A stretch of DNA of 43,004 nt from the IMG/VR virus record IMGVR_UViG_3300042541_002680, positions 1 through 43,004 of that record; one strand, 5' to 3'. Of the stretch, positions 1 through 43,004 are shown piece after piece; within the stretch, counting starts at the first letter, position 1, and each line of letters begins with the position of its first letter. Below the pieces are notes generated by a model, which did not search any database, was not told the DNA's origin, and saw nothing but the letters and a program-made list of their open reading frames with translations. This DNA is from a virus. The position numbers and the translations under genes are program-made.

Positions 1-28
1 AATACCCTTATTTAAGCTTGCAATCGTA

Positions 29-586
29 CTAAGAAATAATTCTACTGTTCTTTGGAAGACCTGATACCAAGTATTCCATCTGATCAGCAAGAATATTTCT
101 GTTCATGATGATCAATTGTTCGTAATAGTTTGGCACATAAGGTAGATAGATCAACTCAAGCCTTGCTTCCTTGAGCGTCTTATTTCCCTTATGAGTGTTA
201 CATCGCTTACACGAGGTAACTACGTTCATCCAAACATCTGTACCTCCGCGACTGCGAGGAACAATGTGATCTCTGCTTAAACCAAATGAGTTAGGAAAGT
301 GTTCTCCGCAATATGCACAGACATTACGGTCACGACCAAACAGAGTTCGGTTAGACAGCAATACTCTTCCGTGCTTGTTGACCTCGAAACCTTTTCCTCT
401 TACCGCGATGATACTAGGGGTTTCAATGTAAGATTCCCTACCATCATTCTGAATTCCTCCACGGTACCTAGCAACAATAGATCCCAGACTCCATGCAACA
501 TCGTTTTTAGCGTGTTTCGTGATGGCATCGTCGTAGGAAATCCATGCTCTAGGTGTACCTGCGATGTCCAATGCTAAAACTGACAT
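29..586 (-). CDS. HNH endonuclease
   Basis: 185-aa protein with a C-terminal HNH nuclease domain. It has a zinc-binding CxxC pair (C90, C93), the catalytic D106-H107 in SRDHIVPRSRGG, the central N121, and a second CxxC (C126, C129) followed by NTHKG. The family cuts DNA with one divalent metal, and in phages it is often a free-standing homing or packaging-associated nuclease. The ATG is well placed behind AGGAG. It lies just downstream of a 59-aa ORF and beside the tRNA locus. The N-terminal ~80 residues are not recognised. Family assignment is firm; the biological role (homing or other) is inferred. Confidence 0.88.
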   Translation of the reverse strand: MSVLALDIAGTPRAWISYDDAITKHAKNDVAWSLGSIVARYRGGIQNDGRESYIETPSIIAVRGKGFEVNKHGRVLLSNRTLFGRDRNVCAYCGEHFPNSFGLSRDHIVPRSRGGTDVWMNVVTSCKRCNTHKGNKTLKEARLELIYLPYVPNYYEQLIIMNRNILADQMEYLVSGLPKNSRIIS

Positions 587-595
587 GATCTTCTC

Positions 596-775
596 CTATT
601 TTGCTACAGTTACCTTTTTCAATGAATCTCGACGCATCAAGACTTCTCTGGCCGTTCCTTCTTTAATGACCCTGAGATATTCAATGCCGTCAATTATCTT
701 TACATCGCGCTGATTGGCGCAATTAAACTTTTCCTTATTGTATATATTCTCAAACACTGAGCTATGTTTGTTCAT
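596..775 (-). CDS. Small hypothetical protein, 59 aa
   Basis: Unrecognised small soluble protein, rich in Lys and Asn. I chose the ATG at 773-775 because AAGGAG sits 7 nt before it; a possible start two codons earlier lies too close to the ribosome-binding site. It ends 10 nt before the HNH gene start and follows the tRNA-Leu gene, so it is probably cotranscribed with both. No membrane segment or signal peptide is visible. The good ribosome-binding site and tight packing support a real gene; no function can be assigned. Confidence 0.65.
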   Translation of the reverse strand: MNKHSSVFENIYNKEKFNCANQRDVKIIDGIEYLRVIKEGTAREVLMRRDSLKKVTVAK

Positions 776-794
776 AATCATTCTCCTTAAAAAT

Positions 795-879
795 TGGTGC
801 GGGTAGAGGGAGTCGAACCCCCACGATTTTATTCGTCAGGACCTAAACCTGATGCGTCTGCCAGTTCCGCCATACCCGC
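795..879 (-). tRNA. tRNA-Leu(UAG)
   Basis: Type II cloverleaf: acceptor GCGGGTA/TACCCGC, anticodon UAG, long variable arm, canonical T loop TTCGACT, and an encoded CCA. Confidence 0.93.
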
Positions 880-883
880 AATT

Positions 884-958
884 TGGTGCCGCCTGTTGGT
901 AACGCTCCAACCTAGTGTGCTCTTCAGGCACATGCTAATCTATCTCAGCTAAAGCGGC
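884..958 (-). tRNA. tRNA-Phe(GAA) with non-canonical D and T loops
   Basis: 75-nt cloverleaf. Acceptor GCCGCTT/AGGCGGC with encoded CCA; anticodon arm TGTGC-CTGAAGA-GCACA (GAA). The T stem GTTGG/CCAAC closes the loop AGCGTTA instead of TTCRANY, and the D loop lacks the GG pair. It belongs to the group also seen at 1875, 6439 and 8045. Stem geometry is complete, so a functional tRNA is likely. Confidence 0.82.
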
Positions 959-965
959 ATTAAAT

Positions 966-1841
966 TTACTTCAACACATTCTGCCTGTCAACTCGGATGT
1001 AATTCTCCAACTTTTGATTCAGATCTTGAACTTCCTGCTTAGATGCTACCTCAGTGGTAACAACTGCGACGGGCGGTTCAACTACGGGAGGCTCACAAGT
1101 TTCTCCAGCAGCTTCCATTGCAGCACGGATATCAGGATCCTGACGCATACGCTCACATGCAGCCTTGACCTTTCCCATCTGATACAGGGTGTTGACTTGC
1201 GTGATCATTACGCAGTTCTTGTCAACAGTAGTCTTACCACCGCTCAGGCCAACTACACCAGTCTGAATACCACCACTGACTGAACCCAAGCAGGTAATCT
1301 GACCAGCGGTTAGGTTAGGTGCAATGGCAGTAGCAACTGGAATCCTACGAGCCTCGTAAGTATCACCGCCGATGTTTACATCAGTAGTATTACCTTGCGA
1401 AGCAACATGATTCTGATTACTTGAGTTACCACTGTTCGCAACAGACTGAGTCTGTGCCTGATCCTGCGCCTGATGCTGACCCTGCTTCTGCGAATTAGCA
1501 ACATCAAGATGGTTGTCTGCACTACTGTGGCTAGCATTGTTTACATCATTCTTGATGACGTTGGTGTTCTTGCTCACGGCATTGCTGTTGGCAGTGTTCT
1601 TGTTTACGTTCGCATTAACATTCTTGTTGACATTTGCGTTAACGTTCTTGTTAGCATTTGCATTGATGTTCTTGTTTTCAACATCAATGTGATTGTCAAC
1701 GTGATTTCGAACAATGGTGCCGCACGCAGAAGTACGACAACCAACAGGATAATGTCCTCCTCCACCGTAACTACCACCTGCATAAACATTAGTGGTAGCC
1801 AACAGTGCTGCAACACCGACATAAATCACATTCTTATTCAT
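966..1841 (-). CDS. Asn-rich secreted/periplasmic protein
   Basis: 291 aa with a Sec-type signal peptide: MNKN, then a hydrophobic stretch to about residue 20, then an Ala-x-Ala-like NVYA site. The mature N-terminus is Gly/Tyr-rich. Residues ~45-105 are low-complexity repeats of the type NANVNKNVN, followed by a Gln/Ser-rich linker. The C-terminal ~120 residues hold four cysteines (in ITCLG, KNCVM, KAACERM and GETCEPP) that could form disulphides, then a Pro/Val stretch and a short helix. Export to the periplasm or outer surface is inferred from the signal peptide. The function is unknown; a virion-associated or host-surface role is possible. It sits between tRNA-Phe and tRNA-Lys. Confidence 0.75.
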   Translation of the reverse strand: MNKNVIYVGVAALLATTNVYAGGSYGGGGHYPVGCRTSACGTIVRNHVDNHIDVENKNINANANKNVNANVNKNVNANVNKNTANSNAVSKNTNVIKNDVNNASHSSADNHLDVANSQKQGQHQAQDQAQTQSVANSGNSSNQNHVASQGNTTDVNIGGDTYEARRIPVATAIAPNLTAGQITCLGSVSGGIQTGVVGLSGGKTTVDKNCVMITQVNTLYQMGKVKAACERMRQDPDIRAAMEAAGETCEPPVVEPPVAVVTTEVASKQEVQDLNQKLENYIRVDRQNVLK

Positions 1842-1874
1842 AAAATCCCCTAATATATTTGTAATATCAATGAT

Positions 1875-1948
1875 TGGTAGGCCCGGAAGGTACCGCCCCT
1901 TCTTTTATGGGTTAAAAGCCCATTACATCACTTTAATGTTTCGAGCCC
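1875..1948 (-). tRNA. tRNA-Lys(UUU) with non-canonical D and T loops
   Basis: 74-nt cloverleaf with encoded CCA. Acceptor GGGCTCG/CGGGCCT, anticodon arm ATGGG-CTTTTAA-CCCAT. D arm ACAT-TAAAGTG-ATGT, and T arm GAAGG-GGCGGTA-CCTTC. Positions 8-9 are AA rather than the usual U8. D and T loops match those of the tRNA-Trp at 8045. Confidence 0.78.
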
Positions 1949-1967
1949 ACTTTTATCGAACACAGCT

Positions 1968-1996
1968 AGAATAGCAAAAAGTAATGAGAAATGCAA
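1968..1996 (-). promoter_or_regulatory. Candidate sigma-70 promoter
   Basis: On the minus strand TTGCAT (1991-1996), a 17-nt spacer and TATTCT (1968-1973) lie about 20 nt upstream of tRNA-Lys(UUU). It could drive this tRNA and the secreted-protein gene. The -10 match is only moderate. Confidence 0.45.
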
Positions 1997-2024
1997 GAAA
2001 AAAATGCTCTCTCAGAAAACAACG

Positions 2025-3026
2025 TTATGTTAATGTTAAATGTGTGACAAACTGTCTTGCTGAATTAGCCCATGTTACATCTTGAACGGTCTGTGCTGCC
2101 TGTTTTCTATCCAATGAAAGACATTGTAGTGTGGCAATTTCTAAATCGCTATTCGTGCTGCCGTTTATGCCTTCTATTATCTGATCTATCGGTCCAGTAA
2201 CCGGATAAGCAGCTACCGGTGTTCCGCAAGCCATTGCTTCCAATACCACCAATCCAAAAGTGTCGGTTTTGCTGGGAAATATCATGACATCTGCATTTTG
2301 ATAATAAGACGCCAGTTCAGCCCCAAACTTGTATCCTACGAAATCTATCTTGGGGTACTTGGCTGCAAGTCGAGCTTTCTCAGGACCATCACCTACTACA
2401 ATCTTTCTAGTTTGATGACCCGCAAGTTCTAACTGACAGAACGCTTCGATGTTCTTTTCTTTGCTAACTCGCCCCACAAACAACAGCGTGATAACATCGC
2501 GCCTAGTTCGATCTTGAAATGCAAAGTGTCTATCACAGCCTTTGCCTAATACTCTAGCATGAGAATATCCTAACTCTTTGCGATTAGATTCAGAAGATAC
2601 CATGACAAACTTCGATCTCTTGTGAAACCAATCAAAATACCACTTCGTATACTTCAAGGGTATCCCAGTTATCTTTTCTATAAATTCTGGAAACTTGGTA
2701 TGATAAGCGGTGGTATAGGCTTTTCCTAATCTGTCCAAAACTCGCTTGGCTTGTAATCCTAGAGGTCCCTCTGTAGCAATGTGTACGATCATCGAATCAT
2801 TCATACCCTCGTCTTGAAGAATTCTCTTCATCTTTTTCTTGCTGCATAGAGATAGGGAGATCTCAGGATAAAAAGGCGCACTCAGTGTCCTAAACATTCC
2901 TGGATGTATCACAGTTACCGAATAATTTTCTGGCAGATGCGAAAGTAGATTCGCATAGGTTGTGACTACACCATTTACCTGAGGGTGCCAAGCATCTGTG
3001 ATTAAGATGATTTTTGGGCTAACCAA
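2025..3026 (-). CDS. agt: GT4 glycosyltransferase, Agt-like (diacylglycerol glycosylation)
   Basis: About 333-aa GT-B fold glycosyltransferase of family GT4. The N-terminal Rossmann half has ILITDAWHPQVNGVVTT; the middle has HIATEGPLG and YHTKFPE; the C-terminal nucleotide-sugar site has VVGDGPE, FPSKTDTFGLVVLEAMACG with the EX7E pattern, and AAYPVTGP. From memory this matches the lipid glycosyltransferases paired with PlcP in marine bacteria, which add sugar to diacylglycerol at the inner membrane. I favour the TTG at 3024-3026 because GGGAG precedes it by 8 nt; a TTG at 3041 is the alternative. The gene overlaps the end of the upstream phosphoesterase gene, so translation is probably coupled. 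GT4 is firm; the lipid acceptor is inferred from sequence and the pairing. Confidence 0.82.
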   Translation of the reverse strand: MVSPKIILITDAWHPQVNGVVTTYANLLSHLPENYSVTVIHPGMFRTLSAPFYPEISLSLCSKKKMKRILQDEGMNDSMIVHIATEGPLGLQAKRVLDRLGKAYTTAYHTKFPEFIEKITGIPLKYTKWYFDWFHKRSKFVMVSSESNRKELGYSHARVLGKGCDRHFAFQDRTRRDVITLLFVGRVSKEKNIEAFCQLELAGHQTRKIVVGDGPEKARLAAKYPKIDFVGYKFGAELASYYQNADVMIFPSKTDTFGLVVLEAMACGTPVAAYPVTGPIDQIIEGINGSTNSDLEIATLQCLSLDRKQAAQTVQDVTWANSARQFVTHLTLT

Positions 3027-3754
3027 TTGATAATCTCCCAACGTCCATCGTAATGTTCAACAAGTGCAGTGCAGCTTTCTACCCAATCTCCGTCGTTCAT
3101 ATAAACCGTGTCGTTTATAATCTTGATATCTGCATGATGCACATGACCACAGATAACACCATCAACTTTTTTTCTTTTGCAATAGTCAACAAGCAATAAT
3201 TCGTAATCGCTAAGATAACTGAGTGCTTGTTTGGTTTTGTATTTCAAATAGGCACTTAGACTCCAGTATTTCATACCAAAAAGATTTCGAACTTTTTGTA
3301 ACCAATGATTGACTTCTAGTAACCAATTATAGAGTACATCACCTACATGATAGAGGATCTTAAGCTTGATTCTAATCACAGTGTCAAACACATCGCCGTG
3401 TATCACCATATAAGTTTTGCCATCTAGCGCAGTGTAGCGATAGGTATTACATAATTCTATATTACCAAAATGAACTCCGAAAGGTATCAAACCTCGTAAA
3501 GCCTCATCATGATTGCCTGCTATGTAGATTACATTGGTGCCGCGTTTAGCTGCGGTAAGTATTCTACGAATGACATTGGTATGACTCTGAGGCCAGAAAA
3601 ACTTTCTACTTAGGCGCCATCCATCTATGATATCGCCCACTAAGAATAGATTTTCGCTGGCACTATGTTTGAGAAAATCGCAAAGTATGTCAGCTTTGCA
3701 GCCCTTGCTGCCTAGATGAATATCTGAGATAAAAATTGATTTATATTTCTTCAT
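3002..3754 (-). CDS. plcP: PlcP/LpxH-like metallophosphoesterase
   Basis: 250-aa calcineurin-like phosphoesterase with the complete dinuclear metal motif set: D11-x-H13 (FISDIHLG), G40-D41 with IDGW, N81-H82-D83 (AGNHD), H119 in VIHGD, and GHVHH in the C-terminal third. The GDIIDGWRL, YWSLS and GDWVESCTA blocks resemble the PlcP branch of the LpxH-like family as I recall it. PlcP is a Mn-dependent phospholipase C that releases diacylglycerol from phospholipids when phosphate is short. The overlapping downstream GT4 gene supports PlcP over a true lipid-A LpxH. A GATAAATA late-type promoter lies 17 nt upstream of the ATG. Metallophosphoesterase is firm; PlcP activity is a strong inference. Confidence 0.85.
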   Translation of the reverse strand: MKKYKSIFISDIHLGSKGCKADILCDFLKHSASENLFLVGDIIDGWRLSRKFFWPQSHTNVIRRILTAAKRGTNVIYIAGNHDEALRGLIPFGVHFGNIELCNTYRYTALDGKTYMVIHGDVFDTVIRIKLKILYHVGDVLYNWLLEVNHWLQKVRNLFGMKYWSLSAYLKYKTKQALSYLSDYELLLVDYCKRKKVDGVICGHVHHADIKIINDTVYMNDGDWVESCTALVEHYDGRWEIINWLAQKSS

Positions 3755-3770
3755 AGTAATCTCAGATCAC

Positions 3771-3778
3771 TATTTATC
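3771..3778 (-). promoter_or_regulatory. T4-type late promoter (GATAAATA) for plcP-agt
   Basis: The minus-strand octamer GATAAATA matches the T4 late consensus TATAAATA except at position 1. It lies 17 nt upstream of the plcP start codon. Confidence 0.55.
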
Positions 3779-3790
3779 TTAAGAAAATGA

Positions 3791-4030
3791 CTAGATGTCT
3801 TTCAATCGTTTATCATAAGCGCGAAGTGCGGCGTGTTCAACCTTTTCTTCATCCAGTTTAAATTGAGTCTGGATTTCCTTCATGGCCGCAAAGAGCACTC
3901 CCAATTGATGTTCAAGAGCAGTTTTTGTCTTGCTCAAATGCAACGCATTCACATGATTCGCACATACTGTTGCCAAACGATTGCTCTCTTCCATCAGAAA
4001 TACTAGAGCTTGCTGCTTACTATCTAACAT
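3791..4030 (-). CDS. Small hypothetical protein, 79 aa
   Basis: 79-aa, mainly alpha-helical protein, rich in Ala, Leu and charged residues, with no signal peptide. I chose the ATG at 4028-4030 because it has a strong AGGAG 6 nt upstream; the longer open frame would run through tRNA-Gly(UCC). The helical heptad-like C-terminus could oligomerise. It is not recognised from any family and no role can be given. It lies between plcP and tRNA-Gly. Confidence 0.7.
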   Translation of the reverse strand: MLDSKQQALVFLMEESNRLATVCANHVNALHLSKTKTALEHQLGVLFAAMKEIQTQFKLDEEKVEHAALRAYDKRLKDI

Positions 4031-4048
4031 ATATTCTCCTAAAAATAA

Positions 4049-4122
4049 TGGAGCGGGATAACGGAATCGAACCGTTGACAAGAGTTTGGAAAACTCTAGT
4101 TTTACCATTAAACTAATCCCGC
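4049..4122 (-). tRNA. tRNA-Gly(UCC)
   Basis: Acceptor GCGGGAT/ATCCCGC, anticodon arm AGAGT-TTTCCAA-ACTCT, canonical T loop TTCGATT, encoded CCA. Confidence 0.94.
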
Positions 4123-4134
4123 ATTTTTTTGACT

Positions 4135-4196
4135 GTAACACATTCAAGTCGATCTGTCAACTGCTATGCTTGATCTACTGACTGAGCTAAATGGGC
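4135..4196 (-). pseudogene. Degenerate tRNA-like remnant
   Basis: The 5' part reads like a normal tRNA (GCCCATT, then TA, then a GCTCAGTCAGTAGA D-arm-like stretch). However, no matching 3' acceptor strand, T arm or CCA follows before tRNA-Gly, and the putative anticodon loop lacks U33. It is probably a decayed tRNA. Confidence 0.45.
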
Positions 4197-4202
4197 ATAA
4201 TT

Positions 4203-4278
4203 TGGCGACCCGTGGGGAATTCGAATCCCCGATTTCCTGCGTGACAGGCAGGCGTCTTAACCGCTCGACTAACGGGCC
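4203..4278 (-). tRNA. tRNA-Asp(GUC)
   Basis: Acceptor GGCCCGT/ACGGGTC, anticodon arm CCTGC-CTGTCAC-GCAGG, canonical D and T arms, encoded CCA. Confidence 0.94.
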
Positions 4279-4284
4279 TAAGTC

Positions 4285-4364
4285 TGGCGTGCCTGATAGG
4301 ATTCGAACCTACATGTAATCCAGTTACCTTTCTCTTCGTTCGTAGCGAAGGGGGATACAGACAC
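4285..4364 (-). tRNA. tRNA-Arg(ACG) apparently lacking a D arm
   Basis: Acceptor GTGTCTG/CAGGCAC with G-CCA and a canonical T arm (GTAGG-TTCGAAT-CCTAT). The perfect anticodon arm CTTCG-CTACGAA-CGAAG reads ACG. Only about 7 nt separate the acceptor from the anticodon stem, so there is no room for a D arm. The 21-nt variable region contains a small hairpin, GTAA-CTGGA-TTAC. Confidence 0.65.
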
Positions 4365-4368
4365 AGAA

Positions 4369-4740
4369 TCAAGGAAGTCCTAGCTTGAAATTCTTATATA
4401 CCATCACTCCCTTATGGGTGATCGATACATATTGAACAAATTTGATGAAGCGAGGATCTACATTTTGCTCTTGCATGTGATAGATCAATGCTGCATGTAC
4501 CACACTAGTAGCAACTCCCCATACGATGACATCTGTCTTACTAGGATGTCTACCTAGGATATGATTCTTTTCATAGAATCTATCTGGTTGCGAAGCTATC
4601 TTGTACGTCTGTACTACGTCTACTAGATGCAACGCTTGCCAGGCGTATTCTTCTTTAGGTAACTTTTTGAAAATATCGTCTGAAGCTTCTGCATTAATTG
4701 AGAATAGTGTCAACAAAAGAATTGTCATCATACGATTCAT
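4369..4740 (-). CDS. Small exported protein with signal peptide
   Basis: 123 aa beginning with a typical signal peptide (MNRMMTILLLTLFSINAEA), probably cleaved after the Ala-x-Ala at ~17-19. The mature domain has a DVVQT motif, an ExNHILGRHPS motif at ~57-67, and a hydrophobic segment IVWGVATSVVHAALI at ~72-86 that may insert in the membrane. The AGGAG ribosome-binding site is well placed before the ATG. Function is unknown; the pattern suggests an integral or periplasmic phage protein that acts on the envelope. It lies between tRNA-Arg and tRNA-Lys(CUU). Confidence 0.72.
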   Translation of the reverse strand: MNRMMTILLLTLFSINAEASDDIFKKLPKEEYAWQALHLVDVVQTYKIASQPDRFYEKNHILGRHPSKTDVIVWGVATSVVHAALIYHMQEQNVDPRFIKFVQYVSITHKGVMVYKNFKLGLP

Positions 4741-4756
4741 AAATTTCTCCTAAAAT

Positions 4757-4831
4757 TGGTAGGATGCCTGGGGGTCGAACCCAGATCGAACGGATTAAGA
4801 GTCCGGTGCATAACCGCTCTGCCAACATCCC
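4757..4831 (-). tRNA. tRNA-Lys(CUU)
   Basis: Acceptor GGGATGT/GCATCCT, anticodon loop CTCTTAA (CUU), canonical T loop TTCGACC, encoded CCA. Confidence 0.92.
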
Positions 4832-4992
4832 ATAATAAGTGTGGCAGGTGCGGTATGTTGCTCTAGGCTTTACAGTGCCAAAAGCATGCCCATGCTCCTT
4901 TTACTTTCCTTACCACGGTGCTTGATTGCCTTAAGAGGGCTTTTCTCGCAGTCAAGCCTGCGCCGAACTAACGTACTCGGAACCGTCGCGAA
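4832..4992. other. Non-coding spacer with unassigned RNA structure
   Basis: 161 nt between tRNA-Lys(CUU) and tRNA-Leu(CAA). It contains self-complementary segments, for example AGCATGCCCATGCT on the plus strand. No complete cloverleaf or credible ORF was found. It may hold another degenerate tRNA-like element. Confidence 0.35.
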
Positions 4993-5077
4993 TGGTGCCC
5001 CAGGAGGGACTTGAACCCCCACTCCTTTCGAAAGCGGATTTTGAGTCCGCCGCGTCTACCGATTCCACCACTGGGGC
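4993..5077 (-). tRNA. tRNA-Leu(CAA)
   Basis: Type II tRNA: acceptor GCCCCAG/CTGGGGC, anticodon arm GCGGA-CTCAAAA-TCCGC, variable arm, T loop TTCAAGT, encoded CCA. Confidence 0.94.
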
Positions 5078-5370
5078 GCAAAATAAAGAGGACATTTTTT
5101 CTGTAGTATGCCCTAAACTGCGGACTACATTTATTGATCGCCTGTCCTCGCGATATGGTTTAGCTTGGGACGCCTACACGCACATGGTACCACATGCTAT
5201 CGGATTTGTCTAACCCTTGCTCCTAGTTCAAGACGTTCTTGATCTTTGCTAGACGGCTACACCATAAGGTCACCCGCTGTCTGACACTTCACAATGTTTC
5301 GTCCCTACGGACTCATCAGAGACAGTAAAAATATATTACTTGATCTTAATTTCGAAGTCAAGAACTTTTT
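5078..5370. other. 293-nt non-coding stretch with structured segments
   Basis: No supported ORF. On the minus strand AGGACA/TGTCCT enclose an internal GTAGT/ACTAC stem in the 5089-5151 region, and a near-perfect palindrome sits around 5180-5197. Both resemble the tRNA-like array elsewhere in this locus, but no anticodon or T arm can be assigned. Confidence 0.35.
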
Positions 5371-5445
5371 TGGAGTTACGGACTGGATTTGCACCAGCAT
5401 ATGGAAGCTTTGCAGGCTTCTGCTTCACTGTTCAGCCACCGTAAC
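5371..5445 (-). tRNA. tRNA-Cys(GCA)
   Basis: Acceptor GTTACGG/CCGTAAC, anticodon arm GAAGC-CTGCAAA-GCTTC, T loop TGCAAAT (one change from canonical), encoded CCA. Confidence 0.88.
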
Positions 5446-5456
5446 ATCATATAAAT

Positions 5457-5531
5457 TGGTAGCGGGAGACGGAATTGCACCGCCGATCTTCAGGTTATGA
5501 GCCTGATGAGTTGCTACTTCTCCATCCCGCA
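5457..5531 (-). tRNA. tRNA-Met(CAU), possibly initiator-like
   Basis: Anticodon loop CTCATAA (CAU), T loop TGCAATT, encoded CCA. With A as discriminator, the first acceptor pair is T·T, followed by GCGGGA/TCCCGC. A mismatched 1:72 pair is an initiator-tRNA hallmark, but the three G:C pairs of an initiator anticodon stem are absent. A lysidine-type Ile tRNA is also possible. Confidence 0.8.
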
Positions 5532-5599
5532 AACTGTGAGAGTGACACCGTGAGGAATCGAAACTCTATCAGAGCATTTGGGTGCCTATCGAACTTAAA

Positions 5600-5675
5600 T
5601 GGTGGAGATGGACGGGATCGAACCGACGACATTTAGCTTGCAAAGCTAACGCTCTCCCAACTGAGCTACATCCCC
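5600..5675 (-). tRNA. tRNA-Ala(UGC)
   Basis: Fully canonical: acceptor GGGGATG, D arm GCTCAGTTGGGAGAGC, anticodon arm TTAGC-TTTGCAA-GCTAA, T loop TTCGATC, encoded CCA. Confidence 0.95.
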
Positions 5676-5685
5676 ATTTTTCAGA

Positions 5686-5898
5686 TCACTTATTTAGAGT
5701 GAACAACTTGCTCTGTTTAATTTCACTGAAAGCAGCTTCAGACATCTTCTGACCGAATGCAAACATTGCTTTAGTATAGGCACCTTGTGCCTCGGCAAAT
5801 ACTTCAATCTCACGCTTTACTGCATCGTTTGGTACGAATGAAGCGAAAGTCTTGGTTGCCTGAACAGAGTCGTTAACCCATGAATCTACTGTGTACAT
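5686..5898 (-). CDS. Small helical hypothetical protein, 70 aa
   Basis: 70-aa, mostly helical protein with a mid-region EIEVFAEAQGAYTKAMFAFGQKM and no signal peptide. The ATG at 5896-5898 follows AGGAG at a good distance, and a late-promoter-like GATAAATA lies ~23 nt upstream of it. A longer open frame upstream has no ribosome-binding site. The amphipathic pattern loosely recalls phasin-like proteins, but the similarity is too weak to name it. It is probably a small late protein of unknown function between tRNA-Ala and the GNAT gene. Confidence 0.68.
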   Translation of the reverse strand: MYTVDSWVNDSVQATKTFASFVPNDAVKREIEVFAEAQGAYTKAMFAFGQKMSEAAFSEIKQSKLFTLNK

Positions 5899-5921
5899 AA
5901 TAATTCTCCTGTGTAGACAGT

Positions 5922-5929
5922 TATTTATC
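5922..5929 (-). promoter_or_regulatory. T4-type late promoter (GATAAATA)
   Basis: Minus-strand GATAAATA, 23 nt upstream of the ATG of the 70-aa gene, which also has its own AGGAG. Confidence 0.55.
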
Positions 5930-5959
5930 TTGCACTGCATACAAAATAAGATTCGCTTT

Positions 5960-6020
5960 TTCGCTGCGTGGATGGTGCAGCTTGGATCTTTTTGAGATCT
6001 ACCACATGGGGAGCGGCGAA
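5960..6020 (-). ncRNA. Structured 61-nt RNA element, tRNA-like
   Basis: The ends TTCGCCGC/GCAGCGAA form 8 pairs on the minus strand, with an internal hairpin GATCT-CAAAA-AGATC. Shorter than a tRNA and without a T arm; function unknown. Confidence 0.4.
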
Positions 6021-6045
6021 CAAACTCTAGTGTACTAGGGGTAAA

Positions 6046-6414
6046 TTAAACAGGATTTGATCTAGCAAATGCTTTTCCTGCTGCGGACATATCACGTTCA
6101 TCTGAATAATGTTGCAACGGAATACCTTGCTTTCTTACGAAGTCAAACATAGCAGATGCTATACCTTTGCGACGATGATCGCTATGTATTTTGAGGTCAC
6201 CTATTTGTATCCTATTGTCCATTCCAGGACCAAACGGCAAATAACCAACTTCGTGATCGTTAATAAATGCGGTTACTTTGCCACTAACTGTATCATCATC
6301 TGGATAATACTTTTGTCTAAGACGTAAAGTTAACTTTAGTCCCTTAGATGTCACAACTGTATCTTCTATTGATAAAGATTGTTTCCAATTGTTCTCAATT
6401 TCAAATAGACGCAT
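6046..6414 (-). CDS. GNAT-family N-acetyltransferase
   Basis: About 122 aa with the GNAT acetyl-CoA binding motif A in the C-terminal half: LKIHSDHRRKGIASAMFDFV (R/Q-x-x-G-x-A type), preceded by the beta-strand IQIGDL. The family transfers an acetyl group from acetyl-CoA to an amine; the substrate here is unknown. I chose the ATG at 6412-6414. A longer frame would start with GTG inside the tRNA-Ile gene, whereas this ATG follows the late-promoter-like ACTAAATA by 4 nt, as at other genes in the window. It ends ~25 nt before the structured RNA at 5960-6020. Confidence 0.75.
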   Translation of the reverse strand: MRLFEIENNWKQSLSIEDTVVTSKGLKLTLRLRQKYYPDDDTVSGKVTAFINDHEVGYLPFGPGMDNRIQIGDLKIHSDHRRKGIASAMFDFVRKQGIPLQHYSDERDMSAAGKAFARSNPV

Positions 6415-6438
6415 ACTGTATTTAGTGTCACTGTAAAC

Positions 6439-6512
6439 TGGTGCCTCCTGGTGGTTACGCTCCACCGTATTCGCATTATCAGTACGATATTCTACTATTG
6501 AATTAAGGAGGC
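6439..6512 (-). tRNA. tRNA-Ile(GAU) with non-canonical D and T loops
   Basis: Complete 74-nt cloverleaf: acceptor GCCTCCT/AGGAGGC, D arm ATTC-AATAGTA-GAAT, anticodon arm TCGTA-CTGATAA-TGCGA (GAU), T arm GGTGG-AGCGTAA-CCACC, encoded CCA. The D loop has no GG and the T loop is not TTCRANY; same group as tRNA-Phe, -Lys(UUU) and -Trp. Confidence 0.8.
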
Positions 6513-6549
6513 GATTATGGAAGTATCGAAGTTCTCCTTTTAAAGTTTT

Positions 6550-6636
6550 CGGAAGGGGTGAGATTCGAACTCACGGTCCCCGTAAAGAGACGACAATTTT
6601 CAAGACTGTAGCAATAAACCGCTCTGCCACCCTTCC
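6550..6636 (-). tRNA. tRNA-Ser(UGA)
   Basis: Type II tRNA: acceptor GGAAGGG/CCCTTCC, anticodon arm ACAGT-CTTGAAA-ATTGT, long variable arm, T loop TTCGAAT. CCA is not encoded (the 3' end reads G-AAAA). Confidence 0.92.
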
Positions 6637-6642
6637 ATAAAA

Positions 6643-7026
6643 TTATTGTTTGTATTTGATATAGTTGTCATTCAATCTAAGTTCAGTTTTAACTTTAATT
6701 TCATTACTGGGTATGCAATATTTGTCTCCAGATTCAGTTACTATGAAGATAAAATCTGACTCAGTTGGATCAAAATTACTAATAACATTACCGGTACGAT
6801 TAGGACGTACTTTTTTTATTTGACACATATAAGTACCGTTTTTTTGAACTCTTGTTGTTTTCACTTGTACTTTTTTTAAGCCATCCATGTCAACAATCAA
6901 ATCATAAGATTGATTGTCGTTTAAAGGCAAACTTACAACAAGACCTTTAGATACAAAATATGATATGGCTAAAGCCAAACCAACCGACCCTTGAGTGACT
7001 GTGTTCATTCCATTAAAATTAAGCAT
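6643..7026 (-). CDS. PD-(D/E)XK nuclease, group I intron-associated endonuclease type
   Basis: About 127 aa. Visible motifs: an N-terminal helix QGSVGLALAISYFVSKGLVV, then SLPLNDNQSYDLIVD supplying the catalytic Asp, then KKVQVKTTR giving the QxK core, and a C-terminal FIFIVTESGDKYCIP strand region. This order fits the PDDEXK_5 (group I intron endonuclease) family, which makes metal-dependent DNA cuts. No group I intron is visible beside it, so it may be free-standing. I use the ATG at 7024-7026; a GTG three codons earlier is possible. The AATAAATA late-type promoter at 7052-7059 precedes it. Confidence 0.75.
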   Translation of the reverse strand: MLNFNGMNTVTQGSVGLALAISYFVSKGLVVSLPLNDNQSYDLIVDMDGLKKVQVKTTRVQKNGTYMCQIKKVRPNRTGNVISNFDPTESDFIFIVTESGDKYCIPSNEIKVKTELRLNDNYIKYKQ

Positions 7027-7426
7027 TTTCTTCACAAATAGTTTACTAAACTATTTATTAGCCTAAAATCTTCCATAAAAATATTCCCAGCAGATTGAGA
7101 GTATTGCCATATCCGTTTAAAAGCCATAGATGCTTTCTGTTGAAATATGTTTGCCACCACAGCAATTCTTCACTAGGAAGTTATATCGCAACAGAGTGTT
7201 TTTCCCTCGGCAATCAGGTCAGTTGGTTAGACTTCCTCGCTTTCGGACTCTCAAAGTTATTTAATCAAAAAAATAAGTGCGGTCTTTGCTGTGGCAGGTT
7301 AACCGCATACTAGCATACACGGACCACCGCGGCTAGTAACTGCCAGTTTGCTTCTTTATACAGGTCATAACTATTCCTGTAGAAGTTGATTAGCCTGTGT
7401 TACTTGCCATCACAGGTTTCTAGAAA
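7027..7426. other. 400-nt non-coding stretch with hairpins
   Basis: Beyond the late-type promoter (AATAAATA, 7052-7059) I see no credible gene. Self-complementary segments include CCTGTG/CACAGG near 7393-7416 and CTAGC/GCTAG and GGCAG/CTGCC pairs in 7290-7345. These resemble the tRNA-like elements elsewhere in the locus but give no full cloverleaf. Confidence 0.4.
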
Positions 7427-7744
7427 CTAGAGATACTTTTCTGCATTTTTGAGCAGATGCAAGATGTTTGCTTTACCCACAGGATTCATAGAATGAACTC
7501 CATAGTCAGGCAATTGCAGCTTGCGATCCATACAGAAATCTACCAAAAACTTAGCACAGTCATATCCAGTCTTTTCTTGAGACTGCATATCTGCATAATG
7601 CTCAAATGCCAAATCGTGGTCAAACGAAATGTATTTGGGGATTCCATAAGTTTTGATAGCATGAACAAATTCATCATAATTTCTAACGATGTGCCAATCA
7701 TCACCGACAGGCATTCTAACATCGTCCAAAAAAATCTTGTACAT
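7427..7744 (-). CDS. cREC-like (cyclic-phosphate-processing receiver domain) protein
   Basis: 105 aa. The N-terminus has KIFLDDVRMP and the centre has ISFDHDLAFEH, both acidic/His clusters of the cREC_REC family as I recall it. That family is predicted to act on cyclic phosphates at RNA ends in RNA-repair systems. I chose the ATG at 7742-7744 because GAGG precedes it; the longer frame begins inside a structured repeat. Its position inside a tRNA locus fits a role in handling cleaved tRNA ends, but that link is inference. Family call moderate, function predicted only. Confidence 0.65.
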   Translation of the reverse strand: MYKIFLDDVRMPVGDDWHIVRNYDEFVHAIKTYGIPKYISFDHDLAFEHYADMQSQEKTGYDCAKFLVDFCMDRKLQLPDYGVHSMNPVGKANILHLLKNAEKYL

Positions 7745-7768
7745 AAATTCCTCATTTTTTTCGAGACG

Positions 7769-7849
7769 ATGTTGAAACACACTCGGCAATGTGCTGAAAG
7801 TACCGCTTTATGATCTTTAATCGTTATGTTTTAGAATGTGTTCAATATG
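7769..7849 (-). repeat. Structured repeat type R1, copy 2
   Basis: A ~66-nt core nearly identical to 9559-9640 (five differences), enclosed by a long stem. It contains GAT-TAAAG-ATC and AAAG-CGGTA-CTTT hairpins. It ends immediately upstream of the cREC gene leader. Confidence 0.6.
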
Positions 7850-7952
7850 CCATATTGAAGAACACTGTACGGATTCGAACCGCATTGCCTGTAGTGGAAT
7901 CGAACCACTGAGGATATCTCCCCCATCTTCCAAATGCCAGTGTACTTCAATA
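7850..7952 (-). ncRNA. tRNA-like RNA on a 17-pair rod with two T-loop-like hairpins
   Basis: The minus-strand ends pair as an 11-bp stem plus ACACTG/CAGTGT. Inside are TGCGG-TTCGAAT-CCGTA, a canonical T arm, and AGTGG-TTCGATT-CCACT in the anticodon-arm position. If the latter is read as an anticodon loop it gives CGA, but it has T at 37 and looks like a second T arm. The outer stem shares its last bases with the CCA of the next element (7953). Confidence 0.5.
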
Positions 7953-8037
7953 TGGTGTCCCGCACAGGGAATTGAACCCTAGAACTAGTATTGCACTACC
8001 ACAAGGGTAGCAGGCGGACCGTCGCTCTTCTTGGGAC
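7953..8037 (-). ncRNA. tRNA-like RNA (T arm and CCA canonical, body atypical)
   Basis: 85 nt. GTCCC/GGGAC ends with A-CCA and a canonical T arm (TAGGG-TTCAATT-CCCTG). The internal hairpin CTACC-CTTGT-GGTAG has only 5 loop bases, so no normal anticodon can be read. Confidence 0.55.
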
Positions 8038-8044
8038 ATAAACT

Positions 8045-8118
8045 TGGCTTCCCACCACGGTACCGCCCCGCGTTCTTCAGTTTTGGAGACTGATACATCA
8101 CTTTAATGCTTGTGAGAA
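8045..8118 (-). tRNA. tRNA-Trp(CCA) with non-canonical D and T loops
   Basis: 74 nt: acceptor TTCTCAC/GTGGGAA, D arm GCAT-TAAAGTG-ATGT, anticodon arm TCAGT-CTCCAAA-ACTGA (CCA), T arm CGCGG-GGCGGTA-CCGTG, G discriminator and encoded CCA. D and T loops are identical to those of tRNA-Lys(UUU). Confidence 0.75.
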
Positions 8119-8124
8119 ATAAAT

Positions 8125-8259
8125 TGGAAGACTATAGCTGGAATCGAACCAACTTCTTTCATGATAGAGTTTCCCGTTGCAACAGGATTGACTCCTAACA
8201 TGAACGCATGATCCGAGTGTTCACTGGCCAGATCACACTACGCACATGCTGTATAGTCT
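8125..8259 (-). ncRNA. Oversized (135-nt) tRNA-like RNA
   Basis: Perfect 7-bp ends AGACTAT/ATAGTCT, T-CCA, and a canonical T arm GTTGG-TTCGATT-CCAGC. The body is ~95 nt with TGATC/GATCA and AGGA-GTCAA-TCCT stems. It could be an intron-containing tRNA or a tRNA-like RNA; no anticodon is clear. Confidence 0.5.
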
Positions 8260-8269
8260 ATAAAATAAG

Positions 8270-8373
8270 TGGAGTTGGGCTGGATTCGAACCAACACAAA
8301 TGCGACTCTCATAGCGTGGCCACGCTGTTAGAAAGGGGGGCTAACCACTTGCCCATTACGCACATCCGACTCC
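8270..8373 (-). ncRNA. tRNA-like RNA with canonical T arm (104 nt)
   Basis: GGAGTCGG/CCAACTCC ends (one mismatch) and T arm GTTGG-TTCGAAT-CCAGC. ATGTGCGTAATGG follows the acceptor, exactly as in the element at 8383. GTGCG/CGCAT pairs the D side with the variable side; GTTAG/CTAAC and AGCGT/ACGCT hairpins are inside. CCA is not encoded. Confidence 0.5.
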
Positions 8374-8382
8374 ATAAATGTA

Positions 8383-8468
8383 AGAGCAAGGTTGGATTCG
8401 AATCAACACTTGTGCAACTCTTGCGAGACACGCATATCCACAAATTGTCCATTACGCACATCTTGCTC
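8383..8468 (-). ncRNA. tRNA-like RNA with canonical T arm (86 nt)
   Basis: Acceptor GAGCAAG/CTTGCTC is identical to that of tRNA-Tyr. T arm GTTGA-TTCGAAT-CCAAC. TGTGC/GCACA joins the D side to the variable side, and the central hairpin TGCG-TGTCT-CGCA has a 5-nt loop. No CCA encoded. Confidence 0.5.
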
Positions 8469-8571
8469 CGTAAATAAATTTGTGAGTGTGACGCCTCCCT
8501 CATTCGTCACCATTTCACCCATGTACATGCTGGGTTAGAGGTACATAGTAATAGCAGATACTTGTCAGTTG

Positions 8572-8648
8572 CCATGTTGTCGGACTTGAACCGTTGACTC
8601 ACACAGTTTTCGACGCTGTGCTTTCTCTGCATCTATACTCACAAAACT
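8572..8648 (-). ncRNA. tRNA-Ser(CGA)-like remnant or tRNA-like RNA
   Basis: A GTCGAAA loop with anticodon CGA in an ACAG/CTGT stem, a TGC/GCA D stem and a TTCAAGT T loop are visible. The acceptor ends do not pair normally and there is no CCA. Confidence 0.4.
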
Positions 8649-8724
8649 TGGTGGACTGATTGGCCAGCAACAGCCAATGACCTCGCGGGTGCTCCGTTTA
8701 CTCTCTTATTGCTATCGACAGCCC
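8649..8724 (-). ncRNA. tRNA-like RNA ending in CCA (76 nt)
   Basis: GGGCTG/CAGTCC ends with A-CCA and a 6-bp T-arm-like hairpin (ATTGGC-TGTTGCTG-GCCAAT). The central hairpin CGG-AGCAC-CCG again has a 5-nt loop, and no D arm is found. Confidence 0.5.
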
Positions 8725-8732
8725 ATTGAATT

Positions 8733-8809
8733 TGGCGTCCCTACTGGGTGTCGATCCCAGTACTCTACCTTGAAAGGGTAGTGATATAGCCAACGTTATC
8801 TATAGGGAC
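8733..8809 (-). tRNA. tRNA-Glu(UUC)
   Basis: Acceptor GTCCCTA/TAGGGAC, D stem GATA/TATC, anticodon arm CTACC-CTTTCAA-GGTAG, T arm CTGGG-ATCGACA-CCCAG, encoded CCA. Confidence 0.9.
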
Positions 8810-9014
8810 AAGATAAGATGGTGAGAATACACGGCAGCATTGAACTTTCGTTCGCATTCTGTCTCACCGCAGGTTTTCCGCTAACAACACTTTCTGACCC
8901 CTACTGGACCGACTTTGCTTATCGTTCGTCACATTCTAAGTGTGAAGACCAGAGAATCTCTCTGGTTCGGTTTCACATCTACTCATCTTACTCGCTGTTG
9001 TCTTAGTATAATTG
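8810..9014. other. Non-coding stretch with a strong hairpin
   Basis: No supported gene. ACCAGAGA-ATC-TCTCTGGT, around 8948-8966, forms an 8-bp hairpin extended by TGTGAA/TTTCACA on its flanks. The rest is unassigned. Confidence 0.4.
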
Positions 9015-9089
9015 CTGGTTACTAATCCAGCGTCACAATATGCTCCGGGGTGACAGTCTCCGCTGTTACGAGGTTCAGGTAACAGTCTG
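9015..9089 (-). repeat. 75-nt structured repeat R2, copy A
   Basis: Differs from 9261-9335 at only three positions. Hairpins CTGTTAC/GTAACAG, GTCAC/GTGAC and GCTGG/CCAGC (minus strand). Two of the three differences form a compensating G-C to T-A pair (9048 with 9060), implying a conserved RNA fold. Confidence 0.75.
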
Positions 9090-9101
9090 TAATAAACTAT
9101 T

Positions 9102-9175
9102 TTGAAGAACACACTCAACATCTTGCCCTTGATTCACTACTGCTACTAGGGGCACGTTCTAGCGTATTCATCAAA
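9102..9175. repeat. 20-bp long-stem hairpin
   Basis: ACTATTTTGA/TCAAAATAGT continues after one mismatch into a further nine pairs. The loop is ~45 nt. No tRNA parts are recognised. Confidence 0.55.
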
Positions 9176-9192
9176 ATAGTCTAATTAGTATT

Positions 9193-9254
9193 CATCATAC
9201 TGAAACACACTATGCCACGCTCTGAACCTGGACTCTTAGTAGTGTGCTTCAATA
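9193..9254. repeat. 16-bp long-stem hairpin
   Basis: ATATTGAAGCACACTA pairs with TAGTGTGTTTCAGTAT over 16 positions (G·U pairs included), loop 27 nt. It lies directly beside repeat R2 copy B. Confidence 0.55.
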
Positions 9255-9260
9255 TAGTTA

Positions 9261-9335
9261 CTGGTTACTAATCCAGCGTCACAATTTGCTCCGTGGTGAC
9301 AGTCTACGCTGTTACGAGGTTCAGGTAACAGTCTG
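9261..9335 (-). repeat. 75-nt structured repeat R2, copy B
   Basis: Second copy of the element at 9015-9089, directly downstream (plus-strand sense) of a 16-bp hairpin and adjoining tRNA-Tyr. It carries T at 9294 and A at 9306 in place of the G-C pair of copy A. Confidence 0.75.
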
Positions 9336-9340
9336 CTATT

Positions 9341-9426
9341 TGGTGAGCAAGGTAGGGTTCGAACCTACACCGGAAACCGGACTTCAGGGTTACAGCCTGA
9401 TGCACTTCCACTTATGCGTCTTGCTC
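9341..9426 (-). tRNA. tRNA-Tyr(GUA)
   Basis: Type II: acceptor GAGCAAG/CTTGCTC, D stem GCA/TGC, anticodon arm TCAGG-CTGTAAC-CCTGA, variable arm CCGG-TTT-CCGG, T arm with TTCGAA, encoded CCA. Confidence 0.9.
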
Positions 9427-9444
9427 GTAAAAAAATAAGTAGCG

Positions 9445-9549
9445 TCCCACCCTGTTGATTCAGGCTATGACCCCTCATCAGAGTCCACGGCGCAATGCCG
9501 TTAGAGTTGATTCTCGTATCGACATCTTCCTTGGGGGAAGATGGTGGGA
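9445..9549 (-). ncRNA. Structured ~105-nt RNA, tRNA-like ends
   Basis: TCCCACC/GGTGGGA ends. An 8-bp hairpin CATCTTCC/GGAAGATG follows the 5' end, then ACGGC/GCCGT, and CCTG-AATCAA-CAGG stands in the T-arm position. No CCA, no readable anticodon. Confidence 0.45.
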
Positions 9550-9558
9550 TAAATCTTC

Positions 9559-9640
9559 ATACTCAAACACACTCGGCGATGTGCTGAAAGTACCGCTCGA
9601 TGATCCTTAATCGTTATGTTTTAGAATGTGCTTGAATATG
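9559..9640 (-). repeat. Structured repeat type R1, copy 1
   Basis: The 14-bp outer stem encloses a core near-identical to 7769-7849. Contains CGAT/ATCG and GCGGTA segments reminiscent of the non-canonical T loops. Confidence 0.6.
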
Positions 9641-9642
9641 AT

Positions 9643-9690
9643 GTCACTCTCCTGACCACTTTTAACGGAGGGGGTAGAGCCTTGAGTGAC
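9643..9690. repeat. 7-bp stem element
   Basis: GTCACTC/GAGTGAC enclose 34 nt. It immediately follows repeat R1 copy 1 and precedes a TGTC/GACA mini-hairpin. Confidence 0.35.
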
Positions 9691-9736
9691 TTGTCTTAGA
9701 CAGGCTTTATTCCTGGTTTAAACCAACCATTCTAAT

Positions 9737-9812
9737 TGGTGCCCCAGAGAAGAGTCGAACTTCCGACCTAATGATTACTAATCATTTGCTCTACCAACTG
9801 AGCTACCAGGGC
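9737..9812 (-). tRNA. tRNA-Thr(AGU)
   Basis: Canonical D and T arms, acceptor GCCCTGG/CTGGGGC with wobble pairs, anticodon arm AATGA-TTAGTAA-TCATT, encoded CCA. Anticodon AGU has A34, which is rare in bacteria for Thr. Confidence 0.88.
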
Positions 9813-9899
9813 GATGCTATTCTAGAATCATACTCCCTTATGGTTGGAAGCCAAAAGCAGTGAACTGTTATTTTCATTCAAGTATGATTTTAGAATAGC
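9813..9899. repeat. 19-bp long-stem hairpin
   Basis: GCTATTCTAGAATCATACT (~9814-9832) pairs with ~9881-9899 over 19 positions with one G·U. Loop ~48 nt. A 7-bp hairpin AGCAAAG/CTTTGCT follows at 9896-9915. Confidence 0.6.
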
Positions 9900-9915
9900 A
9901 AAGTTTTCACTTTGC

Positions 9916-10152
9916 TATGACAGGGTCTCTTGCCGAAGCCTTACCGCCCTGCCCTGAAGTCTTACTCGCTACGTTTTCACCATAGCTTTCATGTGTTCAG
10001 TCCGCCTGTTCGCAGCTTATTTAAAGTGCCCTGCTGAGACCTCGTTTCTCTTTAGCACTTGTTCTGTGTTGACAGACTACATCTACTTCCCATGTCTGTC
10101 AAGCACTGTATTTTTTACTTGAATACTTGCTTCCTTTGTTACTGTGAAATCA
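9916..10152. other. Leader of the tRNA transcript, no gene
   Basis: Between the sigma-70 promoter at 10153 and the first long hairpin I see no ORF. CAGGG/CCCTG bracket a GC-rich structured segment near 9922-9957; the rest is AT-rich. Confidence 0.4.
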
Positions 10153-10181
10153 ATTATGCGCTTTTAGTTTTCAAAAGTCAA
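10153..10181 (-). promoter_or_regulatory. Near-consensus sigma-70 promoter for the tRNA locus
   Basis: The minus strand reads TTGACT (10176-10181), a 17-nt spacer, and CATAAT (10153-10158). Upstream A/T-tracts could act as an UP element. It points into tRNA-Thr and the RNA array, which has no other strong promoter at its 5' end. Confidence 0.7.
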
Positions 10182-10274
10182 GAGTTTTTTCAAACTTTTT
10201 CAATCTTTCGAAAATCTCGTCACAATCGATATCAACATTAGAAATCAAATTTCCTGCTTAGTCAATACCCCAAA

Positions 10275-10312
10275 ACAAAAAACCCCGAGTTTTTTAGACT
10301 CAGGGTTTTGTT
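10275..10312 (-). terminator. Rho-independent terminator
   Basis: The minus strand has CCCTGAGT-N7-ACTCGGGG followed by TTTTTT. It lies 25 nt after the 39-aa ORF and upstream of the tRNA-locus promoter, so it insulates the two units. Confidence 0.8.
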
Positions 10313-10336
10313 TAACATAAAATATATTGTGTTACA

Positions 10337-10456
10337 CTAACCCTGAGCTACTCCAATACTATCTTGCACAGAATACTCATATCCACGACCGAACGAGAGT
10401 GACCAAGTATTGGCTACTCTGGTGGGTGCGAATGTTTTATTAGTCTGCTTCAACAT
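10337..10456 (-). CDS. 39-aa ORF behind a perfect late promoter
   Basis: Predicted 39-aa soluble, basic peptide (starts MLKQTNKTFAP, ends SVQDSIGVAQG). The ATG at 10454-10456 begins 5 nt after a perfect TATAAATA, so the transcript would be leaderless or nearly so, and there is no Shine-Dalgarno sequence. A terminator follows 25 nt after the stop. The tight promoter-ORF-terminator unit supports a real gene. A longer frame would run through the lipoprotein gene and is unlikely. Function unknown. Confidence 0.6.
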   Translation of the reverse strand: MLKQTNKTFAPTRVANTWSLSFGRGYEYSVQDSIGVAQG

Positions 10457-10461
10457 ACTTT

Positions 10462-10469
10462 TATTTATA
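10462..10469 (-). promoter_or_regulatory. Perfect T4-type late promoter (TATAAATA)
   Basis: Exact T4 late consensus on the minus strand, 5 nt before the 39-aa ORF. Confidence 0.75.
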
Positions 10470-10481
10470 CCTGAATCAAAA

Positions 10482-10685
10482 TTACTTGTCTTGTGCAGGT
10501 GGGGTGATCGCTTCAACTGGGGCAGCGCCTGAAGCAACAACTGCGTCGGCTGGGGCAGCTTCAACAACTGGGGCAGCTTCAACAACTGGGGCAGCTTCTG
10601 GAGCTACTGGGGCATCAGCAGGCTTCTCGCCGCAAGCTACTAGAGCTAGAGCAGCAACAGATACTAGAACGATTGACTTCAACAT
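10482..10685 (-). CDS. Small Ala/Pro-rich lipoprotein
   Basis: 67 aa. A lipoprotein signal peptide runs to the lipobox LVAC, with the lipidated Cys at residue 18. The mature part is low-complexity (APVVEAAPVVEAAP repeats), likely extended. The ATG at 10683-10685 follows AAAGGAG; a longer frame upstream lacks this. It should be exported and anchored in the inner or outer membrane. The composition resembles small lipoproteins of betaproteobacteria, which hints at host origin. Phage lipoproteins can block superinfection, but that role is speculative here. It is divergent from the plus-strand methyltransferase-like gene. Confidence 0.85.
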   Translation of the reverse strand: MLKSIVLVSVAALALVACGEKPADAPVAPEAAPVVEAAPVVEAAPADAVVASGAAPVEAITPPAQDK

Positions 10686-10766
10686 GTTTATATCTCCTTT
10701 GATAGTTATGTAAAACGTTTTCAATACTACATGACAAACTTTATTTAGTACAGTGGGAATTTACCC

Positions 10767-10774
10767 AATAAATA
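10767..10774 (+). promoter_or_regulatory. Late-type promoter (AATAAATA), plus strand
   Basis: The octamer lies 5 nt before the ATG of the methyltransferase-like gene, the same spacing as several minus-strand genes. Confidence 0.45.
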
Positions 10775-10779
10775 AGCAC

Positions 10780-11328
10780 ATGGATTTTACTGCTTTCTCT
10801 CATGGACAAATCACAAGCAAGTTATGGTTGTGCGAAAATCTTGAACCGTATCTCGTAAACTATAGCAATACCGCAATTCTTGGTTCTTGGTACAACACTT
10901 TAGGATTTATGCTGATGAACCGGAACAACAAAAAATTTCTAAATATTACAGGGATAGACCAAGATCCAAACGTGAAGATTATCGCAGATCAAATTTGCAA
11001 TGCTTATCTACGAGATTTTGATGGTCCCATAAACAATATTACTGCGGACGCACTCACACATGATCTAAAGGTGTTCGACACTGTTATTAACTGTAGCTGT
11101 GAACACATGACAGACGATTGGTTTTCGTCTGTTAACTCTAAAACTTTAGTCTGTATCCAATCAAGTGATATGGGAATCGCGGGTAGATGGGATGTGTCGA
11201 ACCCGACATCAGACATAGATAGCTTAGACAAGCGTTTTCCGCTTACCAATGTTCTATTTCAAGGAATTAAAGAGATCACTTATGCCGACTGGAGCTATAA
11301 ACGCTTCATGATAATCGGCTATAAGTGA
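10780..11328 (+). CDS. Methyltransferase-like protein (class I SAM fold likely)
   Basis: 182 aa, the only supported plus-strand gene. The order AILGSWYNTLGFML, then ITGIDQDPNV (acidic end of beta-2), then ITADAL, then FDTVINCSCEHM fits the motif I to post-I to motif IV order of class I SAM-dependent methyltransferases. However, the glycine loop is poor (no GxGxG). The ATG at 10780 follows AATAAATA by 5 nt; an earlier GTG start at 10753 is possible. The substrate is unknown. It is separated from ahpD by 12 nt and convergent with it. Confidence 0.6.
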   Translation: MDFTAFSHGQITSKLWLCENLEPYLVNYSNTAILGSWYNTLGFMLMNRNNKKFLNITGIDQDPNVKIIADQICNAYLRDFDGPINNITADALTHDLKVFDTVINCSCEHMTDDWFSSVNSKTLVCIQSSDMGIAGRWDVSNPTSDIDSLDKRFPLTNVLFQGIKEITYADWSYKRFMIIGYK

Positions 11329-11340
11329 TCTAAGAGCGTA

Positions 11341-11859
11341 CTAGGCTACAGTTTTACCTATAGCATTGATAACTGCGGCAATCTTTCCAACATGCTGTAA
11401 TTCTTGAACTAGCATGCCTTCCTTCTTGAGCGTATCGTAGTGCGCACGGACACAGAAGTGACACTTTCCAATGATGCTTGCAGCCAGTGCGTACATCTCA
11501 AATTTCTTCTTTGAGACTCCTCCATGAGTCACATAAGCATTCATTCTGAGTCCAGCGGGCAAACCTTTCAATTGTTCATCACCAGTCATTTCAACGTAAG
11601 GATACCATACGTTGTTCATAGCCATCAGACTAGCGGCAGTTTTTGCTGCTTCTAGTTCTGAAGTGCCATAAAGAGGACTAAGCTGTTCGATATTAAACGC
11701 TAGTTCGCCATTACCTGCTGAAATAGCAGAAACGTATGCGACTGCGTGGGTGTCAACAGCATCCAACGGACTACGGTTGATAACAGCATCCAGATTCAAA
11801 CGAATATCTTTTGAATGATCTGGAATGCTGTCCTTGACTTGGTCGACCCAGTTTATCAT
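11341..11859 (-). CDS. ahpD: AhpD-like alkylhydroperoxidase
   Basis: 172 aa of the carboxymuconolactone decarboxylase/AhpD family. The redox site is C133-x-x-C136 in GKCHFCVRAH with H140 and an upstream E121, matching the E-CxxC-H proton-relay pattern of mycobacterial AhpD, which reduces AhpC through a lipoamide pathway. The ATG overlaps the ahpC stop as ATGA, so translation is coupled. This makes an AhpC-AhpD pair, acting in the host cytoplasm on peroxides. It is unusual in phages. Family assignment is high confidence; the exact electron donor is unknown. Confidence 0.9.
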   Translation of the reverse strand: MINWVDQVKDSIPDHSKDIRLNLDAVINRSPLDAVDTHAVAYVSAISAGNGELAFNIEQLSPLYGTSELEAAKTAASLMAMNNVWYPYVEMTGDEQLKGLPAGLRMNAYVTHGGVSKKKFEMYALAASIIGKCHFCVRAHYDTLKKEGMLVQELQHVGKIAAVINAIGKTVA

Positions 11860-12401
11860 AGGGTTGATCCGCCAATCTGACGATTGCATGGACAGAGTTC
11901 GTCCGTTTGTAGTGCATCAAGAATACGCAGAGTTTCTTCTGGGCTACGACCAACATTTAGATTGTTGACGGTGACATGCTGAATATTGTTATTTGGATCA
12001 ACAATAAATGTAGCGCGTAGTGCTGCGCCAGCAGGTTGGTAGAAAATACCCAATTGATTTGCTAGTGAAAATTCATCTCGGGCAGTATCAGCAAACATCC
12101 AACTATTTGTCTTCTTTAAATCTTCATGTGCTGAACGCCAGGCTAGCTTGCAGAACTCATTATCAGTTGAACCGATCAAGAGAACAGCATCACGATCAGC
12201 GAAATCCTTGTTCAACTTGTCATACGCAACGATCTCAGTGGGGCAGACGAATGTGAAATCTTTAGGGTAATATACGATTACCTTCCACTTGCCTTCAAAA
12301 CTTGTATTCGTAATCGTTTCAAAAGCATCATCTGGAGTCAACTTACCTGGCTTAACACCTGTAATTGTAAAAAATTCAATAGTATCTCCAATCGTCTTCA
12401 T
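11856..12401 (-). CDS. ahpC: AhpC-type peroxiredoxin
   Basis: 181-aa 2-Cys peroxiredoxin. The peroxidatic Cys53 lies in FTFVCPTEI; resolving cysteines lie in the C-terminal DELCPCN (C170, C172). This double-Cys tail is typical of actinobacterial AhpC that uses AhpD rather than AhpF. It reduces H2O2 and organic peroxides. The ATG follows GAGGAG at 12402-12415 with good spacing. It forms an overlapping operon with ahpD and should protect the infected cell from oxidative stress. Confidence 0.93.
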   Translation of the reverse strand: MKTIGDTIEFFTITGVKPGKLTPDDAFETITNTSFEGKWKVIVYYPKDFTFVCPTEIVAYDKLNKDFADRDAVLLIGSTDNEFCKLAWRSAHEDLKKTNSWMFADTARDEFSLANQLGIFYQPAGAALRATFIVDPNNNIQHVTVNNLNVGRSPEETLRILDALQTDELCPCNRQIGGSTL

Positions 12402-12461
12402 ATGAATCTCCTCTGTATAGTTTTGTAAAACTAATTAGCTGAGAAATAAACTAGTGAAAAA

Positions 12462-12584
12462 TTATTTGAAATACTCTTGATATATTGCCCAAAGTGCGAC
12501 TAATAATGATAGAGAATAAACAATTTTATTTGCGAGTTGTGCTCTAGGTTTGACTTTGAGACAGTTCTTACAAGAACTGCTCAT
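12462..12584 (-). CDS. 40-aa single-membrane-span protein
   Basis: 40 aa. The N-terminus has CxxC (SSSCKNCLK) and a basic patch, then a hydrophobic helix IVYSLSLLVALWAIY. The ATG overlaps the stop of the upstream 51-aa ORF as ATGA, strongly suggesting coupled translation. It is too short for standard gene calling. The topology suggests a cytoplasmic Cys-rich head and an inner-membrane anchor. Function unknown; a lysis or envelope role is possible. Confidence 0.65.
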   Translation of the reverse strand: MSSSCKNCLKVKPRAQLANKIVYSLSLLVALWAIYQEYFK

Positions 12585-12736
12585 CGTTTGCGAGTCTTTG
12601 GATTATGTGGGTTAGGCTGAGTATGTAGTTGTGCTCTCTGCTGTGATCTGGCCCATGGAGCACTGGTGCGGCCGGGTTGCTTCAAGATTTGCTTGATCAG
12701 CTTTTCACCTGCATTTAGTCTTTTTAAATTAATCAC
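12581..12736 (-). CDS. 51-aa basic small protein
   Basis: 51 aa with GTG start, very basic, with a KLIKQILKQPGRT helix-like part and a Pro/His/Arg-rich tail ending PKTRKR. The GTG follows CATAAATA by 7 nt, matching the late-promoter-to-start spacing of neighbours. It has no clear Shine-Dalgarno sequence. Its stop overlaps the ATG of the 40-aa membrane gene. The linked overlap supports both ORFs. A nucleic-acid-binding role is only a guess from charge. Confidence 0.6.
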   Translation of the reverse strand: MINLKRLNAGEKLIKQILKQPGRTSAPWARSQQRAQLHTQPNPHNPKTRKR

Positions 12737-12743
12737 GATAGAG

Positions 12744-12751
12744 TATTTATG
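12744..12751 (-). promoter_or_regulatory. T4-type late promoter (CATAAATA)
   Basis: 7 nt upstream of the GTG of the 51-aa ORF, just past the stop of the holin candidate. Confidence 0.55.
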
Positions 12752-13081
12752 TCACTTGAAAAACACCAGAGCCATCAAAATTGCTTGCCCAATAAACCCA
12801 ACACCAATGATAATGATAGGTACGATATCTCTCTGAATGATCGCTTTGGCAAAGAACAGACCCAGCCCTGCCCATAAAATCAAGATCATATCGATTGGGG
12901 GTGTGACATCTGTCAATCCCGTCATTAATCCTAGCAGCGAAGGTATGGTAACTGCATGAAGAAGAAGCATGGCTGCCCAACCTAATGATTCGATAGAAAC
13001 ATGTTTTAACTTGTCAACGAAAACTCGCATGGTGGTGTTTGACCATTCGACAACTTTTGAGTAGACACCTGAAATATTCAT
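12752..13081 (-). CDS. Membrane protein, holin candidate
   Basis: 109 aa with three hydrophobic segments: ~34-55, ~63-80 (MILILWAGLGLFFAKAI), and ~85-107. The N-terminus (residues 1-30) is soluble. The ATG starts within 6 nt of the stop of the SleB-like hydrolase, behind GAGGG. A small three-span protein coupled to an endolysin is the classic holin position. The sequence itself matches no holin family I can name, so the holin role rests on topology and context. Confidence 0.6.
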   Translation of the reverse strand: MNISGVYSKVVEWSNTTMRVFVDKLKHVSIESLGWAAMLLLHAVTIPSLLGLMTGLTDVTPPIDMILILWAGLGLFFAKAIIQRDIVPIIIIGVGFIGQAILMALVFFK

Positions 13082-13083
13082 AA

Positions 13084-13623
13084 TTAACCCTCGTAAAAGA
13101 TATGATTTCCGATTTTAGTAATGCGCTTCAAACGCCAATTTGGATTGACATAGTCAGCATGATAGTAGAGTGAATCTTCTAGAGAAGGCAATCTAAATCC
13201 TTCAAGTAGAACTTTTTTGGCTACTGTATAGCTTTCATCATATGACTGGCGATTGATAGGACGAGTTCGATGAATGCGGTCGCAATACCATGAAAACTGG
13301 CAAACGATTTTTTCCATAAACTTATTTTTTTGATAGACTACGCCGCAGACAGAATCAGGAAATTTACCACTTTCAACGCGATTTAAAGTAACCTGAGCGA
13401 CTGCGACTTTACCTTCGAATGGCTCATTGCCTGCTTCACGATAAATGTTAATTGCCAAACAATCTAATGATTGCTCAACTTCCTGTACGGTCTTATAGTC
13501 GGCAGTTGTCTGACTCTTTTGAAAATCAAGATCGTTAAACTTGCGTTCAACTATTGTATGGGTAAACATTACAACCAATGTTACGCCAATCAATAAGTAA
13601 AAGGTTTTGAGCCAATTTTCCAT
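13084..13623 (-). CDS. SleB-type cell-wall hydrolase (endolysin)
   Basis: 179 aa. An N-terminal signal-anchor helix (WLKTFYLLIGVTLVVMF) precedes a hydrolase domain with AINIYREAGNEPFEGKVAVA (catalytic Glu) and VTLNRVESGKFPDSVCGVVYQ. This is the SleB/Hydrolase_2 family of peptidoglycan transglycosylases. The ATG at 13621-13623 follows AGGAG; the longer frame is unsupported. The anchor suggests Sec export with release on membrane depolarisation (SAR endolysin). It acts on the murein at lysis, with the downstream membrane protein as possible holin. Confidence 0.85.
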   Translation of the reverse strand: MENWLKTFYLLIGVTLVVMFTHTIVERKFNDLDFQKSQTTADYKTVQEVEQSLDCLAINIYREAGNEPFEGKVAVAQVTLNRVESGKFPDSVCGVVYQKNKFMEKIVCQFSWYCDRIHRTRPINRQSYDESYTVAKKVLLEGFRLPSLEDSLYYHADYVNPNWRLKRITKIGNHIFYEG

Positions 13624-13701
13624 ATTGTTTCTCCTATGAGACTTGCCTATCATAGATAGCATAGTCTAAGCTTTCTTCAATCGCATTGCAATGATTTTGA
13701 G

Positions 13702-15228
13702 TTATTGAACCCAGCAATCGCAATTGCACTCAATCACACTGTCTATTGCCTGTTGATCGTTAAATGTTGCAGGCAACAGAGTAGAAGATGTATAAGCAGT
13801 ATTTAGATTGGGTGGCAATATGTTGCCTGCATTGAGCGATGTGCCTGGTCCTATTGGAACATTGGTACTTACGATAGGACTGTTATTGTTCAGAATAGCA
13901 CTAGTGTTGCCCGCTGCCGTGCCTCCTGCCGAAAGCAAATCGTCTTGAGTAGAGTCGTAGTATGCAATAGGATTAGGAGATAAGGCAACATTGTCACAAT
14001 TCTGAGTAACTGACCATGCTGGAATAGTATAGTTTCCAGTAAGACCCACGATACCATCAACCGCTTCTGGTAAAGTACCAGCGGTCAATAATACTTTCTG
14101 TTGAGTTATTGAGGGTAAATCAGGAATGTTATTATCAAGTGGAATACCTATTTGTTCAAGTCTTGCTTGATTTCTAGATTGTCTCATTGTTCCAACCACG
14201 CTTTGACCACCAACTAAGCATGGATCTGATAGTGCTTCAACCGTCTGAGCAGCGCCATGCGGGAAAGTATCCTGAGAAAATGAAGGCATTGAATCTACGA
14301 AGCTGAGTATCGAACTTGGATACGGGTTTAGTCTGTTATCTCGCGGGACTGGCACAGGAGGTAATGCATTAAATCTAGTACGCTGTTCGATCTTTAATGC
14401 CTTTCCAGTGATATTCCAATTCAGATTTAGTATCTGAGTTGCCTCGACATTTGATGGAGTTGCTGTACTGATAGCCAGAATCTCTGCATTTGCAGCAGTG
14501 ATGTACGCTTGCACTGCTGAATCCATATTTCCAGGACTGAATGTAGGGGGACTTGCGACGGAAGCACCGAAGTTGTTGGTCGCACTGGTACCAGGATTAG
14601 TAATCGTAGTTCCAATAATCTTACCAAACGTAGTCAAGTCTTTCCAGTCTGTGCCGATTGTGCATGTAGCAGTAGCACCATTGTTCAGAGTTATTACTGG
14701 TGCGCCAGCACCATCTCTTCCATAACCTCCGCCAGCGTCTGTGATCTGAATGTCGGTTAATTGCCAGTTTCCTGGTGTGACTTCTGTTGCTACAGCAGTT
14801 AATATCGCTTGTTGCCATTTTACTGCCAGATATAAGTTTGAATATATCTGAATCAAAGTAGAAGATTGAAGCTGCTGAATGCCTTTCTTGATATCTTGTA
14901 GAGGATAGGGCAGACCGCTCATGCACCCGAAAAAATCAGAATAAGTGTAGGTGCCATACACGCCACTTCCAAGAGCTATTTTACTTAATCCCTCATCGGC
15001 CAGCGTGTTGTCTGTAGGTACATTAGTGCCATTTATCAACGGCAGATTGGCATTAGTTTCTATCGAGTAGACTACTTGACCAAATCGAACGGGATCAACC
15101 TTAGTAATGTTTTTGATTTGCATCATAGACTGAGCAAATGCACCGGCAGCAGTAGCTTGATCTGGAGGGATAATTCCTTGCAGATATGAGCCAAATCCGA
15201 CTGGCAAACCTTGTATACTCTCAGTCAT
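13702..15228 (-). CDS. Virion structural protein (baseplate/tail, T4-like type)
   Basis: 508 aa, Asn/Thr/Ser-rich, with short conserved-looking blocks such as GVYGTYTYSDFFGCMSGLPY (~102-121) and a central beta-rich GGGYGRDGAGAP segment. The C-terminus ends in CNCDCW. I recall similar proteins annotated as virion structural proteins in T4-like myoviruses of aquatic bacteria, but no T4 gene equivalent can be named. It follows the 462-aa protein by 9 nt and the PAAR protein upstream, so it is likely part of a tail-tip or baseplate module. A weak AGAAAG ribosome-binding site precedes the ATG. Confidence 0.6.
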   Translation of the reverse strand: MTESIQGLPVGFGSYLQGIIPPDQATAAGAFAQSMMQIKNITKVDPVRFGQVVYSIETNANLPLINGTNVPTDNTLADEGLSKIALGSGVYGTYTYSDFFGCMSGLPYPLQDIKKGIQQLQSSTLIQIYSNLYLAVKWQQAILTAVATEVTPGNWQLTDIQITDAGGGYGRDGAGAPVITLNNGATATCTIGTDWKDLTTFGKIIGTTITNPGTSATNNFGASVASPPTFSPGNMDSAVQAYITAANAEILAISTATPSNVEATQILNLNWNITGKALKIEQRTRFNALPPVPVPRDNRLNPYPSSILSFVDSMPSFSQDTFPHGAAQTVEALSDPCLVGGQSVVGTMRQSRNQARLEQIGIPLDNNIPDLPSITQQKVLLTAGTLPEAVDGIVGLTGNYTIPAWSVTQNCDNVALSPNPIAYYDSTQDDLLSAGGTAAGNTSAILNNNSPIVSTNVPIGPGTSLNAGNILPPNLNTAYTSSTLLPATFNDQQAIDSVIECNCDCWVQ

Positions 15229-15237
15229 ATTTCTTTC

Positions 15238-16626
15238 TCATTTTTGCTGATATCGTCTGAACAAATTCTCTAGTGAGTTTCTTGCCGAGCCGACTCCAGT
15301 AATTATAGATCCAGCATTATCATATGCTTCTGCAATGCTGCCCAAAGATTGAGTGTCAGCTAAACTGGCAACAGCTTCTTTAACAATCGCTGGAGATTCA
15401 GTGGGTGGCGCTACTGATGGAGTACTTACTGGAATAATAGTTCCTACTTGCGCTTCGACAATTGAAGATGTCAATGCTGCATTGACTGCCTTATCTGCGT
15501 AGATAAGGTAGTAAGTTTTACTGTTGGTAGGACCGGTTTGAGCGTTATACAGCGGTACTGTCAAGGTGGTGTAACTGTTGGGAAAACATTTTTTGACATT
15601 AAGAAGATCGGCTAAAGATGTAATATCGCGAGTAGTGCATTCCAGAATCTCTAGCACAGTCGCTAAGTCAGTATTCTGAATAATTAAGAACGCTCCGAAT
15701 ATCTTCTGTTCTTGTGCAACACTGATACCAGAAGCATTAGGATTTAGTATTGTTGCGATTTCAGTCTGGGTTAACTCTGCGCCTAATAGTGCAAGACTTA
15801 CTGCTTGCGTAATCGCATTATTTTGCTGTAGTGTTTTCAGTAAATTAGACGGCAATCCAAAAGTGGCGATCTGTGCCAAGTTCAACGCCTTACCCAAGTT
15901 CATTAGATCAGATCCAAACTGTTGAGTTGCCAGACTTACGCCAGTGATGTCTGCACTCATCAAATCATTCATGTTACTATAAGTACCGTCTAGAAAATTC
16001 TTTGAATTTTGCAATGCGACAATAGGAGAATTAGATGATGATAGAAATCCTTGTGCGCTTAGAAAGCTTGAAGTGAATTCTTTGTATTGTATATTGCCGT
16101 ATTCTGGATCCACTGGATCTACAATACCGTTCCAGTTGAAGTCATTGTATCCTTGCAGTGCTAGCAATCGTAAATATCCCCACTGAGTTACACTAAAATT
16201 AGGATTAGTCAAATCATAAGGCAACCAGGTAGCCGCTTGTCCTTGATAAGAATTGCCAGTAACTGCATAACCTGTATTGACCTCACCAAGCCATTGATCT
16301 GATGGATCTTCAATTTCGTAAGTAGGTGGTTTAGAATTGCCTAGTGCAGGTATGACATTAGCACCCACTGTGATGAGATTAGCATAGGTGGTATTTGCAA
16401 TGTTTGCGTTACCAGACGGCTGACCATCAATAAAGGCTTGATGAATTGCGTCAGTTAATAAACTAAGACAGGTCTCTGAGATGATGTTGCCAACAACATA
16501 GTTATTGTTATCAGTACTTGATCCTATGTAACCCACTACCGCCGGATTGATATTCAACCCTTGATCATTTAGCATAGAGCCAAGAACATTGACTCCAAGC
16601 GGTGACTGTTTGCCAGAATTACTCAT
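15238..16626 (-). CDS. Virion structural protein, 462 aa
   Basis: 462 aa. Mixed alpha-helical protein with long Ala/Leu-rich helices (~240-330) and a Gly-rich N-terminus; ends NLFRRYQQK. Its ATG overlaps the PAAR gene stop as ATGA, so the two are translationally coupled. The context (PAAR protein, second large structural protein, lysis genes) suggests a baseplate-proximal role. It is not recognised by sequence, and I see no motif assigning an enzyme function. Confidence 0.55.
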   Translation of the reverse strand: MSNSGKQSPLGVNVLGSMLNDQGLNINPAVVGYIGSSTDNNNYVVGNIISETCLSLLTDAIHQAFIDGQPSGNANIANTTYANLITVGANVIPALGNSKPPTYEIEDPSDQWLGEVNTGYAVTGNSYQGQAATWLPYDLTNPNFSVTQWGYLRLLALQGYNDFNWNGIVDPVDPEYGNIQYKEFTSSFLSAQGFLSSSNSPIVALQNSKNFLDGTYSNMNDLMSADITGVSLATQQFGSDLMNLGKALNLAQIATFGLPSNLLKTLQQNNAITQAVSLALLGAELTQTEIATILNPNASGISVAQEQKIFGAFLIIQNTDLATVLEILECTTRDITSLADLLNVKKCFPNSYTTLTVPLYNAQTGPTNSKTYYLIYADKAVNAALTSSIVEAQVGTIIPVSTPSVAPPTESPAIVKEAVASLADTQSLGSIAEAYDNAGSIITGVGSARNSLENLFRRYQQK

Positions 16627-16904
16627 GGCACAAACACATCTGGACTGCCTTCAGTGATCTTGTGACCACATGAATTAGGTGAGCCTTCTCGTAAAACTGG
16701 TTCACCCTCACAGAAAACAGTAGGGCTTCCTGCTGTAGTTTTAGCTGATCTATGAGGTGGATGCGAAGTTCCGTATGGTTTATGCGAGGATATTTCAGAG
16801 GTGTGAAGGCCCACAGCTACCCCATTGGCAAAAACGGTTTTTGCACCCTTTTTGATCTGGCCTCCAGCGTTATTCTTATCCCCAACTCTGCTCAGTTTTG
16901 GCAT
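16623..16904 (-). CDS. PAAR-repeat spike-tip protein
   Basis: 93 aa, Gly/Pro/His-rich. Repeats of the type ..GSPTVFCEGEPV and EGSPDVFV, plus conserved HxxxxGTSHPPH and CGHKI, match the PAAR fold. That fold forms a sharp metal-bound cone on the VgrG/gp5 spike of contractile tails (gp5.4-like in T4). It would tip the tail spike and help pierce the outer membrane. It is coupled to the 462-aa structural gene downstream. High confidence from motif and length. Confidence 0.85.
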   Translation of the reverse strand: MPKLSRVGDKNNAGGQIKKGAKTVFANGVAVGLHTSEISSHKPYGTSHPPHRSAKTTAGSPTVFCEGEPVLREGSPNSCGHKITEGSPDVFVP

Positions 16905-16907
16905 TCT

Positions 16908-17210
16908 TCATCCCATAATTACCTTTTTGCTAGGTACACTCAGGCCAGTAGTAGCTTGAATGTACTGGGACTTGATGTTCTCATCTGTAAGTCCAATCAT
17001 AGCAATACTGTTAGTATTTAGCTCTACCGAACTCTCGATATTGTAGGTAAACATGCTAGGAATCAACCCAGGTTTTCCACTTGGAGTTGGCCCAATTGAA
17101 ACTGGATTTCCAATAATCAAGCATTCGTCGCCTATTTCTAAAACTTTAGCAACAACTTCTTCGCCGCTATTCAATTTAAATGTGTAGATTTCATCAATTT
17201 TAAAGTTCAT
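16908..17210 (-). CDS. Small beta-barrel hypothetical protein, 100 aa
   Basis: 100 aa, predicted all-beta. YTFKLNSGEEVVAKVLEIGDECLIIGNPV resembles the SH3-like/LSm barrel core common in small T4-like phage proteins. The ATG follows AGGG. It ends 4 nt before the PAAR gene, so it is cotranscribed. No RNA-binding or catalytic motif is certain. It may be a tail or baseplate accessory or a regulatory protein; function unknown. Confidence 0.65.
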   Translation of the reverse strand: MNFKIDEIYTFKLNSGEEVVAKVLEIGDECLIIGNPVSIGPTPSGKPGLIPSMFTYNIESSVELNTNSIAMIGLTDENIKSQYIQATTGLSVPSKKVIMG

Positions 17211-17213
17211 AAA

Positions 17214-17435
17214 TCACCCTAATTTTCTATTAAGTTCAGTGTAGCCGCCCACGTATTCTTCGCCCAGAAAAATCTGAGGCACAGTCTTTGCTGTTGGCAC
17301 TGATTCCAACAATTGCTGTTTAGTCCAGTTTTCACCAATGATTCGTTCTTCATACAAAATACCCTTCATATCGAGCAGATTTTTAGCTGCCACACAATAA
17401 GGGCAAGTAGGTTTGGTCCAGATAATCGCTTTCAT
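17214..17435 (-). CDS. Glutaredoxin
   Basis: 73 aa with the redox motif C11-P-Y-C14, the cis-Pro TVPQIF motif and a C-terminal GGYTEL, all typical of class I glutaredoxin. It would pass electrons to ribonucleotide reductase; NrdB and NrdA lie immediately upstream in transcription order. AAGGAGAG precedes the ATG. High confidence. Confidence 0.93.
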   Translation of the reverse strand: MKAIIWTKPTCPYCVAAKNLLDMKGILYEERIIGENWTKQQLLESVPTAKTVPQIFLGEEYVGGYTELNRKLG

Positions 17436-17456
17436 AATCTCTCCTTAGGCTGATAC

Positions 17457-18560
17457 TTATAGCTCGGGCAATTCATCATAATTAATTGTTGAATCCATCA
17501 AACCTATGACGTAGTTTGTTGATTCATTTTCCTGCAAGGCTGTTTGTTTCTTGCTAGTTTCGGTGTGTTTTCGAAACCATGGAATAGGCGTATTTTTTGG
17601 TGCAGTGGTGTTATACTTAATACCGATCTCTTTAAGAGCACCGATGGCGGTATAATCCACGAAGTCTTTGAGAATATTAGCATTCAGTCCGATGACTGGA
17701 CCTTTCTTGAATAAGTAATCTGCCCATTCCTTTTCTTCTCTGATCACATCCAAATACATGTTATACACTTCTTGTTCACATTCCTGTTTTGCTTGTGCAA
17801 ATCTAGCATCTTCCTTGACAACCTGATTGATGATCCAAGCTGTCCATTCTTTGTGTAATAGTTCATCTTGTAGAATCAAGCTGATGATATTTCCATTACC
17901 AATGAAGATCCTGTTCTCGACCATGGCTAGTGATGTTGCAAATGATACCATGAATCGAAGTGCTTCAAGTGCATAGCTGGCATTCAATGCTAGCCAGATT
18001 GCTCTGATGTGATCCTTTTCACTGACCAGCATCTCTCCGATCTCTTTCTGACAATTCAGCTTATGCAGTTGATCATAGTAATTACCCACACTGCTGGCCA
18101 TATCTACGATTTCTTTAGTGTCATGAATAGTATTGAATATTTCTTTCGGCACATTGTAGATGTTGCGAATGATGTGGCTATAACTGCGACTATGAATATT
18201 CGTTTCAAAAAAAGTCCAATTGTAAAGTAGTGCTTCCAGTTCAGGTAATGAAACAACTGGTGTGAAAATCTGCGATGGACCTCTACCCTGCACGCTGTCT
18301 AGCGCGGTCTGTCGCAAGAGGTTAGAGGTAAAAATATGTTTGACGCTGTCGCTGGCATCTTTGAAATCGTTCGAATCTTTTGTCAAACTGATCTCTTCAG
18401 GAACCCAGAAAAAACCTCTAGCAGTCTGTTCTAGTTTTGCTAATTTGTTGTACTTTACTTCCTCAAATCGCTGGACAGTGACTGGGCCTGCAGGATCTAG
18501 AAACATCTTGCGATTAAGGTAGTCTGTTTTAGTGTTTAGATTGTATTGTTGTTTCGACAT
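17457..18560 (-). CDS. nrdB: Class Ia ribonucleotide reductase small subunit NrdB
   Basis: 367 aa, R2 family. Visible metal ligands: D88, E119, H123, E199 (ALEALRF), E233 and H236 (QDELLH). The radical tyrosine is Y127 in HSRSY. It forms the diiron-tyrosyl cofactor that starts reduction by NrdA. The first Glu-His pair reads E-T-N-I-H, one residue longer than the usual E-x-x-H. AAGGAAAA precedes the ATG. It sits between glutaredoxin and an unknown 207-aa gene and should supply dNTPs for phage replication. Confidence 0.93.
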   Translation of the reverse strand: MSKQQYNLNTKTDYLNRKMFLDPAGPVTVQRFEEVKYNKLAKLEQTARGFFWVPEEISLTKDSNDFKDASDSVKHIFTSNLLRQTALDSVQGRGPSQIFTPVVSLPELEALLYNWTFFETNIHSRSYSHIIRNIYNVPKEIFNTIHDTKEIVDMASSVGNYYDQLHKLNCQKEIGEMLVSEKDHIRAIWLALNASYALEALRFMVSFATSLAMVENRIFIGNGNIISLILQDELLHKEWTAWIINQVVKEDARFAQAKQECEQEVYNMYLDVIREEKEWADYLFKKGPVIGLNANILKDFVDYTAIGALKEIGIKYNTTAPKNTPIPWFRKHTETSKKQTALQENESTNYVIGLMDSTINYDELPEL

Positions 18561-18573
18561 TTATTTTTTCCTT

Positions 18574-19197
18574 TTACAGTAAGCCAGGTGTCAATTCTCT
18601 TAATCGTCGCGTATTGAAGTAGCTTCGCGTTTCTGCCAGCATCTCGCCAGATTCTGACAAAACATACTGATATCGCTTGTATAGCGTATTGTCATAGGCA
18701 AAAAATTTACGCATCTCGTCTACGCTGTCGAACGTTTGCATAGTTTGACCTGGACGTTCACTGTCATATATCGTAATAGTGTGACCTAGTTTGAACAAAC
18801 GTTTCCATAGTTCATATGCATCGTCACTAATTTGCGTGTCGCTAAGAAGTTTTATAGAACGATTATTATCCTTTAGGATACTGTCATACAAATCACTGGC
18901 ATATGGCGCATGTCCTTTAAGTTTTGGATTTTTACCTAGTGCGTTTACCACTAAGCCTTGTGGACGAACCGACAGTTCTACGCCTAAATCGATACGCCCA
19001 TTACTTTCATACCAATAATACTTAGTTTGTTTGCCATCGATTTTCTTTAGATTGTTACCCAGATCAATTACTTTTGATCCGCTTCTAATTCTGTCTTTTA
19101 TGTTGTATTCTACCATATCGTATATGTGAAATGAACCAATGCCCATTGGCATTTCTGTGAGCCACGTTTCATTGAAATCAGTTCTACTAGTTGTCAT
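18574..19197 (-). CDS. Hypothetical protein, 207 aa
   Basis: 207 aa, soluble. It has mixed alpha/beta N-terminal sections, DAYELWKRLFKLGHTITIYD at ~127-146 and a C-terminal helical FNTRRLREL. The ATG follows AGGAAT, 8 nt after the aldolase stop. I do not recognise a named family, though the layout reminds me of proteins of unknown function in large phages. It is cotranscribed with aldolase and nrdB. No catalytic motif visible. Confidence 0.6.
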   Translation of the reverse strand: MTTSRTDFNETWLTEMPMGIGSFHIYDMVEYNIKDRIRSGSKVIDLGNNLKKIDGKQTKYYWYESNGRIDLGVELSVRPQGLVVNALGKNPKLKGHAPYASDLYDSILKDNNRSIKLLSDTQISDDAYELWKRLFKLGHTITIYDSERPGQTMQTFDSVDEMRKFFAYDNTLYKRYQYVLSESGEMLAETRSYFNTRRLRELTPGLL

Positions 19198-19205
19198 TTT
19201 TATTC

Positions 19206-19838
19206 CTACTTTCCACTAGCAAGTACTATCTTACATATGTGGTTCAATCTCTCAATATGTTCATATGCACGCCATGGACTAGAATCAATTGCTACGATAC
19301 CATGACCTTTGATACCGACGATATCATATGCTATGTTACCTTGCGCATCAAGGTCAAGTTTTTCATGTACTTGATCTGCCAATTCTTGACTAATAGGTGG
19401 CACATCACCAACATTTGGCGCTACTTTAGTGTAACGAGATAGCTCTGGGAAATCTTTTGCTAGATCAGCTAGCTGAATACCAGCATGCATTGCAGCAATA
19501 ATGTATGTAGGATGAAGATGCATCACTACTCTTACATCCGTGTTGTGTTGGCCTAACTTCTTGAGCAAACCAAAATGCATAGGTATCTCTCCGCTAGGTT
19601 TTAGATTTCGTGAGATATCAGTATAGTCAGCAACTGTCCAATAGATACGATTCATAGGTTGCTCTATCAATTTGATCTTTTTGAATTGATCAGGCTGTAG
19701 AGTTTGCTTTCTAACGCCGCTAGGAGTGATGAAGAAGTAGTCGCGATCATAGTTACGAATAGAAACATTACCATCTCTACTAGTAATCCAATTTCGCTTG
19801 TAAGCGTCTACTAAAATATCACAGATTGTTTCTAGCAT
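19206..19838 (-). CDS. Class II aldolase/adducin family protein (FucA-like)
   Basis: 210 aa. SRDGNVSIR and ITPSG are the phosphate-binding loops. Zn ligands H107 and H109 (MHLHP) and H179 (KGHG), with E84 (GEIPMH), match the E-HxH-H pattern of fuculose-1-phosphate aldolase and MtnB-type dehydratases. It would cleave or dehydrate a sugar phosphate in the cytoplasm; the exact substrate is not visible. AGGAT precedes the ATG. It sits inside the nrd region, between nrdA-C and the 207-aa gene. It is an auxiliary metabolic gene candidate. Confidence 0.85.
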   Translation of the reverse strand: MLETICDILVDAYKRNWITSRDGNVSIRNYDRDYFFITPSGVRKQTLQPDQFKKIKLIEQPMNRIYWTVADYTDISRNLKPSGEIPMHFGLLKKLGQHNTDVRVVMHLHPTYIIAAMHAGIQLADLAKDFPELSRYTKVAPNVGDVPPISQELADQVHEKLDLDAQGNIAYDIVGIKGHGIVAIDSSPWRAYEHIERLNHICKIVLASGK

Positions 19839-19847
19839 ATTACTATC

Positions 19848-20381
19848 CTAAAGCTTACATGAATCACAGTCCGAATCATCTTCAACCTCAATAGATTGTT
19901 GTAATGGCTGTTCTGGCTCATCGACACTCTTACTTCCTGACTTAGAAATCAAGCTGTAGTAAAACGATTTAATTCCCCACTTGTGTGCTTGCATCAGATT
20001 CTTTGCGATCAGAGTAGTAGGTACTTTTCTATCAGGAAAATGAGCCGGATTGTAGAAAGTATTAGTGCTGATGGATTGATCCACATAAGCAGCAAGCACT
20101 GCGGCAGTCTTCAAATAGCCTACGCAATCCTTTTGCTCCCACATCAACTGATATTTGTTCTTCAGTCTGTGATATTCAGGGACTACTTGAGTCAATGATC
20201 CAGCCTTGCTTTCTTTAACAGAGATCAGTGACATTGGCATCTCGATACCATTTGTGGAATTGATGACTACAGAAGAATTATGGGACACGCAGCCATTTGG
20301 TAATGCATAAGCTCCACTGCGAGTTGTTATATCATAGGTGGGTACGATTTCTAGTTTACGATTTATTTTTTTGATTTTCAT
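19848..20381 (-). CDS. nrdA: IntC::NrdA C-terminal part (split intein)
   Basis: 177 aa. Residues 1-35 are the C-intein: block F is YDITTRSGAYALPNG and block G is CVSHN, ending His-Asn with Ser36 as the first extein residue. The rest is NrdA: STNGIE (loop end), FYYSLIS with the two radical-transfer Tyr, and the C-terminal redox pair DSDCDSCKL. GGAG 7 nt before the ATG shows it is translated on its own, so the two NrdA parts should be joined by protein trans-splicing. Spliced length is 617+142=759 aa, the size of a complete NrdA. Confidence 0.93.
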   Translation of the reverse strand: MKIKKINRKLEIVPTYDITTRSGAYALPNGCVSHNSSVVINSTNGIEMPMSLISVKESKAGSLTQVVPEYHRLKNKYQLMWEQKDCVGYLKTAAVLAAYVDQSISTNTFYNPAHFPDRKVPTTLIAKNLMQAHKWGIKSFYYSLISKSGSKSVDEPEQPLQQSIEVEDDSDCDSCKL

Positions 20382-21546
20382 TTATTTTCTCCATTAACTC
20401 TTCGATTGTGATCGAGCATTTCATTCTTTTGCTACAATTTTCTTCAGTCAAAACCCATTCTAGATTTTCATGATGCCCGATTATATCAGGATCTATACCG
20501 TTTAGAAAGCCCTGCATTTTTGAAAATCGGTGATCCACTTGGTATTCACCACGATGTTTGCCTCTTTTTCCAGGGCATGCCGGTATTTTTTTCAACGAAT
20601 TCTTAGTTACTCTATCAACTCTTGCCGAATATCCTTGAAGTCCTTTATGCAATTCTTCTGCTAATTTTCCTTGTTCTCTGAAACATGAAGATTTTGATTT
20701 ACGTCTTCTTTCATAGATTTCTAGACCATTATTACCATATCTATCTAAACAAAATTGCAAACTAGAACTATCTTTCTTTTCATTAATCGACTGCATTATT
20801 CTTTCAATTTCTTCTTTTGAATGATTTCTGGACTCATAAAATTCTCGATGTAATCCAGAATACATTTTTTGAACTGACGATATCATTTTCATGGAATCTT
20901 CTTTAGAATATCCACGCTTCAGCCAAAAATCAACTGTACATCTGTTAGTTTCTCTTTTGTATTTTGTGAAGCCTGCTAGATCATCTCCCCAGTAATCACT
21001 ATAATTTTTGTGAAATCTATGTATAAACTTATGTCGTTCTCGTCCTTCTACTTCCCCGTGCAATTCAATACATCTTTCTAATGACAGAGAAGTCTCGTAT
21101 TTCAGAGTTTTTACTTTATCTCGCGCTTGCTCTTCGGTCATTCCTTTTTTCAGCCAATAAGAAATATCATAGGTATTTGGTTTATTTCTGCGATATTCTG
21201 CTTGACGAATTTGCCAGGTCTGTCCATACTTTACTCGAAAATACTCTTCACTATTTGCCACTGATGTATTTTCTTTTCTAAATTCAAGCCAAAGTTTATA
21301 TCTCTCAGAACAATACTCTTCATCAGTGAGACCTTGTACATATTTCAAATATCGACCATCATGAACAAATCTAAACACTGCATTCATGATGTTGTCTCTG
21401 TTCTTTAGAGAAAGTTGATAAAACTCCGACAAGTCTTCGGTAGAAACTGAACTCAAGAGTTTTGACAGTTCTGACAGAGTTTTGGCTCTTTGTAAGATTT
21501 TCTTAGGCTGGGATCTCGGTTTGCCCAAAATCACCAACTTCAACAA
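20356..21546 (-). CDS. HNH-type homing endonuclease inside the fractured nrdA
   Basis: 396 aa. The C-terminal nuclease part has QVDHRFSKMQGF with a later HHENLEWV and NCSKRMKCS, an HNH-like pattern. The N-terminal ~300 residues are Lys/Tyr-rich with repeated SYWLKKGMTEEQA / DFWLKRGYSKEDS modules that probably bind DNA. The likely start is TTG behind GAGGGAG, overlapping the NrdA-N frame by 44 nt; the end overlaps the NrdA-C start by 26 nt. Such enzymes cut intein-less copies of the target gene and spread the insertion. The position between split-intein halves matches the fractured-gene arrangement described in metagenomes. Confidence 0.82.
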   Translation of the reverse strand: MLKLVILGKPRSQPKKILQRAKTLSELSKLLSSVSTEDLSEFYQLSLKNRDNIMNAVFRFVHDGRYLKYVQGLTDEEYCSERYKLWLEFRKENTSVANSEEYFRVKYGQTWQIRQAEYRRNKPNTYDISYWLKKGMTEEQARDKVKTLKYETSLSLERCIELHGEVEGRERHKFIHRFHKNYSDYWGDDLAGFTKYKRETNRCTVDFWLKRGYSKEDSMKMISSVQKMYSGLHREFYESRNHSKEEIERIMQSINEKKDSSSLQFCLDRYGNNGLEIYERRRKSKSSCFREQGKLAEELHKGLQGYSARVDRVTKNSLKKIPACPGKRGKHRGEYQVDHRFSKMQGFLNGIDPDIIGHHENLEWVLTEENCSKRMKCSITIEELMEKINENQKNKS

Positions 21547-23725
21547 CGTCGTCTCCCTCTTCTAATTCCCAAACTCGTAGCCACTGTTTTTCTCCGTTTC
21601 TGTGTACCAGTAATTTATGATTATCAGTAAGCTTTACAATAGATCCATCTTCGAATTCTAGTTCGTTGACGTAGGCTAGACCATTATAGTAAATATCAGT
21701 GATAAAATCTTCTTTTCCATCTGGACCGACTACTGAAATCTCCGAGATTCGATGATGACCGACAAGATTTTCAGATTCGATCCGTGTCCAATCTAAGCCT
21801 GCTCGTTCACACAATTGATGAAAATTTGGCAATGACCCATCGATAGTATTTATCTTATCTTCCCAAGAATGACAACTTTCCACCGGTGCAATTGCCATGA
21901 GTGTTGCATTTCTGACACCATGTTGCTTCATCTCTGCACGCAAACTTTCCCAATCAAGTTCTGGAGTAAAGTCTGTTAATTCATTGACTCCCTTTGCTCT
22001 GAGTTCCCACGGGAAAATACCTTGTCCATAGCGTGTCCGATCGCTATGCAAGCACTTTCCGCGTTCTTTAGCAAGTTCAACGGTAGCTTCAGTCAAATAA
22101 TATGCCTGAGCTTCCATCCAACTCTTGACTTCTCGTAGAGCATCCGTTTCACCGTACTTCAATCCTCTCTTAGCATGCCAATATGCAAGATTAGTCACGC
22201 CGATTCCCAGTGGCTGAATCTCGTCGTTGCTTAATTTGCTTTGAATGCTCAAGAAATCCTGATAGTCAAGAATGTTGCACAAACTACGTTGCAAAATGCG
22301 GCAAGCTCGACGCATATCTTCGGGGTTTCTAAAACTTCCCCAATTTATGGACCCGAGGGTACAGAGGGCGATTCGGCCCTGATCATCATCTAGTCGCTTG
22401 AAGGGCTTAGTTGGAAGCAAAATTTCCAGACAAAGGTTACTTTGATAGATCGTATGATACTCTGGATCAAACGGACCCTGATTCATCACGTTATCAATGA
22501 ATACTAGATAGATTCTACCTGTGTCGGTTCTTTCCTTAAGAATTCCACCCTTGAATACATCTTCTGCATTCATTGTCTTCTTACGCAAATCCTTACGTTT
22601 TTCGTATTTGCAGTAAAGTTCTTCAAACTTCGCGCAATTTGTATAAAAAGCTTCGTATAAGTCGGGAACTTCGTTAGGATCAAAGAAGGTGATATTTTCA
22701 CGGTTTTTGAACCTTTTCCAGAAGAATGCTGATAGCACTACGCCATAGTCCATATGACGTACTCTTGTTTCTTCTGTTCCCTGATTGTTCTTGATGATAA
22801 TAAGATCGTCGAACTGATAGTGCCAGATAGGATAGAAGATCGTAGCACTTGCGTTACGTATACCACCCTGACTGCAACTACGTAGATCACCAAACCATTT
22901 CTTTAAGAATGGCACCATACCAGTATGCATGACTTCTCCACCTCGAATAGGTGATCCTAAAGGACGTAGTCTGCCCACTTCTAGACCAATACCAGCACGT
23001 TTGCTAGCATATTTTGCCATCATTTCTCCTGACGCAAAAATACTATCAAGATCGTCGTCTGATTTGATCAATACGCAACTACTAAATTGCTTTGTGGGTG
23101 TGCCTAGTCCCGCTAATACAGGAGTAGCAAGAGTAAAAAGACCATCACTAGCTGCGTGATAATACTCTTTGATATATCGCATCCGTGCTGCATTAGGTTC
23201 TTCTTTATGGAATACTGTCGCGGCTGCAATCATATATCTGACCTGAGGGGTCTCATAAATCTGCTTAGTTGCACGATTTCGAACCAGATATTTTTCAATT
23301 AGCTGCTCAATCGCAGCGTAACTGTACTGCTCGTCCTTCTCATGATCGATGATTTCTTCCATCTTGTTCCAATCTTCTTCTGAGTACCATTCTAGTAGTT
23401 CAGAAGTGTAAAGACCAGACTCGACGTTTGTTTTTACAATTTCAAACAGTGCTGGAGGTTCGTATTGCCCATAAACGTCCTTTCGAAGCATAGATAGACG
23501 TTGTTTTCCTGCAACATATTGATAGTTTACATGTCCCACATCTTGATTGTTCTCAACATCAATAAGATCTACTATCGCACGAAGAGTGATTTCATCGATT
23601 TCGCGAGTGGTAATACCATCATAAAAATGTGGCTGGGCTTTGATCTCAACCATGGATTGACTGACATCAGCAATACCTTTGCAGATGTTTGCAATTTGAG
23701 CTTGCCACTTTTCGACAGTCAACAA
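21503..23725 (-). CDS. nrdA: NrdA N-terminal part::IntN (split intein)
   Basis: 740 aa. Residues 1-617 are the class Ia ribonucleotide reductase large subunit: FSSCV (first catalytic Cys), SNLCLEI with the N-C-E triad, ALCTLG (second active-site Cys), RHMDYG. From C618 (codon 21872-21874) an N-intein of 123 aa follows. Block A is CHSWEDKINTIDG; block B TDNHKLLV; block N4-like QWLRVWELEEGDDVV. The break lies in the PVES/SSVV phosphate-binding loop. Start TTG overlaps the upstream 146-aa gene. Function needs splicing to the IntC part (19848-20381). Confidence 0.93.
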   Translation of the reverse strand: MLTVEKWQAQIANICKGIADVSQSMVEIKAQPHFYDGITTREIDEITLRAIVDLIDVENNQDVGHVNYQYVAGKQRLSMLRKDVYGQYEPPALFEIVKTNVESGLYTSELLEWYSEEDWNKMEEIIDHEKDEQYSYAAIEQLIEKYLVRNRATKQIYETPQVRYMIAAATVFHKEEPNAARMRYIKEYYHAASDGLFTLATPVLAGLGTPTKQFSSCVLIKSDDDLDSIFASGEMMAKYASKRAGIGLEVGRLRPLGSPIRGGEVMHTGMVPFLKKWFGDLRSCSQGGIRNASATIFYPIWHYQFDDLIIIKNNQGTEETRVRHMDYGVVLSAFFWKRFKNRENITFFDPNEVPDLYEAFYTNCAKFEELYCKYEKRKDLRKKTMNAEDVFKGGILKERTDTGRIYLVFIDNVMNQGPFDPEYHTIYQSNLCLEILLPTKPFKRLDDDQGRIALCTLGSINWGSFRNPEDMRRACRILQRSLCNILDYQDFLSIQSKLSNDEIQPLGIGVTNLAYWHAKRGLKYGETDALREVKSWMEAQAYYLTEATVELAKERGKCLHSDRTRYGQGIFPWELRAKGVNELTDFTPELDWESLRAEMKQHGVRNATLMAIAPVESCHSWEDKINTIDGSLPNFHQLCERAGLDWTRIESENLVGHHRISEISVVGPDGKEDFITDIYYNGLAYVNELEFEDGSIVKLTDNHKLLVHRNGEKQWLRVWELEEGDDVVEVGDFGQTEIPA

Positions 23726-24159
23726 CTCTCGATTACCTGGAGTGGAGTAGTGTCAATTTTCTTTACAATAGTAAAGTCAGACAGCTTGATATTTAACACT
23801 GACTCAGGCCAGTAATTAAGTATATATTTTGCGCCGTCTACCAACACTAGTACCACTTGTTCACCATTATCATCTTTAGCGATGGCTAAGTCAATGCGGC
23901 AAACACCCAGAAATAGCAATGTGTAGATCATACCTAGCCCACGGGCATACGGGCAATACGTATTGATATGCAACAAGTCCCATGGATTTGGCCACTCGTT
24001 TATCAAGTCAGGATGTAAATAATGCTCGACAAAAGGAACTTTTTGCCAATATCTATCGACTTCAATGCATTGTTCTTCGAGGGACAGTAAATCAATTTTT
24101 TGCCTAAAAGAAGCCCATGATTGCAGTCTAGACTCGTAAGAACTTAAAAATGGGTTCAT
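23719..24159 (-). CDS. Hypothetical protein conserved in T4-like phages
   Basis: 146 aa. Pattern: Trp-rich N-terminus, EVDRYWQKVPFV..YLHPD, NPWDLLHIN, CPYARGLGMIYTLLFLG; I recall this pattern from T4-like myoviruses of aquatic bacteria. It lies directly upstream of nrdA (the nrdA TTG overlaps its last codons) with no known function. No membrane or enzyme motif is certain. Confidence 0.7.
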   Translation of the reverse strand: MNPFLSSYESRLQSWASFRQKIDLLSLEEQCIEVDRYWQKVPFVEHYLHPDLINEWPNPWDLLHINTYCPYARGLGMIYTLLFLGVCRIDLAIAKDDNGEQVVLVLVDGAKYILNYWPESVLNIKLSDFTIVKKIDTTPLQVIESC

Positions 24160-24171
24160 ACGACGCCTAGC

Positions 24172-24333
24172 TTATTGTTCTGTATTTTCAATATTTTGAG
24201 CAGGCTCGGTTACTGGGATTTCGGGCAATTGAGTAAGAATAGCTATAGTTTCAGCTACCTCGTGATATGGTCTTTGCATAAGATAAGACAATGTGGCCCG
24301 TAAAACTTCTTCAGATATAAGATAGTATTTCAT
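24172..24333 (-). CDS. Small hypothetical protein, 53 aa
   Basis: 53 aa: begins MKYYLISEEVLRATLSYL and ends with a Glu/Pro-rich tail. LISEEVLRATLSYLMQRPY is a helical pattern often found in small phage proteins of unknown function. The purine-rich CGGAAAA 5' to the ATG is a modest ribosome-binding site. Located 12 nt before the 146-aa gene and cotranscribed. Too small for standard calling, but codon structure and position favour a real gene. Confidence 0.7.
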   Translation of the reverse strand: MKYYLISEEVLRATLSYLMQRPYHEVAETIAILTQLPEIPVTEPAQNIENTEQ

Positions 24334-24404
24334 AAATTTTTCCGATATGTTACGAAATATTTAACGTGTTTGCAAGACTTGAAGTATTTTTTGCTAGCTA
24401 ATAA

Positions 24405-25064
24405 TTAAATCGGATTGCTAGGCCAATTCACTATAGGTTCACTCGGACTAGACGTTGCTCCCGAGACCGTAAGATTTCTGGAACCAATAATTTCAATCTC
24501 TGGACTATCGCGTCCAATATATGGGGAATAAAATACCAGAGATGCTGGGCGCACTAAAAGAGGACTCAGTCCGGCAGCTAACATGGCAATTTCTGGCGCA
24601 TCGAGTGCAACATTCCAGATTGCTGGATGCGCAATTAAACCAGTAGTTCCTTCTCCTGTGAATAAAGCTCTGACCATTCCAACGCTCACACGATTTATTC
24701 CAGTAGGAGTTTGACTAATAGTTTGTGATCCTTTGCCTGTACCATTAAGATAAACATCACGACTCGTACTAGAAGTAGCAACGCCGCACGCAGAATTCCA
24801 TACGTTCGCAGTGATGGTGTTTGATGATACCGCTGCGTTCTCGGCTACGGCCGTTGTCCTACACAAAAAATTAAGACCAAATCCGCTTCTAGCACGCAGC
24901 CGCCACCAGTTGTCTGCGTTAGATTGCTGAATAGAAAACACCGTGTTAAAAATTACAGCACCCGTAATATTAAACCAGCAATGCATAGTAAGCGGAGTAG
25001 TAGTTACAGGAGACGAATCAACCTGTAAATACGTTCCGGTTGCTTGATCAAACAATCTAGACAT
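24405..25064 (-). CDS. LamG/concanavalin-A-like lectin domain protein (tail adhesin)
   Basis: 219 aa, all-beta. TMHCWFNI, NWWRLRARSGFGLNF, DVYLNGTGKG and GLIAHPAIWNVALDAPEIAMLAAG follow the strand order of a LamG/pentraxin jelly-roll, which binds carbohydrates. AGGAT precedes the ATG. It lies at the end of the tail-fibre cluster, so it is likely a receptor-binding fibre component. Confidence 0.8.
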   Translation of the reverse strand: MSRLFDQATGTYLQVDSSPVTTTPLTMHCWFNITGAVIFNTVFSIQQSNADNWWRLRARSGFGLNFLCRTTAVAENAAVSSNTITANVWNSACGVATSSTSRDVYLNGTGKGSQTISQTPTGINRVSVGMVRALFTGEGTTGLIAHPAIWNVALDAPEIAMLAAGLSPLLVRPASLVFYSPYIGRDSPEIEIIGSRNLTVSGATSSPSEPIVNWPSNPI

Positions 25065-25094
25065 GTACTATATCCTATGAAATAAAAATTTCTA

Positions 25095-27383
25095 TCAATT
25101 AATATACGTTACGTCTACTGCTACAACTAATGCGTCACCAGCCATGGTATCACTAACGTTGGCCGCTTTTCTTGCAATCTTTAATACGCACCAGTCACTA
25201 GTTGCTATGCCGTCTACGTTTGACAGATTGGCCGAAATAGAATGTAGCCTTTTACCAGTCGTGCCTAAGTGTGTATCCAACATTAACGTTTCTGCACCAA
25301 ATGCCTTTGTGGTAATATCTTGAGTATCAGAGTTTGGCGTAATACACGCAAGAGATGCTCCCCAAACTACGTTTCCTGATGACGCAGTGCTTGCGTACCA
25401 TTGAATATCCACTTGAACATTACCTGCGCTGTACTCGTCTGAGTTAAAATTAAAAAACACTGCTTCTTCTGTATTTGCGTCAAACGCCAGAGAATTGACT
25501 GGAAAGTTAGTTCCAGATACTGATTGATACGTCGCATAGTTAGCACTAGGATATGTTGCAGAGGCAGGAAAAAATTGTATTGCCTTCACTATGCCAGTAA
25601 GATTAATTCCATTTCCATAATAATAGTTTGCAATTACGTTACCTGTTGTAATATTAGCAGTTACCGCCAATGAAGATAGCGTACCTACTGATGTGATATT
25701 AGGTTGCGCGGCATTAGTAACAGTGTTCGCACTTTGAGCTATAATCGCAGTCAATCCACTGCCATTACCTGAGAAAAAGTTAGCAGAGATTAAGTTGGCT
25801 CCAGTGATATTTCCACCTTGTCCATTGCCGTAAAATGCACCATTACCAATAAAATAATTTGCCGTCACGTTTCCACTAAAAATACCAATGGTAGCGCCTA
25901 GATTGCCGACGTTAGCATTACCCGTAACTGTTAATGAAGACAAAGTGCCTACTGAAGTAATGTTTGGCTGTGCCGCAGTTGTAACGGTACCCGCTGTTGT
26001 TGCAGATCCAGCACTCGCTGCATAAGTTGCGTTAGCAACAGTTCCGGTAACGTTAGCACCAGTTATGGATGTCAGTGCAGCGCCATTGCCGCTTACGTTT
26101 GTGAATACTGCATTAGTTGCACCTATGTTACCAACGTTAGCATTTCCAGTGATGTTAGCGGTACCAATTACATGTAAGTTTGATGTTGGAGTAGAAGTAC
26201 CTATGCCTACATTACCGGTAGCAAGAATTCTCATTCTTTCATTCGTGTCTGTAGCAAACCTAATATAACCTTGAAATAGTGTAGCTAGTGTAAGATTAGA
26301 CGGTGCAGCATTAGTACCATGAGCATCAACACTAAAAGTTCCAGCCTCTCCTCCTATTCTACCATTTAACGTTCCAGTTGAATAGAATACCATAAGAGAG
26401 TTATTGAATAGAAACTCACGCTCGCCGTTTCCCGCAGAAAGCCAAATATTGCCAGCAGAATAAAGGTTTATATTACCGTTTTGTACAGGAATAGAAATGT
26501 TACTAGTTCCGTTGGCTAGTATCCCCATGAAATTACCGGCAGTGACATTACCGGTCACTGCAAGTGATGACAACGTACCGACACTTGTTATATTTGGCTG
26601 TGCTGCCGTCGTTACAGTTTCTGCGGTAGTCGCAGAAGAAACAGTACCAGTAACATTTGCACCAGTTATGGCTGTCAGTAATGCGCCATTACCTATAAAA
26701 TAATTCGATGTGACTGAATTGCCTAAATTCGCACTTAGTAATGCGATAAAGGTGTTTGATTGAATCACGTTCGCGTTAATCAAATTTCCGCCTGATCCGG
26801 ATCCTAATGTCACATTATTGGATACACTCAGATTTCCTGTTACATTAGCACTGTTGCTGGTCACTACAAGCACGTTCGAGGTGCCTGCTACAGAGACGTT
26901 GACGTTACCATTTGCGGTAACAATCACATTACTTGTGCCGTTTTCGATATAGGTGGGTGATGTTAATGTGATATTACTTAGATATCCACCGTCTCCAAAA
27001 TAAAAGTTAGCTACGACATTGTTGGCGCCGGAAATATTTGCGTCAGCACCACCGATGTTGATTGAATTCTTGACTGATAAAGTGTCAGTCGCCTTGTTGA
27101 ACGTTAGGTTGCTTGTAGCACCTAACACATTTCCATCATTGAATTGAATTTGCGTGTTTGATCCTGCAACCGTATTCACGAAACTCAAATTGCCTGTTCC
27201 ATCAGTCTGCAAGACTTGGCCCGATTGACCACCTGTTATTATCAGGTTTTCAACCGAGCCAAGGTTTGCATGAACGTTGACCAACAGCGTTTGAGCTGTA
27301 ATGTTTCCGCCGGAGTCGATAACATTGGTTAGGTTATCGACCCCGACAGAATAAGCACTTGCATTAAACGCTTTTAGTCCCAT
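25095..27383 (-). CDS. Repetitive tail-fibre protein, 762 aa
   Basis: 762 aa. The N-terminus MGLKAFNASAYSVG resembles the virion-attachment heads of the two neighbouring fibres. The body is short beta-repeats, mostly NVTGNV, ITGANVTGTV, QPNITSVGTLSSLAVTGN, plus NVGIGTSTPTSNLHVIG as found before tail-spike ends. The C-terminal ~170 residues form a distinct domain (VQVDIQWYASTASSGNVVWG, LKIARKA), perhaps receptor-binding. No peptidase S74 domain seen. High confidence as a fibre; the ligand is unknown. Confidence 0.85.
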   Translation of the reverse strand: MGLKAFNASAYSVGVDNLTNVIDSGGNITAQTLLVNVHANLGSVENLIITGGQSGQVLQTDGTGNLSFVNTVAGSNTQIQFNDGNVLGATSNLTFNKATDTLSVKNSINIGGADANISGANNVVANFYFGDGGYLSNITLTSPTYIENGTSNVIVTANGNVNVSVAGTSNVLVVTSNSANVTGNLSVSNNVTLGSGSGGNLINANVIQSNTFIALLSANLGNSVTSNYFIGNGALLTAITGANVTGTVSSATTAETVTTAAQPNITSVGTLSSLAVTGNVTAGNFMGILANGTSNISIPVQNGNINLYSAGNIWLSAGNGEREFLFNNSLMVFYSTGTLNGRIGGEAGTFSVDAHGTNAAPSNLTLATLFQGYIRFATDTNERMRILATGNVGIGTSTPTSNLHVIGTANITGNANVGNIGATNAVFTNVSGNGAALTSITGANVTGTVANATYAASAGSATTAGTVTTAAQPNITSVGTLSSLTVTGNANVGNLGATIGIFSGNVTANYFIGNGAFYGNGQGGNITGANLISANFFSGNGSGLTAIIAQSANTVTNAAQPNITSVGTLSSLAVTANITTGNVIANYYYGNGINLTGIVKAIQFFPASATYPSANYATYQSVSGTNFPVNSLAFDANTEEAVFFNFNSDEYSAGNVQVDIQWYASTASSGNVVWGASLACITPNSDTQDITTKAFGAETLMLDTHLGTTGKRLHSISANLSNVDGIATSDWCVLKIARKAANVSDTMAGDALVVAVDVTYIN

Positions 27384-27388
27384 CTATC

Positions 27389-30300
27389 TTACATCGTCCT
27401 GTATTGAACTGTCCATACTGTGCTGTTACCAGTAGTTGGTGTTACATAAAGTACAATGTTAGATCCATTGACTCCAGCAGTTAGAGTTCCTGGTGAGCTA
27501 CCAATGAACACTGTGCCGAAGATACTGTAATCAACATCTGCACCATTTGTTACCGCCTGTACAGTTTGTACACTGTATTTAGCAGTACCATCAACGCCCT
27601 TAACAAGATATTCAACTACAGTTGCTGAATTGTGTGGGAATGAAACCAACGCTACGTTTGAAGTAGCAGTAGTAGTTAATGTTGCCCACGCAATATGCGT
27701 ATTACCAATGTTGACCTGGTTGTTTGCAGTGACAACATTAGCAGTTGCTGTATTTACCACATTGACGTTACCAGCACTTACGTTTGCAGTAAAGACGCCG
27801 TTAGTTGCGCCCAAATTGCCTACGTTAGCATTACCAGTTACACTCAATGTACCGCCAGTTGACAGGTTGCCACCAGTGATTGTTTGAGTTGCAGTGATTA
27901 CACCAACAGTGTCAATATTGCCACCAGTGATATTACCAGTTGCATTCAACGTACCAGCAACGTTTACACCCGTACCAGTTACTACAGCAACGTTTGCGTT
28001 ACCAGAAACACTGATATCAATGTTTCCACCAGCAACTGGCATTGATATGTTTGAAGTACCATTTGCGAGTGTGCCAATGAAGTTACCTGATGTAGTGTTA
28101 CCAGTGACTGCCAAGCTGCCTAGTGTACCAACACTAGTCAAACTTGATGTTACGACACTCGACGCCAGCACTGTTCCAATCAAGTTGGCTGAATTAGCTG
28201 TTACTGGTGTTGTACCAGCAGCAGTTAACTGACCTTGTTGATTGACAGTAAACGTTGAGATCGCATCGCCTGAGCCGTATGAACCAGTAGTTACTGCTGT
28301 ATTACCTATGCTGAATACAGTACCGTTCAACACCAATCCTGTACCAGCAGTGTAAGTACCAGCACCTGAGAATTGTACCCAATTTACAGGACTTGTACCA
28401 ACTGTTGTCACTGGATCAGTCATTACCCAACCAGTATCGTTGTAAGTGGTTCCATTCTGTACGAATGTAAAGTCACCACCTGCCATCTCAGTTGGAGTAT
28501 TGAAGTCAGCAGCGCGAGTCAATACTGTTGAGCTTGTAACAACGTAAATACCGTTGTGCGCAGCATTGGCTTCGTTCTTGACCAAGATTCTGTTAGTAGC
28601 AACTGCTGTGACGTTACCGTCAAAGAAGTTTGCACTAGTGAAGTCACTTGTTCCGCCAGTCAATACGAGGTTTGCACCAACACCAGCTGTGCCGTTGTTG
28701 TAAGCAATCGCACCACCCGACAATGTAGCAAGATTTGCAGTTGTTGCTGCGTATGACGGAGCGTGAACATGCAATCCTTGTGCAATACTGTCAACGTATG
28801 CCTTTGTGGCAGCGTCGCTAGCAGCACTTGGTTCAGCAACGTTGCTGATACGGACGTTAGAAACGTCTACGACACCGATGCCTGCTGGAGTAAGAGTAAT
28901 GTTGCCATTACCTGAGCCAACTGTCAATGTGATACCAGCACTTGTCAAGCTGCGGATACTGTCAGTTACGACGTTACCATTAGCTTGGACATTACCACCA
29001 ACAACCAATAAGTTAGTGATAGAGCCGTTATTTGCACCGATATTACCAACAATGTTTGCATTTCCTTGAACTTCTAGTGACCCAACATTTGCCAGATTAG
29101 TGACTGACAAGTTGTTACCACTGACGTTACCAGTTGCGACTACATTGTTGCTTGCATTCAAGTTAGAAACATTAGCATTACCCAAAACAACAAGAGTGCT
29201 TGTTGCCTTGTCAAATGTCATATTAGCATTAGCGCCTGCTAACCCACCATCATTGAATAGAACTTGTGTGTTGCTACCTGGAACAGTGATGTTACCAGAG
29301 AAGTTACCAACCAAGTTACCAAAGAAGTTTGGAGCAGTGACATTACCTGTTACGCCCAATGTGCCACTTACGTTAGCACCTGACCCAGTTACAACAAAAG
29401 TTGTATTACCTGATGCAGTTAGCGAAATGTTGCCGTTTGGAGTCAATGCAATATTGCTATTGCCGTTCTGTACGAGTGGTGTATTCAATGCAATGTTAGC
29501 ATTAATTGTATTGCCTACGATGTTACCGATACTGTTGATATCAGTAATGTTTGCAGTACCATTAACTTGCAAGCCAGTCAACGTACCAACAGATTGGATA
29601 TTTGGCTGATTGGTGCTTGTCAATGTGCCTTGCAAGAAGTTTGCAGAAGCAAGATTACCAAGATTTGCATTAGCAGCAGTCAAGTTACCAGTGAATACAG
29701 CGATGTTACCACCGATGTTTCCAACGTTAGCATTACCAACAACATTCAATGTACCTGATGCTGACAAGTTACCAGCATTTGCTGTACCATTAACTTGCAA
29801 TGAAGTCAAGTTACCAACTGAAGTGATGTTTGGCTGTGCTGCTGTTGTCAATGTACCAGTGAAGAAGTTTGCACTGATGAGATTTGCACCAGTGATATTA
29901 CCACCAGAACCTGCACCTATTGTAATGTCATTAGCGACATTAACATAGTTAGCTTCAACCAAATTGCCCAAGTTTGCATTGAGTGCTGAGACGTTGCCTG
30001 CGAAGACACCAGCTGTTGCACCAAGATTGCCAACGTTTGCATTACCAACAACTGACAATGTTTGTGAAGAAACAAGGCCTGCTGTTACGATGTTACCACC
30101 AGTAACGTTACCAGATGCAGTGATCAGACCAGCAGTACCTAGATTACCGACATTAGCATTGCCAGAAACACTGAGAGTTGCTGAAGATACTACACCAACA
30201 GTAGTGATATTACCACCGATGACGTTGCCGGTAGCTTGTACGACACCGCCTGTTGTTAAGTTACCGCCCGAGACGTTACCTGTTGCAGCAACCACACCAC

Positions 30301-31981
30301 CTGTGTTGATGTTTGCACCAGAAACGTTACCTGAAGCAACAACCGCAGCAGATGCATTGATATTTGCACCAGAAACGTTGCCCGTGGCTTCTACATAACC
30401 ACCTGTCAACAAGTTACCGCCAGTGACGTTACCTGTTGCAGTGATGAAACCACCAGTACCTAAGTTACCAACGTTGGCGTTGTTTGTGACGCTTAATGTT
30501 GAAGACGATACTAGACCGTTTGAAGCTACGTTCGCAGCAACGATGTTGCCGCTTGAGTTCAATGCATTGACGTTAGCTGTACCAACTACCGTGAATAAAT
30601 TGGTGTTTTTGTCAAACGTGAAGTTTGCTGAGCCACCAAATGATTCGTCATCGTTGAACTGAATCGCTGTATTTGAGCCGCCTGGGTCACTTAGATCCCA
30701 TGCTGCGCCGTTCGCATACAATAGATTGTCAGTCTTTACTGCGCCTGCTTCGACATTACCAGTTGTGCCAATTGTGTTGGCTGAGAATGTTGCTACGAGT
30801 GCGCCTGCGACGTTGACAGATACGTTACCACTTGCTGCTACTGTAACATTACTTGTTCCATTAGCAATCAATGATGTGTCGATACCAGTTAAGAACGCGC
30901 CATTACCAGTAAAGTAATTGGCTGATAGATTGCCGCTTGCGTCACGTACAGCAACTGTGTTTGCACCTGCTGCTTGATCGCTATTGAAGCCGTCTAACAA
31001 GTCAGCATTCAAGTTTGCAACTACAGTTTGTGAAGTTACAACTAATGGTGCTGTGCCGTTAGCTACGTTCGATATCAATCGTGATGCAGTAACATTACCT
31101 GCTGTGTTTACGTTAGCAGCAACTAGATCGCCTGTGGCGTTTAGTGTGCCGGCTACGTTAACACCTGTGCCAGATACAACTAGTGTTGAATTACCAGCAG
31201 AAGCAACTGTTACATTGCCATTTGCAACCATTGATACGTTTGAGTTACCGTTTGCTAGTGTACCAATGAAGGTGTTAGCAGAGATAACGTTCGCACCAGT
31301 CAAGTTACCGCCGGTACCGCCGCCAATGTTTGCACTGCCAAGAACTGTTAAGTTATTAGCAACTGTGATATAATTAGCAGTAGCTAGATTACCTAGAGCA
31401 GCATTGCCCGAAGTAATATTGCCAGTGACACTTAATGCATTAGCAACACTTAGTGTGTTGGATGACTTGTTGAAAGTCAACCCTGCTGTTGCATTTGTTG
31501 TACCAGTGTCGTTGAATAGAACATCAGTATTTGCGCCAGGTGCAGCAAGTGTACCTTGAATATTACCGATGAACCAATTTGCTTGTACGTTTCCAGTTAC
31601 TGATACGTTAGCTGGGAAACTTACATTTCCGTCGAGTGCTGCAATAGTGACGCTTCTGTTATTGCTGATTAAAGCAAGATCAGATGTGCCGCTATTTACG
31701 TTTGCAACGAGTACGCTGTTCGTGACAGCTAAATTACCTGTAACATTAGCGCCAGCAGTGCTGACAACTAATACGTTGCTTGTGCCACCAACACTAACAG
31801 CAAGATTGCCGCTAGATGCTAGTGCGATATTCGATGTACCAGCAACTACGTTGCTGGTGTTGACAGTTCCGACAGTAGCAGCAATTACGTTGCCGATATT
31901 ACCAGAACCATCAATGATCGTTGTTTGCTCTAAGTCGCCTACTGAGTAGCCGCCTACAGAGTTGAGTGGTTTTAATGCCAT
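27389..31981 (-). CDS. Giant repetitive tail-fibre protein, 1530 aa
   Basis: 1530 aa. N-terminal attachment motif MALKPLNSVGGYSVG, then ~1000 residues of short Asn/Val/Gly/Thr repeats (NANVGNLG, SVTGNITSGN, VGGTSNVLV). A fibre-type domain follows AATKAYVDS at roughly 1030-1200: GIYVVTSSTVLTRAADF, TYNDTGWVMTDP. More repeats follow, then a beta-rich end. GGAG precedes the ATG. It should form a long trimeric fibre on the virion. The nucleotide repeats are so similar that recombination between them, or assembly error, is plausible. Confidence 0.88.
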   Translation of the reverse strand: MALKPLNSVGGYSVGDLEQTTIIDGSGNIGNVIAATVGTVNTSNVVAGTSNIALASSGNLAVSVGGTSNVLVVSTAGANVTGNLAVTNSVLVANVNSGTSDLALISNNRSVTIAALDGNVSFPANVSVTGNVQANWFIGNIQGTLAAPGANTDVLFNDTGTTNATAGLTFNKSSNTLSVANALSVTGNITSGNAALGNLATANYITVANNLTVLGSANIGGGTGGNLTGANVISANTFIGTLANGNSNVSMVANGNVTVASAGNSTLVVSGTGVNVAGTLNATGDLVAANVNTAGNVTASRLISNVANGTAPLVVTSQTVVANLNADLLDGFNSDQAAGANTVAVRDASGNLSANYFTGNGAFLTGIDTSLIANGTSNVTVAASGNVSVNVAGALVATFSANTIGTTGNVEAGAVKTDNLLYANGAAWDLSDPGGSNTAIQFNDDESFGGSANFTFDKNTNLFTVVGTANVNALNSSGNIVAANVASNGLVSSSTLSVTNNANVGNLGTGGFITATGNVTGGNLLTGGYVEATGNVSGANINASAAVVASGNVSGANINTGGVVAATGNVSGGNLTTGGVVQATGNVIGGNITTVGVVSSATLSVSGNANVGNLGTAGLITASGNVTGGNIVTAGLVSSQTLSVVGNANVGNLGATAGVFAGNVSALNANLGNLVEANYVNVANDITIGAGSGGNITGANLISANFFTGTLTTAAQPNITSVGNLTSLQVNGTANAGNLSASGTLNVVGNANVGNIGGNIAVFTGNLTAANANLGNLASANFLQGTLTSTNQPNIQSVGTLTGLQVNGTANITDINSIGNIVGNTINANIALNTPLVQNGNSNIALTPNGNISLTASGNTTFVVTGSGANVSGTLGVTGNVTAPNFFGNLVGNFSGNITVPGSNTQVLFNDGGLAGANANMTFDKATSTLVVLGNANVSNLNASNNVVATGNVSGNNLSVTNLANVGSLEVQGNANIVGNIGANNGSITNLLVVGGNVQANGNVVTDSIRSLTSAGITLTVGSGNGNITLTPAGIGVVDVSNVRISNVAEPSAASDAATKAYVDSIAQGLHVHAPSYAATTANLATLSGGAIAYNNGTAGVGANLVLTGGTSDFTSANFFDGNVTAVATNRILVKNEANAAHNGIYVVTSSTVLTRAADFNTPTEMAGGDFTFVQNGTTYNDTGWVMTDPVTTVGTSPVNWVQFSGAGTYTAGTGLVLNGTVFSIGNTAVTTGSYGSGDAISTFTVNQQGQLTAAGTTPVTANSANLIGTVLASSVVTSSLTSVGTLGSLAVTGNTTSGNFIGTLANGTSNISMPVAGGNIDISVSGNANVAVVTGTGVNVAGTLNATGNITGGNIDTVGVITATQTITGGNLSTGGTLSVTGNANVGNLGATNGVFTANVSAGNVNVVNTATANVVTANNQVNIGNTHIAWATLTTTATSNVALVSFPHNSATVVEYLVKGVDGTAKYSVQTVQAVTNGADVDYSIFGTVFIGSSPGTLTAGVNGSNIVLYVTPTTGNSTVWTVQYRTM

Positions 31982-32034
31982 GTGTGGAGTCTCCGTTTTA
32001 CATGTTTTGTTTTTCTTCTATCTAATACAATCTA

Positions 32035-33633
32035 TTATGGATCATAAGCAGTCACCATTACCTTTGTTGTGATCACATTGGCCTGTAGTGGTTCAAAATA
32101 GAGCACTACCTGGTCCGGAACAATGATGTTGCCAGATACATATTCGATTGTATAATCCCCCGTGAATCCGTTTACTTCTAGCGTGCTGGTTTCGTTGTAA
32201 CTCAACTCACCACCAATTAACACTACAGTAAACTTGTTAATTTGCCTCTTGTTTCCTGCAGGATCTGTCGATACAATTACAAAGTCAGCGCCCGATACGC
32301 TGTTAGCTTGTAGTGATACAATTGCCTGCTTGCTAGAAGTGCTTGTTGTTACAATAAACACTTGTTGCGTAAAAAATCTATTTATGCCAGAACCCATGGC
32401 CAGTACGTTGGCCACTAGATTTCCAGCTATTGTTACCGTGTTAGTTACTTCATTGAACGTGAAGAATGGGCTTCCGCCAAACACGCCGCTATCATTGTAT
32501 TGAATCTGAGTGTTAGAACCGCTGGGCCCGCCGCCGCCGCCATTTCCATTGTCAATCCATTCTAGATTTCCTAATCCATCAGTAGATAGAACGTAACCAT
32601 TTAATCCACCACCAATATGAATATTGGCTAAATTACCTAGATTTACGTTACCTGACTGAGTGAAGTTGACATTTCCACTACCATTCAAATTGCCAGTGAA
32701 ATTGGCATTTGTGTTAATCCATAATCTATCTGCTGTGATTAGATTAGACGCAGATAAATTGCCACCGTTTATATTGCCGGTAGCTTCAATATTGCCATTT
32801 ACACTTAGGTTTGATAGAGTGCCTAGGCTGGTTATATTTGGCTGTGCATTATTTGTTACTGCTGCCGCTAATGGAACAGAACCAATGATGTTTGGGCCAG
32901 GTATATTGGTAAGATTGATGCCACTACCTACAAAGTAGTTAGCAATGACTGCGTTGCCTAGATTGGCACTAGCTGCATTGACCGTTAATCCAGTCAACGT
33001 ACCTAAGCTAGTTATATTTGGCTGGGCTGCATTAGATACAGTCTGTGCAACCGTGGCATTACTTGCAATACCGGTAAGATTGCCAACAAACGTCTGTGCT
33101 GCAACTATTTGCGCATTTAGTGTGTTACTTGTGCCATCAAATGTCAGCGTGGGTGATGCGCCAAAAGAGCCGCTGTTGTTCCACTGCAACTGACTGTTTG
33201 CGCCACCAGGAGAACCATTGCCTCCGCCGCCTGTCTGAGCGGTCCATGCTAGATTACCTAGACCATCAGTCTGTAACACATAACCGTTTACACCGCCAAA
33301 AATCTTTACATTTGCGACATTACCTAGATTTGCTGTAGTATTGACTTGTAGATTGGCAACAGTTAAAAGATTAAGACTGCTGTTAAACGTGAAATTTGCG
33401 CTAGCCGCAAAGTTGCCGTTGTTGTTAAATTGAACTTGAGTGTTAGATCCAGCTGCACTGACTGTCAGTGGTTGACCGTTAGCATACAAATAGTTATTTG
33501 CATAGACATACTGAGCCGTAACGTTACCTGAGGTAAAAACGTTAGAGACAACATTTCCGTTTGCGTCAATTACGGGCCTAGGTGGTATATCGACGGTGTA
33601 GCCGCCCTGCGAATTAAAAGATTCTGCTGCCAT
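32035..33633 (-). CDS. Repetitive tail-fibre protein, 532 aa
   Basis: 532 aa. AAESFNSQGGYTVDIPP at the N-terminus is the third copy of the attachment motif shared with the other two fibres. Then Asn/Gly/Val repeats (GGVNGYVLQTDGLGNLAWT, QPNITSLGTLTGLTV). The end is a beta-rich VVLIGGELSYNETSTLEVNGF. ATG at 33631-33633 with weak GGA; a TTG one codon earlier is unlikely. A CATAAATA late promoter lies ~23 nt upstream. Fibre component; receptor unknown. Confidence 0.85.
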   Translation of the reverse strand: MAAESFNSQGGYTVDIPPRPVIDANGNVVSNVFTSGNVTAQYVYANNYLYANGQPLTVSAAGSNTQVQFNNNGNFAASANFTFNSSLNLLTVANLQVNTTANLGNVANVKIFGGVNGYVLQTDGLGNLAWTAQTGGGGNGSPGGANSQLQWNNSGSFGASPTLTFDGTSNTLNAQIVAAQTFVGNLTGIASNATVAQTVSNAAQPNITSLGTLTGLTVNAASANLGNAVIANYFVGSGINLTNIPGPNIIGSVPLAAAVTNNAQPNITSLGTLSNLSVNGNIEATGNINGGNLSASNLITADRLWINTNANFTGNLNGSGNVNFTQSGNVNLGNLANIHIGGGLNGYVLSTDGLGNLEWIDNGNGGGGGPSGSNTQIQYNDSGVFGGSPFFTFNEVTNTVTIAGNLVANVLAMGSGINRFFTQQVFIVTTSTSSKQAIVSLQANSVSGADFVIVSTDPAGNKRQINKFTVVLIGGELSYNETSTLEVNGFTGDYTIEYVSGNIIVPDQVVLYFEPLQANVITTKVMVTAYDP

Positions 33634-33656
33634 CAAAATTTCCGTTTAGTATCACT

Positions 33657-33664
33657 TATTTATG
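33657..33664 (-). promoter_or_regulatory. T4-type late promoter (CATAAATA) for the tail-fibre genes
   Basis: Minus-strand octamer, ~23 nt upstream of the 532-aa fibre gene. Confidence 0.55.
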
Positions 33665-33698
33665 TCTAAACGATGATAATCAGGGGCGGTAGTATCCT

Positions 33699-35213
33699 TT
33701 ATGTTGTTTTTTTCTTGGCTTTGATTTTTTCCACAAACGCTTTATATTTTTTGTAAAATATGCTTCGTTTTATAGCAGATTCACCAGCAGGAAATCTGCC
33801 TTTAACTACTTTGCGTGCATATTCGTATGCGTATTCTGGATCACTTGCTATCTTTTTTTCTGCTTCTGGCCATCTGCCTTTAACTATGTTGCGTGCATAT
33901 TCGTATGCGTATTCTATATCACTTGCTATCTTTTTTTCTGCTTCTGGCCATCTGCCACGGATTATATTTCGGGCGTACAAGTACGCCCATTCTCGATTTT
34001 TTGCAATAGCTGCTTCACCAGCAGGAAATCTGCCACCTATGACATCTGCGGCGTAATCGTATGCCCAACCGGGATCTTTTGCAATAGCTGCTTCACCGGC
34101 AGGAAATCTGCCCTGGATGATCGTGTCGGCGTACTCGTGTGCCAGTTTGGGATCTTTTGCAATAGCTGCCTCGATCTCAGGCCATCTACCTTTCAGAACT
34201 TTTTTTGCATAATATATTGCATGATCTGGATGTTTTATTAAAACTTGTTCCGCCTCAGGCCATCTGCCTCGTACACGCTTTATCGCATATTCTGTGAGTA
34301 ATCCCAAGCTGTGAGGGTCTTTCAAAAGCAATTTTTCTAGTTCTGGCCAGCGTTCTTTTTTATAGCTTAATGTGTAATAAAAAAGATCCCAGAGTTTGTC
34401 ACTATTGCGACTTGCTGCTTTTAGCATAGCCGATTCTCCGGCTGGAAATCTTGCTTTGTAAATTTTACCTGCATATGGCAAAGCTTTCTTACCATCGGTG
34501 GTGATGGGTTTACCGGGATCGGCAAAAAGTTTTTTCAAAACTGGATGATCGTGTGCAAAATGTTTTATTAGCGTGGCTGATAGTTGACGATCTTTTGAAT
34601 TCATGAACTGTCCAGACGGGAAATGAAACTGATATTTTTCGCCATTTTTATCGCGCCAGATGTACAGAGGCCCTTCGCTATGATATTCGCTAAACAGGTT
34701 ATCTTGTTTGCCGGCAGTACACCATTTGGTGCCACTGCCTAAAATGCAACTGGCCTTTTGTGTTTTTGGCACAGCCAGTAATCCCAGAGGTCCGTTGTAT
34801 AAAACTGTTGTGTTTGGTGGCACCTCAAAAGTCTGCTGTGTTTCGGGCGCAACTTGTTGCGGCGCTTGCAGTTCTACGTTATAGATTCTATCCATTGCGT
34901 CTTCTAAAGAATGGAAGTCGTATCTATTGATATCTCGTTGTTCTAATCTGGATTTTGCATTGATGAATTTTTCTAGTACGTCTTTGATTCTTGGTCTGTC
35001 TTCTAGTCGGAACTGCTGTTTGTTATACTGATTTGCTAACCAGAGAGTGTATTGCTTGTTGGGGGTTGGATCCATCTCTTCTAGAGCAGCAAGAATTTGA
35101 TCGACATCAGTGATGTTTTCTCTTTCAGCAGATGCCAAGAGACGAGACCCAAGATTCTTGGCTGTGATGTCTCGTTTGTACTCGATGAGAAAATCTCTAG
35201 ATCTCATGGCCAT
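33699..35213 (-). CDS. Repeat protein paralogue 3 (WCTA-domain + helical repeats), 504 aa
   Basis: 504 aa. Shares with its two upstream paralogues a helical N-terminus (LLASAERENITDVDQIL, DPTPNKQYTLWLANQY) and a domain with GSGTKWCTAGKQDN and GPLYIWRDKNGEKYQFHF (~165-240). The C-terminal half has 9 copies of a ~26-residue helical repeat with GR(W/F)P-x-x-E. It overlaps paralogue 2's stop by 10 nt. The family is uncharacterised as far as I can tell. A solenoid scaffold with an unknown N-terminal domain; function not inferable. Confidence 0.75.
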   Translation of the reverse strand: MAMRSRDFLIEYKRDITAKNLGSRLLASAERENITDVDQILAALEEMDPTPNKQYTLWLANQYNKQQFRLEDRPRIKDVLEKFINAKSRLEQRDINRYDFHSLEDAMDRIYNVELQAPQQVAPETQQTFEVPPNTTVLYNGPLGLLAVPKTQKASCILGSGTKWCTAGKQDNLFSEYHSEGPLYIWRDKNGEKYQFHFPSGQFMNSKDRQLSATLIKHFAHDHPVLKKLFADPGKPITTDGKKALPYAGKIYKARFPAGESAMLKAASRNSDKLWDLFYYTLSYKKERWPELEKLLLKDPHSLGLLTEYAIKRVRGRWPEAEQVLIKHPDHAIYYAKKVLKGRWPEIEAAIAKDPKLAHEYADTIIQGRFPAGEAAIAKDPGWAYDYAADVIGGRFPAGEAAIAKNREWAYLYARNIIRGRWPEAEKKIASDIEYAYEYARNIVKGRWPEAEKKIASDPEYAYEYARKVVKGRFPAGESAIKRSIFYKKYKAFVEKIKAKKKTT

Positions 35214-37130
35214 TTACCACCGACGACGTTTTTAGCGTACAGGTATGCCCATTTGGCATCTTTTGCAATAGCTGCTTCCGCTTCAGGCCATCTGCCACCT
35301 ATGACGTTTAGAGCGTATCCTAATGCCGAGTAGGGATCTTTTGCAATAACTGCTTCCGCCTCAGGCCATCTGCCACCTATGACATCTCGGGCGTACCAGT
35401 ATGCCCATTGAGGGTCTGCGGCAATAGCTGGTTCCCCCGCAGGCCATCTGCCGACGATGACATACATGGCGTACTTGTATGCGTCGCCGGAATCTTTTGC
35501 AATAACTGCTTCCGCTTCAGGCCATCTGCCACGTATGATATCTTTGGCGTACAAGTATGCCCATTCGGGATCTTTTGCAATAACTGCTTCGACCTCGGGC
35601 CATCTGCCACGAACGACGTTTCCGGCATACCTGTATGCCCGTTTGGGATCTTTTGCAATAGCTGCTTCCGCTTCAGGCCATCTGCCACGAATGACATCTC
35701 GGGCGTACTCGTATGCCCATTCGGGATCTGTAGCAATAACTGCTTCTGCCTCAGGCCATCTGCCACGTATGACATCTCGGGCGTACTCGTATGCCCATTC
35801 GGGATCTTTTGCTATTTCTTTTTCTTTAGCAGCGAAGAGCTTCTTGAGAACTGGATGTTTGGTTCTGAAATAGTCCATCTGCTCTTGGCTAATAGGTTCA
35901 TCTCGCCTATCCATAAACTGAGTGGATTCCCAATGAAATTGATATTTCTCTCCATTCTTGTCTCGCCATATATAGAGAGGGCCATCTTTGCTACAAGATT
36001 CAAATCGATTGTCTTCGTTGCCGGCAGTACACCACCGGGTGCCACTGCCTAATTCGCAACTGGCTTCTTCTGTTTTTGGTATAGCAAGAAGACCTAAGGG
36101 ACCATTGTACAAGACTTCTGCCCCTTCTGGCACTTCAAAAATACCCTCTTCTGATGGGGCGTCGAGTTCTACATTGTAGATTTTGTCCATCTGATCTTCT
36201 AGCGAACGAAAGTCATATTTGTTGATGTCTCGTTGTTCTAATCTGGATTTTGCATTGATGAATTTTCTCAAGGCATCTGTTATTCTTGGTCTGTCTTCTA
36301 GTCTAAATTGTTGCTTGATGTATTGATTTGCTAGCCAAAGAGTGTATTGCTTGGTGGCAGTGGGATCCATCTCTTCCAGTGCAGCCAAGATCTGATCGAC
36401 ATCTGTTATACTCTCTCGTTTGGCCGATGCCAGTAAACGAGACCCAAGATTCTTAGCAGTTATCCCACGTTTGTACTCGAAAAGAAAATCTCTAGCTCTC
36501 ATGGCCATTTACCACCGACGACGTTTTTAGCGTACTCGTTTGCCCAAACGGGATCTGTAGCAATAACTGCTTCACCAGCAGGAAATCTGCCGCGGATGAC
36601 ATCTCGGGCGTAGTAGTACGACATTTTAGGATCTGTGGCAATAGCTGATTCGCCCTTAGGCCATCTGTCACATATGACATCTAAGGCGTACTCGTATGCC
36701 CAACCGGAAGATTTGGCAATAACTGCTTCACCTTTAGGAAATCTGCCGACGATGACATTCATGGCGTACATGGATGCCCAATGAGGGTCTGCGGCAATAG
36801 CTGGTTCCCCCGCAGGCCATCTGCCACCTATGACATATCTGGCGTAATGGTATGCCCATTCGGGATCTGTTGCAACAGCTGCCTCGCCCTCAGGAAATCT
36901 GCTACGAATAATGTGTTTGGCATACTTGTATGCCCATTGTGGATATGTTGCAATAGCTGCTTCACCCTCAGACCATCTGCCACGAACGACGTTTCCGGCA
37001 TACCTGTATGCCCAATGGGAACTTTTTGCTATAGCTGCCTCACCCTCAGGCCATCTGCCACCTATGGCATCTTTGGCATACCTGTATGCCAATTCGGGAT
37101 CTGTTACTATTTCTTTTTCTTTAGCAGCAA
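33750..37130 (-). repeat. Array of ~78-nt coding repeats in three paralogues
   Basis: At least 23 units of 78 nt (26 aa) encode AIAKDPEWAYEYA-type helices across three genes, interrupted by each gene's unique N-terminal half. Junctions at 35204-35240 and 36499-36535 are nearly identical. Confidence 0.8.
35204..36508 (-). CDS. Repeat protein paralogue 2, 434 aa
   Basis: 434 aa, same domain order as paralogues 1 and 3: helical N-terminus, GSGTRWCTAGNEDN and IWRDKNGEKYQFHW, then seven complete 26-residue repeats of the type IAKDPEWAYEYARDVIRGRW and a truncated last repeat ending GGKWP. The stop codon overlaps the next paralogue's ATGGCC start, so the repeat stops mid-unit exactly there. Near-identical DNA at both junctions indicates tandem duplication. 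Function unknown. Confidence 0.75.
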   Translation of the reverse strand: MAMRARDFLFEYKRGITAKNLGSRLLASAKRESITDVDQILAALEEMDPTATKQYTLWLANQYIKQQFRLEDRPRITDALRKFINAKSRLEQRDINKYDFRSLEDQMDKIYNVELDAPSEEGIFEVPEGAEVLYNGPLGLLAIPKTEEASCELGSGTRWCTAGNEDNRFESCSKDGPLYIWRDKNGEKYQFHWESTQFMDRRDEPISQEQMDYFRTKHPVLKKLFAAKEKEIAKDPEWAYEYARDVIRGRWPEAEAVIATDPEWAYEYARDVIRGRWPEAEAAIAKDPKRAYRYAGNVVRGRWPEVEAVIAKDPEWAYLYAKDIIRGRWPEAEAVIAKDSGDAYKYAMYVIVGRWPAGEPAIAADPQWAYWYARDVIGGRWPEAEAVIAKDPYSALGYALNVIGGRWPEAEAAIAKDAKWAYLYAKNVVGGKWP

Positions 37131-37797
37131 AGAGCTTCTTTAGAACTGGGTGTTTGGTTCTGAAATAGTCCACCTGCTCTTGGCTAATAGGTTCATCTCG
37201 CCTATCCGTAAACTGCATGGATTCCCAATGAAATTGATATTTCTTTCCATTCTTGTCTCGCCAGATATAGAGAGGTCCGCCTTTGCTATAATACGCAAAT
37301 CGATTTTTTTCGTCGCCGGCGGTACACCATTTGGTGCCTTTGCCTAATTCGCAACTGGCTTCTTCTGTTTTAGGTATAGCAAGAAGACCAAGTGGGCCAT
37401 TGTACAATACTTCTGCCCCTTCTGGCACTTCAAAAATGCCCTCTTCTGATGGTTTGTCGAGACCTACATCGTAGATCTTATCCATCTGATCTTCTAGCGA
37501 ACGAAAATCATACTGATTGATGTCTTTCTTTTCCAGACGAGACTTCGCATTAATAAATTTTTCGAGTACGTCTTTGATTCTTGGTTTGTCTTCTAATCTG
37601 AATTGTTGCTTGATATACTGATTTGCTAGCCAAAGAGTGTATTGCTTGGTGGCAGTGGGATCCATCTCTTCCAGTGCAGCAAGAATTTGATCGACATCAG
37701 TGATGCTTTCTCTTTCAGCAGATGCCAAGAGACGAGGTCCAAGATTCTTGGCTGTGATTTCTCGTTTGTATTCTCTAAGAATTTGATAGAATCTCAT
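36499..37797 (-). CDS. Repeat protein paralogue 1, 432 aa
   Basis: 432 aa; first of three tandem paralogues. N-terminus MRFYQILREYKREITAKNLG, WCTA domain (GKGTKWCTAGDEKN, IWRDKNGKKYQFHW), seven repeats and a truncated end GGKWP. A CATAAATA late promoter sits 5 nt before the ATG, so the mRNA would be nearly leaderless. It probably heads a three-gene late unit. Function unknown; likely virion- or host-interaction-associated. Confidence 0.75.
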   Translation of the reverse strand: MRFYQILREYKREITAKNLGPRLLASAERESITDVDQILAALEEMDPTATKQYTLWLANQYIKQQFRLEDKPRIKDVLEKFINAKSRLEKKDINQYDFRSLEDQMDKIYDVGLDKPSEEGIFEVPEGAEVLYNGPLGLLAIPKTEEASCELGKGTKWCTAGDEKNRFAYYSKGGPLYIWRDKNGKKYQFHWESMQFTDRRDEPISQEQVDYFRTKHPVLKKLFAAKEKEIVTDPELAYRYAKDAIGGRWPEGEAAIAKSSHWAYRYAGNVVRGRWSEGEAAIATYPQWAYKYAKHIIRSRFPEGEAAVATDPEWAYHYARYVIGGRWPAGEPAIAADPHWASMYAMNVIVGRFPKGEAVIAKSSGWAYEYALDVICDRWPKGESAIATDPKMSYYYARDVIRGRFPAGEAVIATDPVWANEYAKNVVGGKWP

Positions 37798-37802
37798 GTA
37801 GT

Positions 37803-37810
37803 TATTTATG
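37803..37810 (-). promoter_or_regulatory. T4-type late promoter (CATAAATA)
   Basis: 5 nt before the ATG of repeat paralogue 1. Confidence 0.6.
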
Positions 37811-37832
37811 AGATTTTATCTAGATCGATGCA

Positions 37833-39533
37833 CTACTCGATACAATATAAAATCCATTTTTGCTGGCCACAATCCCAAATTCTATCGAATCCACGATCTT
37901 GCATAATTTCCAATTCTGTTTTGCATTTGTCAGCTCCACTTTCAACAAGCTTATATTTTGTGAAACTGTAACGATGCAAGCGTTTTGAATAATCTTCTAC
38001 ATACCAATAACTTGGTTTAGGAATATCTTGTTTGCGAAATCCCAGAGTTTGATACAAGTTGCCAGTGCTCCAGCGCAAATCAGAAAAACTTATAATTTGT
38101 GTTGGATTATAAGTTTTAATGAAGTGTTTCAGTAGTTTGCTTGCGCCACCTACCACAGAATGTTCCGTGGTAACATAACGAACTAGTTCCCAACTATCAT
38201 TCGAATTCAGTGACTTTCTACCGCGTCCGAAAGTCATTACAGCATGTATTTTGCCAGTTTGGTCTAATAATCCATATCGAACTATAGCGCCAGTTTTTCC
38301 TTGCAGATGATATTCATTTAAAAAAGTGGAAGTATCTTTACTATTCAATTCTACCACCTTTAAAGAGCGGGCGTAAACTTTTCTAGCAGACATCTGAAAT
38401 ATATGTCTTAAACGTGACTTTACTATCTGTTTTTTGAACGTCCACTCGTCAGAAAATATGGTAATCAATCTCCAACCTAATTTTTCCACCAAATTCATTT
38501 TATTTTGATGATAGTCTTTAGTTTTACCCGAACTCGCTTCGCTATGCCAGTATAAACCACAATATTCTACGGCAATTTTATGATCAGGAAAAAGCATATC
38601 TAGTTCCCATGGGTTTATAAGAGATCGATCACCTTGCTTACCAGTGATTCCTAAATCTTTAGTAATATATTCGAAAACTTCATTTTCTTCGTTACTGCGC
38701 CACGAAGGAGTAAAGGGATCACATACATCGCAACGTAAACCCACTGAGTGATAAAACTTTTTAGTTATTTCTGTGTCACATTTATTACATCTAAATTTGA
38801 AACTATGCGCATTTTTTTGTACGATTCCCTGATAATTATCGACAGACGTTAAAAGAGTAAAGCCATATCGTTCATCTACGTATTTTGCAAATCGATCTCT
38901 ACCTTGAATTAAAAAAGAATTATTATTTTTACGGTTTTGAAAAGTTTCTATTGCTTTTTGACGCACAGAAGGAAGTTGAAGAACTGTTTGAACTCCCCAT
39001 TTATTTTGAACTGTTTTTTGCGTCTTGGCAGAATTGTTGTAATTTTCCTTGCCCCATTTGGCTAGTTTAGTAGCTTTATTTTTTTCTGTAGCATTTTTTA
39101 CTTTTTCGGAATCTTTGTAAAATTTCTGATGTGACGATTTAGCTTGCAAAAGTTGTCCCGTATTCATTACTCCCCATTTTTCAAAATTGGTTTCTTCGCG
39201 CTTTTTATTGGATGAAGCAATTTGTTCGGGAGTTAATCGCGCTTTGGCTCGTTTTACTGAGGCAGAAACGCTTTTTCTTGCACAATCACACTTCGCGGCG
39301 CTGCCACAAAATCCCCAGCCTTGTGATTTACCTCGCCAAATTTTGGTTTTTCCCAACGAACAAACATTAGACTGCTGATGAATCGCGGAATAAATCATTT
39401 CTGCGGAATTGATGCTTTGAATTTTAGTATTGTCTACCACCCATTCCCATAGATTTGATCTGTTTTTAATCATTTTTACGTAGTTTTTTGGATGATCCGT
39501 GATCAGTTTTTGTATGTCTGCTTTTTCATTCAT
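37833..39533 (-). CDS. Vsr-like (EDxHD) homing endonuclease
   Basis: About 566 aa. Repeated N-terminal KWGVxNTGQLL / KWGVQTVLQL helical modules (DNA-binding), a zinc-ribbon (FRCNKCD...LRCDVCD) at ~255-285, then the nuclease core: WELDMLFPDHKIAVEYCGLYWHSE and GWRLITIFSDEW, the very-short-patch-repair fold. Such enzymes are typical of phage mobile elements and of fractured intein loci. The ATG at 39533 is used; a TTG six codons earlier exists. A near-consensus sigma-70 promoter (39566-39594) and a terminator isolate it from the capsid gene. Target probably lies in the head region, but this is inference. Confidence 0.8.
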   Translation of the reverse strand: MNEKADIQKLITDHPKNYVKMIKNRSNLWEWVVDNTKIQSINSAEMIYSAIHQQSNVCSLGKTKIWRGKSQGWGFCGSAAKCDCARKSVSASVKRAKARLTPEQIASSNKKREETNFEKWGVMNTGQLLQAKSSHQKFYKDSEKVKNATEKNKATKLAKWGKENYNNSAKTQKTVQNKWGVQTVLQLPSVRQKAIETFQNRKNNNSFLIQGRDRFAKYVDERYGFTLLTSVDNYQGIVQKNAHSFKFRCNKCDTEITKKFYHSVGLRCDVCDPFTPSWRSNEENEVFEYITKDLGITGKQGDRSLINPWELDMLFPDHKIAVEYCGLYWHSEASSGKTKDYHQNKMNLVEKLGWRLITIFSDEWTFKKQIVKSRLRHIFQMSARKVYARSLKVVELNSKDTSTFLNEYHLQGKTGAIVRYGLLDQTGKIHAVMTFGRGRKSLNSNDSWELVRYVTTEHSVVGGASKLLKHFIKTYNPTQIISFSDLRWSTGNLYQTLGFRKQDIPKPSYWYVEDYSKRLHRYSFTKYKLVESGADKCKTELEIMQDRGFDRIWDCGQQKWILYCIE

Positions 39534-39565
39534 ATGTGCTTCTCTTGACAAATTACTTACATCAC

Positions 39566-39594
39566 ACTATAATATACTTAACAAAATTAGTCAA
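39566..39594 (-). promoter_or_regulatory. Sigma-70 promoter of the homing endonuclease
   Basis: Minus strand TTGACT (39589-39594), 17-nt spacer, TATAGT (39566-39571): 5 of 6 matches in each box with ideal spacing. Places the endonuclease under host RNA polymerase, separate from late head genes. Confidence 0.75.
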
Positions 39595-39596
39595 AT

Positions 39597-39626
39597 AAAA
39601 AGAAAGGGCACCGAAGTGCCCTTTCT
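39597..39626 (-). terminator. Rho-independent terminator after the capsid gene
   Basis: 11-bp stem AGAAAGGGCAC/GTGCCCTTTCT with a TTCG loop on the minus strand, followed by TTTTTATTT. It ends the head-gene transcript 29 nt after the MCP stop. Confidence 0.92.
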
Positions 39627-39654
39627 AAATCGAACCTCGAAATAAGAATAATTC

Positions 39655-40851
39655 TTATTGGAAGGTCAAATTTTGCACGGCTATTTCTCCGACGTAATCG
39701 GCAGCATTGCCGAAACTTGAGGCCGTGTTAGTGAGTTCGATGTAGCCGTAACGTGTCATGAAGCTTACGACTGGTTCGAAGGTGGATGGATCCAGTACAA
39801 CACCGCTTGACATCAATGGGATGTATGGGCAGTAGAACGCGGCAGCGTCTGTCTCAGATGAACCCTTGTAACCAACCAATACTGGTGTGGTGTCTGGGGC
39901 ATATGAGTCAACGAATACGCGCATTGCACCGTTCAAAGTACCAACGAACTTAGTGTTAGTTGGGGCTTCGAATGTACCTTCAGTTGTGCGAGCAAATGCT
40001 GAAGTTGTTGCTGACTGTAGAACAGTCAAAGCTGCTGAACTTACAACAGCCCAGTTACCAGCACCGCGACGAGTGCGCTGTGCGATCAAGTTAGCAACAC
40101 GGTTGATTAGAACAGCTAGAGCAGCGTGTTCGTCACCAACGTATGTGGCTGTACCTGAAACAGTAGCCTGGTTGTATGTGAATTCAGTTGCAGCAAGAGT
40201 GCGTAGTGACAGGAGAATTTCCTGGTCAATTTCAGCCGTGATTTCTTGTGCGAGAGCAGCCATAATTTCTGCTTCGACATCGATACCGTGCTGTGATTGC
40301 GCATCTTGTGCAGCTTCAAATGTCCAGCGAGCTTGCAACTTACGTGACTTGGCTTCAACAGCCTGACGTAGAATCTGAACGCTGATTTGCTTGCCGCCAT
40401 TGCCTTCAAGTGATGCAGTATCTGCACCAGTGTAGAAGTCAGATGATCCGACATCGCTCTTTGTGCGAGAATATGCCTGAGCAATCTTGAATGGGCTTAG
40501 AGCTTCTTCACCAGCAACAACAGAGGTCTGTGCTGCTGAATTGTCAGTCAATGAATTCGCATAGCGAACACGTAGTGTATGAATCTGACCAACTGGACCA
40601 GTCATTGGCTGAACGCCGACTAGTTCGTTAGCAATAACTGTTGGCATAACACGACGAATAACTGGCAGAATAACGCGATTTAGAGTTGCGATATTACCAG
40701 CAGTTGTTGTGCCTGCTGAAGATTCCTTCAGTAGTGCCTTACGTGTGTTCTCAAGAATCACACCCATCGTTGAACGACGATTGCCCTTTAAGCCTTCTAG
40801 TAGGGCTTCCCTGGTTTCGTCCCAACGGCTTTCTAATAGTACTTTTGACAT
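39655..40851 (-). CDS. Major capsid protein, gp23-like
   Basis: 398 aa. Position directly after gp21- and gp22-like genes and the block LNRVILPVIRRVMPTVIANELVGVQPM fit the T4 gp23 family (T4 gp23 is longer, 521 aa). A candidate gp21 cleavage site L-K-E at 41-43 follows an acidic/helical leader, as in T4, where the leader is removed during maturation. AGGAG precedes the ATG. Forms the capsid shell. The terminator follows. Confidence 0.9.
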   Translation of the reverse strand: MSKVLLESRWDETREALLEGLKGNRRSTMGVILENTRKALLKESSAGTTTAGNIATLNRVILPVIRRVMPTVIANELVGVQPMTGPVGQIHTLRVRYANSLTDNSAAQTSVVAGEEALSPFKIAQAYSRTKSDVGSSDFYTGADTASLEGNGGKQISVQILRQAVEAKSRKLQARWTFEAAQDAQSQHGIDVEAEIMAALAQEITAEIDQEILLSLRTLAATEFTYNQATVSGTATYVGDEHAALAVLINRVANLIAQRTRRGAGNWAVVSSAALTVLQSATTSAFARTTEGTFEAPTNTKFVGTLNGAMRVFVDSYAPDTTPVLVGYKGSSETDAAAFYCPYIPLMSSGVVLDPSTFEPVVSFMTRYGYIELTNTASSFGNAADYVGEIAVQNLTFQ

Positions 40852-40875
40852 TCTAATATCTCCTAATTATGTCTA

Positions 40876-41973
40876 TTATAGCCCTGCCAGACGCTTCAGA
40901 TCGATCACATTGTTTGAATCTGTCTCGACTTCAGCTGGTACTTTGGCAGTTTTGTTACCAGTAACTTCAACTACACTTTCAGATAGAACAGCTTTTGCTG
41001 CCTTCTCTGAACCTGAATGTAAAACTGCTGGCAAATACTTGTCGAAAGCGAACTTTAACTTTGCAGTTTGTACGCTTTCAAGCAAAGCTTGCATTACTTG
41101 AGCTTTCTCTTTGTTTAATGGAGCTAGGAGCTTTCCTAGTTCCTTTGAACGCTGAGTTGATTCTTTGATAATGCGAACTTCACGATCCCTTGTTTCTACT
41201 AACTTTTCTGCTTGCGCGATCTTGTTAGCAGCTTCAGCTAGTTGATTTTCCTTCTGTGCGAGTTTCTGGACTAGCTTGCGAGTCTCTACTTTATCGTTTA
41301 GATAAGTTGTTGAGAATTCACTTGCAAATGCTTCGAATAACTTGCGACCGAAGTTGTTTTCTCTAGCTGCTGTAATATCTTCTTTAAGCTGTGATAGCTC
41401 ACCCTTTAATTGATTGGTAACAATTTGATTCAGTCTCTTGGCACTTTCTGTGACGAATTTAGCCTTGAGAGCTTCCAATTGTTGACGACCCTCAGCAACT
41501 AATCTGACTCGGGCTTCAACTACTGCACGCTTGTCCGTTGAGAATTCTTTAATCTCACCGGCAAGTGCGTGTACGATGAATTTTTCAAGCTTCTGTTGGT
41601 GTTCCATCTGAAGCTTGCGATCAGCACGCAGTTCGCGAATTTCTTCAGCCAATTTCTTGACCATGAAATCATTAAACTTTGTGGCGCTCTCAGTGAGCTT
41701 GATCTTTGCCGTTACGCGATCTTCATTCATTGCCTTTCTTTCTTCATGAAATTCTGCAATTTCAGTCGAAAGATGGTCTGTTACCATTTTATCTAGAGCT
41801 TCGACCATCACGCTTCTGTCATGCTCATATTTGTGTGCAAACTCTTCACGGAGTTCTGCACGAACTTGATCACGGGCTTCTGTCAACTTTGATTCCCAAA
41901 CTTTGTTCAATTCGTTTGAGACATCTTCATTAATTAATCCGCTGTCAAGTAGTGGTTTGATAGCATCTAACAT
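40876..41973 (-). CDS. Prohead scaffold protein, gp22-like
   Basis: 365 aa, almost all charged helix (Glu/Lys/Ala/Gln rich), strongly coiled-coil, e.g. KLTESATKFNDFMVKKLAEE, ENQLAEAANKIAQAEKLV. Located between protease and capsid genes as in T4, it should form the core around which gp23 assembles and then be degraded by the protease. GAGG precedes the ATG. No catalytic motif. Confidence 0.88.
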   Translation of the reverse strand: MLDAIKPLLDSGLINEDVSNELNKVWESKLTEARDQVRAELREEFAHKYEHDRSVMVEALDKMVTDHLSTEIAEFHEERKAMNEDRVTAKIKLTESATKFNDFMVKKLAEEIRELRADRKLQMEHQQKLEKFIVHALAGEIKEFSTDKRAVVEARVRLVAEGRQQLEALKAKFVTESAKRLNQIVTNQLKGELSQLKEDITAARENNFGRKLFEAFASEFSTTYLNDKVETRKLVQKLAQKENQLAEAANKIAQAEKLVETRDREVRIIKESTQRSKELGKLLAPLNKEKAQVMQALLESVQTAKLKFAFDKYLPAVLHSGSEKAAKAVLSESVVEVTGNKTAKVPAEVETDSNNVIDLKRLAGL

Positions 41974-41984
41974 TATGCGTTCCT

Positions 41985-42623
41985 CTATTTGATTTTAAGT
42001 TCCGTGATGAGGCGTTTGACTTCCTCAGCTAAGAACTTTTCTACTTTTTTGTTGCCTCTAGCATCTCTGGCAATATCCAAAACTTTATGACCGTTCTTCA
42101 TATTCATGAGACTTTCATAAATTGCTTTTGGATATGCGTTTGGTGCGCTAGGTTGAGCAACAATATCGACTGTGATTATTTCAAAATCACTTACCTTTCC
42201 GTCCTGATCGTTGACATTTCCTGATCCACGACTGGACACCCCTAGTTTTACGCCTGATTCCAACATTGTTCGGACTAATTGTCCCATTGGAGTAGGCAGA
42301 ATCTTTAATTTTCCAAATCCGTTTGGACCATCCATCCACATGCTAGTGATCATGTGACTGACGCGATCAAGATTGATCTTAAGATCATCTGGATGATCAA
42401 CTTCGCCTAGAACTGAATACCCTTCTTGAATCTGCTTGTTGAGTGTACCAACTGCTGTTTCAATTTCAGAGACGGGGTAAACACGCTCATTTGCGTTCTT
42501 TACCCCGCCCTGAATAAATATGCCCCTCATGTAGAGGGTCTTCAGATCCCCATCTTCCTTGACTGATTCGACCACGATATTAGCGCGGTCGAATGTTAGG
42601 TTTTCTCTTAGATACAAAGCCAT
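41985..42623 (-). CDS. Prohead core protease, gp21-like (S80)
   Basis: 212 aa. His77 in GEVDHP, a catalytic Ser in GVSSRG (130/131) and an Asp in VDIVAQPSAP (about 153) give the His-Ser-Asp order of the T4 gp21 protease family. It cleaves scaffold and capsid leader at (L/I)xE sites. It is followed by gp22 and gp23 homologues in T4 order. Weak ribosome-binding site; ATG at 42623 is conserved-looking (MALYLRENLT). Confidence 0.92.
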   Translation of the reverse strand: MALYLRENLTFDRANIVVESVKEDGDLKTLYMRGIFIQGGVKNANERVYPVSEIETAVGTLNKQIQEGYSVLGEVDHPDDLKINLDRVSHMITSMWMDGPNGFGKLKILPTPMGQLVRTMLESGVKLGVSSRGSGNVNDQDGKVSDFEIITVDIVAQPSAPNAYPKAIYESLMNMKNGHKVLDIARDARGNKKVEKFLAEEVKRLITELKIK

Positions 42624-42641
42624 TGTCCCAAGTTATCTCTA

Positions 42642-43004
42642 TTAGCCTTTAGCCACTGGGCTTTTGCGATAGGCAGATGCGTCTTTGGTTACTGGCTTAG
42701 GAGCAGCATTTAAGGCAACCTTTGCTTTGCCACCTGGAACGTTCTTGAAAGAGCCTGCGCCTGGAACTTCTTTTTCACCCTTGGTATAAGAATTGCTTGG
42801 TGCTTTTGGACCATTAGGTACAGCTTCGTTATGACCAGAGAATTTTACTGGTTTGCTGTCCATACCTTTTGCGCCTGAATTTGCTGCTACAGTGCTTCTT
42901 GTCTGTGAGCCATTATCGCCATGATGTACGGCAACTTTTTGAAGTTGGACTGCTTCCATCACTTCGTCTTCGTCTTCCGTGTCTTCTTCTTCTTCTTCTT
43001 CTTC
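42642..43004 (-). CDS. Acidic prohead-region protein, 5'-incomplete
   Basis: The open frame runs off the right end of the window; codons visible encode a run of seven Glu then DTEDEDE before MEAVQLQKV, then a Gly/Ser/Lys/Pro-rich tail. An ATG start at 42959 is the nearest internal possibility, but the acidic stretch upstream continues in frame. In T4, genes 67 and 68 (prohead core) occupy this place before gene 21. Homology is not visible; role inferred only from position and composition. Confidence 0.6.
   Translation of the reverse strand, partial: EEEEEEEDTEDEDEVMEAVQLQKVAVHHGDNGSQTRSTVAANSGAKGMDSKPVKFSGHNEAVPNGPKAPSNSYTKGEKEVPGAGSFKNVPGGKAKVALNAAPKPVTKDASAYRKSPVAKG

Follow-up and report, generated by a model that had tools for sequence, protein, structure and literature searches.

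To our knowledge, the contact between residues 18 and 55 is treated as near universal in tRNA. Suppressor tRNAs with randomised D and T loops, selected in the Steinberg laboratory (Zagryadskaya, 2003), reportedly included active clones in which G54-G58 replaced U54-A58, and alternative combinations at 18:55. Residue 18 of the canonical elbow is inserted between residues 57 and 58 and contacts residue 55, and residue 19 pairs with residue 56; ribosomal protein L5, the L1 stalk and RNase P recognise the outer face of the 19-56 pair (PMC4810234). Gm18 and the T-loop modifications have been reviewed (PMC7912444). Natural tRNAs that do without G18G19/TPsiC pairing are found in tRNA-Pyl and the type II mitochondrial tRNAs, in which these motifs are absent or the D loop is shortened (PMC7609411). 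UGNRA T-loops of other RNAs take up an outside A at the G of the triloop, which is position 2 of the loop (PMC2258182), and the intercalated A contacts this G through a trans sugar-edge/Hoogsteen pair (PMC11363276). Finally, phage tRNAs have been proposed to evade tRNA-targeting defences; the study by van den Berg (2023) describes changes of the anticodon loop and does not mention the D and T loops (PMC10264068).

Here we describe tRNAs with a different inner elbow pair, encoded by a linear 43-kb virus record of IMG/VR (IMGVR_UViG_3300042541_002680; the whole 43,004 nucleotides analysed are called the window). Among the genes of the window are those for a T4-type major head protein (39655-40851), for ribonucleotide reductase and for a prohead protease. 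This head protein shares up to 95% identity with those of other environmental contigs and 65-67% with those of large phages, among them Vibrio phage 2.275.O, Sinorhizobium phage Phosso and Pseudomonas phage Paride. The tRNA array, delineated with a cloverleaf scan and ARAGORN, spans 795-9812 on the minus strand and contains 15 intact tRNA genes, six with A18/G55 and nine with G18/U55. The nine, which lie on the minus strand and provided internal controls, correspond to Leu, Gly, Asp, Lys-CUU, Leu, Ala, Glu, Tyr and Thr. ARAGORN also places a tRNA-Ser(UGA) within the array at 6549-6637. Perfect cloverleaves with CCA number eight in the window vs none in eight Markov shuffles of it, and a chance origin of the window cloverleaves is excluded. 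The array also holds real debris: at 4285-4364 and 7857-8475 lie tRNA-like fragments whose middle parts are broken.

All six A18/G55 genes lie on the minus strand. The tRNA-Phe(GAA) gene (884-958) has the D loop AGATAGAT, which aligns by position as AGAT-AG-AT, and the T loop AGCGTTA, with A73 and CCA; tRNA-Ile(GAU) (6439-6512), also with A73 and CCA, has the D loop AATAGTA and the T loop AGCGTAA. The tRNA-Lys(UUU) (1875-1948) and tRNA-Trp(CCA) (8045-8118; G73, CCA) genes share both the D loop TAAAGTG and the T loop GGCGGTA, and in both positions 8 and 14 are swapped (A8 and U14 instead of U8 and A14). The Phe gene is also present, and an identical Lys gene found, in the viral loci L089, L094, L095 and L098. 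The remaining two are tRNA-Cys(GCA) (5371-5445; D loop AACAGTG, T loop TGCAAAT, U73) and tRNA-Met(CAU) (5457-5531; D loop AGTAGCA, T loop TGCAATT). The latter has A11:U24 and an unpaired 1:72, general initiator features from which we take it to be initiator-like. Residues 54:58 vary alongside: Cys and Met have U:A, Phe and Ile have A:U, and Lys and Trp have G:G.

A first-pass annotation of this DNA had credited the Phe, Lys, Ile and Trp genes with complete stems, CCA and normal anticodon loops. The cloverleaf scan agrees, since in all four the acceptor (7/7), D (4/4), anticodon (5/5) and T (5/5) stems are fully paired, CCA is encoded and the 7-nt anticodon loop carries U33 and purine 37; their T loops likewise read NGCGNNA as described, and the identity of the Lys and Trp loops was correctly noted. 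All four are real, but the set is larger than the four proposed, as Cys and Met, both absent from that annotation, share A18/G55. It had further claimed that the GG of the D loop is lost and that the canonical elbow cannot form, and here only half stands. Aligned by position, the D loops read TAA-AG-TG in Lys and Trp and AAT-AG-TA in Ile vs AAT-GG-TA in the array's own tRNA-Gly, so that in Phe, Lys, Ile and Trp GG has become AG: G18 is replaced by A while G19 is kept. The inner elbow pair has thus changed from G18:U55 to A18:G55 in all six and no G18-U55 contact can be drawn, but G19 and C56 are both kept in all six, and consequently the outer elbow pair G19-C56 can form. Loss of the whole elbow, considered as a candidate explanation, was ruled out by the same two residues.

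The proposal that the D and T loops changed jointly, giving an alternative elbow, is strongly supported by other viral tRNAs, in which residues 18 and 55 covary almost without exception. The first viral loci yielded 384 distinct tRNAs, 375 of them assignable, with 18:55 being G:U in 309, A:G in 59, G:C in six and ambiguous in one. In an enlarged viral set, counting solely tRNAs that contain none of the search patterns, G18/U55 was found 610 times vs 72 for A18/G55 (Fisher p ~3e-91, relatedness ignored). D-loop classes were set by position rules, under which a handful of loops are ambiguous, and individual inspection of the enlarged set left A18/U55 in no more than one genuine case and G18/G55 in no clear case. 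Among the apparent exceptions, L141 and L343 can alternatively be read as A18G19, L354 and L370 combine G18A19 with U56, and L281 and L327 are not intact tRNAs; the tRNA-Phe of L319 stays A18/U55. The two halves of the pair also retrieve one another. With the A18 D arm as sole bait in IMG/VR, 20 distinct cloverleaves had G55 vs four with U55, and with an Ile anticodon plus G55 T loop as bait, A18G19 was present in 26/26 distinct viral tRNA-Ile, window included, as were G19 and C56. These are homologues with the same paired loop changes, which the first-pass annotation had proposed to look for. A search of all IMG/VR for a G18 D arm combined with a G55 T loop returned a single match, with a broken acceptor arm. 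Elsewhere in the viral set 19:56 itself covaries (G:C, A:U, C:G and perhaps U:A), and 48 of the 76 viral tRNAs of the AG class begin the T loop with U and have A as its fifth residue.

These homologues also allow constraint to be examined. The search pattern for tRNA-Ile fixed most of 54-62 and U33-A38 and left the D loop, positions 8-9, A73 and CCA free. Among the 25 gap-free A18/G55 tRNA-Ile, 97.3% of stem cells are paired, compared with 64% after shuffling and 36-42% in slid controls; two-sided changes affect 18 of the 21 stem pairs and touch all four stems, and stem covariation reaches 0.895 vs 0.229 when shuffled. Invariant throughout are T8, A9, A14, A15, A18, G19, 54-58, 60, A73 and CCA. 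Similarly, the three distinct Trp homologues with TAAAGTG/GGCGGTA (that of the window, that of L161/L093 and that of L160/L092) differ in their stems, which are still paired, while both loops are identical. Stems that are compensated around loops that stay fixed across homologues indicate constraint.

We therefore consider, with good confidence, that the six are probably functional phage tRNAs in which the inner elbow pair G18:U55 is replaced by an A18:G55 pair of UGNRA type while the outer G19-C56 pair is kept. Since residue 55 occupies position 2 of the T-loop and residue 18 acts as the intercalating base, A18-G55 would represent the known UGNRA solution placed within a tRNA. By analogy with the riboswitch UGNRA T-loops, A18 most likely inserts between T-loop residues 57 and 58, as G18 does, and would make a sheared (trans sugar-edge/Hoogsteen) pair with G55. 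This would leave intact both the L shape and the flat face of G19-C56 that the ribosome and RNase P use; around this core, 54:58 is U:A, A:U or G:G. As functional tRNAs, they would be expressed, charged and used in translation.

Compared with the canonical elbow (Rfam RF00005), the window tRNAs have the same cloverleaf, CCA, anticodon loop, G19-C56 pair and 7-nt T loop, with A18 at the place of G18, but differ in having A:G instead of G:U at 18:55, often A:U or G:G at 54:58, and in lacking the modifiable U55 and often also U54. The UGNRA T-loops (lonepair triloops) of the TPP and FMN riboswitches share with them the position-2 G and an A intercalated between positions 4 and 5 (PMC2258182, PMC11363276), except that in the TPP riboswitch the intercalated element is the ligand, whereas here it would be A18. 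The T loops of the window Cys and Met tRNAs (TGCAA) fit UGNRA exactly. On the other hand, in the tRNAs the A is supplied by the D loop and C56, at position 3, pairs with G19, and the loops of Phe, Ile, Lys and Trp, whose positions 1 and 5 are A:U or G:G, are not strict UGNRA, which is a point against a geometry taken from UGNRA loops. The suppressor tRNAs of the Steinberg laboratory are said to contain the same G54:G58 as the window Lys and Trp; they are laboratory selections, while the A18/G55 tRNAs are natural, recurrent and span many isotypes. Like tRNA-Pyl and the type II mitochondrial tRNAs, the window tRNAs are natural molecules without G18G19/TPsiC pairing, but unlike them they keep their loop sizes and G19-C56 (PMC7609411).

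The A18/G55 state is not confined to viruses. Scanning GTDB genomes with the A18 D-arm pattern gave at least 116 stretches, and in the 80 loci that were read G55 was found in 57 of the 66 readable cases and U55 in nine. The A18/G55 cases include tRNA-Phe in Mycoplasmataceae, Nomurabacteria, Zambryskibacteria and Bacillales/Erysipelotrichaceae and tRNA-Thr in Saccharibacteria and Omnitrophota, with others besides; in Mycoplasmataceae and CPR MAGs the tRNA-Phe bearing the pair is chromosomal. One Mycoplasmataceae MAG (G040) carries it within a run of ordinary tRNAs, as the only GAA tRNA among the 24 found in this possibly incomplete MAG. Bacteroidales tRNA-Phe and a few others are A18/U55, and the 18:55 coupling is thus not absolute in cells. 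Nor is the state required by the phages, as close relatives (capsid protein up to 95% identical; G001) have arrays without any A18/G55 tRNA. It was also absent from the array stretches read of Vibrio 2.275.O, Phosso and Paride, which have related capsids, and a BLAST search of annotated phages with the window Trp and Ile genes returned nothing. A full-text literature search returned nothing relevant on A18/G55 in tRNA, although most subscription papers lay outside its scope and a prior description is possible.

As to the cause of the switch, we favour recurrent compensatory drift, to which relief from dependence on TrmA, TruB and TrmH may have added a benefit. A stronger version would hold that the change was selected to free the tRNA from host elbow modification (Gm18, m5U54, Psi55), A18-G55 being stable when unmodified. 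All six tRNAs lack G18 and U55 and four lack U54, so that the bases modified to Gm18, Psi55 and, in those four, m5U54 are lost and substrates of TruB, TrmH and partly TrmA are absent by sequence. Yet this loss follows from the sequence whether or not it was the reason for the change, and most phage tRNAs keep the modifiable bases; we regard such selection as unlikely to be the cause. Missing modification bases may help when modification is limiting, but simple compensatory drift would leave the same tRNAs.

Alternatively, the loops could have been selected to escape host tRNA nucleases or elbow-reading factors, so that phage tRNAs survive the destruction of host tRNAs. Many factors read the elbow (PMC4810234), altered tRNAs make up an unusually large share of the window array (6/15), and the window tRNAs resemble the defence-evading phage tRNAs in departing from ordinary tRNA at positions relevant to recognition (PMC10264068). 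In the published cases, however, it is the anticodon loop that is changed, while the window anticodon loops, read by themselves, look ordinary, and the elbow is what differs. Nine tRNAs of the same array are still canonical, and the outer G19-C56 face, which most factors touch, is unchanged. A18/G55 also occurs in tRNAs on the chromosomes of Mycoplasmataceae, CPR, Saccharibacteria and Bacillales, which speaks against a role directed purely at the host, and evasion appears very unlikely.

A shared origin, in which one altered tRNA lineage repeatedly changed its anticodon (tRNA remolding) and spread through arrays, would account for the recurrence of the pair without repeated switching, and is suggested at first sight by the identical loops of Lys and Trp. 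We find it highly improbable. When the D and T loops are masked, 93 of 108 A18/G55 tRNAs have their closest relative among the canonical tRNAs and not among A18/G55 tRNAs of other isotypes, with eight ties, and the window Trp, Ile and Met are each nearest to a canonical tRNA of their own anticodon; the stems of Lys and Trp are very different. Since the nearest relatives are mostly canonical, this points to many independent joint switches of 18:55, within the limits that short sequences set on such a nearest-relative test. The identical loops of Lys and Trp may stem from exchange between those two genes.

That the genes are decaying pseudogenes whose loops drifted at random after loss of function is scarcely credible: the array does hold genuine tRNA debris and ARAGORN misses the Phe, Lys, Ile and Trp genes, but the homologues combine perfect, compensated stems with a conserved A18G19 D loop, the opposite of decay, CCA, U33, purine 37 and plausible discriminator bases are retained, and A18/G55 is fixed in the apparently sole tRNA-Phe of a Mycoplasmataceae MAG. 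The A18/G55 genes of the window are thus very probably working tRNAs with a second type of elbow.

Natural tRNAs with an A18-G55 elbow are widespread, and annotation misses a large share of them. In the window, ARAGORN detects neither Phe nor Lys, Ile or Trp (0/4), and the Rfam tRNA model passes Phe (39.6 bits) and Ile (54.5) at its gathering cut-off while missing Lys and Trp. Within the same loci, ARAGORN misses 57 of 120 A18/G55 tRNAs vs 5 of 608 canonical ones, and it misses 23 of the 24 A18/G55 tRNAs with G54:G58. Phage tRNA counts are consequently biased, as are the conclusions on codon use and tRNA-based counter-defence that are drawn from them. Whether A18-G55 constitutes a second evolutionarily stable elbow, reached independently many times by phage and some bacterial tRNAs and holding the L shape independently of Psi55, m5U54 and Gm18, seems to us an evenly balanced question. 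Such a naturally occurring alternative, in which both residues change together, would supply ready-made double mutants for the function of the contact and of its modifications, and it may be useful for tRNA engineering.

Circularly permuted tRNA-like RNAs were observed in the tRNA arrays of other loci, outside the window: L100, L102, L104, L112, L113, L121, L122, L126, L129, L132 and L147, and further L140 and L144, several of these being contigs of 160-318 kb. In these RNAs, exemplified by the one at ~415-585 (+) of L113, the T arm and the 3' strand of the acceptor come first, and the D arm and the acceptor's 5' strand follow 11-115 nt downstream; the two halves are linked by a joining hairpin that extends the acceptor stem. 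The swapped inner elbow pair A18/G55 (canonically G18/U55) recurs, with G55 in the T arm and A18 in the D arm. Eleven of the permuted RNAs have in common a TTCAGCAA...GAAA..CC-type sequence, while their outer stem (e.g., GGATAC/GTATCC) varies with compensatory changes. Rfam at the gathering threshold gave no family match at the sites of the permuted RNAs, which possibly constitute an undescribed RNA class. A GOLLD RNA (RF02032, 194.9 bits) adjoins the tRNA array of L112, a viral contig of 283 kb, at 2958-3395 (-).

In the array of the window, three adjoining tRNA-like elements on the minus strand (8126-8258, 8268-8372 and ~8386-8475) each have a T arm of the TTCGANT type and acceptor strands that match, but lack the ordinary middle. 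They share ATGTGCGTARTG near the acceptor 5' strand, a sequence matched 3 times in the window versus 0.45 expected. At two further places in this array, 4285-4364 (-) and 7857-7970 (-), tRNA-like sequence is degenerate although its T arms are intact; the second place has two of them in tandem. A hammerhead-ribozyme-like sequence within the array (CTGATGAG...GACGAAAC; 5291-5328, -) scored 29.3 bits with the Rfam hammerhead type III model, below its gathering score of 48.5.

Other elbow states were found at L364 13234-13320, L314 9214-9287, L315 10459-10533 and L415 2086-2161, where the outer pair 19:56 is A:U, C:G or perhaps U:A; a tRNA-Leu among these four sites combines A18:G55 with C19:G56. 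In a bacterial assembly, Verrucomicrobium sp. BvORR106 (NZ_BATR01000093.1; L215 ~1750-4460), the majority of an array of tRNAs carry G55 and an A18-type D loop, and this array is possibly a prophage or mobile element.

The tRNA-Met(CAU) of the window (5457-5531, -) looks initiator-like, with A11:U24 and a mispaired 1:72, and A18/G55 Met genes resembling it occur in L133, L405, L113 and L161. An initiator tRNA encoded by a phage, for which this gene is a candidate, deserves closer attention.
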